Source: Iodidimonas sp. SYSU 1G8 (lineage in GTDB: Bacteria > Pseudomonadota > Alphaproteobacteria > SMXS01). Taken from it: a stretch of DNA of 64,000 bases. The notes beneath the pieces are model-generated. The model was not told the origin of the DNA and did not search any database. It saw nothing but the letters and a program-made list of their open reading frames with translations. This document shows, one piece after another, positions 1-64,000 of the stretch; position 1 is the first letter of the stretch, and each line of letters starts with the position of its first letter. The stretch is taken from assembly GCF_039655775.1 (NCBI RefSeq), contig NZ_JBBYXJ010000001.1, positions 744,001-808,000 on the forward strand. The letters run 5' to 3'. The position numbers and the translations under genes were made by a program.

Positions 1-1210
1 GGGCCTTTTCGTAGATGGCCACCAGCGCGACGACAGCGGCGAACGACATCTGGAAGCTGACGTTCAGCAGGCTTTGCGGCGCGATCAGTAGAAGCAGACC
101 GCCCGTGATCGCGACGAGCCGCATGGTGATGGCGATCCGGTTGAGAAGAATGCCGATGAAGACGATGGATGAGGCGAGAAACGCGCGCTGCGTCGGAATG
201 GCGGCGCCGCTGACCATCAGATAGAGCGCACCGGCCATCAGCCCCGCGATGGCGGCCCACTGCTTGATGGGATAGCGCAGCGCCCAGCCGGGCACGCACG
301 CCAGCAGAAAGCGGACGACCACGAAGACGAACCCGGTCATCAACGCGATGTTCATTCCGGAAATGGCCAGAAGATGGGCAATCCCGGCGATGCGCAGCTG
401 CTCCAGCGTCTCCTCGGTGATGGCGGCGCGCTCGCCGGTCACCAGTGCGACCGACATGGCGCCGGTATCGCCGCCGGTCTGGGCGAGCAGGCGGCGTCCC
501 AGATCATCGCGAAACCGCGCGACCCGCCACCATCCCCACTCCGAGCCGGCGGGGCGGGCAATCCGGACAGGGGCGATCGCATAGCCGACCGCGCCGATCC
601 GCTCGAACCATGCCTGGCGCCCGAAATCATAGCCCCCGGGCACGCTGGGGCCAGCTGGCGGCAAGAGCCGGGCCCGCACCGTGATGGTGTCGCCGGGCCG
701 GGCATCGTCGCCCCTCGTCCGCACGCCGATGCGCACGCGGACGGGCATCGCCGCCGCTGTCCATCCGGCGATCTCGACCTGCGATAGGGTGAGACGGATA
801 TCCCGTTCACCGAAGCGCTCGATCCTGTCGATCCTGCCGCTCAGATGAAGGGTGCGTGTCTCACGGTCAAGGACGGGCCCTTCGGACCACCGGGCGTGCA
901 GCACCGCCGCGGCGAATCCGAGCATGACGCACAGGAGCGCGACAGCCGCCATTCGGTACCGTCGCCCCGTGATGCAAAGCAGCGCCAGGGAGGCCGCCAG
1001 ACCCGCTACCGTCAGTAAAACAGAGGGCTCCACCGGAGCGGCGAAATAGCCCGCGATGCCGACGCCGCCGAGCACCGGCATCCAGAGAACCCAACGGTCC
1101 CTTTCTTGCTCGGAGTCCCGCTTTATCCAGTCAAGAAGCGAGTTCAATAACAGGTTCCATCTATATGAATTTGCTTTCGAAATCTTCTTAACGATCTCCC
1201 GCATGTCCAT
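1..1210 (-). CDS. comEC: ComEC/Rec2 family DNA-uptake channel protein, N-terminal part (cut by window edge)
   Basis: This is an inner-membrane protein of the ComEC/Rec2 family, which in competent bacteria carries single-stranded DNA into the cytoplasm. Only about 403 residues are visible; the 3' part lies beyond position 1. The start is an ATG at 1210, with a second in-frame ATG two codons later. After a charged N-terminus come hydrophobic segments around residues 45-90, then a soluble OB-like region (about 110-210), then the competence domain with GIAHLLAISGMNIAL near residue 290 and SGAAIPTQRAFLA near 345, both typical of the family. It diverges from gltX. Many alphaproteobacteria carry comEC beside gltX/gltA, so context agrees. 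Whether this organism is actually competent cannot be told from here. Confidence 0.9.
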   Translation of the reverse strand, partial: MDMREIVKKISKANSYRWNLLLNSLLDWIKRDSEQERDRWVLWMPVLGGVGIAGYFAAPVEPSVLLTVAGLAASLALLCITGRRYRMAAVALLCVMLGFAAAVLHARWSEGPVLDRETRTLHLSGRIDRIERFGERDIRLTLSQVEIAGWTAAAMPVRVRIGVRTRGDDARPGDTITVRARLLPPAGPSVPGGYDFGRQAWFERIGAVGYAIAPVRIARPAGSEWGWWRVARFRDDLGRRLLAQTGGDTGAMSVALVTGERAAITEETLEQLRIAGIAHLLAISGMNIALMTGFVFVVVRFLLACVPGWALRYPIKQWAAIAGLMAGALYLMVSGAAIPTQRAFLASSIVFIGILLNRIAITMRLVAITGGLLLLIAPQSLLNVSFQMSFAAVVALVAIYEKA

Positions 1211-1233
1211 GGCCGGACAAACTTAGCCAAAAG

Positions 1234-1243
1234 TCACGCGTGA
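1234..1243. promoter_or_regulatory. 10-bp perfect palindrome in the comEC/gltX divergent region
   Basis: TCACGCGTGA reads the same on both strands and lies 24 bp upstream of the comEC start. A small hairpin (GCGCTG-CGG-CAGCGC, 1282-1296) lies further along, in the presumed gltX leader. I cannot assign a regulator; the palindrome could be chance. Confidence 0.2.
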
Positions 1244-1328
1244 TAGTTTCACCGTCGCCACCTTCGTGGTAGAACCATGTTGCGCTGCGGCAGCGCGCTC
1301 GTCTATTACCCTGTCCGTCAGGAGTTCC

Positions 1329-2759
1329 GTGACCCCTTCGTCCAGCCCCCCGACTTCCGTCGTAACCCGCTTCGCGCCCTCTCCGACGGGATACTTGCAC
1401 ATTGGCGGCGCACGCACCGCCCTGTTCAACTGGTTGTTCGCCCGCCACCATGGCGGCCAGTTTCTCCTGCGAATCGAAGATACGGACAGGGAACGCTCCA
1501 CGCAGGCCGCCATCGACGCCATTATCGCCGGCCTTGACTGGCTTGGCCTAGATCATCACGGCGAGATCGTGCTGCAGTCCACCCGCGCCGCGCGTCATGC
1601 GGCGGTCGCGCACAGTCTGCTTGAATCCGGAAAGGCCTATCGCTGCTACGCCTCGGTCGAGGAGCTGGCCGAAATGCGCGAGAAGGCAAGAGCCGAAGGG
1701 CGCCCGATCCGCTACGACGGACGCTGGCGCGACCGCGACGCGGCCGATGCGCCCGCCGGCGTTTCTCCGGTCATCCGCCTCAGAACCCCGCAAGACGGCG
1801 ATACGGTTATCGATGATGCTGTCCAGGGTACCGTGCGGATCGCCAATGGCCAGTTGGACGACATGGTGCTGTTGCGCGCCGACGGCACGCCCACATACAT
1901 GCTGTCGGTCGTCGTCGACGATCACGATATGGGAATCACCCATGTGGTGCGCGGCGACGATCACCTCACCAATGCGTTCCGTCAGTTCCACATCTACGAC
2001 CTGATGGGATGGGACATCCCCGTTTTCGCCCATATTCCCCTGATTCACGGTCCGGACGGCGCCAAGCTGTCCAAGCGCCACGGCGCCCTTGGCGTCGAAG
2101 CCTACCGTGACATGGGCTACCTGCCAGAGGCATTGCGCAACTACCTGCTGCGCCTGGGCTGGGGCCATGGCGACGACGAGATCATCTCGACCGAACAGGC
2201 CATCGAATGGTTCGATCTCGGCGGCGTCGGCCGGTCCGCCTCGCGCTTCGATTTCGCCAAGCTCGAGAATCTCAACGGCCATTACCTGCGTCAGGCCGAT
2301 GACGCGCGTCTCGCCGATCTGACCGTGCCGCTGGTGGAATCATTGCTGGAGCGGAAACTTGATGACGCGGCGCGGCGTCGTATCTTCCTCGCCATGCCTG
2401 GTCTGAAGGAACGGGCCAAGACCCTCGTCGAACTCGCGGACGCCGCCCTCTTCCTCGCAGCAGAACGCCCTCTGAAGGTGGACGAGAAGGCCCGGACGTT
2501 GTTAGATAACCCGGAAGCCCAGACGATCCTGGGTCACGCCTATTCGGGGCTAAGGTCCGTGCCGGAGTGGCATGCCGAGGCTCTCGACCTGAAACTGAGA
2601 CAAATGAGTGAGGCCGAAGGGATAAAGTTCGGCAAGATCGCACAGCCGCTTCGCGCGGCGCTTTGCGGGCGCACCACCTCGCCCGGTATATTCGATGTTC
2701 TTGCGGTGCTCGGGCGCGACGAGAGCCTGGCCCGCATCGCTGATCAGATGAACGCATGA
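1329..2759 (+). CDS. gltX: Glutamate--tRNA ligase
   Basis: This class I aminoacyl-tRNA synthetase charges tRNA-Glu with glutamate in the cytoplasm. The Rossmann-fold signature is seen at the N-terminus ([20 protein letters not shown], containing the HIGH-type motif) and the KMSKS-type loop as [12 protein letters not shown]. An upstream ATG at 1266 is in frame, but I prefer the GTG at 1329 because AGGAG (1320-1324) lies four bases before it and family proteins begin a few residues before the TRFAPSP motif. This gives 476 residues, normal for the family. It is followed 39 bp later by gltA in the same direction, a common alphaproteobacterial pairing. Many alphaproteobacteria have two GltX copies and use one for both tRNA-Glu and tRNA-Gln; which type this is was not resolved. 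Confidence 0.96.
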
Positions 2760-2798
2760 GACGGCACAAGGGGCCGCCGGACAGACAGGGGAATGCAG

Positions 2799-4097
2799 AT
2801 GGCTGAAAATGGAAAAGTGTCAAAACTGTCGGTAGGTGAAAAGTCGGTCCAGATGCCGATCCTCGAAGGAACGCTCGGCCCGGACGTGGTCGATGTGCGC
2901 AAGCTGTATGGCGATGCGGGCGTGTTCACCTTCGATCCCGGCTTCACCTCGACCGCGAGCTGCCAGTCGAAGATCACCTATATCGATGGTGACGAGGGTG
3001 TCCTGCTCCATCGCGGCTATCCGATCGAAGAGCTCGCACGCCATTCGGACTTCGAGGAAGTCAGCTATCTGCTGCTCTACGGCGAACTGCCGAACAAGGA
3101 ACAGCGCGCGAATTTCGTTCGCGGCATCACCTATCACACCATGGTGCACGAGCAGCTGCGCGAATTTTTCCGCGGCTTCCGCAGGGATGCGCATCCCATG
3201 GCCGTCATGTGCGGCGTCGTCGGCGCCCTCTCCGCTTTCTATCATGACAGCACGGACATCAACGACCCGCACCAGCGGATGGTCGCGTCCTATCGTCTGG
3301 TCGCCAAGATGCCGACCATCGCGGCCATGGCCTACAAGTATTCGGCGGGCCAGCCGTTCGTCTATCCGCGCAACGACCTGAATTACGCGGAAAACTTCCT
3401 GCACATGATGTTCGCCGTGCCTGCCGAGCCCTACACGCCGAATCCGATCCTGGCCCGCGCCATGGATCGCATCTTCACCCTGCATGCCGATCACGAACAG
3501 AACGCCTCGACCTCGACTGTGCGTCTTGCCGGTTCGTCGGGCGCGAACCCGTTCGCCTGCATCGCCGCTGGCATCGCCTGCCTGTGGGGGCCCGCCCATG
3601 GCGGCGCCAACGAAGCGGTGCTGTTGATGCTCGAGGAGATCGGATCGAAGGACCGCGTCGCCGAATACGTCAAGAAGGCCAAGAACAAGGACGACCCGTT
3701 CCGCCTGATGGGCTTCGGCCACCGTGTCTACAAGAACTACGATCCGCGCGCCAAGGTGATGCAGGAAACCTGCCATGAGGTCCTCGGCGCCCTCGGCAAG
3801 CAGGACGATCCGCTGCTCGAGCTGGCCATGGAGCTGGAGCGGATCGCCCTCGAGGACGATTATTTCGTCGAGAAGAAGCTGTACCCGAACGTCGACTTCT
3901 ATTCGGGCATCATCCTGCGCGCCATGGGTTTCCCGACCAGCATGTTCACCGTGCTGTTCGCCGTCGCCCGTACCGTCGGCTGGGTCGCCCAGTGGAACGA
4001 GATGATCGAGGACCCGATGCAGAAGATCGGCCGTCCGCGCCAGCTGTACATGGGCGCCCCGCAGCGCGCCTATGTGCCCATCGAAGACCGCAAATAG
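2799..4097 (+). CDS. gltA: Citrate synthase (type II)
   Basis: This enzyme condenses oxaloacetate and acetyl-CoA to citrate, the entry step of the TCA cycle. The 432-residue length and the N-terminal beta-rich domain are typical of hexameric NADH-regulated Gram-negative enzymes. Catalytic-region signatures are visible: [15 protein letters not shown] (histidine), [11 protein letters not shown], and [14 protein letters not shown] with the second histidine. An ATG at 2793 is also in frame, but AGGGGA at 2787-2792 is correctly spaced for the ATG at 2799. The gene ends at a bidirectional terminator shared with convergent fabZ. In most alphaproteobacteria the convergent or neighbouring gene here would be lpxB; it is missing. 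Confidence 0.98.
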
Positions 4098-4118
4098 GCG
4101 GCAGGCGCCCTATCATGA

Positions 4119-4149
4119 AAAAGGCGGCCTCGATGGCCGCCTTTTTTAA
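4119..4149. terminator. Bidirectional Rho-independent terminator between gltA and fabZ
   Basis: The inverted repeat AAGGCGGCC / GGCCGCCTT closes a 5-base loop and is followed by a T-run on the plus strand and preceded by an A-run, so it can stop transcription from both gltA and fabZ. Confidence 0.9.
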
Positions 4150-4175
4150 TGGATGCGCTGCGTGGCCGGTAATGG

Positions 4176-4649
4176 TCAGCGCGGACGCTTCTCGATCACC
4201 GCCGACAGCGACGCCTCGGTGACGACCTTGCCGTCGACCTTGGCCTGTACGGCGAGACGCCACAGGAACGAGCGCGCCTTTTCCTTCTGCACATGCAGAT
4301 GGAGCTGATCGCCCGGCACCACCTGCTGGCGGAATTTCGCGTTATCGACGGAAGTGAGATAGACCAGCGCCTCTTCCTCGTCGGACAGCAGGATGTCCAT
4401 GGCGAGAACGGCCGCGGTCTGCGCCAGCGCTTCGATGATCAGAACGCCGGGCATCACCGGTTTCTCGGGAAAATGGCCCATGAAGAACGGTTCGTTGGCG
4501 GTCACGTTCTTGATGCCGATGGCGCGCTCGCCACGTTCGAGCACATGGACCTTGTCGACCAGCAGCATGGGGTAACGATGAGGGATAAGGCGCTTGATGC
4601 GCTCCAGATCGAAGGTGGCGACGATCTCTTCCCCGATGAACCCGTTCAT
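4176..4649 (-). CDS. fabZ: 3-hydroxyacyl-[acyl-carrier-protein] dehydratase
   Basis: FabZ dehydrates 3-hydroxyacyl-ACP to trans-2-enoyl-ACP in type II fatty acid synthesis. The hot-dog fold signature GHFPEKPVMPGVLIIEAL is present with the catalytic His59 and Glu73; the 157-residue length is normal. It normally lies between lpxD and lpxA in the lipid A cluster. Here neither neighbour is present: upstream is skp, separated by a terminator, and downstream is convergent gltA. FabZ itself competes with LpxA for 3-hydroxyacyl-ACP, which explains the usual linkage; its retention after loss of the lpx genes fits its essential role in fatty acid synthesis. Confidence 0.97.
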   Translation of the reverse strand: MNGFIGEEIVATFDLERIKRLIPHRYPMLLVDKVHVLERGERAIGIKNVTANEPFFMGHFPEKPVMPGVLIIEALAQTAAVLAMDILLSDEEEALVYLTSVDNAKFRQQVVPGDQLHLHVQKEKARSFLWRLAVQAKVDGKVVTEASLSAVIEKRPR

Positions 4650-4710
4650 GCCCGCTGCCCTTTCCGCCTGACGAATTTGGTGGCCTTTAATAGCAGATGC
4701 TGAACAAAGA

Positions 4711-4745
4711 GAAAGTCCCCCGCGAGAGGCTCGCGAGGGACTTTC
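4711..4745 (-). terminator. Terminator-like hairpin downstream of skp
   Basis: A long inverted repeat (GAAAGTCCC...GGGACTTTC, with an inner GCGAG/CTCGC stem) lies just after the skp stop codon and is followed on the minus strand by a moderately T-rich stretch. It probably ends the rpsB-side block before fabZ and marks where lpxD would normally begin. Confidence 0.65.
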
Positions 4746-4770
4746 AAAATTCCCCGTTGGTATCGGGACG

Positions 4771-5355
4771 TTACGGCTTGGGTGCCGCGCTGGCCGCCGG
4801 GACGTTGACCTTGATGGTCGGCATGGACTGATCCAGCTTCTGGATCACTTCACGCGTCACGTCGATGACCTGGCCCGTGGCCAGGAACATGCGGCTTTCG
4901 GCAACCATGTTGGCATTGTACTTGGTCAGCAGCTGCTGATAGATCGGGTTCAGAGCCGCCATGATGTCTTTTTCCGCATTGCTCAGAGCGGTCTGGACGC
5001 GATTGGCCTTATCCTGAATGGCCGCGCGCGAATTCATGTACTTCTGCTGATATTCCTGAGCCTTCGCCTGGAGCGCGTCCTTGGCGAGAACGGCTTCCTG
5101 CCGGCGGATCTCCGCTTCGAACTCGCGGCCCTGCTGTTCGTTCTTGGCGTTGTCCGCCTCGATCTCCGAACCGTAGGTCTTGCCCTGGCGGATGAGTTCC
5201 TTGCCCGCCATCGAAGTGCTGATTACTTCCCCAAGATTGACGACGATGATCTTCGCTGGCGCAGCTTCCTGCGCGAAGACATTGGTGCTAGCACAAAACA
5301 CGAACATGGCGGCGATCACCGCCAGCCCAGTACGCGTGAAGTTCCGGTTTTTCAT
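4771..5355 (-). CDS. skp: OmpH/Skp family periplasmic chaperone
   Basis: Skp holds unfolded outer-membrane proteins in the periplasm on their way to the Bam complex. The 194-residue protein has a clear signal peptide (basic MKNRNFTR, hydrophobic core, cleavage probably after VFA near residue 28), then a long charged alpha-helical region (about residues 70-150, consistent with the coiled-coil tentacles) and a conserved C-terminal strand with VIDVTREVIQKLD. It overlaps the bamA stop by one base (TAATG), so the two are translationally coupled. The position beside bamA is the family norm; the missing downstream lpxD is not. Confidence 0.92.
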   Translation of the reverse strand: MKNRNFTRTGLAVIAAMFVFCASTNVFAQEAAPAKIIVVNLGEVISTSMAGKELIRQGKTYGSEIEADNAKNEQQGREFEAEIRRQEAVLAKDALQAKAQEYQQKYMNSRAAIQDKANRVQTALSNAEKDIMAALNPIYQQLLTKYNANMVAESRMFLATGQVIDVTREVIQKLDQSMPTIKVNVPAASAAPKP

Positions 5356-7682
5356 TAGAATCTGGTCCCGACGTTGAATTGGAAGAACTGCGTTTCGTCA
5401 AAGCTCTCTTTGCGAATGGCTTTGGCGAAGTCAAAGCGGATAGGTCCGAAAGGCGATTTCCACGAGAAACCAATACCGGCTGACATGCGGATGCTGCCCG
5501 AAGAAAGCACAGACTCACACGTGGTTACGCCCTTGTCATCCGTCTTACAGATGCTGCCATTCGTAACCCCGTCCAAGCCATAGAGGGTACCGAAGTCAAC
5601 GAACGCGCTCGCTGTAATACCAAACTCTTCAACCGCCCCCAAGGGAATAAAGACCTCGAAGGAGCCGGCGAAGAATGTATTGGCGCCCAGTGCGTCATCC
5701 GTGCTTACGAGACGCGGGCCGACGCCTGCCTGCTCGAAGCCGCGAAGACGGCTGCCACCAAGGAAGTAGCGCTCGTTGATCCGGATGTCCTGACCGAGGC
5801 CGAAGATATGGCCTGCCTCGAGCGAGATGTTGGCTACCCAATCCTCGCCGATGAACAGCAGCGGATAGTACCAGTCGTAGTTCAGGCGACTGCGAAGATA
5901 GCGCGTATTGCCGCCGAGGCCGGCCACGTCCTGGGACAGGACGATGTTGAAGCCGCGGGTCGGCTTGATCCGGTCGTCGCGCACGTCATAGGCCAGCGTA
6001 TAGCCGACCGACGAGGTGAAGAACGTGCCTTCATCGATGTAGACGGACTGAATGAGCTGCTGCTGATCGGTCACATCGTCATAGCGGAACTGATAGCGCA
6101 GACCCATCGAGAGATACTCGGTGATGGGGAACACGGCGCGCAGATTGGTACCGCTAGAGGCCTGAGTGAACGACGATTCCTTGTAGTCGACGCGCCGGTG
6201 GAACAGGTCGAAGCCGGCCGCCAGATTGCGATTGAGGAAGTACGGCTCGGTGAAGCCGAGATCGATCTGCTGGCGGCGGCCGGAGGCGGCCAGCGATACA
6301 CGCAGATCCTGACCTTTGCCGAGCAGGTTGCGCTCGCGGATACTGACTTCGCCGATCAGGCTTTCACTGGACGACACGCCGGCACCGATGCTGAGTTCGC
6401 CGGTCGACTGTTCCTGCACGGTGGCGGTCAGGACCACGCGGTCGGGCGAGCTGCCCTGCGCCTGATCGATTTCCGCTTCCTCGAAATAGCCCAGACCCTT
6501 CACGCGGGTCCGCGACCGGCGCAGCTTGGCGGTATTGAACGCGTCGCCTTCGACCAGGCGGAACTCGCGCCGAATCACCTTGTCCAGGGTCCGGACGTTG
6601 CCAACGATGTCGATGCGCTCGACATAGACTCGCGGCGCGTCCAGCACACGGTAGGTGATGCTGATGACACGGTTTTCCTTGTCGCGCGTGATCTTGGGAC
6701 GCACGTTGACGAAGGCATAACCGGCCTTGCCCGCGGCCTCGGTGATCGCCTCGACGGTCTTTTCGATTTCCTGCGCGTTGTACTTCTCGCCCTCTTGCGT
6801 CAGCACTAGGTGCTTCAGCTGCTCGGGGTCGACGTCCTCGATCTCGCTCTCCACGTCGACCTTGCCGACGGTGTAGATCGGGCCTTCTTCGAGGGTGATG
6901 GTGATGAAGAAGTCCTCGCGGTCGCGGCCCAGTTCGGCCACGGCGGAGATGGTCCGGAAATCCGCGAAGCCGCGCTGCAGGTAGTACTGGCGCAGCAGTT
7001 CGCGATCGTACAGCAACCGATCCGGATCATAGGTATCGTTGGAGGTCAGGAAGCGCCACCAACGGGCTTCCTTGGTCGCCACTTCGCCGCGCAGGTCACC
7101 ATCCGAGAACTTCTCGTTGCCGATGATGTTGATGCGGCGCACCGTGGTCTTTTCGCCCTCGGTGATCTCATAGATCAGGTTCACGCGGTTCTGGGGCAGT
7201 TCGATGATCTTCGGCTCGACCGTCGCGGCGAAACGGCCGGACCGACGATAGAGTTCGATCAGCCGCTGCAGATCGGCCTGAACTTTCGCCCGGGTGAACA
7301 CCGTACGCGGCTTGATCTGCAGCTCCTGGCGGAGCTTGTCGTCCTCGAGCTTCTTGTTTCCCTCGAAGGCGATACGATTGACGATCGGGTTCTCGACCAG
7401 CGACACGACGAGAACGCTGCCCTGCAGCTCGATCCTGACATCGGCGAAAAGTCCGGTGCCGAAGAGACGCTTCAGCGACTGATCGACCACATCGGCCTGG
7501 TACCGGTCGCCCGGCGCCAGAAGCAGGTAGGACCGGACCGTGTCCGGCTCGATACGCTGATTGCCTTCAACCCTGATCGCCGACACGACGCCGCCCGTCT
7601 GGGCGAGCACAGGGTGCCCAGCCGCCGGTACGGTCACCAGAGCTGCGGCGAGCAGCCACGACTTCCACGAATACTGCCGCAT
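5355..7682 (-). CDS. bamA: Outer membrane protein assembly factor BamA
   Basis: BamA is the Omp85-family core of the machine that inserts beta-barrel proteins in the outer membrane. The 775-residue precursor has a signal peptide (cleavage probably after VLAQ, near residue 28), five POTRA domains (about residues 30-430) and a C-terminal 16-stranded barrel. The loop-6 signature appears as SRLRGFEQAG and the protein ends in a terminal phenylalanine (GTRF), as expected for an Omp85 barrel. It lies between rseP (39-bp gap) and skp (one-base overlap). Its presence proves the cell has a beta-barrel-bearing outer membrane, which matters for interpreting the missing lpx genes. Confidence 0.97.
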   Translation of the reverse strand: MRQYSWKSWLLAAALVTVPAAGHPVLAQTGGVVSAIRVEGNQRIEPDTVRSYLLLAPGDRYQADVVDQSLKRLFGTGLFADVRIELQGSVLVVSLVENPIVNRIAFEGNKKLEDDKLRQELQIKPRTVFTRAKVQADLQRLIELYRRSGRFAATVEPKIIELPQNRVNLIYEITEGEKTTVRRINIIGNEKFSDGDLRGEVATKEARWWRFLTSNDTYDPDRLLYDRELLRQYYLQRGFADFRTISAVAELGRDREDFFITITLEEGPIYTVGKVDVESEIEDVDPEQLKHLVLTQEGEKYNAQEIEKTVEAITEAAGKAGYAFVNVRPKITRDKENRVISITYRVLDAPRVYVERIDIVGNVRTLDKVIRREFRLVEGDAFNTAKLRRSRTRVKGLGYFEEAEIDQAQGSSPDRVVLTATVQEQSTGELSIGAGVSSSESLIGEVSIRERNLLGKGQDLRVSLAASGRRQQIDLGFTEPYFLNRNLAAGFDLFHRRVDYKESSFTQASSGTNLRAVFPITEYLSMGLRYQFRYDDVTDQQQLIQSVYIDEGTFFTSSVGYTLAYDVRDDRIKPTRGFNIVLSQDVAGLGGNTRYLRSRLNYDWYYPLLFIGEDWVANISLEAGHIFGLGQDIRINERYFLGGSRLRGFEQAGVGPRLVSTDDALGANTFFAGSFEVFIPLGAVEEFGITASAFVDFGTLYGLDGVTNGSICKTDDKGVTTCESVLSSGSIRMSAGIGFSWKSPFGPIRFDFAKAIRKESFDETQFFQFNVGTRF

Positions 7683-7721
7683 CTCGTTACTCGACCATCT
7701 CTGCTATGCTCTTGATTGACT

Positions 7722-8810
7722 TCAGGGTATCCAGCTGCTGACGTCGTTGAACGTGACAACGACCATCAACAGCAGCACGAGAGCCATTCCCACACGGAAT
7801 CCGTACTCTTGGACCTTCTCGCCCAACGGGCGGCCGCGAACGGCTTCAAAGGCATAATAGAGAAGATGCCCGCCGTCCAGCATGGGAATCGGAAACAGGT
7901 TGATAAGGCCCAGATTCACCGAGAGCATGCCGGCCAGCATGACCAGCGCGACAAGGCTTACCTGAGCGACTTCACCGGATACCTCGGCGATCTTCAGCGG
8001 CCCGCCCAGCTCCTTCACAGACCGCTCGCCTCGCAGCATCTCGCCGACCACGTGCAGAATCATGACCACATCGTCGCGAATCTGCCTCACGGCGTAGACC
8101 GGCGCTTCCAGCGGACCGCGCTGGACCGTCTCGCGTCCGGTGCTGGTGATGCCGAGCTGGCCGATCTTCATGGAATTGCGCTCGAACGTGGCGGGCGTCG
8201 CGGCAAAGACCATCACCTCGCCATCGCGCTCGACCCGCATGCTCAGTTCCTTGCCCGGGTTCATCGCGATCAGGTTCGCGACCTCCTCGAAGGTCTGGAC
8301 CTCGAAAGCCCCCACGTTCAGGATCCTGTCGCCCGTCCTGAGACCGCCCGCTTCAGCCGGCGATCCGGCGACCACCTTGTCGACGACAGGTGGCGTATAG
8401 GGCTGCCCTACGGCCATGAACATGACGGTGAAGATGACAAAGGCGAGCAGGAAATTGGCGATCGGACCCGCCGCCACGACGAGCGCGCGCTGATGCAGCG
8501 GGCGGAAATGGAAGCAGTCCCGCTTGTCCTCTTCCGACAGGGACTGAATGTCGCTGTTCTGGTTGCTGGCTCCGCTGGCGTCTCCGAAGAATTTGACGTA
8601 ACCGCCCAGAGGAACAGCCGAAATTCGCCATTCGATGCCGTGGCGATCCTTACGGCTCCAGAGCGAGGGGCCGAAACCGATGGAGAACACATCAACCCGG
8701 ATGCCGAAGCGGCGGGCGACCCAGAAATGCCCCAGCTCGTGAAAGAACACGAGGACCGAGAAGACGACAACGAACGATACGGCTGCGATACCTATGGATA
8801 AGATGTCCAT
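7722..8810 (-). CDS. rseP: RIP metalloprotease RseP (site-2 protease family)
   Basis: This zinc protease cuts transmembrane substrates inside the inner membrane; its best-known targets are anti-sigma factors of the envelope stress response and leftover signal peptides. The zinc site HELGH is at residues 24-28 in the first membrane segment, and the second motif PIPMLDGGHLL is near the C-terminus. A PDZ domain lies around residues 140-220. The 362-residue length suggests one PDZ domain, shorter than the 450-residue two-PDZ enzyme of E. coli and usual for alphaproteobacteria. It sits in the conserved dxr-rseP-bamA order. Confidence 0.95.
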   Translation of the reverse strand: MDILSIGIAAVSFVVVFSVLVFFHELGHFWVARRFGIRVDVFSIGFGPSLWSRKDRHGIEWRISAVPLGGYVKFFGDASGASNQNSDIQSLSEEDKRDCFHFRPLHQRALVVAAGPIANFLLAFVIFTVMFMAVGQPYTPPVVDKVVAGSPAEAGGLRTGDRILNVGAFEVQTFEEVANLIAMNPGKELSMRVERDGEVMVFAATPATFERNSMKIGQLGITSTGRETVQRGPLEAPVYAVRQIRDDVVMILHVVGEMLRGERSVKELGGPLKIAEVSGEVAQVSLVALVMLAGMLSVNLGLINLFPIPMLDGGHLLYYAFEAVRGRPLGEKVQEYGFRVGMALVLLLMVVVTFNDVSSWIP

Positions 8811-8837
8811 CGCTCTCTTTACTGCACCGAGGGAAAC

Positions 8838-10016
8838 TCAGCCGAACATGGCAGTGGCGCGCGATCTCGCTTCGCTGTCGATTTCCGCGAGATCATCCCA
8901 TCCGCGAAGGGGACAAGAACCCATCCGCTCAAGCACATCCTGCACGATCTTCGGGATATCCAGGAAGGCAATTCGCTCCTGCAAAAAACCCTCCACGGCG
9001 ACTTCGTTGGCTGCGTTGAGGATAGTAGGAGCGCCACCCCCGCTTTGCAAGGCTTCGCGCGCCAGCCGAAGGGCCGGAAACCGCTCAAGATCCGGCGCCT
9101 CGAAGTCCAGCCGGCCGATCGAGCCCAGATCGAGACGGGTAACCGGGGTTTCCATGCGGTCGGGCCACGCCAGCGCGTGGGCGATCGGGGTGCGCATATC
9201 CGGAGAACCCAGCTGCGCCAGGACGGAGCCATCCACATAGGAGACCATGCTATGGATCACGGACTGCGGATGGACAAGAACCTCGATCTGCTCGACAGAC
9301 ACGGGAAATAGATGAAAGGCCTCAATGGCCTCCAGCCCTTTGTTCATCAAGGTCGCCGAATCGATGGAGATCTTGGCGCCCATGGACCAGTTTGGATGCT
9401 TGACCGCCTGCGCGGGCGTGACGCGCGACATTTCCTCGAGCGTGAAGGTTCGGAACGGTCCGCCAGAGGCGGTCAGGATGATCTTTTCCACCCGCTCGGG
9501 ATGGTCGAAGTCGAACACCTGGAAGATGGCGTTGTGCTCGGAGTCGACCGGCAACAGCGTCGCGCCCGATCGGGTGACTTCCTTGGTGAAGAGTTCACCG
9601 GCGCACACCAGGCATTCCTTGTTGGCGAGGGCAACGGTCGCGCCTCGCCGCACGCCCGCCAGTGTGGGCTCCAACCCGGCGGCGCCGACGATCCCCGCGA
9701 TCATCCAGTCGGACGGATAGCTGGCGGCTTCCACGAGGCCTTCGGGTCCCGCGAGCACGGTGATGTTGGTGCCGGCGAGCGCGTCCCGCAGGTCCTGATA
9801 TTTCGCCGGATCGCCGATGGCGACCACGCGCGGCTGAAACTGCCGCGCCTGCTGCGCCAGAAGGGTAACGTTGGAATGCGCGGTCAGCGCGACTACGTCG
9901 TAGGCGTCCAGGTTACGTGCCACCAGATCAAGGGTGCTGAGCCCGATCGAGCCGGTTGACCCCAGCAGGGACAGGGTACGCGGACGGGATGCGTTGTTGT
10001 TGAGCGGTTCAGCCAT
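8838..10016 (-). CDS. dxr: 1-deoxy-D-xylulose-5-phosphate reductoisomerase
   Basis: Dxr converts 1-deoxyxylulose 5-phosphate to methylerythritol 4-phosphate with NADPH, the first committed step of the non-mevalonate isoprenoid pathway. The dinucleotide loop LLGSTGSIGLSTLDL is at the N-terminus; the metal/substrate region includes LLPVDSEHNAIFQ and ILTASGGPFR. I chose the ATG at 10016, which overlaps the end of cdsA by 8 bases (ATGGCTGA), giving 392 residues. A GTG at 10037 would add seven residues; neither has a strong ribosome binding site, so the start is uncertain. With uppS and cdsA next door, the cluster links isoprenoid precursors to undecaprenyl and phospholipid synthesis. Confidence 0.95.
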   Translation of the reverse strand: MAEPLNNNASRPRTLSLLGSTGSIGLSTLDLVARNLDAYDVVALTAHSNVTLLAQQARQFQPRVVAIGDPAKYQDLRDALAGTNITVLAGPEGLVEAASYPSDWMIAGIVGAAGLEPTLAGVRRGATVALANKECLVCAGELFTKEVTRSGATLLPVDSEHNAIFQVFDFDHPERVEKIILTASGGPFRTFTLEEMSRVTPAQAVKHPNWSMGAKISIDSATLMNKGLEAIEAFHLFPVSVEQIEVLVHPQSVIHSMVSYVDGSVLAQLGSPDMRTPIAHALAWPDRMETPVTRLDLGSIGRLDFEAPDLERFPALRLAREALQSGGGAPTILNAANEVAVEGFLQERIAFLDIPKIVQDVLERMGSCPLRGWDDLAEIDSEARSRATAMFG

Positions 10017-10821
10017 TGAGCGGGATACCGTATTCACCTATCAGAAACAATGACACAGCCACGAAAGGGGCGATGAAGACCAGGCTGTCGATGCGGTCGA
10101 GGATTCCGCCATGCCCGGGAATGAGCGTGCCGCTGTCCTTGACCTTGAAGTGACGCTTGATCCAGGACTCGACGATGTCGCCCACCTGTGACCCAACAGC
10201 CAGCAGCAACCCGAGCAGGACCAGAAGTGCCAGTGGGACGGCCCGCGCCCATCCCTCGCCGTGCCAGAACAGCAGCGCGGATGACAGGATCGCGGCGAGC
10301 ATGCAGCCGCCGACAAGGCCCGCCCAGGTCTTGTTCGGACTGATCCGCGGCACGAGCTTGGGACCGCCGATCAGCGAGCCCGACAGATACGCTCCGATGT
10401 CGGTCGCCCAGACGATCACGAACAGCCACAGGACGCTCACCCAGCCGGCGAACTCGCGAATCCAGAGCAAAGCGATCATGGCGCTGCCCAGATACAGCAG
10501 CCCCAGGACGGGCCACAACGGACCGGTCCGCGTCAAGATGCCCACGATGACGGCGAGCGATGCGCCTGCCCCGAGAAACAGCAATGCGACCGCCACGCCC
10601 TGGCCGACGAAGGAAATTCCGGCAAGGATGAACACGACGGCGTTGAGGATGCTGAGCGCGGCGTGCGCGGACGATGTCATCCGGTTCCATTCGATCGTCG
10701 CGTAGGTGCCGACCAGCGCCAGCAGGCCGGCGAGCCACCAGCCGCCCGCCCAAGCCGCACCCAGCGCCACGGGTGCCATGACCAGTGCCGAAGCCGTACG
10801 GACGAGTAAACGCTTTGGCAA
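10009..10821 (-). CDS. cdsA: Phosphatidate cytidylyltransferase
   Basis: CdsA makes CDP-diacylglycerol from phosphatidate and CTP, the branch point for all phospholipids. The 270-residue protein is almost entirely membrane-spanning (about eight hydrophobic segments). The family signature is complete near the C-terminus: S-x-VGDIVESWIKRHFKVKD followed by IPGHGGILDRIDSL, which carries the metal-binding aspartates. It lies 27 bp after uppS and overlaps dxr by 8 bases, implying one transcript. Confidence 0.96.
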   Translation of the reverse strand: MPKRLLVRTASALVMAPVALGAAWAGGWWLAGLLALVGTYATIEWNRMTSSAHAALSILNAVVFILAGISFVGQGVAVALLFLGAGASLAVIVGILTRTGPLWPVLGLLYLGSAMIALLWIREFAGWVSVLWLFVIVWATDIGAYLSGSLIGGPKLVPRISPNKTWAGLVGGCMLAAILSSALLFWHGEGWARAVPLALLVLLGLLLAVGSQVGDIVESWIKRHFKVKDSGTLIPGHGGILDRIDSLVFIAPFVAVSLFLIGEYGIPLNG

Positions 10822-10848
10822 TCCGGTGTTCCCTGCCGCGAAGTTCCC

Positions 10849-11586
10849 TCAGGAACTCGATGTCGCCCCATAGCGCCGGTCGCGTGCATTGAACTGGTCA
10901 ATGGCCGACACCAGGCATTGCTTGTCAAAATCGGGCCAGAACACATCCATGAACAGCAACTCGGCATAGGCCGATTGCCAGAGCATGAAGTTGCTCAGCC
11001 GTTGCTCGCCGCTGGTCCGGATCACCAGATCGGGGTCGGGCAAGCCACCGGTATAGAGAAAGCCGGAAAAGGTCGTTTCCGTGACGTCGTCGAGCGACAG
11101 TTCTCCACGTTTGTGCGCCGCCGCGATGGCGCGGGCCGCGCTGACGATCTCGGCCTGGGCGCCATAGCTGACGGCGATCGTCAGGGTGAGGCCGGAATTG
11201 AGCGCTGTCCGTTGCTCGCATTCCTCGATCAGCGCCCGGATGTCCACCGAAAGCCGGCTGCGATCGCCGATGATCTTCAACCGGACGCCGTTGCGCGCCA
11301 GATCATTGATCTCGCGGCGCAAATAGAGGCGAAGCAGCCCCATCAGGTCATCGACTTCCGACGCGGGCCGCTTCCAGTTCTCGGACGAGAAGGCGAACAG
11401 GGTCAGGTAGGCGACACCCAGTTCGCGGCATCCCTCGACGGAGCGGCGAACCGCTTCGGCGCCTTGTCGGTGTCCGGCGATGCGCGGCAAGCCGCGCGAC
11501 TGCGCCCAACGTCCATTGCCGTCCATGATGATGGCGATGTGCGTCGGCGTGATGCCGTACTCCTGCTTGGGCGAGACATCGAGCAT
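10849..11586 (-). CDS. uppS: Isoprenyl (undecaprenyl diphosphate) synthase
   Basis: This cis-prenyltransferase extends farnesyl diphosphate with isopentenyl units to undecaprenyl diphosphate, the lipid carrier for peptidoglycan and other envelope glycans. The catalytic aspartate is in IAIIMDGNGRWA near residue 22; the second signature LPDPDLVIRTSGEQRLSNFM is near residue 190. The usual SYGGR block reads SYGAQAEI here, a mild variation. The 245-residue length is normal. The gap to frr is 3 bp. Confidence 0.96.
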   Translation of the reverse strand: MLDVSPKQEYGITPTHIAIIMDGNGRWAQSRGLPRIAGHRQGAEAVRRSVEGCRELGVAYLTLFAFSSENWKRPASEVDDLMGLLRLYLRREINDLARNGVRLKIIGDRSRLSVDIRALIEECEQRTALNSGLTLTIAVSYGAQAEIVSAARAIAAAHKRGELSLDDVTETTFSGFLYTGGLPDPDLVIRTSGEQRLSNFMLWQSAYAELLFMDVFWPDFDKQCLVSAIDQFNARDRRYGATSSS

Positions 11587-11589
11587 GCG

Positions 11590-12153
11590 TCAGACCTGCA
11601 TGATGTCCTTTTCTTTGCTCGCCAACATCTCGTCGATGCGTTTCACCATGCGGTCGGTCATGTCCTGGATCTCATCGCCATACAGCTTCTGATCATCCTG
11701 ACTGATATCCCCGCCCTTTTCGAGCCGCTTCAACAGATCCATGCCGTCGCGCCGCACGTTTCTGACCGCGACCTTCGCCTGCTCGGCATAACGGCCGGCG
11801 ACCTTGCTCAGCTCGGCGCGCCGTTCCTGGTTGAGCTCGGGAATCGGTATACGCACCAGCGTGCCGTCGACGGCGGGATTGAGGCCCAGACCCGAATTGC
11901 GGATCGCCTTGTCGACGGCCGAGACGTTGGCCCGGTCCCAGACCTGCACGCTGATCATGCGGGATTCCGGCACGCTGACCGTGCCGACCTGGTTGATCGG
12001 CATCGCCGATCCGTAGACATCGACGACGATGGGGTCGAGCAGCGAGGCCGAGGCCCGGCCTGTCCTCAAACCGCCAAACTCGGTGGCAAGAACTTCCACG
12101 GCGCCCTGCATGCGGCGCTCGATGTCGCCCAGGTCTACGTCTTCCTCAGCCAT
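11590..12153 (-). CDS. frr: Ribosome-recycling factor
   Basis: RRF, with EF-G, splits the post-termination ribosome so the subunits can be reused. The 187-residue protein has the expected pattern: an N-terminal helix ([21 protein letters not shown]), the beta-domain around [21 protein letters not shown], and a long C-terminal helix rich in Arg, Lys and Glu ([20 protein letters not shown]). It is flanked by pyrH (9-bp gap) and uppS in the order conserved in nearly all Proteobacteria. Confidence 0.97.
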
Positions 12154-12162
12154 GTTCGGCTC

Positions 12163-12882
12163 CTATTTACCTATGGTCGTGAACGTGCCCTTGCCGGACA
12201 GCACCCGTGTCAGGCCGCCCGGCTCCTGAATGGAGAAAACAAGGATCGGAATGTCGTTTTCGCGGGCCAGCGAAACCGCCGAGGCATCCATCACCTTGAG
12301 ATCATTGGACAGGACCTCGAGATAGTTCAGATGCGTATGGTAGATGGCGTCCGGATTCTTCTTGGGATCATCGGAATAGACGCCATCGACCTGCGTCCCC
12401 TTCAGCAGGGCGTCGCACCGCATCTCGGCCGCGCGCAGGGCGGCCGCGGTATCGGTGGTGAAGAAAGGATTGCCGGTGCCCGCCGCGAAGATCACCACCC
12501 TTCCCTTCTCCATGTGCCGGATCGCCCGGCGACGGATGTAGGGTTCGCAGACGCTGGACATCGGGATGGCGGACAGAACCCGGGTCGCCATGCCCTTGTT
12601 TTCCATGATGTTCTGCATGGCCAGGGCGTTCATGACGGTGGCCAGCATGCCGATCTGGTCGGCGCTGGCACGGTCCATGCCCTGAGCGGCGCCGGACAGG
12701 CCGCGGAAGATGTTGCCGCCGCCGATCACCAGGCAGACCTCGGTCCCGGCGGTGACGACACGCTTTACGTCATCGGCGATACGGTCGACCGTGGCAAGAT
12801 CGATGCCGTAGGACTGGTCGCCCATCAAGGCCTCGCCGGACACCTTGAGCAGGATGCGGCGGTATGGACTTGGCGTTACCAA
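12163..12882 (-). CDS. pyrH: Uridylate kinase (UMP kinase)
   Basis: PyrH phosphorylates UMP to UDP and belongs to the amino-acid-kinase fold, unlike eukaryotic UMP kinases. Visible signatures are [14 protein letters not shown] (phosphate-binding), [10 protein letters not shown] and [22 protein letters not shown]. The 239-residue length is standard. The start appears to be TTG at 12882: AAGGGG sits five bases upstream, and the nearby ATG is out of frame. A terminator-like hairpin separates it from tsf, so it probably has its own promoter. Confidence 0.96.
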
Positions 12883-12995
12883 AGCATTCCCCTTCTTGCG
12901 TCATGGCGCGGCAGGCCGCGCCGCCAAACTCGGCGGCGCACCTTACAACAACTCGGCTGGGCTTATGTAGCCCGTATTGCAGCTATATGTCGAAA

Positions 12996-13024
12996 TTGCC
13001 GCGCCCCGCGGGGGAGCGCGGCAA
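12996..13024 (-). terminator. Terminator hairpin downstream of tsf
   Basis: TTGCCGCGC and GCGCGGCAA form a 9-bp stem eight bases after the tsf stop codon, followed by a short T-run on the minus strand. It likely ends the rpsB-tsf transcript or reduces read-through to pyrH. Confidence 0.7.
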
Positions 13025-13031
13025 ACAGGAA

Positions 13032-13955
13032 TCAGCCGGCAAGGCTGGCGACTTCGGCCGCGAAGTCGCCCTCTTCCTTCTCGATACCCTCGCCCAGCAC
13101 GAAGCGGACGAAACCGGTTACCTTCACCTCGGTACCGAGGCTCTTGGCCAGGTCGGCGACGACCTTCTCGATCTTGCTTTCGCCATCGATCACGAAGGTC
13201 TGCGACAGCAGAACGACTTCTTCATAGAACTTGCGCATGCGGCCATCGACCATCTTCTGGATGATGTCTTCCGCACGACCGGACTCGCGCGCCTGCTGCA
13301 CCAGCACCTGACGCTCGCGGGCGACCAGCTCCTGATCCAGATCGTCCGTCGAAAGCGATTGCGGCGCGGCGGCGGCGATATGCATGGCGAGCTGCTTGCC
13401 GAACGCATCCAGCTTGGCTGTATCGCCGGCCGATTCCAGCGCGACGATGACGCCGATCTTGCCCAGGCCCGGGATGACCGGGTTGTGGACATAGCTCGAG
13501 ACAACGCCCTGGCTCACGCTCAGGCTGGCCATCCGGCGGATCGCCATGTTCTCGCCAATGGTGGCGACGAGGTGGGTCAGCTGCTCGGCCACGGTCCGGG
13601 TCTCGTTCGGGTAACCGCTGGCGAGCACCACGTCCTGATCGCCATTATTGGCCAGCGCCAGATCGGCGACGGTCTTGACGAAGGACTGGAACGTTTCGTT
13701 ACGGGCGACGAAATCGGTTTCGGAATTGACTTCCGCCACCGCGCCGGCCTTGCCGCCGACACTGATGCCGACCAGACCCTCGGCAGCCACGCGGCCGGAC
13801 TTCTTCGCCGCGGCGGCAAGACCCTTCTGGCGCAGCCAATCGATCGATGCTTCCAGGTCGCCCGAATTCTCGGTCAGCGCCTTCTTGCAATCCATCATGC
13901 CGGCGCCGGTCTTCTCGCGAAGCTCTTTAACGAGAGCAGCGGTGATCTCAGCCAT
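13032..13955 (-). CDS. tsf: Elongation factor Ts
   Basis: EF-Ts is the nucleotide exchange factor that recycles EF-Tu-GDP. The UBA-like N-terminal domain begins [20 protein letters not shown] with the GMMDCKKAL motif; the TDFVARNE signature lies near residue 80. The start at 13955 is set by AAGGA just upstream and by family alignment; an upstream in-frame ATG at 13991 would add 12 unrelated residues. The protein is 307 residues, normal for alphaproteobacteria. It follows rpsB after an 87-bp gap containing a strong hairpin. Confidence 0.97.
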
Positions 13956-13993
13956 GGTTCTTCCTTCCAACGAACGGGTATTCAGTGACAAAT

Positions 13994-14016
13994 GGGGGCC
14001 GTTTTAGACGGCCCCC
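13994..14016 (-). terminator. Intercistronic hairpin between rpsB and tsf
   Basis: GGGGGCCGT and ACGGCCCCC form a perfect 9-bp stem with a 5-base loop, followed on the minus strand by ATTTGTC. A weak terminator or RNA stabiliser here would let rpsB be expressed more than tsf. Confidence 0.65.
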
Positions 14017-14042
14017 GTTACGACTGGATGAAGGCGGCGGCT

Positions 14043-14852
14043 TTAGCCGTTGGTGGCTTCGGCCTGCGCTTCGCCTTCGGCCGAGGCGATGGCCTCGGGC
14101 TCGGGCAGCTCGTCGATGACCGGCGCTTCGGACTCGCCGATATCCACGCCGCCCTGGACCAGTTCGCGCTGGATGCCTTCGAGCACCGACGCGGCGACCA
14201 TGTCGCAGTACAGGTGGATGGCGCGGCTGGCATCGTCATTGCCGGGGATCGGGAAATCGATGCCGTCCGGGTTGCAATTGGTGTCGACCACGGCCGCGAC
14301 CGGAATGCCGAGCTTGTTGGCTTCCTGAATGGCGATCGATTCCTTGTTGGTGTCGATCACGAACAGGAGGTCGGGCAGACCGCCCATGTCCTTGATGCCG
14401 CCGAGCGAACGGTCGAGCTTCTCATACTCGCGGTGCAGGCTCAGACGCTCTTTCTTGGTCAGACCGCTGCTCTCGCCGCCATTCATCTCTTCCTCGAGCT
14501 GCTTCAGGCGACGGATCGACTGCGAGATCGTGCTCCAGTTGGTGAGCATGCCACCGAGCCAGCGGTGATTGACGTAATGCTGGCCGCACTTGTGCGCGGC
14601 CGAGGCGACCACTTCGGCGGCCTGGCGCTTGGTGCCGACGAACAGCACGCGGCCACCGCCGGCCGTGATGTCACGGATGGCCAGCAGGGCGCGGTTCATC
14701 AGGGGAACCGTTTCCGACAGATCGATGATGTGGATCTTGTTGCGCGCGCCGAAGATGTACGGACCCATCTTGGGGTTCCAACGGTGCGTCTGGTGACCGA
14801 AATGAACGCCTGCTTCGAGAAGCTGGCGCATAGAAACCTGGGGCAGAGCCAT
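14043..14852 (-). CDS. rpsB: Small ribosomal subunit protein S2
   Basis: S2 joins the 30S subunit late in assembly and helps bind S1. The N-terminus [19 protein letters not shown], the block [16 protein letters not shown] and the C-terminal [21 protein letters not shown] are typical. The start at 14852 has AAGGA upstream; the longer reading frame to 14936 adds residues unrelated to S2. The last 40 or so residues form an acidic Ala/Glu-rich tail, common in alphaproteobacteria. It is the first gene of the large minus-strand block. Confidence 0.97.
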
Positions 14853-14967
14853 TGCTGCTATCCTTACTTTACCGGTTTGTCCGCCGCGAGGATGAGAGCC
14901 GGCTTCCGCCGACACCGGACCGATCAGGCAACACACCTGACCGTGCCCCGCGTGAGTGATGGGCGGT

Positions 14968-14996
14968 CAAATAGCCCGAGAGATGATCAAATGCAA
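14968..14996 (-). promoter_or_regulatory. Candidate sigma-70 promoter for rpsB-tsf
   Basis: On the minus strand TTGCAT is followed after 17 bases by TATTTG, about 115 bp upstream of the rpsB start. The leader this implies is long enough to hold the S2 autoregulatory site known in many bacteria, but I cannot show that structure here. Confidence 0.4.
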
Positions 14997-15007
14997 GGGA
15001 TTTGGGG

Positions 15008-15766
15008 TTACTTCGGCCCCGGCCGCTCATCCTGCCGAACCATGTCGTAGTCGGCTTCCGGCGGGATCTGAATCTTGCCGTCGATGACTTCGGGCAGGAC
15101 CGTGACGATCGTCGACTGGCGAGCCGCGTCCAGCGCGGCGTCCACCGTCTTGCTGCGGCCCAGCTTGGCGAGCTGCATGCGCGTGGGGAACGTGATCTCG
15201 CGGAGTTTGGCGGCCTCGTCGGCGAGCGCCTGGGACGGGCTGATCCAGACCGAATCGATGGACTCGCCGCCATCATGGGCGTGGATATGGTCTTCCGGCA
15301 CCCGCACCATATAGAACCAGGTGTCGTAGCGGCGCGGCGCGCCCGTCGGCGTGATCCAGTGCGCGAAAGGCACCAGCAGTTCGGTGCAGAACTCGATGCC
15401 TTCGGCCTCGGCCAGCTGCACCATGTTCATCTCGCCCTTTTCCAGCTTCTTGCGATGCCGGGCCGCGATCTGGTCGCGGTGCGCGTCGCCGACGAAACCG
15501 CCGGTGCCCTTTTCACGGGCGAGAAGCACGCCGCATTCCTCGAAAACCTCGCGAATCCCGGTGATACGCAGCGCCACGTCCTCGGAGGTGCAGGTCGCGC
15601 ACACGGCCGCGTCGGCATCGGCCGGATCGTGCTTGCCGCCAGGGAACACCAGCGCGCCGCCCATGAACTGCATGTTGCGGTGCCGCTGCACCATCAGCAC
15701 TTCCATCTCGTCGTCACGGTCGCGCAGCAGCATGACCGTGGCGGCCATCGGGATCTTGTCGGTCAT
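15008..15766 (-). CDS. NUDIX hydrolase family protein
   Basis: NUDIX enzymes hydrolyse nucleoside diphosphates linked to another group. The Nudix box core REVFEECGVLL is at residues 72-82 with the preceding FPGGKHDPADAD, but about 20 residues are inserted between the glycine part and the REVFEE part, as in the NUDT19-like branch (whose known members act on CoA derivatives). The 252-residue length is longer than a minimal Nudix domain. It starts 4 bp after the dnaE stop, so the two form an operon. Substrate unknown; housekeeping of oxidised nucleotides or CoA species are both possible. Confidence 0.85.
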   Translation of the reverse strand: MTDKIPMAATVMLLRDRDDEMEVLMVQRHRNMQFMGGALVFPGGKHDPADADAAVCATCTSEDVALRITGIREVFEECGVLLAREKGTGGFVGDAHRDQIAARHRKKLEKGEMNMVQLAEAEGIEFCTELLVPFAHWITPTGAPRRYDTWFYMVRVPEDHIHAHDGGESIDSVWISPSQALADEAAKLREITFPTRMQLAKLGRSKTVDAALDAARQSTIVTVLPEVIDGKIQIPPEADYDMVRQDERPGPK

Positions 15767-15770
15767 GGCG

Positions 15771-18700
15771 TCAGATTTCCTGAACTTCGAGAATGCCGGG
15801 GATCACTTCGAGGCTGTCCCGCAGCTTGGGCGATATCTTGTATCGGTCGGCAAGCGTCAACTCAACCTGCCTGCTCATCTCCGGCAGGTTGAGCGTGACG
15901 TGCACGAAACCCTTGCCCCGCCCGCCGGTCTCGAGAATCTGGCGCACGATATCAAAGGGCGCTTCCTCGTCGATGACCAGCCGCAGTCCCGTCCCGGCCA
16001 GCGCCACCACGTCATCGACCGACTGCATCGACTGCGCGACCAGCTTGGGCGCATCGTTCTCCATTCTGGCCTCGACGGTCAGCACGACGGCCTTGTTCAC
16101 CTCCAGCATGTCGCGATTGGCCGAGAGCTGCTGGGAAAAGAACATCACCTCGAACGCCCCGCTGGAATCGGACAGCTCGACGAAGGCGTAGGGCTTGCCC
16201 TTCTGCGACTTGCGCTCCTGGACCCGCGAGATCACGCCGGCCAGCCGGAAGCCGGTCATGCCGGTCAGCATCCGCGCATGCGCCTCGGACCAGACCAGCA
16301 CGTTCTGCTGCGTCAGCGCGCGCTTGTAGGCATCGAGCGGATGCGACGTCAGGAAAAAGCCGACCGCATCGAACTCGTGCGAGAGCTTTTCCATGGTGGA
16401 CCAGTCACGCACCGTCGGCAGCTTCAGCGCCACCACGTCACCGCCCGCCGCTCCGCCGAACAGGCCGACCTGGCTCGACGCCCTTTCGTTGGCGGCGGCG
16501 GTCGCGTGGCGCAGCACGGTCTCGACCGCCTCGAAGGACTGGCCGCGATTGCCATTGAGGCAATCGAATGCGCCGGCCCGGACCAGATTCTCCAGCTGCC
16601 GCTTGTTGACCTGGCGCGGATCGAGCCGCCGCGACAGGTCGCTCAGGTCGCGGAATGCTCCGTCCTTCTCCCGCTCGGCGACCAGGGTTTCCATGGCGCC
16701 CGTGCCCACATTCTTGACGGCGGCGAGCGCATAACGAACACCGAAGCGGCCCTCGCCCAGATCCTCGACCTCGAACTCCACGCCCGACTTGTTGATGTCC
16801 GGCGGCAGAAGCGGAATCGACAGCCGCTCCAGCTCGCGGCGGAACATGTTCAGCTTGTCGGTATTGCCCGCGTCGAGCGACATCGAGGCGGCCAGGAACT
16901 CGACCGGGTAGTTCGCCTTCAGCCAGGCCGTCTGATAGGCGACCAGCGCATAGGCCGCCGCGTGACTCTTGTTGAAGCCATAGCCGGCGAACTTGTCCAC
17001 GAGATTGAAGATGAAGCTGGCCTGTTCGGGATCGACGCCCTTGGCCGATGCGCCCTGCACGAAGCTGGCGCGCTGGGCGTCCATCTCCTCCTGCTTCTTC
17101 TTGCCCATGGCGCGGCGCAGCAGATCGGCCTGCCCCAGGCTGTAGCCGGCCAGGATCTGGGCGATCTGCATCACCTGTTCCTGATAGATGATGACGCCGT
17201 AGGTCTCCTCCAGCACCGGCCGCAGCCAGTCGTGCATGTAGGTCGGCGCTTCCTCGCCGTGCTTGCGCTTCACATAGGTCGGGATGTTGTCCATCGGACC
17301 GGGGCGATACAGCGCCACGAGCGCGATGATGTCCTCGAAGGAATCGGGCTTGAGCGTCTTGAGCACGTCGCGCATGCCCGAACTTTCAAGCTGGAAGATA
17401 CCCGCCGCGTCGCCCTTCGCGAGCATCCTGAACGTCTTCTCGTCATCGAGCGGCAGCCGCGCGATATCGATCTCGATCCCGCGCCGCCGGATGAACCGCA
17501 CGGCGCGCTCGATCACCGTTAGCGTCTTCAGGCCGAGGAAATCGAACTTCACCAGCCCTGCCGGCTCGACCCACTTCATGTTGAACTGGGTCACCGGCAT
17601 TGGCGAGCGCGGATCGCGATAGAGCGGCACCAATTCGTCCAGCGGCCGGTCGCCGATCACCACGCCGGCCGCGTGAGTCGACGCGTTGCGGTAGAGCCCC
17701 TCCAGTTTCAACGCCGTCTCCAGCAGATGGGCGACCGCCTGGTCACCGTCCCGCTCGGCCTGCAGTCTCGGCTCTCCGGCGATCGCCTCGGCCAGCGTGA
17801 CCGGTTTGGCAGGATTGTTCGGCACCATGCGGCACAGCCGGTCGACCTGTCCGTACGGCATTTCCAGCACGCGGCCGACGTCGCGCAGCGCCGCGCGGGC
17901 CTGCAGCTTGCCGAAGGTAATGATCTGCGCGACCTGATCGAAGCCGTACTTGTCCTGCACGTAACTGATGACCTGGCCGCGCTTTTCCTGGCAGAAATCG
18001 ATGTCGAAATCGGGCATCGACACGCGCTCGGGATTCAGGAAGCGCTCGAACAGCAACCCGAATCGCAGCGGATCGAGATCGGTGATCTGCAGCGCCCAGG
18101 CCGCGACCGATCCGGCGCCCGAACCACGTCCCGGTCCGACGGGCACGTCGTGATCCTTGGCCCACTTGATGAAGTCGGACACGATCAGGAAATAGCCGGG
18201 GAAGCCCATGCGGATGATGACGTCGAGCTCGAATTCGAGCCGCTTCTCGTAATCCTCGGCCGTGAAGCCGTCCTGGAACACGACCTGTTCCAGACGCAGC
18301 GTCAGTCCCTCGCGCGCCTGCCGGCGCAGTTCCTCGACCTCGTCGCCGTCGCGGGAGAATTTCGGCAGGATCGGCTTGTGGGTGCTGACCATGAAGGCGC
18401 AGCGCCGGGCGATCACCACCGTATTGTCGATCGCTTCCGGCAGGTCGGCGAACAGCACCTTCATCTCTTCAGCCGACTTGAAATAGTGCTCCGGCGTCAC
18501 GCGGCGTCGCTCGGTCTGTCCCACATAGGCGCCGCCCGCGATGCACAGCAGCGCGTCATGGGCCTCGTACATGTCCTTCTTGGCGAAATAGACGTCGTTG
18601 GTGGCGACGAGCGGCAGGTCGAGCCGGTAGGCGATGTCGAGAAACGCACCTTCGGTGCGCTGCTCGTCATCCTGCATGTGGCGCTGGATCTCGATATAGG

Positions 18701-19205
18701 TGCGGCCCTGGAACGCCTCGGCGATACGCTTGGCCAGATCCTCGGCGGCGGCGGCCTGATTCTGCTGAACCAATCGCCCGAGCGGTCCTTCCGGGCCGCC
18801 CGACAGCAGCAGCAGCCCCTCATTGGCCTGCAGCAACGCGTCAAGCATCACCTTCGGTTCCGAGGTCGCGTCGGACTCCATGAACGAGCGGCTGACCAGC
18901 TTTATGAGGTTGCGGTAGCCGGTCTCGTTCTGCACCAGCAACACGACGGGCGCGGCGTCGGCCGCCGTCTGGCCAAGCGCCGCCTGGGCATAGGCGACGC
19001 GGACGATGCAGCCGATGATCGGCTGGATTCCGGCCTCCGACAGCAGCACCGACTGCTCCAGCGCGCCGAACAGATTCCCGGTATCGGTCACCGCCACCGC
19101 CGGCATCCTGTGCGCGGCGCACAGCTTGGTCAGCGCCTTGAGATGGATGGCGCCTTCCGACAGCGAGTAGGACGAATGGACCCGAAGATGGATGAAATCT
19201 GCCAA
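15771..19205 (-). CDS. dnaE: DNA polymerase III subunit alpha
   Basis: DnaE is the replicative polymerase subunit. The 1,144-residue protein carries an N-terminal PHP domain (FIHLRVHSSYSLSEGA), the C-family polymerase core with PDFDIDFCQ (metal-binding aspartates near residue 400), GPGRGSGAGSV and the YQEQVMQIAQ block, and a C-terminal helix-hairpin-helix plus OB-fold region (AGVISRVQERKSQKGKPYAF). The order of domains and length match the DnaE1 type. In many alphaproteobacteria dnaE follows lolD-lolC-proS as here; unusually, a small TonB-C gene is interposed between dnaE and lolD. Confidence 0.97.
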   Translation of the reverse strand: MADFIHLRVHSSYSLSEGAIHLKALTKLCAAHRMPAVAVTDTGNLFGALEQSVLLSEAGIQPIIGCIVRVAYAQAALGQTAADAAPVVLLVQNETGYRNLIKLVSRSFMESDATSEPKVMLDALLQANEGLLLLSGGPEGPLGRLVQQNQAAAAEDLAKRIAEAFQGRTYIEIQRHMQDDEQRTEGAFLDIAYRLDLPLVATNDVYFAKKDMYEAHDALLCIAGGAYVGQTERRRVTPEHYFKSAEEMKVLFADLPEAIDNTVVIARRCAFMVSTHKPILPKFSRDGDEVEELRRQAREGLTLRLEQVVFQDGFTAEDYEKRLEFELDVIIRMGFPGYFLIVSDFIKWAKDHDVPVGPGRGSGAGSVAAWALQITDLDPLRFGLLFERFLNPERVSMPDFDIDFCQEKRGQVISYVQDKYGFDQVAQIITFGKLQARAALRDVGRVLEMPYGQVDRLCRMVPNNPAKPVTLAEAIAGEPRLQAERDGDQAVAHLLETALKLEGLYRNASTHAAGVVIGDRPLDELVPLYRDPRSPMPVTQFNMKWVEPAGLVKFDFLGLKTLTVIERAVRFIRRRGIEIDIARLPLDDEKTFRMLAKGDAAGIFQLESSGMRDVLKTLKPDSFEDIIALVALYRPGPMDNIPTYVKRKHGEEAPTYMHDWLRPVLEETYGVIIYQEQVMQIAQILAGYSLGQADLLRRAMGKKKQEEMDAQRASFVQGASAKGVDPEQASFIFNLVDKFAGYGFNKSHAAAYALVAYQTAWLKANYPVEFLAASMSLDAGNTDKLNMFRRELERLSIPLLPPDINKSGVEFEVEDLGEGRFGVRYALAAVKNVGTGAMETLVAEREKDGAFRDLSDLSRRLDPRQVNKRQLENLVRAGAFDCLNGNRGQSFEAVETVLRHATAAANERASSQVGLFGGAAGGDVVALKLPTVRDWSTMEKLSHEFDAVGFFLTSHPLDAYKRALTQQNVLVWSEAHARMLTGMTGFRLAGVISRVQERKSQKGKPYAFVELSDSSGAFEVMFFSQQLSANRDMLEVNKAVVLTVEARMENDAPKLVAQSMQSVDDVVALAGTGLRLVIDEEAPFDIVRQILETGGRGKGFVHVTLNLPEMSRQVELTLADRYKISPKLRDSLEVIPGILEVQEI

Positions 19206-19216
19206 TGCCTCGTCCT

Positions 19217-19324
19217 ATACCGGGAAACCAGAATCAACAATACCGGGTTGGCGATGTGCGGACAATCGGTCGCGGTGACCTCGAAGGTAGCTCATAGGGT
19301 TGAACATATGAGCATACATATGAG
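19217..19324. repeat. Short direct repeats in the dnaE/TonB-C divergent region
   Basis: ACATATGAG occurs at 19304-19312 and again at 19316-19324 (period 12), and ATACCGGG occurs at 19217-19224 and 19240-19247. The 12-bp period would put the first pair close to one face of the helix. They lie between the divergent dnaE and TonB-C starts and may be regulatory; no known motif matches. Confidence 0.3.
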
Positions 19325-19359
19325 AAGGTGACGAGATAATACCTGAATGAGGTTGCCTG

Positions 19360-19866
19360 ATGGGATCTGCACGGCCTTTAATAATTTCACTTTTAACCGC
19401 TTTACAGTTACCTGCTTCTGCCCAGTCAGAACAAATCACAAGCTCACAGTCAGATTTGACAGTTATAACCTACCCAGCGCAGAAACCGAAAAGTCCTATT
19501 TCTCAACCCGATTACCCCGCTTCCTCAGTGTTCAATAACGAAGAAGGAGCAGTTATATTGAAATTCAACGTGAGGGTCGATGGCAGCGTTGATCCTTCGA
19601 CAATCGTCGTGGGAGAAAGCAGCGGCTTCAGATCACTCGACATGGCCGCAATTGCGGAAGCTGAAAAATGGACGTTTGAGCCTGGTACAAAAAACGGAAA
19701 ACCTGTCGAAAGTCCGCACCATTTTCGTGTGGTTTTCGAGCTCCGAGGCCAGGGCGGGCCTGTAATGGAAATGCGGGCAGAGGACTTTCCTGGAACGCTC
19801 AACGGCGATCCTGGCCTCCCTTTCGTCCCGATGAACATCGAAGGCGGCGACGGTTACGCCCCCTGA
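19360..19866 (+). CDS. Secreted TonB C-terminal-domain protein (orphan)
   Basis: The 168-residue product starts with a probable signal peptide or anchor (LIISLLTALQLPASAQS) and continues with a linker of about 40 residues and a TonB-C-type domain (GAVILKFNVRVDGSVDP, SLDMAAIAEAEKWTFEPGTK, about residues 60-130). True TonB proteins have an N-terminal membrane anchor and a long Pro-rich linker; this one lacks the Pro-rich linker and has no ExbB/ExbD neighbours. The tail is Gly/Pro-rich. Codons and base composition are clearly more A+T-rich than the surroundings, suggesting a separate origin. It ends 4 bp from convergent lolD and interrupts the usual dnaE-lolD neighbourhood. Function not known; periplasmic, binding a partner through the TonB-C fold, is the best guess. 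Confidence 0.75.
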   Translation: MGSARPLIISLLTALQLPASAQSEQITSSQSDLTVITYPAQKPKSPISQPDYPASSVFNNEEGAVILKFNVRVDGSVDPSTIVVGESSGFRSLDMAAIAEAEKWTFEPGTKNGKPVESPHHFRVVFELRGQGGPVMEMRAEDFPGTLNGDPGLPFVPMNIEGGDGYAP

Positions 19867-19870
19867 GCCC

Positions 19871-20551
19871 CTACCCCGCCTCCAGCACCCCATTATGCAT
19901 GAGGATCCGCCGGTCCATGCGGTCGGCGAGCGCGCCGTTGTGGGTGGCGATGAGAGCGGCGACGCCGTCCTCGCGGGCGATGCGGAGCAGTTCGGCGAAC
20001 ACCGCGTCGGCGGTCGCCTCGTCCAGATTGCCGGTCGGCTCGTCGGCATAGAGCACCTTGGGGTTGTTAGCGAGCGCCCGCGCGATGGCGACGCGCTGCT
20101 GTTCGCCGCCGGACAGCTGCGCTGGGTAATGGTCGAGCCGCTGACCCAGCCCCAGGCGCGACAGCAGGTCGCGGGCCCGCTCGCGCGCCTTGTCCGGCGT
20201 CTTGCCGGCCACCATCTGCGGCAGCGCCACATTGTCCTGAGCACTGAATTCGGGCAGCAGATTGTGGAACTGGTAGACGAAGCCCACGGTCTCGCGCCGG
20301 ATCGCCGTCCGCTCGCTGTCGGACAGGCCCGCGCAGGAGCGGCCGCCAATGGCGATCTCGCCGCTGTCGGCGGTCTCCAGCAGGCCGGCGATGTGCAGCA
20401 GCGTGGATTTGCCGGCGCCGGAAGGCCCCAGCAGCGCGACGACCTCGCCGCGTGCGATCTCCACGCTCGCGCCGCGCAGCACCTCGAGCCGTCCCCGGCC
20501 CATGTCGAACCCCTTGCGGACATCGGACAGACGCAGCGCCGTGTTACTCAT
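19871..20551 (-). CDS. lolD: Lipoprotein-releasing ABC transporter ATP-binding protein
   Basis: LolD powers extraction of outer-membrane lipoproteins from the inner membrane. Walker A GPSGAGKSTLLH is near residue 40, the ABC signature LSGGEQQRVAIARAL near 147 and Walker B VLYADEPTGNLDEATAD follows. The 226-residue length matches the MacB/LolD class. It overlaps the end of lolC by 8 bases, so the two subunits are coupled. Confidence 0.95.
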   Translation of the reverse strand: MSNTALRLSDVRKGFDMGRGRLEVLRGASVEIARGEVVALLGPSGAGKSTLLHIAGLLETADSGEIAIGGRSCAGLSDSERTAIRRETVGFVYQFHNLLPEFSAQDNVALPQMVAGKTPDKARERARDLLSRLGLGQRLDHYPAQLSGGEQQRVAIARALANNPKVLYADEPTGNLDEATADAVFAELLRIAREDGVAALIATHNGALADRMDRRILMHNGVLEAG

Positions 20552-21809
20552 AGCGAAGCGCCTCCACGGGATCGAGGCTGGCCGCGCGCCAGGCCGGATA
20601 GATGGTCATCAGCAGACTGAGCAGCATGGCGATGCCGACGACCAGCCCGATCTCGACCGGATCGACCGTGGCGGGCAGGCCATCGATGCCATAGACCTCG
20701 GGCGGAAAGAAGGTCGTGTTCAGCATGCGGCCCAGCCCATCGAGAATCTGGTTCCGGAACTGCAGCAGGATCATGCCCACGGCAAACCCCAGCACCGTGC
20801 CGGTGATGCCGAGCATGCCGCCGCACAGAATGAAGATCTTCATCACCGATTGCCGCGACGCGCCGATGGTCCGCAGCACCGCGATGTCCCGGCCCTTGTC
20901 CTTCACCAGCATGATGAGGCTGGACATGATGTTGAACGCGGCCACGAGGATGATCAGCACCAGGATGACGAACATGACGTTGCGCTCGACCTTCAGCGCG
21001 CTGACCATGCCCGCGTTCAGATCCTCCCAGTTGATCAGCCGGAAACCGTCGCCGACCGCCTGCCTGACGCGCGGCTGGATCTGGGCGATGGCGCGTGGAT
21101 CGCTCAGCACGATCTCGATCTCGCTGATCTGGTCCTTCAGTCGGAAATAGGTCTGCGCGTCTTCCATGGGCATGAAGACATAGGTCGTGTCGAACAGAAC
21201 GTTGCCGACCGAGAAGATGGCGACGACCTGATAATCCCGCATGCGAGGCGCCGACCCGAACGGTGTCGCGGTGGTCTGCGGCGATACCAGCGTCACCAGA
21301 TCGCCCGGGCGCACGCCGAGCGAATCCGCGAGCCGCGAGCCGAGAATGAGCGAATCGCCCGGCACGAAATCCTTCAGGTCGCCGGCGATGATCTTGCTGC
21401 GGCCATTGGAATCGACCTTCGCCACGTCGTGATGCATCAGGTCTTCCGGCCGGATACCATGAACCATGACGCCGGCGGACTGCCGCGGACCGACTGCCAT
21501 GGCCTGTCCCTGCACGATGGGCCGCGCCGCGACGACGCCGTCGACCTTGCGCAGCTTGTCGACGATCGGCTGATAGTCGCGCAGCGGGTCGGTATAGGCC
21601 GTCTGGACCAGAATATGGCCGCGCAGGCCGAGGAGCTGGTTGATCAGCGTGTTCTGGAAGCCGTTCATCACCGACATCACGATGATCAGCGTCGCGACGC
21701 CGAGCAGGATGCCGACGACCGACAGCACGGCTGTCAGTGAAATGAACCCGTCCTTGCGCCGCGCCCTGAGGTAGCGCAGCGCCATCATCCATTCGAAGGC
21801 GGCGATCAT
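20544..21809 (-). CDS. lolC: Lipoprotein-releasing ABC transporter permease, LolC/E family
   Basis: This is the membrane subunit that hands lipoproteins to the periplasmic carrier LolA. The 421-residue protein has one N-terminal membrane helix (about residues 22-50), a large periplasmic domain, and three C-terminal helices ending in the conserved PAWRAASLDPVEALRYE. The N-terminal FEWMMALRYLRARRKDGF is typical. Only one permease gene is present, consistent with the alphaproteobacterial arrangement in which a single protein replaces the LolC/LolE pair. The stop overlaps the lolD start by 8 bases and its start overlaps the proS stop by one. Confidence 0.94.
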   Translation of the reverse strand: MIAAFEWMMALRYLRARRKDGFISLTAVLSVVGILLGVATLIIVMSVMNGFQNTLINQLLGLRGHILVQTAYTDPLRDYQPIVDKLRKVDGVVAARPIVQGQAMAVGPRQSAGVMVHGIRPEDLMHHDVAKVDSNGRSKIIAGDLKDFVPGDSLILGSRLADSLGVRPGDLVTLVSPQTTATPFGSAPRMRDYQVVAIFSVGNVLFDTTYVFMPMEDAQTYFRLKDQISEIEIVLSDPRAIAQIQPRVRQAVGDGFRLINWEDLNAGMVSALKVERNVMFVILVLIILVAAFNIMSSLIMLVKDKGRDIAVLRTIGASRQSVMKIFILCGGMLGITGTVLGFAVGMILLQFRNQILDGLGRMLNTTFFPPEVYGIDGLPATVDPVEIGLVVGIAMLLSLLMTIYPAWRAASLDPVEALRYE

Positions 21810-23116
21810 CAGGCCCCGGCCAGCAGGCGGCTGATGGCGGCTTCGGCCGAGAGTTCCTCGGTCTGTCCCGTCGCCCTTGTCTTGAACTCGACGACGCCGG
21901 CCTTGACGCCGCGCGGTCCGACCACGACCTGGTACGGCAGGCCGATCAGATCGGCATCGGCGAATTTCACGCCGGGCCGTTCGTCGCGGTCGTCGTAGAG
22001 CGTGTCGATGCCCGCGTGCTGGAAGCGCTCATACAGGCCATCCGCGGTCACGGTGCAGTCGGCGTCGGTGGGACGCAGATTGATCAGCGCCGTATCGAAG
22101 GGCGACACGCTCCTCGGCCAGATGATGCCATTCTCGTCATGGCTGGCCTCGATGATCGCGCCGACCAGGCGCGAGACCCCGATGCCGTATGACCCCATCT
22201 CGGCCGTCACCATCTCCCCGGTCGCCGAAGCAACGGAGGCGCCCATCGGGGCGGAGTACTTGGTGCCGAAATAGAAGATGTGACCCACTTCGATGCCGCG
22301 GCGCTGGCGCAGGCGCTCGGCGGGAATCGGGCAATTGTTCGCGTCGTGCTTTTCATCGGCGGCCGCATACAGGCTTTCCAGCTCGGCGACCATGTCGAGG
22401 TCGGCGTTCAGCATCTGCTCGGCGGTGTAGCTCTCGAACTTCTCGTCGAAATAGACGTCGCTCTCGCCCGTGTCGGCAAGGATGTGGAACTCATGGCTCA
22501 TATTGCCGCCGATGGCGCCTGGGTCGGCATGGACCGGCACCGCGCGCAGGCCCATGCGGGCAAAGGTGCGAAGATAGGCGACGAACATGTTGAGGTAGGA
22601 GTTGCGCGCGCCCTCCTTGTCGAGGTCGAAGGAATAGGCGTCCTTCATCAGGAACTCGCGGCCCCGCATCACGCCGAAGCGCGGGCGGATCTCGTCCCGG
22701 AACTTCCACTGGATGTGATAGAGATTTTTCGGCAGGTCGCGATAGCTGCGGACCGAGCTTGCGAAGATGTCGGTGATCAGCTCCTCGTTGGTCGGCCCAT
22801 AGAGCAGTTCGCGATCATTGCGGTCGACGATGCGCAGCATTTCCTTGCCGTAGTCGTCATAGCGACCGCTCTTGCGCCACAGGTCCGAGGACTGGATCGT
22901 GGGCATCAGCATTTCCTGGGCTCCGGCCCGGTCCTGCTCCTCGCGGACGATCTGCTCGATCTTGCGCAGCACCTTGAAGCCGAGCGGCAGCCAGGAATAG
23001 ATGCCCGCCGAAGACTGACGGATCATGCCGGCGCGCAGCATCAACCGGTGCGAGGCGATCTGCGCCTCGGTGGGTGTTTCCTTCATGGTCGGCAGGAAAA
23101 ATACGGAACGGCGCAT
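21809..23116 (-). CDS. proS: Proline--tRNA ligase, alphaproteobacterial short type
   Basis: This class II synthetase charges tRNA-Pro. Motif 2 appears as [21 protein letters not shown] and motif 3 as [14 protein letters not shown]. At about 435 residues it lacks the 180-residue insertion (INS) editing domain of the E. coli enzyme, as is usual for alphaproteobacteria, where separate YbaK/ProXp proteins clear mischarged Ala-tRNA. I use the ATG at 23116 because family members begin M-R-x-S-x-x-FLPT; a GTG at 23131 is also possible, and the GGGAG nearby fits neither start well. Confidence 0.95.
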
Positions 23117-23161
23117 GATGGACTGGATCACTCCCGGCTGGTCTCGCTGTACAGGCGCGAG

Positions 23162-23190
23162 ACTTTAGGGCCGCAGCGCGTCTAAAGCAA
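23162..23190 (-). promoter_or_regulatory. Sigma-70-type promoter for proS-lolC-lolD
   Basis: On the minus strand TTGCTT is followed after 17 bases by TAAAGT, giving a transcript start about 40 bp before proS. The two boxes are part of an inverted repeat (CTTTAG...CTAAAG), so a dimeric regulator could bind here, though this may only reflect the box sequences. Confidence 0.6.
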
Positions 23191-23477
23191 TTGGCGCCCG
23201 CGTACCGCGGAAGCCCGCTGTGGTGTTTTTGCAACAGGCGACGGAAAAGTAACACGCGGCAGGCATTGAAGGCCGTTGGGTCGATGACAGGCCCGAACAA
23301 ATCACCTACATTCCAATCATCAACGAAGCGCGGCGGACAAAAAACAACAAGCCAGCGCAAACAAACAGGCACCGAGCAACTGCAAAGTGGTCCAAGTTTG
23401 GGGAGTTAAAGTTCCTAGGGAGGGGACTTAACAAGTCAAGAACGGCGAAATGCCGATAAATAAAAATTTAGACTATC
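23191..23477 (+). other. A+T-richer non-coding segment upstream of proS with several predicted hairpins
   Basis: No convincing gene is seen between the proS promoter and the terminator at 23478. The 3' half is rich in A and has nested inverted repeats on the plus strand: GTTAAAGTTCC with GGGACTTAAC (about 23404-23431), GACTT-AAC-AAGTC (about 23425-23437) and CGGC-GAAAT-GCCG (about 23443-23455), leading directly into a strong hairpin terminator. This could be a small RNA, but the terminator is also explained by the operon that converges from the other side. A 15-codon frame with an ATG at 23450 runs into the terminator loop; it has no good ribosome binding site. Confidence 0.35.
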
Positions 23478-23515
23478 AAAAAAGCAGGCTTTCTTGAAAG
23501 CCTGCTTTTTTCTTT
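23478..23515. terminator. Bidirectional terminator at the end of the nuo-birA-rnj-mce operon
   Basis: AAAGCAGGCTTTC and GAAAGCCTGCTTT form a perfect 13-bp stem with a 2-base loop, extended by A-runs on one side and T-runs on the other. It is an efficient terminator for the minus-strand operon and for any plus-strand transcript from the proS upstream region. Confidence 0.92.
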
Positions 23516-23581
23516 ATCAGGTTGTGTCACGAGAAAGACGTCTTTGTGCCACGATGCCCGACGCCCCCGCGAGAGAGCCCG

Positions 23582-23839
23582 TTATCCGTGGAAGTTGGGT
23601 CTGAGGGAGATGAGCCCCGAGCCCTGGATCCAGAAATAGATCCCCCACAGGGCGGCCGCGATCAGGCTCGCGGCCAGCACCTTGCGCCAGATATAAGGGT
23701 TGACCGGGGCGCTGTCGGCATGACCCGGCTCGGCGTCACCACCGGCCTCGCGCGAGGTCCGGACACCGACCGGCAGCAGGGTGAAGAACACCAGCCACCA
23801 CAGGATCACATAGACGACAATTCCCGATACGGGGCCCAT
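23582..23839 (-). CDS. DUF1467 family small membrane protein
   Basis: The 85-residue product begins MGPVSGIVVYVILWWLVFFTLLPVG and has two hydrophobic segments (about residues 5-22 and 52-70) joined by a polar loop. This matches the alphaproteobacterial DUF1467 family, usually found beside mce and proS. The start at 23839 is chosen from family length; the frame is open further upstream into mce and is not real there. It is the last gene of the complex I operon. Function unknown; the location suggests a membrane role, not necessarily in respiration. Confidence 0.85.
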   Translation of the reverse strand: MGPVSGIVVYVILWWLVFFTLLPVGVRTSREAGGDAEPGHADSAPVNPYIWRKVLAASLIAAALWGIYFWIQGSGLISLRPNFHG

Positions 23840-23849
23840 GGAGCGCCCG

Positions 23850-24254
23850 TCAGATTTGTTCGATTTCGACGAGCGTGCCGCAGAAATCCTTGGGCGACAG
23901 GAACAGCACCGGCTTGCCGTGAGCGCCGATGCGCGGCTCGCCATCACCCAGGATGGTGGCGCCCTCACCCTTCAGTTTGTCACGAGCCGACAGGATGTCC
24001 TCGACCTCGTAGCAGACGTGGTGGATCCCGCCCGACTTGTTCTTTTCGAGGAACTTGGCGATCGGCGATGTCTCGCCCAGCGGATGCAGCAGCTCGATCT
24101 TGGTATTCGGCAGCTCGACGAAGACGGTGGTCACGCCGTGTTCGGGCATGTCGACCGCTTCCGTGACCTTGGCGCCCAGCGTATCGCGATACACGGCGGA
24201 GGCGGCGGCCAAATCAGGAACCGCGATGGCAACATGGTTGAGACGCCCGATCAT
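23850..24254 (-). CDS. mce: Methylmalonyl-CoA epimerase
   Basis: This small metalloenzyme interconverts (R)- and (S)-methylmalonyl-CoA, linking propionyl-CoA breakdown to succinyl-CoA. The 134-residue protein is a glyoxalase/VOC fold with the two halves beginning LNHVAIAVPDL and IHHVCYEVEDI, each giving a metal-binding histidine; the GETSPIAKFLEKNKSGG block is characteristic. AAGGAG sits six bases before the second ATG (24254). It lies 26 bp after rnj and 10 bp before the DUF1467 gene. Confidence 0.93.
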   Translation of the reverse strand: MIGRLNHVAIAVPDLAAASAVYRDTLGAKVTEAVDMPEHGVTTVFVELPNTKIELLHPLGETSPIAKFLEKNKSGGIHHVCYEVEDILSARDKLKGEGATILGDGEPRIGAHGKPVLFLSPKDFCGTLVEIEQI

Positions 24255-24280
24255 CATGCACTCCTTTTGTCGGCTGACCC

Positions 24281-25945
24281 CTATTTAGGATTTTCGCCAG
24301 TCGGCGGCAATCGCAGAATCTGCACGTCCGTCACCGGCTTCTTGTCCGTCGTCTGCCGCACGGTGCGCCGCGCGGCGACGCGGACCCCCTCGCGCAGCAC
24401 GGCATCGTCGCGCCGCTGGCCGCGCGGCATGCCCTTGACCGCATTCAGGACCGCGTCGGCGATAGCGCCGGCCAGCCCGCCTTCGTCGGGAATACCGAAC
24501 AGGGTGACCGCAGGATCGGTCAGCAGGCGCCCCTCCGCGTCGACACCGAGCGCGATCACCAGATGGCCATTATGCAGGCCGCGCCGGCGCTCGACGATGG
24601 AGACGCTGTCATCGGCGACGAGGACGGTCCCGTCCCGGACCAGGCGCCCCGCCGTCACACGGTCGATGATCTCCGGATTGCCCGGCGCCAGCCGGATCAG
24701 CGTGCCGTTGGCGGGCACGACGCACCGGGGGACCTGAAGTTCGCGGGCCAGATCGGCGTGCTCGAACAGGTGGCGCGCCTCGCCATGCACCGGCACAGCG
24801 ATTTCCGGCCGAATCCATTGATACATGCGGGACAGCTCCTCCCGCCCCGGATGGCCGGAGACATGAACGAACTCGTCCTTCTCGGTGATGATCTTGACAC
24901 CCTTCTTGGCCAGCTCGTTGTAGAGCCTTCCCAGCGCCAGTTCATTGCCCGGAATGATCTTCGATGAGAAGATCACCGTGTCGCCTTCGGTGAGCGCCAC
25001 GTTCTGGTTGTCGCCGCCGGCGATGCGCGCCATGGCGCCGCGCGGCTCGCCCTGGCTGCCGGTACAAATCAGCAGCACCTTATCCCTGGGCAGGTAGCCG
25101 GCCTCGGCCTCGTCGACGAAAGGCGGCAGATTGGTGAGGTATCCGGTCTCCTGGGCAATCGCCACGTTTCGCCGCAGCGAGCGGCCGACCAGCACCGCAT
25201 GCCGGTCATGGGCGCGCGCCACTTCGGCCAGCGTCTCGAGACGGGCGATGTTGGAGGCAAAGGCCGTGATGGCGACCCGGCCGGTTTCCTTGCCGACCAA
25301 CTCGAGCAGATGCCGGCGCACGTCCGCCTCGGACCCGCTCGCGCTCGGGTTGAACACGTTCGTGGAGTCGCAGACCATGGCCAGAACGCCCTCCTCACCC
25401 AGGGCCGCGAGAGCACCCTCGTCCAGCGGATGGCCGATCAGCGGATCGGGGTCGATCTTCCAGTCGCCGGTGTGAAAGATCGTCCCGAGCGGCGTCCGGA
25501 TCGCCAGCGCGCTGGGCTCGGCGATGGAATGGGTGAGCGTCATGAATTCGACGTCGAACGGACCGAGCGTGATCCGGCTGCCCAGAGCCACCTCGATGAT
25601 CGGCACCTCGTGCAGCAGGCCCACTTCCGCCAGCTTGGCGCGCAGGATCGCGGCTGTGAACGGCGTGGCATAGACGGGACACCGCAGGCGCGGCCACAGA
25701 TACGGCACCGCGCCGAGATGGTCTTCATGGGCGTGGGTGAGGACCATGCCGACCAGCTTGTCGCGGCGCGCGGCGATGAAGCTGGGATCGGGCATCACCA
25801 GGTCGATGCCGGGCAGCGAGGGCGTTCCGAAGCTCACGCCGAGATCGACGATCAGCCACTGATCGTCATACCCGAACACGTTCAGGTTCATCCCGATTTC
25901 GCCCGCTCCCCCGAGCGGAACGAACAGCAATTCCTTTTCAGTCAT
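24281..25945 (-). CDS. rnj: Ribonuclease J
   Basis: RNase J is a metallo-beta-lactamase/beta-CASP nuclease with endo- and 5'-exonuclease activity on RNA; in alphaproteobacteria it takes part in rRNA and mRNA processing. The zinc motif THAHEDHLG is at residues 70-78 (His71, His73, Asp75, His76). Other signatures are FHTGDWKID, STNVFNPSASGSE (beta-CASP start) and HVSGHPGREEL. The start MTEKELLFVPLGGAGEIG at 25945 fits the family and leaves an 8-bp gap after birA. The 554-residue length is standard. Confidence 0.95.
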   Translation of the reverse strand: MTEKELLFVPLGGAGEIGMNLNVFGYDDQWLIVDLGVSFGTPSLPGIDLVMPDPSFIAARRDKLVGMVLTHAHEDHLGAVPYLWPRLRCPVYATPFTAAILRAKLAEVGLLHEVPIIEVALGSRITLGPFDVEFMTLTHSIAEPSALAIRTPLGTIFHTGDWKIDPDPLIGHPLDEGALAALGEEGVLAMVCDSTNVFNPSASGSEADVRRHLLELVGKETGRVAITAFASNIARLETLAEVARAHDRHAVLVGRSLRRNVAIAQETGYLTNLPPFVDEAEAGYLPRDKVLLICTGSQGEPRGAMARIAGGDNQNVALTEGDTVIFSSKIIPGNELALGRLYNELAKKGVKIITEKDEFVHVSGHPGREELSRMYQWIRPEIAVPVHGEARHLFEHADLARELQVPRCVVPANGTLIRLAPGNPEIIDRVTAGRLVRDGTVLVADDSVSIVERRRGLHNGHLVIALGVDAEGRLLTDPAVTLFGIPDEGGLAGAIADAVLNAVKGMPRGQRRDDAVLREGVRVAARRTVRQTTDKKPVTDVQILRLPPTGENPK

Positions 25946-25953
25946 GCCCGTCC

Positions 25954-26700
25954 TCAAATCGCACCGGGGAAATAAACATCTCCCGCGGTGATATGCCGGG
26001 TCACGCCCGGTGACGTTTCGACCACCAGCGCGCCCGTCTTATCCAGTTCGGCGAACCGGCCGACGACGGTCTCGTCGCCGAGCATGACCTGAATGGTCTG
26101 CCCGAGACGGTAGGCGCGGATCAGCCAATCAGTGCGAACGGAAGCAAAGCCAAGGTCGCGCCATGCGGCGTAACGTAGCTCGAAGGCCTCCAGCAACCAC
26201 GTCAAAGCCGTGTCCGGATCCACATCACCCAGTCCCGCGTTGGCGAAGTCGGTCGCCGCGTAGGGCGTGTCCGCCGGATGGCTGGCCAGATTCAGCCCCA
26301 TCCCGACGATCATGGCGTCGACCCTCGCACCGGTGGACGATGCTTCGAGCAGGATGCCGCAGATCTTGGCGCCGTCCACAAGGACGTCGTTCGGCCACTT
26401 CAGCGCCACCCTGTCACCCGCGCCGGCCTTGATGAGCACGTCGCTGACGGCCAGCGCGCTCACAAAGGAGAGTTGGGCCGCCTGCGCGAGCGGCAGATCC
26501 GGCTTCAGCAGCAGCGAGACGAAGAGATTGCCCGGCTCGGACATCCAGGAGCGGCCGCGCCGACCCCTGCCCGCCGTCTGGCGCTTGGCCCAGTAGACGG
26601 TGCGGTCGGCGGCGTCAGTGGCATTGCGCCGCGCTTCCTCATTGGTGCTGTCGATACTGTCGAAGATCGCGATGCTGTATCCGTCCGGCAGACGGGGCAA
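25954..26700 (-). CDS. birA: Biotin--[acetyl-CoA-carboxylase] ligase
   Basis: BirA attaches biotin to the carrier subunit of biotin-dependent carboxylases. The biotin-binding loop is visible as AGRGRRGRSWMS, with the catalytic block LKWPNDVLVDGAKICGILLE. It lacks the N-terminal DNA-binding domain of E. coli BirA and so is probably a ligase only. I chose the TTG at 26700, preceded at the right distance by AGGGG just after the nuoN stop; a longer frame overlapping nuoN has no support. The protein is then 248 residues. birA after nuoN is a conserved alphaproteobacterial order. Confidence 0.92.
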   Translation of the reverse strand: MPRLPDGYSIAIFDSIDSTNEEARRNATDAADRTVYWAKRQTAGRGRRGRSWMSEPGNLFVSLLLKPDLPLAQAAQLSFVSALAVSDVLIKAGAGDRVALKWPNDVLVDGAKICGILLEASSTGARVDAMIVGMGLNLASHPADTPYAATDFANAGLGDVDPDTALTWLLEAFELRYAAWRDLGFASVRTDWLIRAYRLGQTIQVMLGDETVVGRFAELDKTGALVVETSPGVTRHITAGDVYFPGAI

Positions 26701-26710
26701 TACAAGTCCC

Positions 26711-28162
26711 CTACTGGAACAGCGAACGCGCGGCGTAACCGGCGGCGCCGACAACCGAAGCGGACAGGAGCGGTACCGCGAAGAGTACCGTCACGAGCGC
26801 CGACGCGGAGGCGACGACCTTGATCCCCATGCCGGTATCGACGTCGAAGGCCGGCGCGGGCTCGTCGAAGTACATGACCTTGATGATCCGCAGGTAGTAA
26901 TAGCAGCTCACGGCGCTGGCCAGGGCGCCAATGATCGCCAGCGCGATCAGGCCGGCATCCACGGCGGCGATGAACACATAGAACTTGCCGAAGAACCCGG
27001 CGAGCGGCGGAATGCCGGCCATCGAGAACATGAACACCGCCAGCGCCAGCGCCATGGCCGGACGGGTGCGCGACAGCCCTGCGAGATCGGCGATGGATTC
27101 GGTGGCCCCATCCTTGCGGCGCATGGCGATGATCAGCGCGAAGGTGCCCACGTTCATCGCCAGATAGATGGCGAGATAGACGAGGACCGACGTCACCCCT
27201 TCCGGCGTGGCCGCCGCGAGCCCCATCAGCGCATAGCCCACATGACCGATGGAGCTGTAGGCCATCAGCCGCTTGATGTTGGTCTGCATGATGGCGAAGA
27301 CCGCGCCAACCGCCATGGAGGCAATCGACAGGAACACCAGGATCTGCTGCCACTGGTCACTGATCTCGGGGAACGCGCCGAACATGGTACGCACGAACAA
27401 CGCGGTCGCCGCGATCTTGGGCGCCACGGCGAAGAACGCCGTAACCGGCGTCGGCGCACCTTCGTAGACGTCAGGCGTCCACATGTGGAACGGCACCGCC
27501 GACACCTTGAACGCGAGGCCGGCGATCAGGAACACGAGACCGATCAGCAGGCCCATCGGCACCGCGCCCTCGCTGCTGACCGAGGCGGCGATCAGGTCGA
27601 AGTTGGTGGCGCCCGTGTAACCGTAGATCAGCGAGCAGCCATAGAGCAGCATTCCGGACGACAGGGCGCCCAACACGAAGTACTTCAGACCCGCCTCGGT
27701 GGAACGGGCCGAATCCCGGCTCATGGACGCCAGTACATAGAGCGCGAGGCTCTGCAGCTCGATCCCCATATAGAGCGAGATCAGGTCGTTGGCCGAGACC
27801 ATCATCAGCATGCCCAGCGTGGCGAGCACGATGAGCACCGGATACTCGAAGCGGCGCAGGTTCTCGCGCTCCAGATAGTCCGTGGACACGATGATGGAGA
27901 TCGCCGATCCGGCCAGGATCAGGATCTTGCAGAAGCTGGAGAAGGAATCCGACACGAACATGCCGGCGAAAGTCACGCTGCGGGTCTCGTAGCCGGGGAT
28001 GACGGCAATGGCCGTTCCGGCGAGCAGCAGAACCGCGAGCAGCGACACCGTGCGCAAAGAGGTCTTCTCGTTGCTGAACACGCCGATCATCAGCAACGCC
28101 AGCGCGCCAACGGCCAGGATGATTTCCGGAAGCGCCGGAAGAAGGGCCGGTACCTCGATCAT
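26711..28162 (-). CDS. nuoN: NADH-quinone oxidoreductase subunit N
   Basis: NuoN is one of three antiporter-like proton-pumping subunits of complex I. The 483-residue protein has about 13-14 hydrophobic segments and the family blocks [21 protein letters not shown] and [15 protein letters not shown], the former carrying a functionally important lysine. It overlaps nuoM by four bases (ATGA). Confidence 0.96.
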
Positions 28163-29688
28163 GGATGCGCTCCCTGAGCGATCGCGGGTTGCGCCGATTC
28201 ATGGGCGGCCAGCGCCGCGTCGTAATTCTGCAGCAGATTGTCGACGGAGACGTGCATGACGTCGAGGAACGAGCCCGGGAAGATGCCCATCCAGAACACC
28301 AGGACGATCAGCGGCGCGAAGATCAGCTTCTCGCGCGGCGACAGATCGACCAGCTTCTTCAGGTCTTCCTTGGTCAGGTCTCCGAAAATCACGCGGCGAT
28401 AAAGCCACAGCATGTAGGCGGCGCCCAGCACCAGACCGGTCGAGGCCAGCGCCGCGACCAGGATGTTGCCTTGGAAGACACCCAGCAGGACGAGGAATTC
28501 GCCGACGAAACCGCTCGTGCCCGGCAGACCGACCGAGGCCATGGTGAACACCATGAAGACCAGCGCATAGCGCGGCATGTTGTTCACGAGGCCGCCATAG
28601 CGATCGATTTCGCGGGTGTGCAGCCGGTCATAGACGACGCCGACGCACAGGAACAACGCGCCTGAGACGATACCGTGGCTGAGCATCTGGAAGATGCTGC
28701 CCTCGACGCCCTGCGGGTTCATGATGAACATGCCCAGCGTGACGAAGCCCATGTGAGCAACGGACGAATAGGCGATCAGCTTCTTCATGTCCTGCTGCAT
28801 CAGCGCGACCAGCGAGGTGTAGATCACGGCGATGACCGACAAGGCGAAGACGAGCGGCGCGAAATAGTCACTCGCCACCGGGAACATGGGCAGCGAGAAG
28901 CGCAGGAAACCGTAGCCGCCCATCTTCAGCAGCACGCCGGCCAGGATCACCGAACCGGCGGTCGGCGCCTCCACGTGCGCGTCCGGCAGCCAGGTATGCA
29001 CCGGCCACATGGGCATTTTCACCGCGAACGAGGCGAAGAACGCGAGCCATAGCCATGTCTGCAGCTCGGGCGAGAAATGGTCGCCGGTCAGCAGCTCCGG
29101 GATACTGGTGGTGCCGGAGTAAATGTAGATGGCGATCATCGCCAGCAGCATCAGCAGCGAGCCGACCAGGGTGTACAGGAAGAACTTGAACGAGGCGTAG
29201 ATCTTACGCGCGCCGCCCCAGACACCGATGATCAGGAACATCGGGATCAGGCCGGCCTCGAAGAACAGATAGAACAGCACCAGATCCAGCGCGCAGAACA
29301 CGCCGATCATCAGCGTCTCGAGCAGCAGGAACGCGATCATGTATTCGCGCACGCGCTTGGTGATCGAGGTCCAGCTGGCCAGGATGCAGATCGGCATCAG
29401 GAAGGTGGTCAGGATCACGAACAGCATGGAGATGCCGTCGACACCCATGCGGTAATGGATCGCGCCGCCCAGCCATTCCCGGTCCTCGACGAACTGGAAG
29501 GCCGGGGTCGAATAGTCGAATCCGATCCACAGCAGCAGCGAGACCACGAAGGTCGCCGTCGTGGTGAGCAACGCCACCGCGCGCACATTGCGCGCGACCT
29601 GTTCCTCATCCCCGCGCGGCAACAGCGCGAACAGCGCCCCCAGCAGCGGCAGGAACGTGATGAGGGAAAGAAGCGGCCAGTCGGTCAT
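28159..29688 (-). CDS. nuoM: NADH-quinone oxidoreductase subunit M
   Basis: NuoM is a second antiporter-like subunit of the complex I membrane arm. In its 509 residues the glutamate of [18 protein letters not shown] and the lysine-containing [21 protein letters not shown], both needed for proton translocation in the family, are present. It overlaps nuoL by one base and nuoN by four, so nuoL-M-N are translationally coupled. Confidence 0.97.
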
Positions 29689-31622
29689 CAGTGTCCCCCG
29701 CCCATGCGGAACATGTACCAGGTGACGAAGCCCGCCACGCCGATGAGCATCGCGAATGCGTAGTGGTAGAGATATCCGGTCTGCAACAGACGCGCCTTAC
29801 GGGCCACGAAGCCGATCACCGCGGTTACGCCGTCAGGCCCATAGCCGTCGATGACCTTGCCGTCGCCCTTCTTCCAAAGCTGGAAGCCGAGCCACTTGGC
29901 CGGTCGCACGAACAGGGCGTCGTACAGTTCGTCGAAGTACCACTTGTTCAGCAGGAACCGGTAGAGGGGCGCATTGGTCTTGGCGATCGACCCCGGAATG
30001 TCGGGGCGGCGGACGTAGAAGAACCACGACAACCCCAGCCCGGCGACGCCCATCACCAGCGGCAGGTACTTGACCCAAGCCGGGACATGGTGCGCGGCCT
30101 CGAGGACGTTCGGACCGGCCACGAAGAGCGCCTTGCCCCAGAACTCGGCATAGTGGTGGCCGACGAAATACTCATAGAACACGAGACCCGACAGAATGGC
30201 GCCCGCGACCAGGACGACCAGCGGCACCAGCATGATCTTCGGCGATTCATGGACGTGATGCATCACTTCATGGCTCGCGCGCGGCTTGCCGTGGAACGTC
30301 ATGAACAGCAGACGCCCCGAATAGAACGCCGTCATGAACGCGGCGGCGATACCCATCCAGTACGCGTACTGCCCGACCGAGGTCCCGGCCGCGAAGGCGG
30401 ATTCCAGCACCATGTCCTTGGAGAAGTACCCGGCGAAGGGCGGTATGCCGGCGAGCGCCAGTGAACCTATCCACATCATGGCGTAGGTGATCGGCATCAG
30501 CTTCCAGACGCCGCCCATCTTGCGCATGTCCTGTTCGTTGGACATGCCATGAATCACCGACCCGGCGCCAAGGAACAGCAGCGCCTTGAAGAAGGCATGC
30601 GTGAACAGGTGGAACACGGCCGCGCCATATGCCGAGACGCCCAGCGCGAAGAACATGTAGCCCAGCTGCGAACAGGTCGAATAGGCGATGACGCGCTTGA
30701 TGTCGTTCTGCACCAGGCCGACGGTGGCGGCGAAGAACGCGGTAGAGGCGCCAATGATGGTCACCACCATCAAGGTCGTGGGCGCCAGTTCGAACAGGGG
30801 CGAGCAGCGCGCCACCATGAACACGCCCGCCGTCACCATGGTGGCGGCGTGGATCAGCGCGGACACCGGCGTCGGGCCTTCCATGGCGTCCGGCAGCCAG
30901 GTGTGAAGGCCCAGCTGGGCCGACTTGCCCATGGCGCCGATGAACAGCAGGATGGTGATGGTCGTCAGCAGGTCGAACTGGTAGCCCAGGAACTCGATGC
31001 TCTTGTTTACCATGGTGGGCGCGGCGGCGAAGACCGTCTCGAACTCCACCGAGTTGAACGCGAGGAACACCGCGAAGATACCGAGCGCGAAACCGAAATC
31101 GCCGACCCGGTTCACCAGGAACGCCTTGATGGCGGCGGCGTTTGCCGACGGCTTCTTGTACCAGAAGCCGATCAGCAGATAGGACGCGACACCCACGCCT
31201 TCCCAGCCGAAGAACATCTGCACGAAATTGTCGGCGGTCACCAGCATCAGCATGGCGAAGGTGAACAGCGACAGGTAGGCCATGAACCGCGGCTTGTGCG
31301 GATCGTGGCTCATATAGCCGATCGAGTAGAGATGGACGATCGAGGAGACGACGTTGACGACGACCAGCATGATGGCGGTCAGCGTGTCGATCTTGAATGC
31401 CCAGTTGATCCTGAAGTCGCCGGACAACATCCATTCGGCCAGCACCTGATGGTGCACCGTATGGCCCATGGCGATCTCGGAGAACGCCCAGACGGACAGT
31501 AGGGCCGACGTGATGACGGCGCCGCAGGTGACGATCTGCGCGCCGCGGTCGCCGATCCAGCGGCCGCCGAAACCGGCGACGATGGCCGCGAACAGGGGCA
31601 GGAATACGATCAGGGAATACAT
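29688..31622 (-). CDS. nuoL: NADH-quinone oxidoreductase subunit L
   Basis: NuoL is the distal antiporter-like subunit with the long lateral helix that runs along the membrane arm. The 644-residue length includes that C-terminal extension. Signatures are [19 protein letters not shown] (essential glutamate), [21 protein letters not shown] (lysine) and [17 protein letters not shown]. It starts 7 bp after nuoK. Confidence 0.97.
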
Positions 31623-31629
31623 CTGTCCC

Positions 31630-31938
31630 TCACCCCTTCATCTGGCTGATGTCTTCCACGGCGATGGTGCCGCGGTTACGGAAATAGATCACCAGGATCG
31701 CGAGGCCGATGGCGGCTTCGCCCGCCGCGACGGTCAGCACGAACAGCGCGAAGACCTGGCCGACCAGATTGCCGAGGAAGGTCGAGAACGCCACCAGGTT
31801 GATGTTGACGGCGAGCAGCATGAGCTCGACCGACATCAGGATGATGATCACGTTCTTCCGGTTCAGGAAGATACCGAAAATCCCGAGGGTGAACAGGATC
31901 GCGGCGACGGTGAGATAATGTGAAAGGCCGATGTCCAT
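31630..31938 (-). CDS. nuoK: NADH-quinone oxidoreductase subunit K
   Basis: NuoK is a small three-helix subunit of the membrane arm. The 102-residue protein shows [20 protein letters not shown], with the conserved glutamate in the second helix, and [13 protein letters not shown], with the second conserved glutamate. It follows nuoJ after a single base. Confidence 0.97.
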
Positions 31939-31939
31939 C

Positions 31940-32551
31940 TCAGATACCCTGCCCCGGCGGAATTTTCTTCACTTCGATGGTGGTCTTGGGATCACGATAG
32001 ACCTGGCTCGAAATGTTCTGCTTCTTGACTCCCGGACGGGTCCGGTGGGTCAGCACGATGGCGCCGATCATGGCCACCAGCAGGACCAGCCCAGCCGTCT
32101 GGAACGCATAGACATACTGTGTGTAGATGACGCGGCCGAGCGCTTCGGTATTGGTCAGGCCCGCGACGGAAGCCTGAGGCTCGCTCAGCCCTTGAACGGC
32201 CGGCGCGAACTGCCACACACCGAGGACCATCAGGAGCTCAACCAGAAGAATCAGGCCGATCAGGACGCCGATGGGCAGATACTGCAGAAATCCCTGCCGC
32301 AGTTCCGTGAAGTTGATGTCGAGCATCATGACCACGAACAGGAACAGCACGGCCACGGCGCCCACATAGACGATTACCAGAATCATGGCGATGAATTCGG
32401 CGCCGATCAGCACGAACAGGCCCGCCGACGTGAAGAACGCCAGGATCAGGTACAGCACGGAATGCACCGGGTTACGCGCCGATATCACCAGGAAGCCGGC
32501 GGCGACGGTGATCGCGGCGAAAAGATAGAATGTGATCGTTTGCAGGATCAT
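31940..32551 (-). CDS. nuoJ: NADH-quinone oxidoreductase subunit J
   Basis: NuoJ is a five-helix membrane-arm subunit. The conserved block [20 protein letters not shown] lies near residue 60, next to VVMMLDI. The 203-residue length and a polar C-terminal tail ([15 protein letters not shown]) are usual for alphaproteobacteria. It lies 41 bp after nuoI, the widest gap within the core nuo genes. Confidence 0.96.
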
Positions 32552-32592
32552 CCGGTGAGCGTTCCTGGTTACGGCTTCTTTCGGCCGGGTTC

Positions 32593-33081
32593 TTAACGGT
32601 AGGGTGCGTCGGCTGCAAGGTTCGCGGCGATCTCGCGTTCCCAGCGGTCGCCGTTCGCCAGCAGCTTGTCCTTGTTGTAGTAGAGCTCCTCGCGCGTTTC
32701 AGTCGCGAACTCGAAATTCGGCCCTTCCACGATGGCGTCCACTGGGCAGGCTTCCTGGCAGAAGCCGCAATAGATGCACTTCACCATATCGATGTCGTAG
32801 CGCGTGGTGCGGCGCGAACCGTCGGCGCGCGGTTCGGCCTCGATGGTGATGGCCTGCGCGGGACAGATCGCCTCGCACAGCTTGCAGGCGATGCAGCGTT
32901 CCTCGCCGTTGGGATAGCGGCGCAGCGCGTGTTCGCCGCGAAAGCGCGGGCTGAGCGGACCCTTCTCATAGGGGTAGTTGATGGTCTGCTTGGCCTTGAA
33001 GAAATACTTCAGGGTCAGCGCCATGGCCTGCACGAACTCCCAGAGGAGGATCGTCTTGGCGGCGCGTGAGAAGCTCGTCAT
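32593..33081 (-). CDS. nuoI: NADH-quinone oxidoreductase subunit I
   Basis: NuoI carries two 4Fe-4S clusters (N6a, N6b) that pass electrons toward NuoB. Both ferredoxin motifs are intact: [12 protein letters not shown] and [12 protein letters not shown]. The amphipathic N-terminal helix and [20 protein letters not shown] match mitochondrial-type (TYKY) subunits. The protein is 162 residues. Confidence 0.97.
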
Positions 33082-33090
33082 GGCGTGCTC

Positions 33091-34122
33091 CTAACCTTTG
33101 TTCGGCAGCAGGTCGAACGCGACCAGGAAGCCCGACACCACCACGACCGCGCCGAGGGAAATCGGAAGGAAAACCTTCCAACCCAGACGCATGAGCTGAT
33201 CGTAGCGATAGCGCGGCACGGCCGCCTTCACCCACGAGAAGACGAAGAAGAAGATGGCGATCTTGATGATCAGCCAGATCGGTCCCGGCACCCAGTTAAA
33301 CGGCGCGATGTCGACCGGCGGCAACCAGCCCCCGAAGAACAGGACCGACATCATCGCGCACATCAGCAGGATGTTCGCGTACTCGCCCAGCCAGAACAGG
33401 GCGAAGGTCATGGACGAGTATTCGACCTGATAGCCGGCGACAAGCTCGGCTTCCGCCTCGGGCAGATCGAAGGGAGGACGATTGGTTTCCGCCAGTGCCG
33501 AGATCAGGAAGATGATGAACATCGGGAACAGCGGAATGAAGTACCAGAGGCCCCGCTGCGCCTCGACGATGTCGTTGAGGTTGAGCGAGCCGACGCACAG
33601 CAGCACCGTGATCAGCACGAAGCCGATGGAGACTTCGTAGGACACCATCTGCGCCGCCGAGCGGAGGCCGCCCAGGAACGGGTAGCGCGAGTTGGATGCC
33701 CAGCCCGACATGATGATGCCGTAGACGCCCAGCGACGAGACGGCGAACAGGTAAAGGATACCGACATTGATGTCGGAAATGACCAGTTTCACCTCGCCCC
33801 AGTAGCCCCAGGGAATCACCGCCCACGAGACCATGGCCAGCACGAAGCTGATGACCGGCGCGACGACGAAGACCACCTTGTTGGCGCTTGCCGGAATGAC
33901 GGTTTCCTTGAGCACCAGCTTGAGGCCGTCGGCGAAGCTCTGCAGCAGGCCGAACGGGCCAACCACGTTCGGGCCGCGCCGCAGCTGCATGGCGGCCCAG
34001 ATCTTCCGGTCGAAATAGATGACGAAGGCGACGGCCACGACGACGGGCAGCATGACTGCGAGAATACCGCCCAGCATCCACAGGCCGGGATAGGCGTAGC
34101 CTTCGAGGAAAGCATTATCCAT
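33091..34122 (-). CDS. nuoH: NADH-quinone oxidoreductase subunit H
   Basis: NuoH is the eight-helix subunit at the junction of the two arms that helps form the quinone chamber. The 343-residue protein has the signatures [20 protein letters not shown] and [20 protein letters not shown], the second with acidic residues important for coupling. Its start overlaps nuoG by 8 bases. Confidence 0.97.
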
Positions 34123-36175
34123 GAGTGCCGGTCCCTTCCCGCGCGACCTGGCCCACGGCGGTACATTCCTCCATGGTCACGGACGCGCGGCAGATCGGAT
34201 TGGTCAGGTAGTGCTGCCGGATCGTCGACGTGAATGGCGTATCGCCCAGCGCGCCGGACCGGCCGAACTGGCCCCAGGCCGCCGGCACCACATCATTGAT
34301 CGCGGTCGCATGAGGCACCGCGTCGGCGATACGGCGGCGCAACTGCGCCAGATTGTCATAGGGCAGCTTGCGGCCAACCACGTCCGACAGGGCGCGGATG
34401 ATGGTCCAGTCCTCGCGGGCATCGCCCGGCGGAAAGACGGCGCGCTTGCCGAGTTGCACGCGACCTTCCGTATTGATCCAGGTCGCGTTCTTTTCGGTGT
34501 AGGCGGCACCCGGCAGGATGACGTCGGCGTGACGCACGCCGGCATCGCCATGGCTGCCCTGATACACCACGAAAGCGTTCCTCAGACGATCGACATCCAA
34601 CTCGTCGGCATGCAGCAGGAAGACCGTGTCGATCTCGCCGCTTTCCGCGCCGGCGAGAATGCCTTCCACGTCGCGTCCGCCCTGCCCGGGCACGAAACCG
34701 AGATCGAGACCGCCCACGCGCGCGGCGGCGGTATGCAGCACGTTGAAACCGTTCCAGCCATCACCGATAAGCCCGTAGGCATCGGCGAGTTGACGGGCCA
34801 GATCCAGGATCGCCGCGCCGTCCTGACGCGCGAGCGCGCCCTGGCCGAGAATGATCATGGGACGCTGCGCGCCGCGCAGCGCTTCGGCGAAGGAATGGGC
34901 GCCCGAGACAACGTCGCTGAGGGTTTCCGGACCGGCACCAAGATAATCGTAATCATAGGTCAGTTCGGGCCGTTCGCCGATGACCGCCACCTTCAGACCG
35001 CCCGTCAGCCAGCGCTGGCGGATTCGGGCGTTGACGATGGGCGCCTCGATGCGTGGATTCGATCCGACGATCAGCAGAGCGTCGGCCTGATCGATCCCGG
35101 TGATCGTGCTGTTGAACAGGTACGACGCGCGCGAGGATGCATCGAGCCGGGCGCCGTCCTGACGGCAATCAATGTTGGCGGAACCGAGCGCGGCCATCAG
35201 GTCCTTCAACGCCGCCATGGCTTCCACATCAGCGAGATCGCCGGCGATGGCCGCGATCCGCATGCCGTCAACCTGCGCGATACGCGCGGCGATGGTCTCG
35301 AATGCCTCGTTCCAGCTCGCCTCGACCAGCTTGCCGTCGCGGCGCACATACGGCCGGTCCAGCCTGCGGCGGCGAAGCCCGTCATAGGCGAAACGGGTCT
35401 TGTCCGAAATCCATTCCTGATTGATGTCCTCATTGAGGCGCGGCAGCACACGCATGACTTCCTTGCCGCGCGCATCGACCCGGATGTTGGAGCCGACGGC
35501 ATCGTGCACGTCGACGCTCTCGGTCTTCTCCAGCTCCCAGGAGCGCGCGGTGAAGGCATAGGGCTTGGACGTCAGGGCACCCACCGGGCACAGATCGATG
35601 ACGTTGCCGGACAGTTCCGACGTCATGGCCTGTTCCAGATAGGTCGTGATCTCCATGTGCTCGCCGCGACCGACCGCGCCGATCTCCTCGACACCGGCGA
35701 CTTCCTCGGCGAAGCGGACACAACGGGTGCAGTGAATACAGCGGGTCATGACCGTCTTGATCAGTGGCCCCATGTACTTCTCTTTGACCGCGCGCTTGTT
35801 CTCGTGGAAGCGGCTCGAGCCGGCGCCATAGGCGATGCTCTGGTCCTGGAGGTCGCACTCGCCGCCCTGGTCGCAGATCGGGCAATCGAGCGGATGGTTG
35901 ATCAGCAGGAACTCCATCACGCCTTCGCGGGCCTTCTTGACCTGCGGCGTGTTGGTATGGATCACCATGTTGTCGGCGGCCGGCATGGCGCAGCTGGCGA
36001 TCGGCTTGGGAGACTTCTCCTGCTCGACCAGGCACATGCGGCAATTGCCCGCGATGGAGAGGCGCTCGTGGTAACAGAAGCGCGGGACCTCGACGCCGAC
36101 GATCTCACATGCCTGCAAGACCGTGGTGCCCGGTTCGACCGTGACCTGCTGTCCGTCAATGGTAAGCGTCGGCAT
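34115..36175 (-). CDS. nuoG: NADH-quinone oxidoreductase subunit G
   Basis: NuoG is the largest peripheral-arm subunit, with several Fe-S clusters. The N-terminal 2Fe-2S site uses Cys34, Cys45, Cys48 and Cys62. The His-Cys3 4Fe-4S site follows ([17 protein letters not shown]), then the second 4Fe-4S site ([12 protein letters not shown] ... [11 protein letters not shown]). The remaining part is a degenerate molybdopterin-oxidoreductase domain. The start [11 protein letters not shown] at 36175 follows the family; a longer open frame overlaps nuoF and is not real. The protein is 686 residues, the mitochondrial-like length. Confidence 0.96.
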
Positions 36176-36189
36176 TCCCCGTCTCTCCC

Positions 36190-37476
36190 CTACGCTGCCT
36201 GAACCTGGGCGTTCTTGTAGGCAGCGATGCGCGCTTCCATTTCGGGACGGAAGTGACGGATCAGGCCCTGAATCGGCCAGGCCGCCGCGTCGCCCAACGC
36301 GCAGATGGTGTGTCCCTCGACCTGCTTGGTCACCTGCTGCAGCAGATCGATCTCCGGCACTTCGGCCTGGCCGCGCACCATGCGGTCCATGACGCGCCAC
36401 ATCCAGCCAGTGCCTTCACGGCACGGCGTGCACTGGCCGCAGCTTTCATGCATGTAAAACTTCGACAGCCGCGCGATCGCCTTCACGATGTCGGTCGACT
36501 TGTCCATGACAATGACGGCCGCCGTGCCGAGGCCGGACTGAACCGCCTTCAGCGAGTCGAAATCCATCAGGACGTCGTCGCAGATGCTCTTGGGCAGCAC
36601 CGGAACCGACGAACCGCCCGGAATGACCGCGAGCAGATTGTCCCAGCCGCCGCGCACGCCGCCGCAATGCTTGTCGATCAGCTCGCGCAGCGGAATGCTC
36701 ATCGCCTCTTCCACGGTACACGGCTTGTTCACGTGGCCCGAGATGCAGAACAGCTTGGTGCCGGCATTGTTCGGGCGACCGATGCCGGCGAACCAGGTGG
36801 CGCCGCGGCGCAGGATGGTCGGAATGACCGCGATGGATTCGACATTGGATACCGTGGTCGGACAACCCCAGACACCCATGTTCGCCGGAAATGGCGGCTT
36901 CAGGCGCGGCTGGCCCTTCTTGCCTTCCAGGCTTTCGATCAGGGCGGTTTCCTCGCCGCAGATATACGCGCCCATGCCGCGATGCACGTACACATCGAAA
37001 CGATAGCCGGTGCCACAGGCGTTCGCGCCGATCAGACCGGCATCATAGGCCTCGTCGATGGCGCGCTGGAGATTCTCGGCCTCCCGGTAGAACTCGCCGC
37101 GGATGTAGATGTAAGCGGCGACGGCGCGCATGGCGAAGCCCGCGATCAGGCAGCCCTCGACCAGCTTGTGCGGGTCATGGCGCATGATCTCGCGGTCCTT
37201 GCAGGTCCCCGGTTCGCCTTCGTCCGCGTTCACCACCAGATAAGACGGGCGGCCATCGCTTTCCTTGGGCATGAACGACATCTTCAGGCCCGTCGGGAAA
37301 CCCGCGCCGCCGCGGCCGCGCAGCCCGGATTCCTTCACCTGCGTGATGATCCAATCCTGGCCATTGCCGATGAAACCGGCCGTCCCGTCCCAGTCGCCGC
37401 GCGCACGGGCGCCGTTGAGGAACGGGTCCTGCAGGCCGTAAAGGTTGGTGAAGATGCGATCCTTGTCCGCCAGCAT
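36190..37476 (-). CDS. nuoF: NADH-quinone oxidoreductase subunit F
   Basis: NuoF binds NADH and FMN and carries the N3 4Fe-4S cluster. The nucleotide-binding [18 protein letters not shown] and the FMN region [18 protein letters not shown] are intact, as is the cluster motif [12 protein letters not shown] with a further Cys at [16 protein letters not shown] at 37476 overlaps the nuoE stop by one base; a GTG three bases earlier is also possible. AAGGAG lies within the end of nuoE. The protein is 428 residues. Confidence 0.96.
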
Positions 37477-38081
37477 CACGCGGTCTCCTTCAGCGTCGTC
37501 GGACCGCCTTCCGGCGCCGAATTCTGGCGGTTGATCTGCGGACCGGCCTTGGGTTCGCGGCCCGCCGCGAGATCATCGAGGATGCGCGCGGTGGAATCCG
37601 CGTCCAGATCCTCGAAATAGTCGTCGCCGATCTGCATCATGGGCGCGTTCACGCAGGCGCCGAGGCATTCCACCTCGAGCAGCGTGAACTGGCCATCGGG
37701 CGTGGTCTGGCCGTTCTTCACGCCCAGTTTCTGGCGGCATGCTTCCATCACCTGATCCGAGCCACGCAGCCAGCACGGCGTCGTGGTGCAAACCTGGACG
37801 AAATGCCGGCCGACCGGCACCAGATTGTACATGGTGTAGAAGCTAGCCACCTCGTACACGCGGATATACGGCATGTTCAGCATCTCGCCGATCACCCGGA
37901 TCGCCGCCTCGGGCAGCCACCCGCCATTCTGGCGCTGGGCGATATCGAGCAGCGGCATCACGGCGCTCTGCTGACGGCCCTCGGGATATTTGGCGATATG
38001 GCGGTTTACCTGCTCCATGCTCTCGGCGCTGAACGCGAAGCTGGCAGGCTGAGTAAAGGGGGCAGCGTGTACGCCGCTCAT
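37476..38081 (-). CDS. nuoE: NADH-quinone oxidoreductase subunit E
   Basis: NuoE holds the N1a 2Fe-2S cluster and pairs with NuoF. The thioredoxin-like fold is seen in [10 protein letters not shown] and [13 protein letters not shown], giving the four cluster cysteines (the first pair as C-x4-C). The 201-residue protein has a short polar C-terminal tail. The start at 38081 overlaps the nuoD stop in an ATGA. Confidence 0.95.
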
Positions 38082-39256
38082 CGGTCGATCTCCCCGAACA
38101 CGATGTCGAGTGAGCCGAGAATCGCGGGAATGTCCGCCAGCATATGTCCCCGGCACATGAAATCCATGGCGGCAAGATGCGGGAAACCCGGCGCGCGGAT
38201 CTTGCAGCGATACGGCTTGTTGGAGCCGTCGGATACCACATAGACACCAAACTCGCCCTTCGGCGCCTCGACGGCGGCATAAGCCTCGCCTTCCGGCACC
38301 TTGTAGCCTTCGGTGTACAGCTTGAAGTGATGGATCAGCGCTTCCATGGAACGCTTCATCTCGCCGCGCTTGGGCGGCACGATCTTGCGGTCGAGCGAGG
38401 CGACCGGACCGGACGGCATTTCGTTGATGGCCTGCTTCATGATGCGCAGGCTCTGGCGAATTTCCTCGAGGCGCAGGATGAAGCGGTCGTAGCAGTCGCC
38501 GTGTTTCCCGATCGGGATATCGAAATCCATCTTCTCGTAGCTGTCATAGGGCTGCGACTTGCGCAGATCCCAAGCGATGCCCGAGGCGCGTAGCGGCGGA
38601 CCGGAAAAGCCAAGATCGAACGCTTCATCGGCGCTGACGATGCCGATATCCACGTTGCGCTGCTTGAAGATGCGGTTCTCGATCAACATGGTTTCCATGT
38701 CGGCGAGCACGGCCGGGAACGTATCGGTCCAGGTATAGATGTCGGCGAGCAGCTCGGGCGGCAGGTCCTGATGAACACCGCCGGGCCGGAAATACGCCGC
38801 GTGGAGACGCGCGCCACACGCCCGCTCATAGAACACCATGAGCTTTTCCCGCTCCTCGAAGCCCCACAGGATCGGGGTCATCGCGCCCACGTCCATGGCG
38901 TGAGTCGTCAGGTTCAGCAGATGGTTGGCGATCCGGCCGATCTCGGAATAGAGGATACGGATGTACTGGCCGCGCGCCGGCACTTCGCACGCGAGGAGCT
39001 TTTCCACCGCCAGGGCGAACGCATGCTCCTGGTTCATGGGCGCGACATAGTCGAGCCGGTCGAAATAGGGCACCGCCTGCAGATAGGTCTTGTACTCGAT
39101 GAGCTTTTCGGTGCCGCGATGCAGCAGGCCGATATGCGGATCAAGCCGCTCGACGATCTCCCCGTCAAGCTCGGTGATCAAGCGCAAAACACCATGCGCC
39201 GCAGGATGTTGCGGACCGAAATTGAGATTGTAGTTCTTCAGTTCGACGTCAGCCAT
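38078..39256 (-). CDS. nuoD: NADH-quinone oxidoreductase subunit D
   Basis: NuoD is the 49-kDa-type subunit that forms the quinone-binding site with NuoB. The N-terminal [15 protein letters not shown] and [10 protein letters not shown] carry the quinone-site histidine; the C-terminus ends with the IVFGEIDR typical of the family. The start [10 protein letters not shown] at 39256 overlaps nuoC by one base. At 392 residues it is separate from NuoC, not fused as in E. coli. Confidence 0.97.
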
Positions 39257-39876
39257 CAGCCTTGCTTTCCAGCCTCGCCCGCCGCCTTCTCGTCGCCGGG
39301 CAGGATGTATTTCGCGCCTTCCCACGGGCTCATGAAGTCGAAGTTGCGGAACTCCTGCATCAGGCTGACGGGTTCGTAAACCACTCGCTTCTGCTCTTCG
39401 GAGTAGCGCACTTCCACATAGCCCGTCAGAGGGAAGTCCTTGCGCAGCGGGAAACCCTGGAAGCCGTAATCCGTCAGGATGCGGCGCAAATCCGGATGGC
39501 CGGTGAACATCACGCCGTACAGATCCCAGCACTCGCGCTCGAACCAGCTCGAAGACCCGAAGATCTCGATCACCGACGGCACGGGCGTATCTTCGTCCGT
39601 CTGCACCTTCACACGGATCCGGTGATTATGGGTCAGGCTGAGCAGATGGTAGACCACGTCGAACCGCAGCGGCCGGCTCGGATAGTCGGCGCCGCAGACA
39701 TCGATCAGCTGACGGAACTGGCATTGCGTGTCGTCGCGCAGGAACTTCAGCACCCTCACGATGGACGCGGCCTGGGCCGTCAAGGTCAGCTCACCGAGAC
39801 GGACCGAAAAGCCAGTCACGTCTTCCGCAAGGCTGGTGGCGATGAACTCGCCAAGCTCGTTTAGCGCGCCGTCCAT
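39256..39876 (-). CDS. nuoC: NADH-quinone oxidoreductase subunit C
   Basis: NuoC is the 30-kDa-type structural subunit of the peripheral arm. The signature [20 protein letters not shown] and the following [20 protein letters not shown] are complete. The 206-residue protein has a short Ala/Gly/Lys tail. Gap to nuoB is 8 bp. Confidence 0.97.
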
Positions 39877-39884
39877 CTGGGCCT

Positions 39885-40451
39885 CTATCGCGACAGGTTA
39901 CCGGTTCGCCGGATTTTCTTCTGCAACTGCAGGATGCCGTAGACCAGCGCCTCGGCGGTAGGCGGACAACCCGGGACATAGATGTCGACTGGCACCACCC
40001 GGTCGCAGCCGCGCACGACGGAATAGGAATAATGATAGTACCCGCCGCCATTGGCGCAGCTGCCCATGGAAATCACGTAACGCGGCTCGGGCATCTGATC
40101 GTAGACGCGGCGCAGCGCCGGCGCCATCTTGTTGGTCAGGGTGCCGGCCACGATCATGACGTCCGACTGGCGCGGTGAAGCGCGTGGGGCGAAGCCGAAA
40201 CGCTCCATGTCATAACGCGGCATGCTCGCCTGCATCATCTCGACGGCGCAGCACGCCAGGCCGAAGGTCATCCACCACAGCGAACCGGTGCGCGCCCAGT
40301 TGATGAGGTCGTCGAGACGGGCGACGATGAAGCCCTTGTCGGTCAGGTCTTCCGAAAGGCCCTGGAAATACGCCTGCGAGGCGGCGGTCGATGCGTCAAG
40401 CGGCGCTCCGGCGGGACGCACGGCCGGCGCGAGTGGATTTTCTATTCCCAT
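39885..40451 (-). CDS. nuoB: NADH-quinone oxidoreductase subunit B
   Basis: NuoB carries cluster N2, the last electron carrier before quinone. The tandem cysteines are in [11 protein letters not shown], with further ligands in [11 protein letters not shown] and [13 protein letters not shown] chose the ATG at 40451, which overlaps the nuoA stop (ATGGGAATAG) and has AAGGGG upstream; an ATG at 40472 would add seven residues. The protein is 188 residues with the N-terminal polar extension common in alphaproteobacteria. Confidence 0.96.
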
Positions 40452-40807
40452 TCCAGCGCCCCTTTCTTCCATTCATAGACGAAGCCGACGGTAAGCACGC
40501 CCAGAAACACCATCATCGACCAGAAACCGAACAGGCCGATCCCGCCCAGTGAGATAGCCCACGGGAACAGAAAGGCGACTTCGAGGTCGAAAATGATGAA
40601 GAGGATGGCCACCAGATAGAACCGGACGTCGAACTGGCCGCGCGTGTCGGCGAACGCGTCGAAGCCGCACTCGTAGGCTGACAGCTTGTCGGGATCGGGG
40701 TTCTGGCGGGCAACGAGGACGGACGCGCCGACGAGGATCAAAGCGAAGGCGATCGCGACGCCAAGGAACAGCAGAATAGGTAGGTATTCGGCGAGCAAAC
40801 CCTGCAT
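40442..40807 (-). CDS. nuoA: NADH-quinone oxidoreductase subunit A
   Basis: NuoA is a three-helix membrane subunit at the quinone end of the membrane arm. [23 protein letters not shown] carries the family's conserved ECG and D/R residues in the loop between helices 1 and 2, and the second helix [15 protein letters not shown] is intact. It is the first gene of the operon (121 residues). Confidence 0.97.
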
Positions 40808-40876
40808 CGGAAACCGTCTTTTTTGAGTTGTGAGTTCCGGCTTACCGATCGGTCCGGCTGGGACTGATCGGGGCGC

Positions 40877-40904
40877 AGTATAGTCGGCGCACCCCCCAAG
40901 TCAA
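40877..40904 (-). promoter_or_regulatory. Strong sigma-70-type promoter of the nuo operon
   Basis: On the minus strand TTGACT is followed after 16 bases by TATACT, placing the transcript start about 60-65 bp before nuoA. No second promoter as good is evident in the following 17 kb of tightly packed genes. Confidence 0.8.
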
Positions 40905-40947
40905 ACCGATTGGACCCTAGATTTTGCAGGCCAGAACTGTGGGAAAG

Positions 40948-41024
40948 TGGCGAGAGTGACGGGACTCGAACCCGCGACCTTCGGCGTGACAGGCCGACGC
41001 TCTAACCAACTGAGCTACACCCCC
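40948..41024 (-). tRNA. tRNA-Asp (GTC), copy 1
   Basis: The cloverleaf is complete: acceptor GGGGGTG paired with CACTCTC (two G-U pairs), D-arm, anticodon loop CTGTCAC with GTC, T-loop TTCGAGT, discriminator G and encoded CCA (77 nt). Confidence 0.96.
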
Positions 41025-41117
41025 ACGAAGGGATTCTGCTGAACCGATCGGCGCGCCAGAGGCGCCTGGAACCCGTGTCAGGAGACCACGATCGGAACGC
41101 GAAAGAACGAAGTAAAG

Positions 41118-41194
41118 TGGCGAGAGTGACGGGACTCGAACCCGCGACCTTCGGCGTGACAGGCCGACGCTCTAACCAACTGAGCTACACCCCC
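41118..41194 (-). tRNA. tRNA-Asp (GTC), copy 2
   Basis: It is identical over all 77 nt to the copy at 40948-41024, with a 93-bp spacer between them whose sequence is not repeated. CCA is encoded. Confidence 0.96.
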
Positions 41195-41530
41195 GCAAGG
41201 GAGGCTTCGTTTACGGCACCGCCCGTATGGTGTCAACGCAGAATCGACCGGGGAGCGCCTAAGTTTGCGAGGCTGTTTGGCACTGGCCCGAATTCCGGCC
41301 GGACGCAGGTCTTTGTATCCGGCAACTGGCGCGGCCCGTCTGCGCCAAACAATGCGCTTGGGCCGAACCTAGAGAAATATCAGGAGGCTACACGAATCAC
41401 TTCATGTGAGATGACAAGAGCCAAACCATCGGTCCCTCGAACGCCCGGCGCCACCGAGGACGCGCGGCGCCCTCGGAGCGGACTGCTGAGGTGCGTGAGG
41501 CTTTGGACAGGCCGCTCGGGGCCTGGAAAA
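41195..41530. other. Non-coding stretch between tRNA-Asp and tRNA-Val
   Basis: I see no credible gene, terminator or repeat in these 336 bases. Reading frames crossing it also cross the tRNAs in antisense and encode the familiar false peptide of antisense tRNA. Confidence 0.6.
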
Positions 41531-41606
41531 TGGTGGGCGATGACGGGCTCGAACCGCCGACCCTCTCGGTGTAAACGAGATGCTCTACCAACTGAGCTAA
41601 TCGCCC
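41531..41606 (-). tRNA. tRNA-Val (TAC)
   Basis: The acceptor GGGCGAT pairs with ATCGCCC, the anticodon stem TCTCG/CGAGA encloses TTTACAC with anticodon TAC, the T-loop is TTCGAGC and CCA is encoded (76 nt). Confidence 0.96.
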
Positions 41607-41623
41607 GGAAGAATGCATAAATG

Positions 41624-41656
41624 AATCCGACCGCCTAGAGGCAGGCGGCCGGAATC
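41624..41656 (-). terminator. Probable terminator of hupB
   Basis: On the minus strand ATTCCGGCCGCCT and AGGCGGTCGGAT form a long stem with one mismatch, followed by ATTCATTTAT. A smaller hairpin (ATCGTTT/AAACGAT) lies directly after the hupB stop. Confidence 0.55.
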
Positions 41657-41685
41657 GAAATCTTGGATCGTTTAAGAAAAACGAT

Positions 41686-41958
41686 TTAGTTAACTGCGTC
41701 CTTCAACGCCTTGCCAGCCTTGAACTTGGGCTGCGAGGACGCAGGAATATCGATCGTGTCGCCGGTCCGCGGGTTACGGCCGGTCGTCGCGGCGCGCTTT
41801 GCCACGCTGAACGTGCCAAAGCCGACGAGGCGAACTTCTTCGCCCTTCGCCAACGCGCCCGAGATGCCGTCAAGAACGGCGTCGACCGCACTGGCCGCAT
41901 CAGCCTTCGAGAGGCCTGCACTGGTTGCAACGGCCGCGATCAGGTCGTTTTTGTTCAC
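41686..41958 (-). CDS. hupB: DNA-binding protein HU
   Basis: HU is a small histone-like protein that bends and compacts DNA. The 90-residue protein has the DNA-binding arm signature [21 protein letters not shown] and the usual N-terminal dimer helices ([20 protein letters not shown]). The start is a GTG at 41958 with AAGGGGG five bases upstream; the frame is open further upstream but those residues are not HU-like. It has its own promoter and is separated from lon by a terminator. Confidence 0.97.
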
Positions 41959-42016
41959 GACAACCCCCTTGTTTGTAGATGATTTATCCAACAGGTCTCT
42001 CTTTGAGAGAGAGCGG

Positions 42017-42045
42017 AGTTTAGTTCGCACCTTTTGGAGCGTCAA
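42017..42045 (-). promoter_or_regulatory. Sigma-70-type promoter of hupB
   Basis: On the minus strand TTGACG is followed after 17 bases by TAAACT, giving a leader of about 50 bases to the GTG start. The promoter begins just after the lon terminator. Confidence 0.75.
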
Positions 42046-42092
42046 AGGAAAAGCCCCCGAAGAGCGCAGAAAATCTACGCTTTTCGGGGGCA
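42046..42092 (-). terminator. Rho-independent terminator of lon
   Basis: On the minus strand GCCCCCGAAAAGCG and CGCTCTTCGGGGGC form a 14-bp stem with one mismatch and an 11-base loop, followed by TTTTCC. It lies 33 bp after the lon stop codon. Confidence 0.88.
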
Positions 42093-42124
42093 CGATGGCT
42101 CACTCGGATATGACCGTCCGGTGC

Positions 42125-44533
42125 TTAGTGCGTAACGAGACCTTCCCCGTCGGCCGCCGGCTTGTCCTTGGCAAGGCTCGTTACCGAATCATCCTCTTCC
42201 CAGGTGATCGGCACGAGCGGCTTGGTCAGCGCATGACCGAGGACTTCCTCGACCGTGGATACCGGAATGATCTTCAGTCCGGTCTTCACATTGTCGGGCA
42301 CCTCGGCCAGGTCCTTCTCGTTGTCCTTGGGAATCAACACGACCTTGATTCCGCCGCGAAGGGCCGCGAGCAACTTTTCCTTCAGGCCGCCGATGGCGAA
42401 CACCCTGCCCCGCAGCGTCACTTCGCCGGTCATGGCGATGTCCTTGCGGACCGGGTTGTTGGTCAGCACCGACACGATCGAGGTGACCATACCGACACCG
42501 GCCGACGGACCATCCTTCGGCACCGCGCCTTCCGGAACGTGGATGTGGATATCGCGCTTCTCGAAGATCCGCGGATGAATCCCGAAGGTGGTCGCCCGCG
42601 ACTTCACGAAGCTGGCCGCCGCCTGGATCGATTCCTGCATCACGTCACCGAGCTTGCCGGTGATGGTCATCTTGCCCTTGCCGGGTACGAGGACGGATTC
42701 GATGGACAGCAACTCGCCGCCCACTTCGGTCCAGGCCAGGCCGGTCACGACACCGACGCTGTCTTCCTCTTCGGCAATGCCGTAGCGGAAGCGGCGCACG
42801 CCCGAATAGTCGCCCAGATTCTCGGCGGTGACCCGCACCTTGTCGGTCTTGCCACCGACCAGTTCACGGATCGCCTTGCGCACGAGCTTGGCCAGTTCGC
42901 GCTCGAGACTGCGCACGCCGGCTTCCCGGGTGTAGTAGCGGATCAGGTCACGCAGGGCTTCGTCGGTGATCTCCCACTCGCCCTTCTTGATGCCGTTCTG
43001 TTCGAGCTGCTTGGCCACCAGGTGACGCTTGGCGATCTCGACCTTTTCATCCTCGGTGTAACCGCTGAGACGAATGATCTCCATGCGGTCCATCAGCGGA
43101 CCCGGAATGTTCAGCGTGTTCGCCGTGGTCACGAACATCACCTTCGACAGGTCATAGTCGACCTCGAGGTAATGATCGTTGAACGTGCTGTTCTGCTCCG
43201 GATCGAGCACCTCCAGCAGCGCCGACGACGGATCGCCGCGGAAATCCGCACCCATCTTGTCGATCTCGTCGAGCAGGAAGAGCGCGTTGTTGCTGCCCGC
43301 CTTCTTCATGCTCTGGATGATCTTGCCGGGCATGGAACCGATATAGGTCCGGCGGTGACCGCGGATCTCGGCCTCGTCGCGCACACCGCCCAGCGACACG
43401 CGCACGAAGTCCCGGCCCGTCGCCTTGGCGATCGACTTGCCAAGCGAGGTCTTGCCGACGCCGGGCGGGCCGACCAGGCACAGGATCGGGCCGCGGATCT
43501 TCTTGGTGCGTTGCTGCACGGCAAGATATTCCAGGATCCGTTCCTTGACCTTCTCCAGACCATAATGATCCGTGTCGAGAACCGTCTCGGCGACCGAAAT
43601 GTCGGTGCGTACCTTCTTGGACTTGTTCCACGGAATGTTGAGCAGCCAATCGAGGTAGTTGCGCACGACCGTCGCTTCCGCCGACATGGGGCTCATGTTG
43701 CGCAGCTTCTTCAGCTCGCCTTCGGCCTTGGTGCGGGCTTCTTTCGACAGCTTGGTCGCGTGAATCTTCTCTTCGAGTTCGGCGATCTCGTCCGCGCCTT
43801 CCTCGCCCTCGCCCAGTTCGCGCTGAATGGCCTTCATCTGCTCATTCAGGTAATACTCGCGCTGGGTCTTCTCCATCTGCTTTTTGACACGGCTGCGGAT
43901 CTTCTTCTCGACCTCCAGCACGCCGATCTCGTTCTCCATCAGCGCGTAGACGCGTTCGAGACGCGAGCCGACATCCTCCATCTCCAGCAGTTCCTGCTTC
44001 TCGGAGATTTTAACGGACAGATGCGAGGCAAGGGTGTCGGCAAGCTTGGCCGGATCATCAATTTGATTCACCGAAACAAGAACTTCCGGCGGAACCTTCT
44101 TGTTCAGCTTCACATACTGCTCGAACTGCGAGACGACCGAGCGCGCCAGAGCTTCAAGCTCCGCGCGTTCGGCGAGGCTTTCCTCGATCTCGGAGGCCTT
44201 CGCCTCGAAGAATTCCGGATTGTCGACGAACTCATCCAGGCGCGCGCGCGAGCCACCTTCCACCAGCACCTTCACGGTGCCGTCGGGCAACTTCAGCAGC
44301 TGCAGAACGGACGCGATGGTGCCGACGCGGAAGATGTCGGCGTGGCCTGGGTCGTCCTGCCCGGCGTCCTTCTGCGTCACGAGAAGGATCTTCTTGTCAT
44401 CCTTCATCACATCCTCGAGCGCCCGCACGGACTTCTCGCGCCCCACGAACAGGGGAACGATCATGTGCGGGAACACGACGATGTCGCGCAGCGGCAAAAC
44501 CGGAAAGGTCGTTGACTTGTCTGATTTCTGCAT
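42125..44533 (-). CDS. lon: ATP-dependent endopeptidase Lon
   Basis: Lon degrades misfolded and selected regulatory proteins; in alphaproteobacteria substrates include cell-cycle regulators. The 802-residue protein has an N-terminal substrate-binding domain (to about residue 300), an AAA+ module with Walker [10 protein letters not shown] at residues 355-363 and Walker B FLLDEIDK, and a C-terminal Ser-Lys protease domain with the catalytic serine in [11 protein letters not shown]. All key residues are intact. It lies downstream of clpX, separated by a terminator-like hairpin, and upstream of hupB, the common clpP-clpX-lon-hup order. Confidence 0.97.
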
Positions 44534-44627
44534 GGCTTCCCATTCGATCCAGATTTGGGGGCCGACGAATCGACCGCCCCCACATTATCGTACCCGCTCA
44601 AATGGAGATTGGATCAGGAAAGATCAA

Positions 44628-44649
44628 CCCCCGGGCCATCCGCCGGGGG
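44628..44649 (-). terminator. Terminator-like hairpin after clpX
   Basis: CCCCCGG and CCGGGGG pair around an 8-base loop just downstream of the clpX stop; the minus strand continues TTGATCTTTCC. Partial termination is likely before lon. Confidence 0.55.
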
Positions 44650-44660
44650 AGCGGGGAAGT

Positions 44661-45929
44661 TCAGGCGCCCTTGCCCACGTCATCCCGGCGATCGGAATAG
44701 ATATAGAGCGGCTGGGCGCGGCCTTCGACAACCTCGTTGTTGATGACCACCTCGCCAACGCCTTCCAGCGCCGGCAGATCAAACATGGTGTCCAGAAGGA
44801 TCGCTTCCATGATCGAGCGCAGACCCCGCGCGCCAGTCCGGCGCTTGATCGCCTTGCGGGCGACCGCATGAAGCGCGTCCTCGGTAAAGCCGAGCGACTT
44901 GCCTTCCATCTCGAACAGGCGCTGATACTGCTTCACCAGAGCGTTCTTGGGCTTGGTGAGAATTTCGATCAGTGCCTCTTCGTCCAGATCGCGCAGGGTG
45001 GCGAGCACCGGAAGACGGCCGACGAATTCGGGGATCAGGCCGAATTTCAGCAGATCCTCTGGCTCGACGCCCTGCAGAACCTCGCCCGTCCGGCGATCTT
45101 CGGGGCCGACCACATTGGCGCCGAAGCCGATCGACTTGTTGGTACCGCGCGCGTCGATGATCTTTTCCAGGCCAGCAAACGCGCCGCCGCAGATGAACAG
45201 GATGTTGGTCGTGTCCACCTGCAGGAATTCCTGCTGCGGATGCTTGCGGCCGCCCTGGGGCGGCACGCTGGCGACCGTGCCTTCCATGATCTTCAGCAGT
45301 GCCTGCTGCACACCCTCGCCCGACACGTCCCGCGTGATCGACGGATTGTCGGACTTGCGGCTGATCTTGTCGACCTCGTCGATGTAAACGATGCCGCGCT
45401 GCGCCCGTTCGACATTGTAGTCGGCCGACTGCAGCAGCTTCAGGATGATGTTCTCGACATCCTCGCCCACATAACCGGCTTCAGTCAGCGTGGTGGCGTC
45501 GGCCATGGTGAAGGGCACATCCAGGATGCGCGCCAGTGTCTGGGCCAGAAGCGTCTTGCCGCAGCCCGTCGGACCGATCAGCAAAATGTTCGACTTGGAC
45601 AGTTCGACGTCATTGTTCTTGGACGCGTGGTTCAGCCGCTTGTAGTGGTTATGCACCGCGACCGACAGCACCCGCTTGGCGGTCTGCTGACCAATGACGT
45701 AGTCATCCAGCACACGGCAGATTTCCGCGGGCGTGGCAATGCCTTCGCCGGACTTCACGAGCGAGTTCTTGTTCTCCTCGCGGATGATGTCCATGCACAG
45801 TTCGACGCATTCATCGCAGATGAACACGGTCGGTCCGGCAATGAGCTTGCGCACTTCGTGCTGGCTCTTGCCACAGAACGAACAATAGAGCGTGTTCTTG
45901 GAGTCGCTGCTTCCGCTGGTCTTGGTCAT
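44661..45929 (-). CDS. clpX: ATP-dependent Clp protease ATP-binding subunit ClpX
   Basis: ClpX unfolds tagged or native substrates and feeds them into ClpP. The N-terminal zinc-binding domain has Cys16, Cys19, Cys38 and Cys41. The AAA+ module has Walker [14 protein letters not shown] and Walker [11 protein letters not shown]. The start [11 protein letters not shown] at 45929 fits the family; an upstream ATG at 45983 overlaps the promoter region. The protein is 422 residues. It follows clpP after 112 bp with its own candidate promoter. Confidence 0.97.
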
Positions 45930-45957
45930 AGCCCGAGTCGTACTGCCATTTGCGAGC

Positions 45958-45987
45958 ATGCTAGCCGGGCGCGGCCCGGCCAATCAA
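45958..45987 (-). promoter_or_regulatory. Candidate clpX promoter with inverted repeat in the spacer
   Basis: On the minus strand TTGATT is followed after 18 bases by TAGCAT, about 30 bp upstream of the clpX start. The spacer is nearly filled by a perfect inverted repeat, GCCGGGC-GCG-GCCCGGC (45964-45980), which could be an operator or could act as the clpP terminator. Confidence 0.45.
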
Positions 45988-46041
45988 TGCCTATGTTGCG
46001 GCGCGTTGCCGCGTTAGGGGCACTCTTGAAGGCCAAAACCC

Positions 46042-46671
46042 TTAAGCCGCCTTGCTCTGCGGGTCCGGGCGCTTCTCGAAGACCTCGTCGATCAGGCCGA
46101 ACGCCTTGGCGTCGTTGGCCGTCATGAAGTTGTCGCGTTCGAGCGCGCGGCGGATGGTTTCGATGTCCTGGCCCGTGTGCTTTACGTAGATCTGGTTCAG
46201 GCGCTCGCGAATGGCGAGGATTTCCCGCGCATGAATTTCGATATCCGTCGCCTGACCCTGGGCGCCGCCCGACGGCTGATGCAGCATGACGCGGGCATTC
46301 GGGGTCGCGAAGCGACGGCCCGGTTCGCCAGCCTGCAGCAGCAGCGAACCCATGGACGCGGCCTGACCGATGCACACGGTGGACACCGGCGCCTTGATGT
46401 ACTGCATGGTATCGTAGATCGCGAGTCCCGAGGTGACGATGCCGCCCGGCGAGTTCACGTAGAGCGCGATCTCCTTGCCGGGATTTTCGGCCTCGAGGAA
46501 CAGCAGCTGGGCGCAGATCAGGCTGGAGACGCCGTCATCGATCGGCCCCACCAGGAAGATGATCCGCTCCTTGAGCATGCGCGAGTAGATGTCGTACGCA
46601 CGCTCGCCGCGATTGCTCTGCTCGACCACCATGGGAACGAGAGCACTGTAGATTTCGTAAGGATCCCTCAT
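46042..46671 (-). CDS. clpP: ATP-dependent Clp protease proteolytic subunit
   Basis: ClpP forms the tetradecameric serine-protease chamber used by ClpX and ClpA. The catalytic Ser106 (GQAASMGS) and His131 (MLHQPSGG) are present. The start [13 protein letters not shown] at 46671 has AAGG eight bases upstream; an ATG at 46704 lies too close to the upstream hairpin and lacks family similarity. The protein is 209 residues. It lies 120 bp after tig with a striking palindrome in between. Confidence 0.97.
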
Positions 46672-46690
46672 CGCACCGCCTTGTTTTCCG

Positions 46691-46719
46691 GAGGCCCAGT
46701 TCAACGTGAACTAGGCCTC
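46691..46719. repeat. Long inverted repeat in the tig-clpP intergenic region
   Basis: GAGGCC-x-AGTTCA and TGAACT-x-GGCCTC form a 13-position stem with one central mismatch and a 3-base loop, 20 bases upstream of the clpP start. There is no T-run on the minus strand after it, so it is not a classic terminator. It may be an operator or a leader hairpin. Confidence 0.6.
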
Positions 46720-46791
46720 ATGATTGGTTTTCAAAGGGTCTGACCGCTGACGGCCGCACCCCGATCGGTTCGACGCGTGGGCAGGCCAGGA

Positions 46792-48135
46792 TTAGCTGGC
46801 GGCGGCCTCGGTCTCCTCGTCGGGGTCGCGGAACAGAGTCTCGCGATCGACTTCCTTCTCCGTAACTTCGGCCTTCTCCAGGATAAAGTCTATCACCTTA
46901 TCCTCGAAAAGCGGGGCGCGGATCTGCTGCAGCGCGTCGGGGTTCTTCTGATAGAACTCGAACACGCGGCGCTCCTGGCCCGGGAAGCGCTGGGCTTCCA
47001 TCATGATGGCCCGGTTCAGCTCTTCCGCCGTCACGGTGATCTCGTTGGTATCGCCGATCGTCGACAGCAGCAGGCCGAGGCGCACGCGGCGGATCGCGAT
47101 GTTGCGATACTCCTCGCGAAGCTCCTCTTCCGGCTTGTCGGCCGTCGACAGGTCCTTGCCTTCTTCCTTCAGGCTGCGCTCGAAATCCTGCCAGATCTGG
47201 TTGAACTCCATGTCGACCATGCCTTCCGGCACCGGGAAATCATGCATTTCCGCCAACTGATCGAGCATGGCCCGCTTCAGCTTCATGCGCGAGACCCGGT
47301 TGTAGTCGGCGCCGATCTGTTCCTTGAGGCGCTCGCGCACTTCGTCGAGCGTCTCCATGCCGAGCTTCTTGGCCAGCTCGTCATCCACAGCGACTTCACT
47401 CGCGGTCTTGACTTCCTTTACCGTGACCTCGAACACCGCGGCCTGCCCGGCAAGATCGGCCGAACCGTAATCCTCGGGGAAGGTCACGTTGACGTCGCGG
47501 CTGTCGCCGGCCTTGACACCGACGAGCTGGTCCTCGAAGCCCGGGATCAGCGAGTTGGAGCCGAGTACCAGCTGATAATCCTCGGCGGCGCCGCCCTCGA
47601 AGGCCTCGCCATCGCGCTTGCCGACGAAATCGATCACCACCGCGTCGCCGGTCTGGGCCTCATGGCCGTCCGGCGCGGTCTCGTAGCTCTTCTGCTGGTC
47701 GGCGATGCGCTTCAGCGCGTCATCGATCTCGCTGTCCGGAACCGGCGAGAATTCCTTCTCCAGCTTCACGGTGGACAGATCGCCCGGGACGATTTCCGGC
47801 AGGATCTCGACCGACATTTCATATTCCAGATCGCTGCCCTTCTCGAAGGACTTGATCTCGATGTTCGGGCGCATGGCCGGGCGCAGGGAGTTCTGCTCCA
47901 GCGCCTCGCGCGAGGTGGTATTCACCGTTTCCTCGAGCACTTCGCCCAGCAGCGCGTCGCCATGCAGCTTGCGCAGATGCTTGACCGGCACCTTGCCGGG
48001 GCGGAAGCCCGGCAGGCGGATCCTGGTCGCAAGCTGCTCCAGCTTCTCGTGCAGCTTGCTGTCGAGCACGTCGGCCTCGACGGTGATTTTATACTCGCGC
48101 TTCAGGCCTTCGGCGCTGGTCTCGGTGACTTGCAT
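46792..48135 (-). CDS. tig: Trigger factor
   Basis: Trigger factor is a ribosome-bound chaperone and peptidyl-prolyl isomerase that meets nascent chains first. The ribosome-binding signature is visible as RLPGFRPGKVPVKHLRK (residues about 35-52), the FKBP-like domain around TGDAVVIDFVGKRDGEAFEGG, and the long C-terminal helical chaperone arms follow. The start MQVTETSAEG at 48135 fits the family. The protein is 447 residues with an acidic, Glu/Ala-rich end. It is preceded by tRNA-Leu and followed by clpP, clpX and lon. Confidence 0.96.
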   Translation of the reverse strand: MQVTETSAEGLKREYKITVEADVLDSKLHEKLEQLATRIRLPGFRPGKVPVKHLRKLHGDALLGEVLEETVNTTSREALEQNSLRPAMRPNIEIKSFEKGSDLEYEMSVEILPEIVPGDLSTVKLEKEFSPVPDSEIDDALKRIADQQKSYETAPDGHEAQTGDAVVIDFVGKRDGEAFEGGAAEDYQLVLGSNSLIPGFEDQLVGVKAGDSRDVNVTFPEDYGSADLAGQAAVFEVTVKEVKTASEVAVDDELAKKLGMETLDEVRERLKEQIGADYNRVSRMKLKRAMLDQLAEMHDFPVPEGMVDMEFNQIWQDFERSLKEEGKDLSTADKPEEELREEYRNIAIRRVRLGLLLSTIGDTNEITVTAEELNRAIMMEAQRFPGQERRVFEFYQKNPDALQQIRAPLFEDKVIDFILEKAEVTEKEVDRETLFRDPDEETEAAAS

Positions 48136-48188
48136 AGTACGTCCGAACTCTGTTGGTGCTTCTAAATACAGACGGATTCTTGCGTTGT

Positions 48189-48273
<85 letters not shown>

Positions 48274-48368
48274 CACCTTCGTGGCGCAACTGCAATCCCG
48301 CCCCGCTCAGGGGGCGGACCTATAGCACACCTTTTTCGCGCAACGCCAGCGATCTTGAAACACAGGGT

Positions 48369-49823
48369 TCACGCAAGCTCGCGCAGCACGGCAGGAATGG
48401 TTTCCGTCAGGTCCTCGGCGATCAGGCCGGGGCCGAACAGCGTGGCGGCACGGCCATGTAACCACGCTCCGGCGGAGGCGGCCTCGAACGCGGGCATGCC
48501 CTGGGCGAGCAGCCCGATGATCAGGCCGGCCAGCACGTCGCCCGAACCGGCCGTGGCCAGGGTCGGCGGCGCGTTGGCGTTGATGGCGGCGCGCCCGTCC
48601 GGCGCGGCGATCACCGTGTCCGCCCCCTTGAGAAGGACCACCGCCCCTGCCCGGCGCGCGGCCGCCCGCGCGCGGTCGATCCGGCAGCCCTCGACCAGAT
48701 CCGGAAAGACCCGCGAAAACTCGCCGTCATGGGGGGTGAGCACGCACGGACCGTCGATGGCGGCGAACAGATCATCGGGCCGGTCACGGAAGGACGTCAA
48801 CCCGTCGGCGTCGATCACGCAGAAGCGGCCGCTGGCCAATGCCGCGCACGTCATCTCGCGGGTCTGCGGGCCGACGCCGCCGCCCGGTCCGATCAGGATC
48901 GCGTTGCGGCGCGGGTCCGCGAGCACCGTCGAGAAGTTGTCAAAGGCAAGTGTCATGACCGCGTTGAGCTGGGCCGCATGGGCCGGCAGGGCATCGGGTG
49001 GACATGCCACGGTCACCAGCCCCGCGCCCACTCGCAACGCCGCGCGCGCCGCGAGCCGCGCCGCCCCACCCTGGGCCAGCGGCCCCGACACCACGACCGC
49101 GTGCCCGCGCGCGTACTTGTGAGCCTCGATCCGCGGAAAGGGATAGGCCGCGCGCCAGAGCGGCGGTTCGTTCTCCCAGAGTTCCGGCCGAATCGTCTCC
49201 AGCACCGCATCGGGGATGCCGATGTCGGCGACGGTCACGGGCCCCGCGAGCACCCGCGAGTCGATCAGCAGATGGGCCGGCTTCTTGCGGAAGAAGGTCA
49301 CCGTACGCGATGCCCGGACCGCCGGCCCCTTGATGAAGCCCCTCGTGCCCTCGACCCCGCTCGGCACATCGACCGCGAGAACCGGGACGCCGCGTGCATT
49401 GACCGCATCGACAACCGCCGCCGCCACTCCTTCAATGGGCCGGTCCAGTCCGGCACCGAACAGGGCATCGACCACGAGGCCGGCATTGGCGAGAAGATCG
49501 GGTGTCAACGGCTCGATGGGACCGTTCCAACGCGCCGCCATCTCCGCCGCGTCGCCTTTCAACCGCGCCACCTCGCCCAGCAGGCCGAGCCGTACCGTCC
49601 AGCCACGTTCGGACAGCAGGCGCGCCACGACGAATCCGTCACCGCCATTGTTGCCCGGTCCACACAGGATCGCGACAGGGCATGGCGCATGGGCGGCGAG
49701 GATGACATCCGCGACCGCCCAGCCGGCATTTTCCATCAGGACAAGGCCCGGAGTTCCGGCGGCGATCGCCAGCGCGTCCGCCCGATACATCTGTTCGACA
49801 GTGAGAAGCTCGACCCCGTTCAT
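48369..49823 (-). CDS. nnr: Bifunctional NAD(P)H-hydrate epimerase / ADP-dependent NAD(P)H-hydrate dehydratase
   Basis: This enzyme repairs damaged NADH and NADPH. The N-terminal YjeF_N epimerase domain (about residues 1-205) has the loop CGPGNNGGDGFVVARLL, and the C-terminal ribokinase-like dehydratase domain has TPHDGEFSRVFP and LATAGSGDVLAGLI, which binds ADP. The start MNGVELLTVEQM at 49823 fits the family; an upstream ATG at 49859 is less likely. The protein is 484 residues. In other alphaproteobacteria this gene often sits next to glnB-glnA, as it nearly does here. Confidence 0.95.
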   Translation of the reverse strand: MNGVELLTVEQMYRADALAIAAGTPGLVLMENAGWAVADVILAAHAPCPVAILCGPGNNGGDGFVVARLLSERGWTVRLGLLGEVARLKGDAAEMAARWNGPIEPLTPDLLANAGLVVDALFGAGLDRPIEGVAAAVVDAVNARGVPVLAVDVPSGVEGTRGFIKGPAVRASRTVTFFRKKPAHLLIDSRVLAGPVTVADIGIPDAVLETIRPELWENEPPLWRAAYPFPRIEAHKYARGHAVVVSGPLAQGGAARLAARAALRVGAGLVTVACPPDALPAHAAQLNAVMTLAFDNFSTVLADPRRNAILIGPGGGVGPQTREMTCAALASGRFCVIDADGLTSFRDRPDDLFAAIDGPCVLTPHDGEFSRVFPDLVEGCRIDRARAAARRAGAVVLLKGADTVIAAPDGRAAINANAPPTLATAGSGDVLAGLIIGLLAQGMPAFEAASAGAWLHGRAATLFGPGLIAEDLTETIPAVLRELA

Positions 49824-49887
49824 GACGCGACTGTACGGGCCATCCGGTCGGGAGGCCAAGAATTCCGTGACACGACAAAGGGGAAAT

Positions 49888-49965
49888 TGGGGTGGCTGAT
49901 GGGAATCGAACCCACGACCTCAGGTACCACAAACCCGCGCTCTAACCAACTGAGCTACAGCCACC
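49888..49965 (-). tRNA. tRNA-His (GTG)
   Basis: The extra 5' G (G-1) pairs with discriminator C73, a hallmark of tRNA-His. The acceptor GTGGCTG pairs with CAGCCAC, the anticodon loop is TTGTGGT (GTG), and CCA is encoded (78 nt). Confidence 0.96.
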
Positions 49966-50008
49966 GCAGCGGCGCAGTACTTACCCGCATTGATCCGGCC
50001 ATGCAAGA

Positions 50009-51707
<1,699 letters not shown>

Positions 51708-51750
51708 CCTACCAGCCAACAAACACGAATCGGGAACGAGAGGAATATCC

Positions 51751-53160
51751 ATGAGTGACGTGAACGCCCTGCTCAAGCGGATCAAGGACGAAGAGATCGA
51801 ATATGTCGATCTGCGCTTCACCGACCCGCGCAGCAAATGGCACCATCTTTCCATGCACAAGGACGTCGTCGACGAGGACATGTTCGTCGAAGGCGTGATG
51901 TTCGACGGTTCCTCCATCGCCGGCTGGAAGGCGATCAACGAGTCGGACATGGTCCTGATGCCGGACGTGTCGAGCGCCGTCATCGACCCCTTCTCGGCCA
52001 CCAAGCAGCTGATCGTGATCTGCGACATCCTGGAGCCGGGCAGCCATGAAGCCTATGGCCGCGACCCGCGCGGGACCGCCAAGGCGGCGCTCAACTACCT
52101 GAATTCGACCGGCATCGGCGACGCCGCCTATTTCGGCCCCGAGCCCGAATTCTTCATGTTCGACAACGTCCAGATGGACGTCGGCTACAACACGGCGTTC
52201 TACAAGTTCGACGACGTGGAAAGCCCGCACATGGCCGGCGCCGCCATCGAAGGCGGCAACATGGGTCATCGCCCGCGCATCAAGGGCGGCTACTTCCCCG
52301 CCAGCCCGGTCGATTCGGGCCATGACATCCGCGCCGAAATGCTCGGCACCATGCGCGCCATGGGCGTGCCGATCGAAAAGCACCACCACGAAGTGGCCAC
52401 CTCGCAGCACGAACTGGGCATGAAGTTCGGCACTCTGGTGACCGCCGCCGACGCGGTGCAGATCTACAAGTATGTCTGCTCGAACGTCGCCCACGCCTAT
52501 GGCAAGACCGTTACCTTCATGCCGAAGCCGGTCGCGCTGGACAACGGCTCGGGCATGCATGTGCATCAGTCGATCTGGAAGGGCGGCAAGCCGCTGTTCG
52601 CCGGTAATGGCTACGCTGACCTGTCGGAAGAGTGCCTGTACTACATCGGCGGCATCATCAAGCATGCCAAGGCGATCAACGCCTTCACCAACGGCACGAC
52701 CAACAGCTACAAGCGTCTCGTCCCGGGTTATGAAGCCCCCGTGCTGCTGGCCTATTCGGCCCGCAACCGGTCGGCTTCGTGCCGCATCCCGTACTCGCCG
52801 AGCCCCAAGGGCAAGCGCGTCGAGATCCGCTTCCCCGATCCGGCCTCAAACCCCTATCTGGGTTTCGCCGCCATGATGATGGCCGGCCTCGACGGTATCG
52901 AGAACAAGATCCATCCGGGCGAGCCGATGGACAAGGATCTGTACCACCTGCCGCCGGAAGAACTGGCAGCCGTCCCCACCGTGTGCGGCAGCCTGCGCCA
53001 GGCCTGCGAGGCGCTGGACTCCGACCGCGACTTCCTCAAGAAGGGCGGCGTGTTCAACGACGACCAGATCAACGGCTATCTGGAACTGAAGATGGAAGAA
53101 GCGCTGGCGTGGGAAACCGCTCCGCACCCCATCGAATATATGATGTACTATTCCGCCTGA
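51751..53160 (+). CDS. glnA: Glutamine synthetase type I
   Basis: GlnA makes glutamine from glutamate and ammonia. The 469-residue protein carries [10 protein letters not shown], the metal ligands in [10 protein letters not shown], the ATP-site block [16 protein letters not shown], and the latch [17 protein letters not shown]. The adenylylation tyrosine is Tyr398 ([12 protein letters not shown]), so activity should be controlled by GlnE under PII. GAGAGGA lies upstream of the ATG. It ends at a strong terminator. Confidence 0.98.
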
Positions 53161-53200
53161 CGCGAAGAGGCGGGCACCCCGCCCGCTTCACCTCTACACG

Positions 53201-53233
53201 GAAAGCCCCGGTTCGCCGGGGCTTTCTCTGTTT
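53201..53233 (+). terminator. Rho-independent terminator of glnBA
   Basis: GAAAGCCCCGG and CCGGGGCTTTC form a perfect 11-bp stem with a TTCG tetraloop, followed by TCTGTTT. A second smaller GC hairpin (GGCGGG-CACC-CCGCCC) lies just upstream. Confidence 0.92.
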
Positions 53234-53360
53234 AACCCGGCGCACGCGCTGGGCCGCCCTGTACCCTGATGTCGTGTAACACCATATATCGGGTGCCTCT
53301 GCCGCTCTGCATACACTATACTGCGGCGCTCCTGATTCACGGTCCGTTCCCAAGGAAACA

Positions 53361-55343
53361 ATGAGCACCAAGCCCGACGACGATCTCTTCGCCTCCAGCG
53401 CCGCCACCAGCGACTACTCGGCCAAGGATATCGAAGTCCTCGAAGGGCTGGAGCCGGTGCGGCGCCGGCCAGGCATGTACATTGGCGGCACCGACGAAAA
53501 GGCCTTTCACCATCTGGCCGCCGAGGTGCTCGACAACTCCATGGACGAGGCCGTGGCGGGTCATGCCTCGCGGATCGAGATCACCCTCTCCGAGGACGGC
53601 AGCCTGACCATTCGCGACAATGGGCGCGGCATCCCGGTCGATGCCCATCCCAAGTTCAAGAATGTCTCTGCGCTCGAAGTGATCCTGACCACATTGCATT
53701 CGGGCGGAAAGTTCGAGGGCAAGGCTTATGAAACGTCGGGCGGCCTGCACGGCGTCGGCATTTCCGTCGTCAACGCTCTCTCCGAATGGCTCCTGGTCGA
53801 GGTCGCGCGCGACAAAACCCTGTGGCGTCAGACCTACTCCCGCGGCAAGCCGACATCCAGGCTGGACAATATGGGGCCGGTGCACAACCGGCGCGGCACG
53901 ACCATCGGTTTCCTGCCGGATTCGCAGATCTTCGGCGACGCTCTGGCGTTCAAGCCCTCTCGGCTTTACCGCCTCGCCCGCTCCAAGGCCTACCTGTTCA
54001 GGGGCGTCGAAATTCGCTGGAGCTGCGCGGCGTCGCTGCTGAAGGGAGACGACAAGACTCCCGAAGCCGATACCATCCATTTTCCCAACGGCCTGCTCGA
54101 CTTCCTCAACCAGGAGATCGAGGGCGCCGATCTGGTGACGCCGACCCCCTTCGCCGGCACCGGCGAACTGGACGGCGGCGGCAAGGTGGAATGGGCCATC
54201 GCCTGGCCGACGGACCGGGACGGTTTCTTCAATTCCTATTGCAACACCATTCCGACCGTCGAGGGCGGCACCCATGAATCCGGCCTGCGCAACGCGCTGG
54301 TGAAGGGTCTTAAGGGCTACGCCGAACTGGCCGGCAACCGCAAGGCGGGCCAGATCACGGCCGAGGACGTGCTCGCCAATATCGCCGCGACCCTCTCGGT
54401 CTTCATCCGCGAGCCGCTGTTCCAGGGCCAGACCAAGGAACGCCTGTCGAGCCCCGAGGCCACGCGTCTCGTGGAAGCTGCGGTGCGCGACCATTTCGAT
54501 CACTGGCTGTCAGGCGCGCCCCAGGTCGCCGACACCTTGCTCGCCTACGTGCTGCTGCGCGCCGACGAGCGGATCCGGCGCAAGCAGGAAAAGGAAACCG
54601 GCCGCAAGAGCGCCACGCGCAAGCTTCGCCTGCCAGGCAAGCTCACCGATTGCTCCAATGCGGGCACGGCCGGCACCGAGCTCTACATCGTCGAAGGCGA
54701 CTCGGCTGGCGGCTCGGCCAAGATGGCCCGCGACCGCGCCAACCAGGCCGTGCTGCCGCTGCGGGGCAAGATTCTCAACGTGGCGAGCGCCGGACAGGAC
54801 AAGACCGCGGCCAACCAGGAACTCAAGGACCTGCTGCAGGCGCTTGGCTGCGGTACCGACAGCCACTACCGCGAGGCAGATCTGCGCTACGACAAGGTCA
54901 TCATCATGACCGACGCCGACGTGGACGGCGCCCATATCGCGACCCTGCTGATGACCTTCTTCTATCGCTCCATGCCGCAGATGATCCGGGAGGGCCATCT
55001 TTATCTCGCCCAGCCGCCGCTCTACCGGCTGACCCACAAGGGAACCACGGTCTATGCCCAGACCGACGCCGAGAAGGACCGGCTGGTGCGCGAAGTATTC
55101 AAGGGTAGCGACAAGGTGGATGTCGGGCGCTTCAAGGGTCTGGGAGAAATGCGGCCGGATCAGCTCAAATCCACCACAATGGATCCCAAGACCCGGACGC
55201 TGTTGCGGGTGAAGATTCCCGAAGGCTACATCGAACGGGAAGAAACTTCTGATCTGGTGGAACGCCTGATGGGCAAACGACCCGAGCTGAGGTTCGAATT
55301 CATTCAGAAATTCGCCTCTACTGTCAGCGATATTGACGTATAA
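53361..55343 (+). CDS. parE: DNA topoisomerase IV subunit B
   Basis: ParE is the ATPase subunit of topoisomerase IV, which unlinks daughter chromosomes. The 660-residue protein shows the GHKL ATPase block (EVLDNSMDEAVAG, DNGRGIPVD, GGLHGVGISVVNAL) and the TOPRIM domain (ELYIVEGDSAGGSAK, IIMTDADVDGAHI, GRFKGLGEMRPDQL). RRRPGMYIGGTDEKAFHHL and the overall length favour ParE over GyrB, which has about 150 more residues in Gram-negative bacteria. AAGGAA lies upstream of the ATG. A possible -10 (TATACT) lies at 53317-53322. Confidence 0.94.
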   Translation: MSTKPDDDLFASSAATSDYSAKDIEVLEGLEPVRRRPGMYIGGTDEKAFHHLAAEVLDNSMDEAVAGHASRIEITLSEDGSLTIRDNGRGIPVDAHPKFKNVSALEVILTTLHSGGKFEGKAYETSGGLHGVGISVVNALSEWLLVEVARDKTLWRQTYSRGKPTSRLDNMGPVHNRRGTTIGFLPDSQIFGDALAFKPSRLYRLARSKAYLFRGVEIRWSCAASLLKGDDKTPEADTIHFPNGLLDFLNQEIEGADLVTPTPFAGTGELDGGGKVEWAIAWPTDRDGFFNSYCNTIPTVEGGTHESGLRNALVKGLKGYAELAGNRKAGQITAEDVLANIAATLSVFIREPLFQGQTKERLSSPEATRLVEAAVRDHFDHWLSGAPQVADTLLAYVLLRADERIRRKQEKETGRKSATRKLRLPGKLTDCSNAGTAGTELYIVEGDSAGGSAKMARDRANQAVLPLRGKILNVASAGQDKTAANQELKDLLQALGCGTDSHYREADLRYDKVIIMTDADVDGAHIATLLMTFFYRSMPQMIREGHLYLAQPPLYRLTHKGTTVYAQTDAEKDRLVREVFKGSDKVDVGRFKGLGEMRPDQLKSTTMDPKTRTLLRVKIPEGYIEREETSDLVERLMGKRPELRFEFIQKFASTVSDIDV

Positions 55344-55370
55344 ACAAGGTGTGCGCGCGTGAATACGGCG

Positions 55371-55398
55371 TTGACTTCGCAGGCAAACCGCCTATGTT
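55371..55398 (+). promoter_or_regulatory. Sigma-70-type promoter of the DEAD-box helicase gene
   Basis: TTGACT is followed after 16 bases by TATGTT, giving a leader of about 55 bases before the ATG at 55459. Confidence 0.7.
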
Positions 55399-55458
55399 GC
55401 GACGCGTGATAATGCACAACTGGCTCGGCCGACGAATCGCCCACATCGACGAGACTTT

Positions 55459-57774
55459 ATGGACACGTGGGCTCGCGTGTCGTGGGTGAACGGTATATCT
55501 GACGTGAACTTCGAATATCTAGGATTGGCCCCGGAAACCCTGCGGGCTGTTGAAGAAGCTGGCTACACGACGCCAACGCCGATCCAGGCGCAGGCGATCC
55601 CTGTCGTATTGCAAGGGCGCGACGTTCTCGGCATCGCCCAAACCGGCACCGGCAAGACCGCCAGCTTCACCCTGCCGATGATCGACATTCTGTCGCAAGG
55701 CCGCGCCCGGGCACGCATGCCGCGCTCGCTCATCCTCGAGCCGACCCGCGAACTCGCGGCCCAGGTCGCCGAGAATTTCGAGATCTACGGCAAGTATCAC
55801 AAGCTCAACATGGCGCTGCTGATCGGCGGCGTGAGCTTTGACGATCAGGAGCGCAAGCTCGACCGCGGCGTCGACGTGCTGATCGCGACCCCGGGCCGGC
55901 TGCTCGACCATTTCGGTCGCGGCAAGCTGATGATGAACGGCGTCGACATCCTGGTGATCGACGAAGCCGACCGGATGCTGGACATGGGGTTCATTCCCGA
56001 CGTCGAGCGTATCTGCTCGCTGATCACCAAGAAGCACCAGACCCTGTTCTTCTCGGCGACCATGCCGCGCGAGATTCAGAATCTGGTGTCCAAGTTCCTG
56101 ACCGATCCCAAGCGGATCGAGGTCGCGCCGCCCTCCTCCACCGGCGCCAATATCGAACAGTTCCTCGTGCCGCTGAACACCAGCGAGGCGGGCGCCAAGC
56201 GCGCCAAGCTCCGCGACCTGCTGCGCGGCGAGGACGTCAAGAACGCCATCGTCTTCTGCAACCGCAAGCGCGACGTCGACGTCGTCTACCGGTCGCTCAA
56301 GAAGCACGGCTTCAACGCCGCCGCGCTGCATGGTGATCTGGACCAGGGCTCGCGCATGGAAGTACTGGAAAGCTTCAAGTCCGGTTCCGTGCAGCTGCTG
56401 GTCGCGAGCGATGTCGCCGCGCGCGGTCTCGATATTCCTTCCATGTCGCACGTGTTCAATTACGACGTGCCGTCCCATGCCGAGGACTACATCCACCGCA
56501 TCGGCCGTACCGGACGTGCCGGTCGCAGCGGCCGCACCTTCATGCTCTCCACACCAGCGGATGCGAAGTGGCTGCGCAATGTCCAGAGCCTGATCGGCAA
56601 GCCGATCGGCATTCTGGGCAACGACACCGCCACCGCCATCGTCAACGACGCCGCACCGGACGCGGAAAAGTTTCGCGCCGAGGCCGGTGACGAGAAACGC
56701 GGCAAGCGCCGCCGCCGTCGCGGCAAGGGTGACCGCGGCACCGCCGCCGCCGCGCCTGAAATCGCAGAGGCTCCCATCGAACAACCCGAGACCATCGAGC
56801 AGCAACCCGTGCAACAACAGGCCACCCGCATGGACGAGACGCGGCGTAACAAGGACCAGCATCGCGGTGATGACCGTCGGCGCGACGACCGCCGCCCCGA
56901 TCGCGATCGTCGCCAGAGCCGCGACGGCCGCGGCGAGCGCCGTTATCGCGAGGATGATTTCGAGCCCGTGCTCGGCCTGGGCGACCATGTGCCCGAGTTC
57001 CTGCTCCGTACCTTCACCATCGCGCCGATCGGCCTGGATGAAGACGAGGAAGAAACGGATTTCCTCGATGCCGATGGCGATGCCGATGATGGCCTGGTGC
57101 CCGAAGTCGTGGAGGCCATCGCCAGGGCGGAACCGGACGCAGCAGCGCCTGATGCCGCCCCTGCCCCGACCGCCAAGCCCAAGCGCAAGCGTAAGCGCAA
57201 GTCGGGCAAACCCGCCGCTGCCGCCGTGGATGTTTCCATCGAGATCGACGCCCTCACGGACGCCGCCGCGCCTCAGCTGATCGTCGAAACGGCCGCACCG
57301 GAGCCCGTCAGCGCGCCCGAACCGATTATGGAAACCGCGCCGTTGGTGGAAGCCGAGCCGGTCGCCGAAGCCGGGCCAGCCGCCGAAATTGAGCCGGCCG
57401 AAGCCAAGCCCAAGCGCGCCCGCAAGCCCGCCGCCAGGAAAGCCAAACCGGCGGAACCCGCGCCGGTCGTCGCGGCGGACCCACAAGTGGATGCGGAGAA
57501 ACCTGCCGCCAAGCCGAAGCGCACGCGTAAGCCTGCGGTAAAGGCGGACGCCGCCATCCCAGAGACGTCCGCGGCCGACACGGCGCCAGCCGAAGCGGAA
57601 GCCCCGGCCAAGCCGAAACGTGTGCGCAAGCCCGCGGCGAAAAAGGCGGCTCCTGCCGAAGCCGCCCCTGAGGCAAACGCCGCCGACGCTGTCGCCGAAG
57701 CGAAGCCGAAAGCCAAGCGCAAGGCTCCTGCCAAGCCGCGTGCGCCGCGCAAATCACCCGCCGACGCCAGCTGA
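55459..57774 (+). CDS. DEAD-box RNA helicase with long Lys/Ala/Pro-rich C-terminal tail
   Basis: The first 375 residues are a complete DEAD-box core of the RhlE type: Q motif, AQTGTGKT (60-67), PTRELA, the DEAD box at 168-171, SAT at 199-201, and HRIGRTGRAGRSG near 345. Such helicases remodel rRNA precursors or work with the RNA degradosome. The rest (380-771) is low-complexity: a basic Arg stretch (KRRRRRGKG), an Asp/Arg-rich part, a very acidic patch near 528-545, and then five variations of KPKR-x-RKPA separated by Ala/Glu/Pro spacers. This tail resembles histone H1 and is expected to be disordered and to bind nucleic acid. The ATG at 55459 is kept, but GTG codons at 55486 and 55504 are possible starts, the last nearer the usual family start. 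Confidence 0.9.
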   Translation: MDTWARVSWVNGISDVNFEYLGLAPETLRAVEEAGYTTPTPIQAQAIPVVLQGRDVLGIAQTGTGKTASFTLPMIDILSQGRARARMPRSLILEPTRELAAQVAENFEIYGKYHKLNMALLIGGVSFDDQERKLDRGVDVLIATPGRLLDHFGRGKLMMNGVDILVIDEADRMLDMGFIPDVERICSLITKKHQTLFFSATMPREIQNLVSKFLTDPKRIEVAPPSSTGANIEQFLVPLNTSEAGAKRAKLRDLLRGEDVKNAIVFCNRKRDVDVVYRSLKKHGFNAAALHGDLDQGSRMEVLESFKSGSVQLLVASDVAARGLDIPSMSHVFNYDVPSHAEDYIHRIGRTGRAGRSGRTFMLSTPADAKWLRNVQSLIGKPIGILGNDTATAIVNDAAPDAEKFRAEAGDEKRGKRRRRRGKGDRGTAAAAPEIAEAPIEQPETIEQQPVQQQATRMDETRRNKDQHRGDDRRRDDRRPDRDRRQSRDGRGERRYREDDFEPVLGLGDHVPEFLLRTFTIAPIGLDEDEEETDFLDADGDADDGLVPEVVEAIARAEPDAAAPDAAPAPTAKPKRKRKRKSGKPAAAAVDVSIEIDALTDAAAPQLIVETAAPEPVSAPEPIMETAPLVEAEPVAEAGPAAEIEPAEAKPKRARKPAARKAKPAEPAPVVAADPQVDAEKPAAKPKRTRKPAVKADAAIPETSAADTAPAEAEAPAKPKRVRKPAAKKAAPAEAAPEANAADAVAEAKPKAKRKAPAKPRAPRKSPADAS

Positions 57775-57885
57775 TACCCGCGTCGCTCGACATCAGTTCC
57801 ATGGGCCGGCGTCGCCGGACCATTGTCGTCTTGCCCGCCTATCGCATCCCCTTTAAGCAGGGGCATCGCAACAAGGGAGATGACC

Positions 57886-58680
57886 ATGGAACTGGAAAAG
57901 GTGTCGCTCGACATCAATGACGGCGTCGCCGTTTTGAAGCTCAACGATCCGGAGGCGATGAACGCCGTCTCCCTGCCGATGCTGCAGAGCCTCAAGCAGG
58001 CCCTCGACGTGATCGAGGACCGCGAGAGCAAGGTGCGGGCGTTGGTCATCACCGGCGAGGGCCGTGCCTTCTGCGCCGGCGCCAATCTGAAGAATCGCAA
58101 GCCCGCCGATCCCGACGATCCCGACAATACGGTGGCGACTCTCGACGTCTATTACCACCCCATGCTGAAGCGCATCCGCGACCTGAAGGCGCCGGTCATC
58201 ACGGCCGTCAATGGCGCCGCCGCGGGCGCGGGCATGAGCCTCGCCATTACCGGCGATCTGGTCTACGCCGCCCGCTCCGCCTATTTCATGCAGGCGTTCA
58301 TCAACATCGGGCTGGTGCCGGACGCGGGCAGCACCTTCATTCTGCCCCGGCTGATCGGCAAGGCGCGGGCCGCCAAGATGATGATGCTGGGCGAGCGCGT
58401 TCCGGCCGAGAAGGCGCTGGAATGGGGCATGATCACCGAGGTGGTCGATGACGACAAGCTGATGGAGACCGTCATGGCGCTGGCCGAGCGCATGGCCAAG
58501 GGCCCGACCAAGGCCTATTCCTTCATCCGCAAGGCGCTCGCCGCCACCTGGGCCAATAATTACGACCAGCAGCTTGAGCTGGAGTACAACCTTCAGATTC
58601 GCGCCTCCAAGACCTACGACTACACCGAAGGCACGACCGCGTTCCGCGAGAAGCGCCCGGCCAAGTTCGAAGGCCGCTGA
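57886..58680 (+). CDS. Enoyl-CoA hydratase/isomerase family protein, PaaG-like
   Basis: The 264-residue protein is a crotonase. The oxyanion-hole parts FCAGANLKNR and VNGAAAGAGMSLAITGD are intact. At the acid/base position it has GLVPDAGSTF with an aspartate and lacks the first hydratase glutamate, a pattern of the PaaG (epoxyphenylacetyl-CoA isomerase) and related isomerases. The start at 57886 has AAGGGAG six bases upstream; an ATG at 57880 abuts that site. No other paa or beta-oxidation gene is nearby, so the true substrate is open: enoyl-CoA isomerisation in fatty-acid or aromatic breakdown are both possible. Confidence 0.88.
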   Translation: MELEKVSLDINDGVAVLKLNDPEAMNAVSLPMLQSLKQALDVIEDRESKVRALVITGEGRAFCAGANLKNRKPADPDDPDNTVATLDVYYHPMLKRIRDLKAPVITAVNGAAAGAGMSLAITGDLVYAARSAYFMQAFINIGLVPDAGSTFILPRLIGKARAAKMMMLGERVPAEKALEWGMITEVVDDDKLMETVMALAERMAKGPTKAYSFIRKALAATWANNYDQQLELEYNLQIRASKTYDYTEGTTAFREKRPAKFEGR

Positions 58681-58692
58681 TCGTCTGGTTGC

Positions 58693-58723
58693 CGCTCCGT
58701 CATCCCGGCGGGATGACGGAGCG
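58693..58723. terminator. Perfect 14-bp hairpin between convergent crotonase and TfoX genes
   Basis: CGCTCCGTCATCCC and its exact complement enclose a 3-base loop; the plus strand continues ATCTTTAC. Position between two converging genes suggests a bidirectional terminator. The CGTCATCCCG core also resembles dispersed repeats known in some alphaproteobacteria. Confidence 0.7.
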
Positions 58724-58727
58724 ATCT

Positions 58728-59090
58728 TTACGATTTCCCGGATTTCACACGCTTCGTGGATGCCGCCCGCACTGCCTCGTCGAGAGCCTTGCGCGCCCAC
58801 TCGGCCATGTCGTCCGGTTCATCGAGCAGCGCCTCGGGCACCTCGTGATAGGACAGGATGCCGCGCGCTCCCTTGGCCGTCTCATAGCTGAAAGGCCGGC
58901 AGCCGGCGGCCTCGAAGTCTGGACGATTGCCCGCGCCTGATTTCAGGTACAGCCGGTCGCCGGCGATCAGGCCGAACATGACGCCATCCCGAAAAAGACC
59001 CACGCCGCCAAACATGCGTCTCGGGGTAACGCCCTGCAACGGCTCCATCAGTTCCATGATGAAAGCCGCGAATTCGGCGCTGACCGCCAA
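58728..59090 (-). CDS. TfoX N-terminal domain protein
   Basis: The 120-residue product carries the TfoX_N fold (RRMFGGVGLFRDGVMFGLIAGDRLYLK), named for the Haemophilus competence regulator TfoX/Sxy. It has only the N-terminal domain, lacking the C-terminal half of TfoX. Small single-domain versions are common in alphaproteobacteria and their role is unknown; competence regulation should not be assumed, even though comEC is in the same window. It starts one base after the ferredoxin stop and probably shares its transcript. Confidence 0.85.
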   Translation of the reverse strand: MAVSAEFAAFIMELMEPLQGVTPRRMFGGVGLFRDGVMFGLIAGDRLYLKSGAGNRPDFEAAGCRPFSYETAKGARGILSYHEVPEALLDEPDDMAEWARKALDEAVRAASTKRVKSGKS

Positions 59091-59091
59091 C

Positions 59092-59427
59092 TCAGACGTC
59101 CATCATGTTGACCGTGGCGCCAGGCAGGCGAACGACGAGCCCATCCACCTCGTCGGTCAACACAAGCTGACAGCCAAGTCGCGACGTCGGACGCAGGCCG
59201 AACGCCAGGTCGAGCATGTCTTCCTCGTCCTGGCTCGGCTTGGGTAATTTCGCATAGAACGTCTTGTCGACGATGACATGACAGGTCGAGCAGGCCATCG
59301 ACCCCTCGCATACACCCTCGATGTCGATGTCGTTGTCATGGGCAATTTCCAAGACCGACTCACCGGCCTTGGCGGTCACCTCTTTACGGGTCTGTCCATC
59401 CGCGCTGACGAAAATCATCCTGGGCAT
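59092..59427 (-). CDS. fdx: 2Fe-2S ferredoxin, adrenodoxin type
   Basis: The 111-residue protein has the four cluster ligands Cys40, Cys46, Cys49 and Cys86 in the pattern C-x5-C-x2-C-x36-C (GVCEGSMACSTCHV, GCQLVL). This is the Fdx/adrenodoxin class that supplies electrons to Fe-S cluster assembly by IscS-IscU. Its place 4 bp after iscS supports that job. The conserved acidic patch DEEDMLDLAFGL, which contacts redox partners, is present. Confidence 0.95.
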   Translation of the reverse strand: MPRMIFVSADGQTRKEVTAKAGESVLEIAHDNDIDIEGVCEGSMACSTCHVIVDKTFYAKLPKPSQDEEDMLDLAFGLRPTSRLGCQLVLTDEVDGLVVRLPGATVNMMDV

Positions 59428-59431
59428 CGGG

Positions 59432-60598
59432 TCAAACCGCCTTTCTCAGTCTGGTTACGTTGCTCGTCACCGTATCGATGGCGTAATCGATTTCAGCATC
59501 CGTGGTAAAGCGGCCGATGCCGAAGCGGATGCTGGCCTGCGCCAGCCTTTCCGGAATCCCGAGCGCACGCAATACATACGACGGTTCAGCCACCGCGGAT
59601 GCACAGGCGGCGCCGGACGAGACCGCCAGCTCGCGGAGCCGCGCCAGCAGCAACGCACCGTCCACATCGGGAAAACTCAGGCTGACATTGCCGGGGATCC
59701 GGCGGTGTCGATGGCCATTCAGCACGGCGTCGGGCAGGCGGGCGCGGATGCCGTCCACAAACCGGTCGAACTGGCCGCGCAACCGTATCGCCTCGGCAGC
59801 CATTTCGCCGCTCGCGGTGGCGCACGCGCTGCCCAGCCCCACGCAGAGCGCCGGCGAGAGCGTGCCGGAGCGCAAGCCGCCTTCCTGGCCGCCGCCGCTC
59901 ATGATGGGATCCAGCTTCAGGCGCGCGCCGGCCCGCACATAGAGCGCGCCGATGCCTTTCGGACCGTAGAGCTTGTGGCCGGAAATGCTCATCATGTCGA
60001 TGTTATCGGCGGTGACATCCAGCGGCATCTTGCCAACCGCCTGGGCCGCATCCGTGTGGAAGAATACACGCCTCTCACGGCAGACAGCGCCGATCCCGGC
60101 CAGGTTTTGGATCACGCCAATCTCGTTGTTCACCGACATGACCGACACCAGCAGCGTTCGCTCGGTGATCGACTCGCGCAATCCATCTAGATCGACGATC
60201 CCATCGGCCGCGACCGGCAAATAGGTGACCGAATAGCCTTCCCGTTCCATCGCCGCCATGGATTCGAGCACGCATTTGTGTTCGGTGGCGACGGTGATCA
60301 TATGATCGCGGTACTTGCGATAGAACCGTCCCGCGCCCTTGATCGCCAGGTTGTTGGACTCCGTGGCGCCGGAGGTGAATACGATCTCCTTCTCCTGCGC
60401 GCCGATGGTGGCGGCGACTTGCGCGCGAGCCCTTTCCACGGCGTCCGCCGTTTCCCAACCATATTTGTGGCTGCTGGAATGCGGGTTGCCGAACTTGCCC
60501 GTGAGATAGGGCATCATGTCCTCGAGCACGCGCGGATCGAGCGGCGTGGTCGCCTGATAGTCCATATAGATCGGCAGGGAAATCTTGGCGTCGGACAT
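59432..60598 (-). CDS. iscS: Cysteine desulfurase IscS-like
   Basis: This PLP enzyme takes sulfur from cysteine for Fe-S clusters and thiolated tRNA. PLP binds Lys209 (SISGHKLYGPKG), and the mobile catalytic Cys332 lies in SSGAACASAVAEPSYVL, with the EPSYVLRALG block typical of IscS (group I desulfurases). The 388-residue length is slightly short but lacks nothing obvious. It overlaps the second desulfurase by one base. No iscU, iscA, hscAB or suf gene is in the window. Confidence 0.93.
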   Translation of the reverse strand: MSDAKISLPIYMDYQATTPLDPRVLEDMMPYLTGKFGNPHSSSHKYGWETADAVERARAQVAATIGAQEKEIVFTSGATESNNLAIKGAGRFYRKYRDHMITVATEHKCVLESMAAMEREGYSVTYLPVAADGIVDLDGLRESITERTLLVSVMSVNNEIGVIQNLAGIGAVCRERRVFFHTDAAQAVGKMPLDVTADNIDMMSISGHKLYGPKGIGALYVRAGARLKLDPIMSGGGQEGGLRSGTLSPALCVGLGSACATASGEMAAEAIRLRGQFDRFVDGIRARLPDAVLNGHRHRRIPGNVSLSFPDVDGALLLARLRELAVSSGAACASAVAEPSYVLRALGIPERLAQASIRFGIGRFTTDAEIDYAIDTVTSNVTRLRKAV

Positions 60599-61725
60599 CA
60601 GCCGGCCTTTCTGCGCGCCATGCGCGCGCGCATCGCGCTCCAGGCGTCGAAGAGCCGGTCCATGTCCCGGGCTGTCGTGGCCCAGCCCAGACTGACCCGG
60701 ATCGCCGATCCGGCGATCCTGGCATCAAAGCCCATGGCCGAGAGGACTCGGGAAGCGCGCACCTTGCCCGAGGAACAGGCAGCGCCGGCACTAACGCCAA
60801 CCCCCGCCAGATCGAGCGCCATCACCTGGGTCTCGCTGGGTGTGCCTGGCAACCCGACGCAGCTGGTGTTGGGAAGCCGCGCGGCCGAACCGGCGACGAT
60901 CACCGCCTCTGGCGCCTCCGCCATCACTCGGCGCTCCCACGCGTCCCGCAACGGCGCCAGCGCGTCCTGCAACGACACCGCGGCCTGTGCCGCCACGCCG
61001 AAGCCGACGATCCCGGGCACGTTTTCCGTCCCCGAGCGCCTGCCCTGCTCCTGCCCGCCGCCGCGAACCAAAGGCGTCAGCGCGCAGACCTCGCGCACCA
61101 CGAGCGCCCCGACCCCTTGCGGCCCGCCCAGCTTGTGCGCCGACAGGCTGAGACAATCGGCGTCCATGTCCTCGAACGACAAGGCGATCTTGCCGGCGGC
61201 CTGCACGGCATCGCAATGAAGGCGCGCGCCCATGCGGCGAACCAGCGCGGCGACCGCCGCGACGGGCTGCGCCACGCCCGTCTCGTTATTGGCCACCATG
61301 ACCGACACCAGCGTGCCGCCATCGCGCGGGAAGCCCGAGAGCACCGCCTCCAGCGCCGCGAGATCGATGACGCCGTCGTGATCGACCGCAACAGTCGTCA
61401 CGGGCAGGCCGCTCCCCGCCGCCGTATCGGCGATGGAATCGTGCTCGACGGCGGAGATGACGAGCCGCGCCGCGCCCGTTCGCGTCAGGGCCGCCGCATT
61501 GGATTCCGAGCCGCCGCTGGTGAACACGATCTCCGAGGGCTTGCAGCCGACCAGTCCGGCGACTTGGGCCCGGGCCTGCTCGACCGCCGCGCGCGCCGCC
61601 CGTCCCGGCCGGTGCACCGAAGACGGATTGCCGACGCGCGAGAGGGTCTCGCTCATGGCGGAGATGACGTCGGGACGAACGGGCGCGGTCGCGTTGTAGT
61701 CCAGATAGACGTAAGGCAGCGTCAT
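60598..61725 (-). CDS. Second class V aminotransferase / cysteine desulfurase, NifS-IscS family
   Basis: The 375-residue protein is a cysteine desulfurase homologue of the same group I as the next gene: PLP lysine Lys198 in SLSAHKLGGPQGVG and catalytic Cys317 in SAGAACSSGKVRASRVL. The start at 61725 has GGTGAGG just upstream; a GTG or ATG at 61743 is possible. In many alphaproteobacteria two such genes lie side by side next to an alpha/beta hydrolase and the suf cluster. This copy lacks the EPSYVL motif of IscS, so it may serve a different acceptor. Confidence 0.9.
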   Translation of the reverse strand: MTLPYVYLDYNATAPVRPDVISAMSETLSRVGNPSSVHRPGRAARAAVEQARAQVAGLVGCKPSEIVFTSGGSESNAAALTRTGAARLVISAVEHDSIADTAAGSGLPVTTVAVDHDGVIDLAALEAVLSGFPRDGGTLVSVMVANNETGVAQPVAAVAALVRRMGARLHCDAVQAAGKIALSFEDMDADCLSLSAHKLGGPQGVGALVVREVCALTPLVRGGGQEQGRRSGTENVPGIVGFGVAAQAAVSLQDALAPLRDAWERRVMAEAPEAVIVAGSAARLPNTSCVGLPGTPSETQVMALDLAGVGVSAGAACSSGKVRASRVLSAMGFDARIAGSAIRVSLGWATTARDMDRLFDAWSAMRARMARRKAG

Positions 61726-62026
61726 GACCTCACCTTGACCCATGGGCGGACGTGGACGCCGCCAGACACAGATTCGCTAAGAAAGCCATGATCCGATGCT
61801 CGCATTGCCACGGTTTGGTGTTATAACACGCCGCGCTGCGATTTCCGGCTATGGCCGGACTCGACCTCTTGCAGCCTTAGAATTACGTGTTATCTGCGTG
61901 TCGTTCCGCGCGCGTCAAGATGCGGTCAGCGCAATGCCCTGGCTGTAAAACATTTTGGGGCCGCTGCCAAACGTGTTTTGGCACTGTCGGACCGGACACC
62001 CAGGTCAAGCTTGGGAGAAGCTGTGA
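61726..62026. promoter_or_regulatory. Divergent intergenic region with palindromes
   Basis: These 301 bp separate the second desulfurase from the hydrolase. They hold a perfect 12-bp palindrome GTGTTATAACAC (61818-61829), a half-copy GTGTTAT (61887-61893), and CCAAA-CGTGT-TTTGG (61967-61981), which can also pair with an upstream TTTTGG (61953-61958). A -10-like TATAAC is inside the first palindrome. Regulation by an Rrf2-type (IscR-like) protein would fit the neighbours, but I cannot match a known motif. Confidence 0.4.
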
Positions 62027-62665
62027 ATGCCCGAGGTCATTTTCCCCGGCCCCGACGGCCGACTGGAAGGCCGCTACCAACCGCCAAAGATGAAGAATGC
62101 GCCCATTGCGCTGATCCTCCACCCGCATCCGCGGTTCGGCGGCACCATGAACAACAAGGTGGTCTATCACCTGTACCACGCCTTCGCGCGCCGTGGCTTC
62201 GCCGTCCTGCGCTTCAACTTCCGGGGTGTGGGCCGCAGCCAGGGCGAATTCGACAATGGCATCGGCGAGCTCAGCGACGCCGCGTCGGCGCTGGACTGGC
62301 TGCAGACCTATAATCCGGATGCGCCGAGCTGCTGGATCGCCGGCTTCTCGTTCGGCGCATGGATCGGCATGCAACTGCTGATGCGCCGCCCTGAAATCCA
62401 GGGCTTCATCTCGGTGGCCCCGCCGGCGAGCATGTACGACTTCAACTTCCTGGCCCCCTGCCCATCATCGGGCATCATCATCCAGGGCACCGCCGACGAA
62501 GTCGTGCCCCAGGAGTCCACCGCCAAGCTGGCCGAAAAACTGCAGGCGCAGAAGGGCATCACCGTGGACTACGTCACCATCCCCGGCGCCAGCCATTTCT
62601 ACGAAAACCACATGGACCAACTGGTCGGTTCGGTCGATGGCTACCTGGACAAGCGCCTGATCTGA
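62027..62665 (+). CDS. Alpha/beta hydrolase
   Basis: The 212-residue protein is a compact alpha/beta hydrolase. The nucleophile elbow is IAGFSFGAWIGMQLL (serine in G-F-S-F-G), the oxyanion region LILHPHPRFGGTMNN, an aspartate in IIIQGTADEVVP and the histidine in IPGASHFYENH, completing a Ser-Asp-His triad. GGAGA precedes the ATG. Family members often lie beside the cysteine desulfurase/suf genes in alphaproteobacteria, but no biochemical role is established. It converges on anmK. Confidence 0.9.
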   Translation: MPEVIFPGPDGRLEGRYQPPKMKNAPIALILHPHPRFGGTMNNKVVYHLYHAFARRGFAVLRFNFRGVGRSQGEFDNGIGELSDAASALDWLQTYNPDAPSCWIAGFSFGAWIGMQLLMRRPEIQGFISVAPPASMYDFNFLAPCPSSGIIIQGTADEVVPQESTAKLAEKLQAQKGITVDYVTIPGASHFYENHMDQLVGSVDGYLDKRLI

Positions 62666-62675
62666 TCTGGGAAGC

Positions 62676-62692
62676 GCGGTCCGCCGGACCGC
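62676..62692. terminator. Short hairpin between convergent hydrolase and anmK
   Basis: GCGGTCC-GCC-GGACCGC is a perfect 7-bp stem that reaches into the anmK stop codon. No T-run follows on either strand, so termination is only likely. Confidence 0.4.
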
Positions 62693-63816
62693 TAACCCGC
62701 CCGGTAGAGCCGTCCACCCGTCAGCGGCTCTGAAACACCCGTGGTCGTCGGCAGGCTGAGGGGCATGCCCTTGGCCGACCGCACCGCCAGAAACGCGAAC
62801 GCCTCGGCTTCGAGGAAATCGCCCCGCAGCCCGACCGCCTCGACGGGATCCACCGGCACCTGAACCGTCCGCTGCAATCCTTCCATGATCACGGGGTTCT
62901 TCCGTCCGCCGCCGCAAACGAGCCAGCGCCCCGGCGCGGTCGGCATAATCTTACGGCTCGCAGCGATGGTCGCGACGGTCAGCGCCGTCAGCGTGGCGGC
63001 GCCATCCTCCGGCGAGAGCGCCGCGACCATGTCGATGGGAAAATCATTCCGGTCCAATGACTTGGGAAATGCCCTCGTGAAATAGGGATGGGACAGAGCC
63101 GCGGCGACCACCGAGTCATCCACACGTCCCGACGCCGCCAGCGCCCCGTCCAGATCCAGCTCGGCACCGGTGTGCGTCTGCAGCCAGTCATTGATCAGGG
63201 CGTTGCCCGGCCCGGTGTCGAACGCGATCACGCCTCCGTCCCGGTCCAGATAGGTGATATTGGCCACGCCGCCGATGTTGAGGATGGCGACCGGCCAGTC
63301 GTCGTCGGCCAGTCCGGCTGACCGCAGCAGCGCCTGATGATAGAGCGGCACCAGGGGCGCCCCCTCGCCGCCCGCCGCCACGTCGGCGGAACGGAAATCA
63401 TTCACCACCGGGATTCCCAGCTCCTGCGCCAGCAGCGCGCCATCGCCGATCTGCCATGTCCAGCCTTCGACAGGACGGTGCAGCAGCGTCTGGCCGTGAA
63501 ACCCGACCAGATCAATCGCATCCGTATCCAGTCCGGCGCCCTCCAGAAGGCTCTCCACCGCCCGTGCATGGGCGCGCGTCAGGTCCTGTTCCACGGCGTG
63601 CACGACCGGGGACCCGAACAGCCCCCGCCCCTGTTCGGCCGCCATGTCCAGCAACATCCTGAGACGCATGGTTTGCGCCCGGCTGTACGGCTGGAAATAG
63701 GTAGGGCCAAGATGCTCGACAGTTTCACCATCGGTGCGCAGCAGCGCGACGTCGATTCCGTCGAGCGAGGTGCCGCTCATGAGGCCGATGGCCGTGAGTT
63801 CCGCCTTTTTGGTCAT
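62692..63816 (-). CDS. anmK: Anhydro-N-acetylmuramic acid kinase
   Basis: AnmK opens and phosphorylates 1,6-anhydro-MurNAc released from the cell wall, giving MurNAc-6-phosphate for recycling. The N-terminal [18 protein letters not shown] and the block [10 protein letters not shown] are typical, as are [12 protein letters not shown] and [13 protein letters not shown]. The start [11 protein letters not shown] at 63816 fits the family. The protein is 374 residues. It diverges from tyrS, the common alphaproteobacterial arrangement. Confidence 0.96.
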
Positions 63817-63874
63817 ATGCTCTTGTGTTAGGTACGGGCGCGAGTTCGCCGTTACCCTAGCATCGAGCACTGCA

Positions 63875-64000
63875 ATGACCGAGCCGAAATCAGATTTCCT
63901 GCGCGCCATCGTCGATCGTGGCTACCTGCATCAGGCCACGGATTTCGAAGGTCTCGACGCGGCCCTGACCAAGGGCACGGTCACGGCCTATATCGGTTTC
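63875..64000 (+). CDS. tyrS: Tyrosine--tRNA ligase, N-terminal part (cut by window edge)
   Basis: Only the first 42 codons are visible, from an ATG at 63875. The sequence [22 protein letters not shown] followed by GTVTAYIGF matches the start of bacterial TyrRS, which continues beyond the edge with its HIGH-type motif. It is divergent from anmK with 58 bp between the starts. Confidence 0.9.

Follow-up and report, generated by a model that had tools for sequence, protein, structure and literature searches.

Examination of the genome of Iodidimonas sp. SYSU 1G8 (G000) revealed not only that the lipid A genes are gone from the bamA locus, but also that the LPS-type LptFG pair is gone from beside lptD, the only LptFG being a sphingolipid-type pair near the serine palmitoyltransferase gene (spt), which is not visible from the window alone. 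The window is the whole stretch of 64 000 nt that was analysed (contig NZ_JBBYXJ010000001.1, positions 744 001 to 808 000). We put at about 75 % the probability that this organism has no lipid A or LPS, and that its outer leaflet carries a sphingolipid from the spt cluster, exported via a paralogous permease pair (LptF2/LptG2, together LptFG2) and the single LptD, a reading drawn from gene content and phylogeny.

Gene order in the window is that of the LPS-type genome G017 (locus L298: rpsB-tsf-pyrH-frr-uppS-cdsA-dxr-rseP-bamA-skp-lpxD-fabZ-lpxA-lpxI-lpxB-<gltA-<gltX) minus the four lpx genes (Table 1). Two stretches are gone, lpxD and lpxA-lpxI-lpxB, and fabZ between them is retained; gltA, fabZ, skp and bamA are intact ORFs. 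FabZ also serves ordinary fatty acid synthesis. The initial annotation had described lpxD, lpxA, lpxI and lpxB as missing from a canonical bamA-skp-lpxD-fabZ-lpxA-lpxI-lpxB order beside gltA, with fabZ converging on gltA across a 78-bp gap, and had taken this for clean loss rather than disruption. Comparison with G017, where that order is seen directly, bore out each of these points, with fabZ and both flanks intact. A hairpin with a 16-pair stem does follow skp (4711-4745), but the sequence of its tail, TCTTTGTTCA, falls short of a clean T-run, and the terminator annotated there stands as a candidate only; positions 4000-5400 hold 4 terminator-like sites against a mean of 1.3 in shuffles. The claim that BamA, Skp, RseP and LolCD are intact holds by profile for BamA and Skp and by the match to G017 for RseP, and for LolCD at the level of ORFs. 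The presence of bamA shows that there is an outer membrane.

Table 1. Features of the bamA–gltA locus (window positions) and of the sphingolipid cluster (positions in region L127, which is G000:C1:313500-333400, ~20 kb)
Feature	Region	Coordinates	Strand	Basis or remark
gltX	window	1266-2759	+	matches GltX of G017, 590 bits; ancestral flank kept
gltA, citrate synthase	window	2793-4097	+	PF00285, E 2e-145; ancestral flank kept
fabZ–gltA junction, 78 bp	window	4098-4175	.	site of lpxA-lpxI-lpxB in LPS-making relatives
fabZ, 3-hydroxyacyl-ACP dehydratase	window	4176-4649	-	TIGR01750, 185.7 bits (cut-off 155.15)
skp–fabZ junction, 121 bp	window	4650-4770	.	site of lpxD in LPS-making relatives; contains the 4711-4745 hairpin
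skp/ompH, periplasmic chaperone	window	4771-5355	-	PF03938 (OmpH), 42.7 (cut-off 32.4)
bamA, outer-membrane protein assembly	window	5355-7682	-	TIGR03303, 783.9 (cut-off 297.15)
rseP	window	7722-8810	-	matched to G017
CerS-like	L127	874-2025	-	matches gene in 31 further loci; no Pfam match
Putative fatty acid hydroxylase	L127	2031-2834	-	named by eye
Polysaccharide-family flippase	L127	2899-4470	-	
LptG	L127	4478-5581	-	TIGR04408, 286 (cut-off 240)
LptF	L127	5578-6846	-	TIGR04407, 223.2 (just under cut-off 230)
DUF2141	L127	7000-7587	+	
DAGK_cat lipid kinase	L127	7695-8669	+	CpgB-like from family and place
Unassigned protein	L127	8666-9619	+	
Spt	L127	9624-10832	-	NF047599
ACP	L127	10849-11160	-	
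SDR reductase	L127	11169-12149	-	
Fatty acyl-AMP ligase	L127	12107-13888	-	

From the locus alone, the initial annotation had left two options, no canonical LPS in the manner of sphingomonads or lipid A from relocated genes, and had proposed whole-genome searches for lpx, serine palmitoyltransferase and ceramide genes. In genome-wide profile searches, with positive controls matching for each family, none of the 10 genomes examined from the window's order, 8 of which are 90 % or more complete, matched LpxC, LpxD or LpxB, and none had an LpxA above the cut-off of 231 bits. The sign that could favour relocated or strongly divergent lpx genes is a set of weak hexapeptide hits of the LpxA model, the best of them in G000 at 24 bits; hits of this kind turn up in all 14 control genomes as well. 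With LpxA, LpxB, LpxC and LpxD all without a match over cut-off in G000, their relocation is ruled out, lipid A from relocated or divergent genes is very improbable, and no known route to lipid A is left in this genome as far as its gene content tells. An assembly or binning artefact is less credible still. Some LpxC misses in our class sample are of that kind, seven genomes with neither an LpxC nor an Spt match bearing lpx genes at the locus, but G000 (3.92 Mb) is 100 % complete in 2 contigs, its locus is continuous, and the lpx genes are missing at the bamA locus in 8/8 genomes of the window's family whose locus was read, which rules out an assembly gap. Likewise, among 80 named bamA loci none carries an lpx gene and 79 carry fabZ; three of these (L001-L003) are of the window's genus and nearly all others are titled sphingomonads. 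L001 and L003 come from contigs whose titles name 'Candidatus Kuenenia stuttgartiensis' and 'Rhizobium sp. Q54', yet their BamA is 89 % identical to the window's; these bins seem to have been mislabelled.

Serine palmitoyltransferase and ceramide genes were both found in G000, and together with the absence of LpxA/B/C/D this supports the first, sphingomonad-like option. The Spt of G000 scored 627 bits against NF047599 (curated cut-off 500), while falling below the cut-off of the alphaproteobacterial Spt model (548.5 vs 670); the full-length relatives listed for this genome number three, namely Spt itself and HemA and BioF, the latter two named from sequence and neighbourhood. All 10 genomes of the order have an Spt match. 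A match to the Spt model at E<=1e-100, the threshold used throughout, is insufficient as proof of Spt, as E. coli also matches. Despite this unspecific threshold, the assignment is supported because in 56/58 regions an ACP gene is found no more than 1.5 kb from the Spt match (34/35 in LPS-less and 22/23 in LPS-making genomes). The two exceptions are G006, where the match is at a contig start, and G215, a partial match on a short contig whose Spt is doubtful. Nine sphingomonads lay outside this reading of ACP neighbours, and their Spt passes the alphaproteobacterial model cut-off. The CerS-like gene of the cluster is putatively so named, after the layout of the Caulobacter cluster. Just past the cluster (L127:16488-19508) lie a large ORF that resembles a TonB receptor by eye and a PKHD-type hydroxylase.

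G000 has one LptD and one LptF/LptG pair, and the pair lies 2.9 kb from spt. The LptD stands in the context gmk, ksgA-pdxA-surA-lptD, pepA (locus L262; LptD and PepA identified by Pfam, the other genes by eye), with no LptFG beside it. LptFG was 0.9-1.4 kb from LptD in 13/18 LPS-making control genomes, and in G032 LptG alone was. LptD was found in 66/76 genomes searched, including all 10 of the window's order. Among the 40 LPS-less, Spt-positive genomes having LptFG, the pair lay 0.3-12.6 kb from spt in 27: 9/10 in the window's family, 3/12 sphingomonads, 5/5 in family f30, 2/2 in f47, 3/4 in f112, 1/1 each in f24, f61, f78, f127 and genus g144 of f55, and 0/2 in f65. It was not close to spt in the other 13 (G001, 9/12 sphingomonads, G203, G073 and G170); in one sphingomonad, G394, it lies 4.2 kb from LptD. 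In LPS-making, Spt-positive genomes, LptF and LptG were both in the spt region in 10/23 (G030, G113, G114, G140, G180, G233, G271, G296, G333 and G349), several of the other stretches stopping at contig ends, and two such genomes, G030 and G088, each carry one LptFG pair of either type and a single LptD. Because the LptF of G000 misses TIGR04407 while its LptG passes TIGR04408, the curated LptF/LptG models do not reveal the substrate.

Phylogenetic inference separated the two types of pair. In a joint LptF/LptG tree of 143 rows, from which ORFs shorter than 280 aa were left out (as they were from the tree of extra copies), the LptF of 40/40 LPS-less, Spt-positive genomes grouped with the spt-linked pairs (LptFG2) of LPS-making, Spt-positive genomes, and so did the LptG of 38/40, those of G006 and G007 breaking at contig ends. 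The pairs adjoining LptD in LPS-making genomes lay on the opposite side. The G000 LptG, though above the LPS equivalog cut-off, was placed with the sphingolipid-type genes. A separate LptF tree split 44 LPS-less or sphingolipid-type rows from 20 LPS-type rows by one branch with 100/100 support, although the program flagged long branches among the LPS-type rows; this tree omits G001c (a divergent extra copy) and the near copies G003, G005, G006, G007, G227 and G282. When every extra copy was included, SH-aLRT support for the LPS-type sides was 99.5 (LptF, 20 rows) and 99.6 (LptG, 21 rows), and no LPS-less genome fell within them; the non-LPS sides as groups had values of 80.8 (LptF) and 63.2 (LptG).

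Extra LptFG2-like pairs or single genes were seen away from both spt and LptD at L332-L336 (G002, G003, G214) and L174 (G001). We considered these copies as a contradiction and rejected this, as all were placed on the LptFG2 side. L257 (G304) and L260 (G354) each carry, near spt, a lone, very divergent LptG-like gene; in the LptG tree the two pair up on a long branch apart from the rest, and they may represent another lipid exporter. In Sphingopyxis sp. PET50, the sequence that matches LptG (G397:C1:2424778-2425821) contains one TAG.

Our study further examined 387 genomes across the class Alphaproteobacteria, with LpxC found in 340 and an Spt match in 56. Both were present in 23 genomes and LpxC alone in 317, while 33 had Spt without LpxC and 14 had neither; absence of LpxC was associated with Spt (Fisher p 6e-22, counting genomes as independent irrespective of relatedness). 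The reading of every LpxC miss as LPS loss was discarded, as seven of the 14 genomes with neither gene (G025, G056, G080, G123, G196, G293 and G385) bear lpx genes at the bamA locus, G293 having lpxD alone on a short contig. The other seven are known from profile searches: G059 still has LptFG beside LptD, and G014, G028, G085, G095, G103 and G190 (0.7-1.7 Mb) gave no match to LptFG or LptD, which fits reduced, endosymbiont-like genomes. The bamA locus was read in 32/33 sample genomes with Spt and no LpxC (in G168, BamA gave no match), as well as in G003 and G008; in all 34 loci fabZ is kept and lpxD, lpxA and lpxI are missing. Two of them, from the LPS-less family f47, still have an LpxB-like ORF of divergent sequence directly behind fabZ (L320:12433-13539 in G237; L321, ~12157-13233, in G055). 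These ORFs are 23-24 % identical to the LpxB of G017, and that of G237 scored 58 bits with PF02684 and 41.5 with TIGR00215 (cut-off 190); they may be relics or repurposed glycosyltransferases.

The species trees, based on ten proteins and 2955 columns (G025, less than 35 % filled, was excluded), partly disagree. Under LG+F+G4, the window's family and the sphingomonads were joined (SH-aLRT 100); under LG+G4, a long-branched group (f22, f47 and G108) fell between them, and under a mixture model with 33 chosen rows they shared one branch (99). The view of the window lineage as a plain sphingomonad, taken from its named BamA relatives, was accordingly revised to that of a neighbour or sister group. 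Genomes without lpx stand beside lpx-bearing ones within three families, f24 (G141/G032), f65 (G073, G170/G249) and f78 (G086/G178), and further lpx-less groups are f30 with f61, f55, f112 and f47. A minimum of 9 changes of lpx state was required on 73 rows and of 6 on the 33 chosen rows. Such changes do not separate gain from loss, and loss rather than gain is inferred because the locus is conserved. When lpx state and Spt were tested against each other in pairs on the tree, the association was weak (7 pairs, median p 0.0625); the label counts cover the rows with an Spt search, two named rows (AAP81b and Sphingorhabdus) being left out. Loss of lpx across the Alphaproteobacteria accompanies Spt and takes six to nine state changes. 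This extends the LPS-less, ceramide pattern to the window's order and several other lineages, and points to a tie between LPS loss and sphingolipid synthesis in Alphaproteobacteria with larger genomes rather than to a peculiarity of sphingomonads.

Spt is not always accompanied by Lpt, genus g57 of family f55 being the exception. Its four genomes (G063, G241, G307 and G367, one of them a single contig) have Spt and no LpxC (loci L216, L265, L341 and L342) and gave no match to LptFG or LptD, while G162, of the other f55 genus seen, retains both. The ligase, SDR, ACP and Spt genes are present in 4/4 g57 spt loci, from all of which the kinase-like gene and the unassigned spt neighbour are absent, and CerS-like genes were found in both g57 loci checked. 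On this gene content, g57 apparently has an outer membrane without an Lpt bridge but with ceramide genes; its sphingolipid may differ from that of other lineages, and may exit by another way.

Such an exit bears on the alternative in which the cell, devoid of LPS, makes sphingolipids and sends them to its surface along a different path, LptFG2 and LptD carrying a different lipid or a glycan. The retention of Spt in g57 without LptFG or LptD speaks for it, as do the 13/40 genomes with LptFG away from spt, the polysaccharide-family flippase gene within the cluster and the several LptFG2-like copies in G001, G002, G003 and G214. The linkage of LptFG2 to spt recurs in several families, however, and the LPS-less, Spt-positive genomes that have LptFG carry LptF2 (40/40) and LptG2 (38/40) and no LPS-type copy; the force of the g57 case is reduced by the two genes absent from its spt loci, with which its product may also differ. 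We regard this alternative as unlikely, though far less so than a relocation of lpx genes or an artefact.

Under the reading we prefer, of a sphingolipid outer leaflet served by LptFG2 and LptD, the lpx genes would have been cleanly removed from the bamA–fabZ locus, fabZ staying, and the LPS-type lptF-lptG from beside lptD, with lptD and the rest of that locus staying. The outer leaflet would most likely be filled by an anionic sphingolipid, a ceramide bearing a head group built on phosphate or sugar, predicted to be made by the cluster aasR-cerR-acpR-spt-cerK-like-cerS-like. LptF2/LptG2, the permease pair of the cluster, would most likely lift it out of the inner membrane, and the single retained LptD would most likely deliver it. 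The absence of LpxA/B/C/D, the cluster, the identity and phylogeny of LptFG and the presence of LptD are established directly; from these we infer which lipid is made, where it is located and that LptFG2–LptD carries it. For the origin of this state we lean, with less assurance, towards a scenario in which lineages already possessing the sphingolipid and LptFG2 repeatedly, and by one route, lost lpx together with the LPS-type LptFG, LptD being turned to the sphingolipid so that LptFG2–LptD formed a complete bridge, and g57 subsequently lost LptFG and LptD. Several lineages with apparently separate LPS losses, g57 excepted, keep the spt-associated LptFG and no LPS-type one, and this retention of LptFG2 provides comparative support for an Lpt exporter dedicated to sphingolipid.

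Among known systems, the window lineage resembles the sphingomonads that lack LPS and have a glycosphingolipid outer membrane: the named bamA loci are equally devoid of lpx genes, Spt was found in 7/7 named sphingomonad genomes searched, and their LptFG fall on the window lineage's side of the trees. It differs in being placed in an order of its own within the genome collection, in keeping the gltA flank, which among the 80 named loci (some of them short) occurs only in L001-L003, and in its closer linkage of spt and LptFG (9/10 in the window's group vs 3/12). Rhodothalassium salexigens, of an order other than the window's, is likewise reported as lacking LPS, making ceramides and having a serine palmitoyltransferase gene (PMC11762602). 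Caulobacter keeps LPS, in contrast to G000, where the sphingolipid-type pair is the sole LptFG, and its lipid A is reportedly dispensable. LPS-free Caulobacter is reportedly dependent, in part, on anionic sphingolipid (PMC10331486). The Caulobacter crescentus cluster CC_1152-CC_1168 (PMC11324152) combines ceramide and phosphosphingolipid genes with LptC2, LptF2 and LptG2, which were proposed there as selective phosphosphingolipid transporters, transport being called unknown in 2024; it shares with G000 the association of Spt, acyl-ACP ligase, SDR reductase, ACP, CerS-like, lipid-kinase-like, flippase and LptF/LptG genes. The LptFG of G000 were likened to CC_1156/CC_1155 by cluster layout rather than by sequence. 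Among the open-access matches listed, PMC11324152 was the only one on LptF2/LptG2, and a class-wide swap from LPS to sphingolipid was not found described by title or abstract in the open-access papers listed. LPS loss in sphingomonads and the LptF2/LptG2 proposal were already known, while the window's order, the repeated swap and an Spt-positive genus without LptFG and LptD appear to be new.
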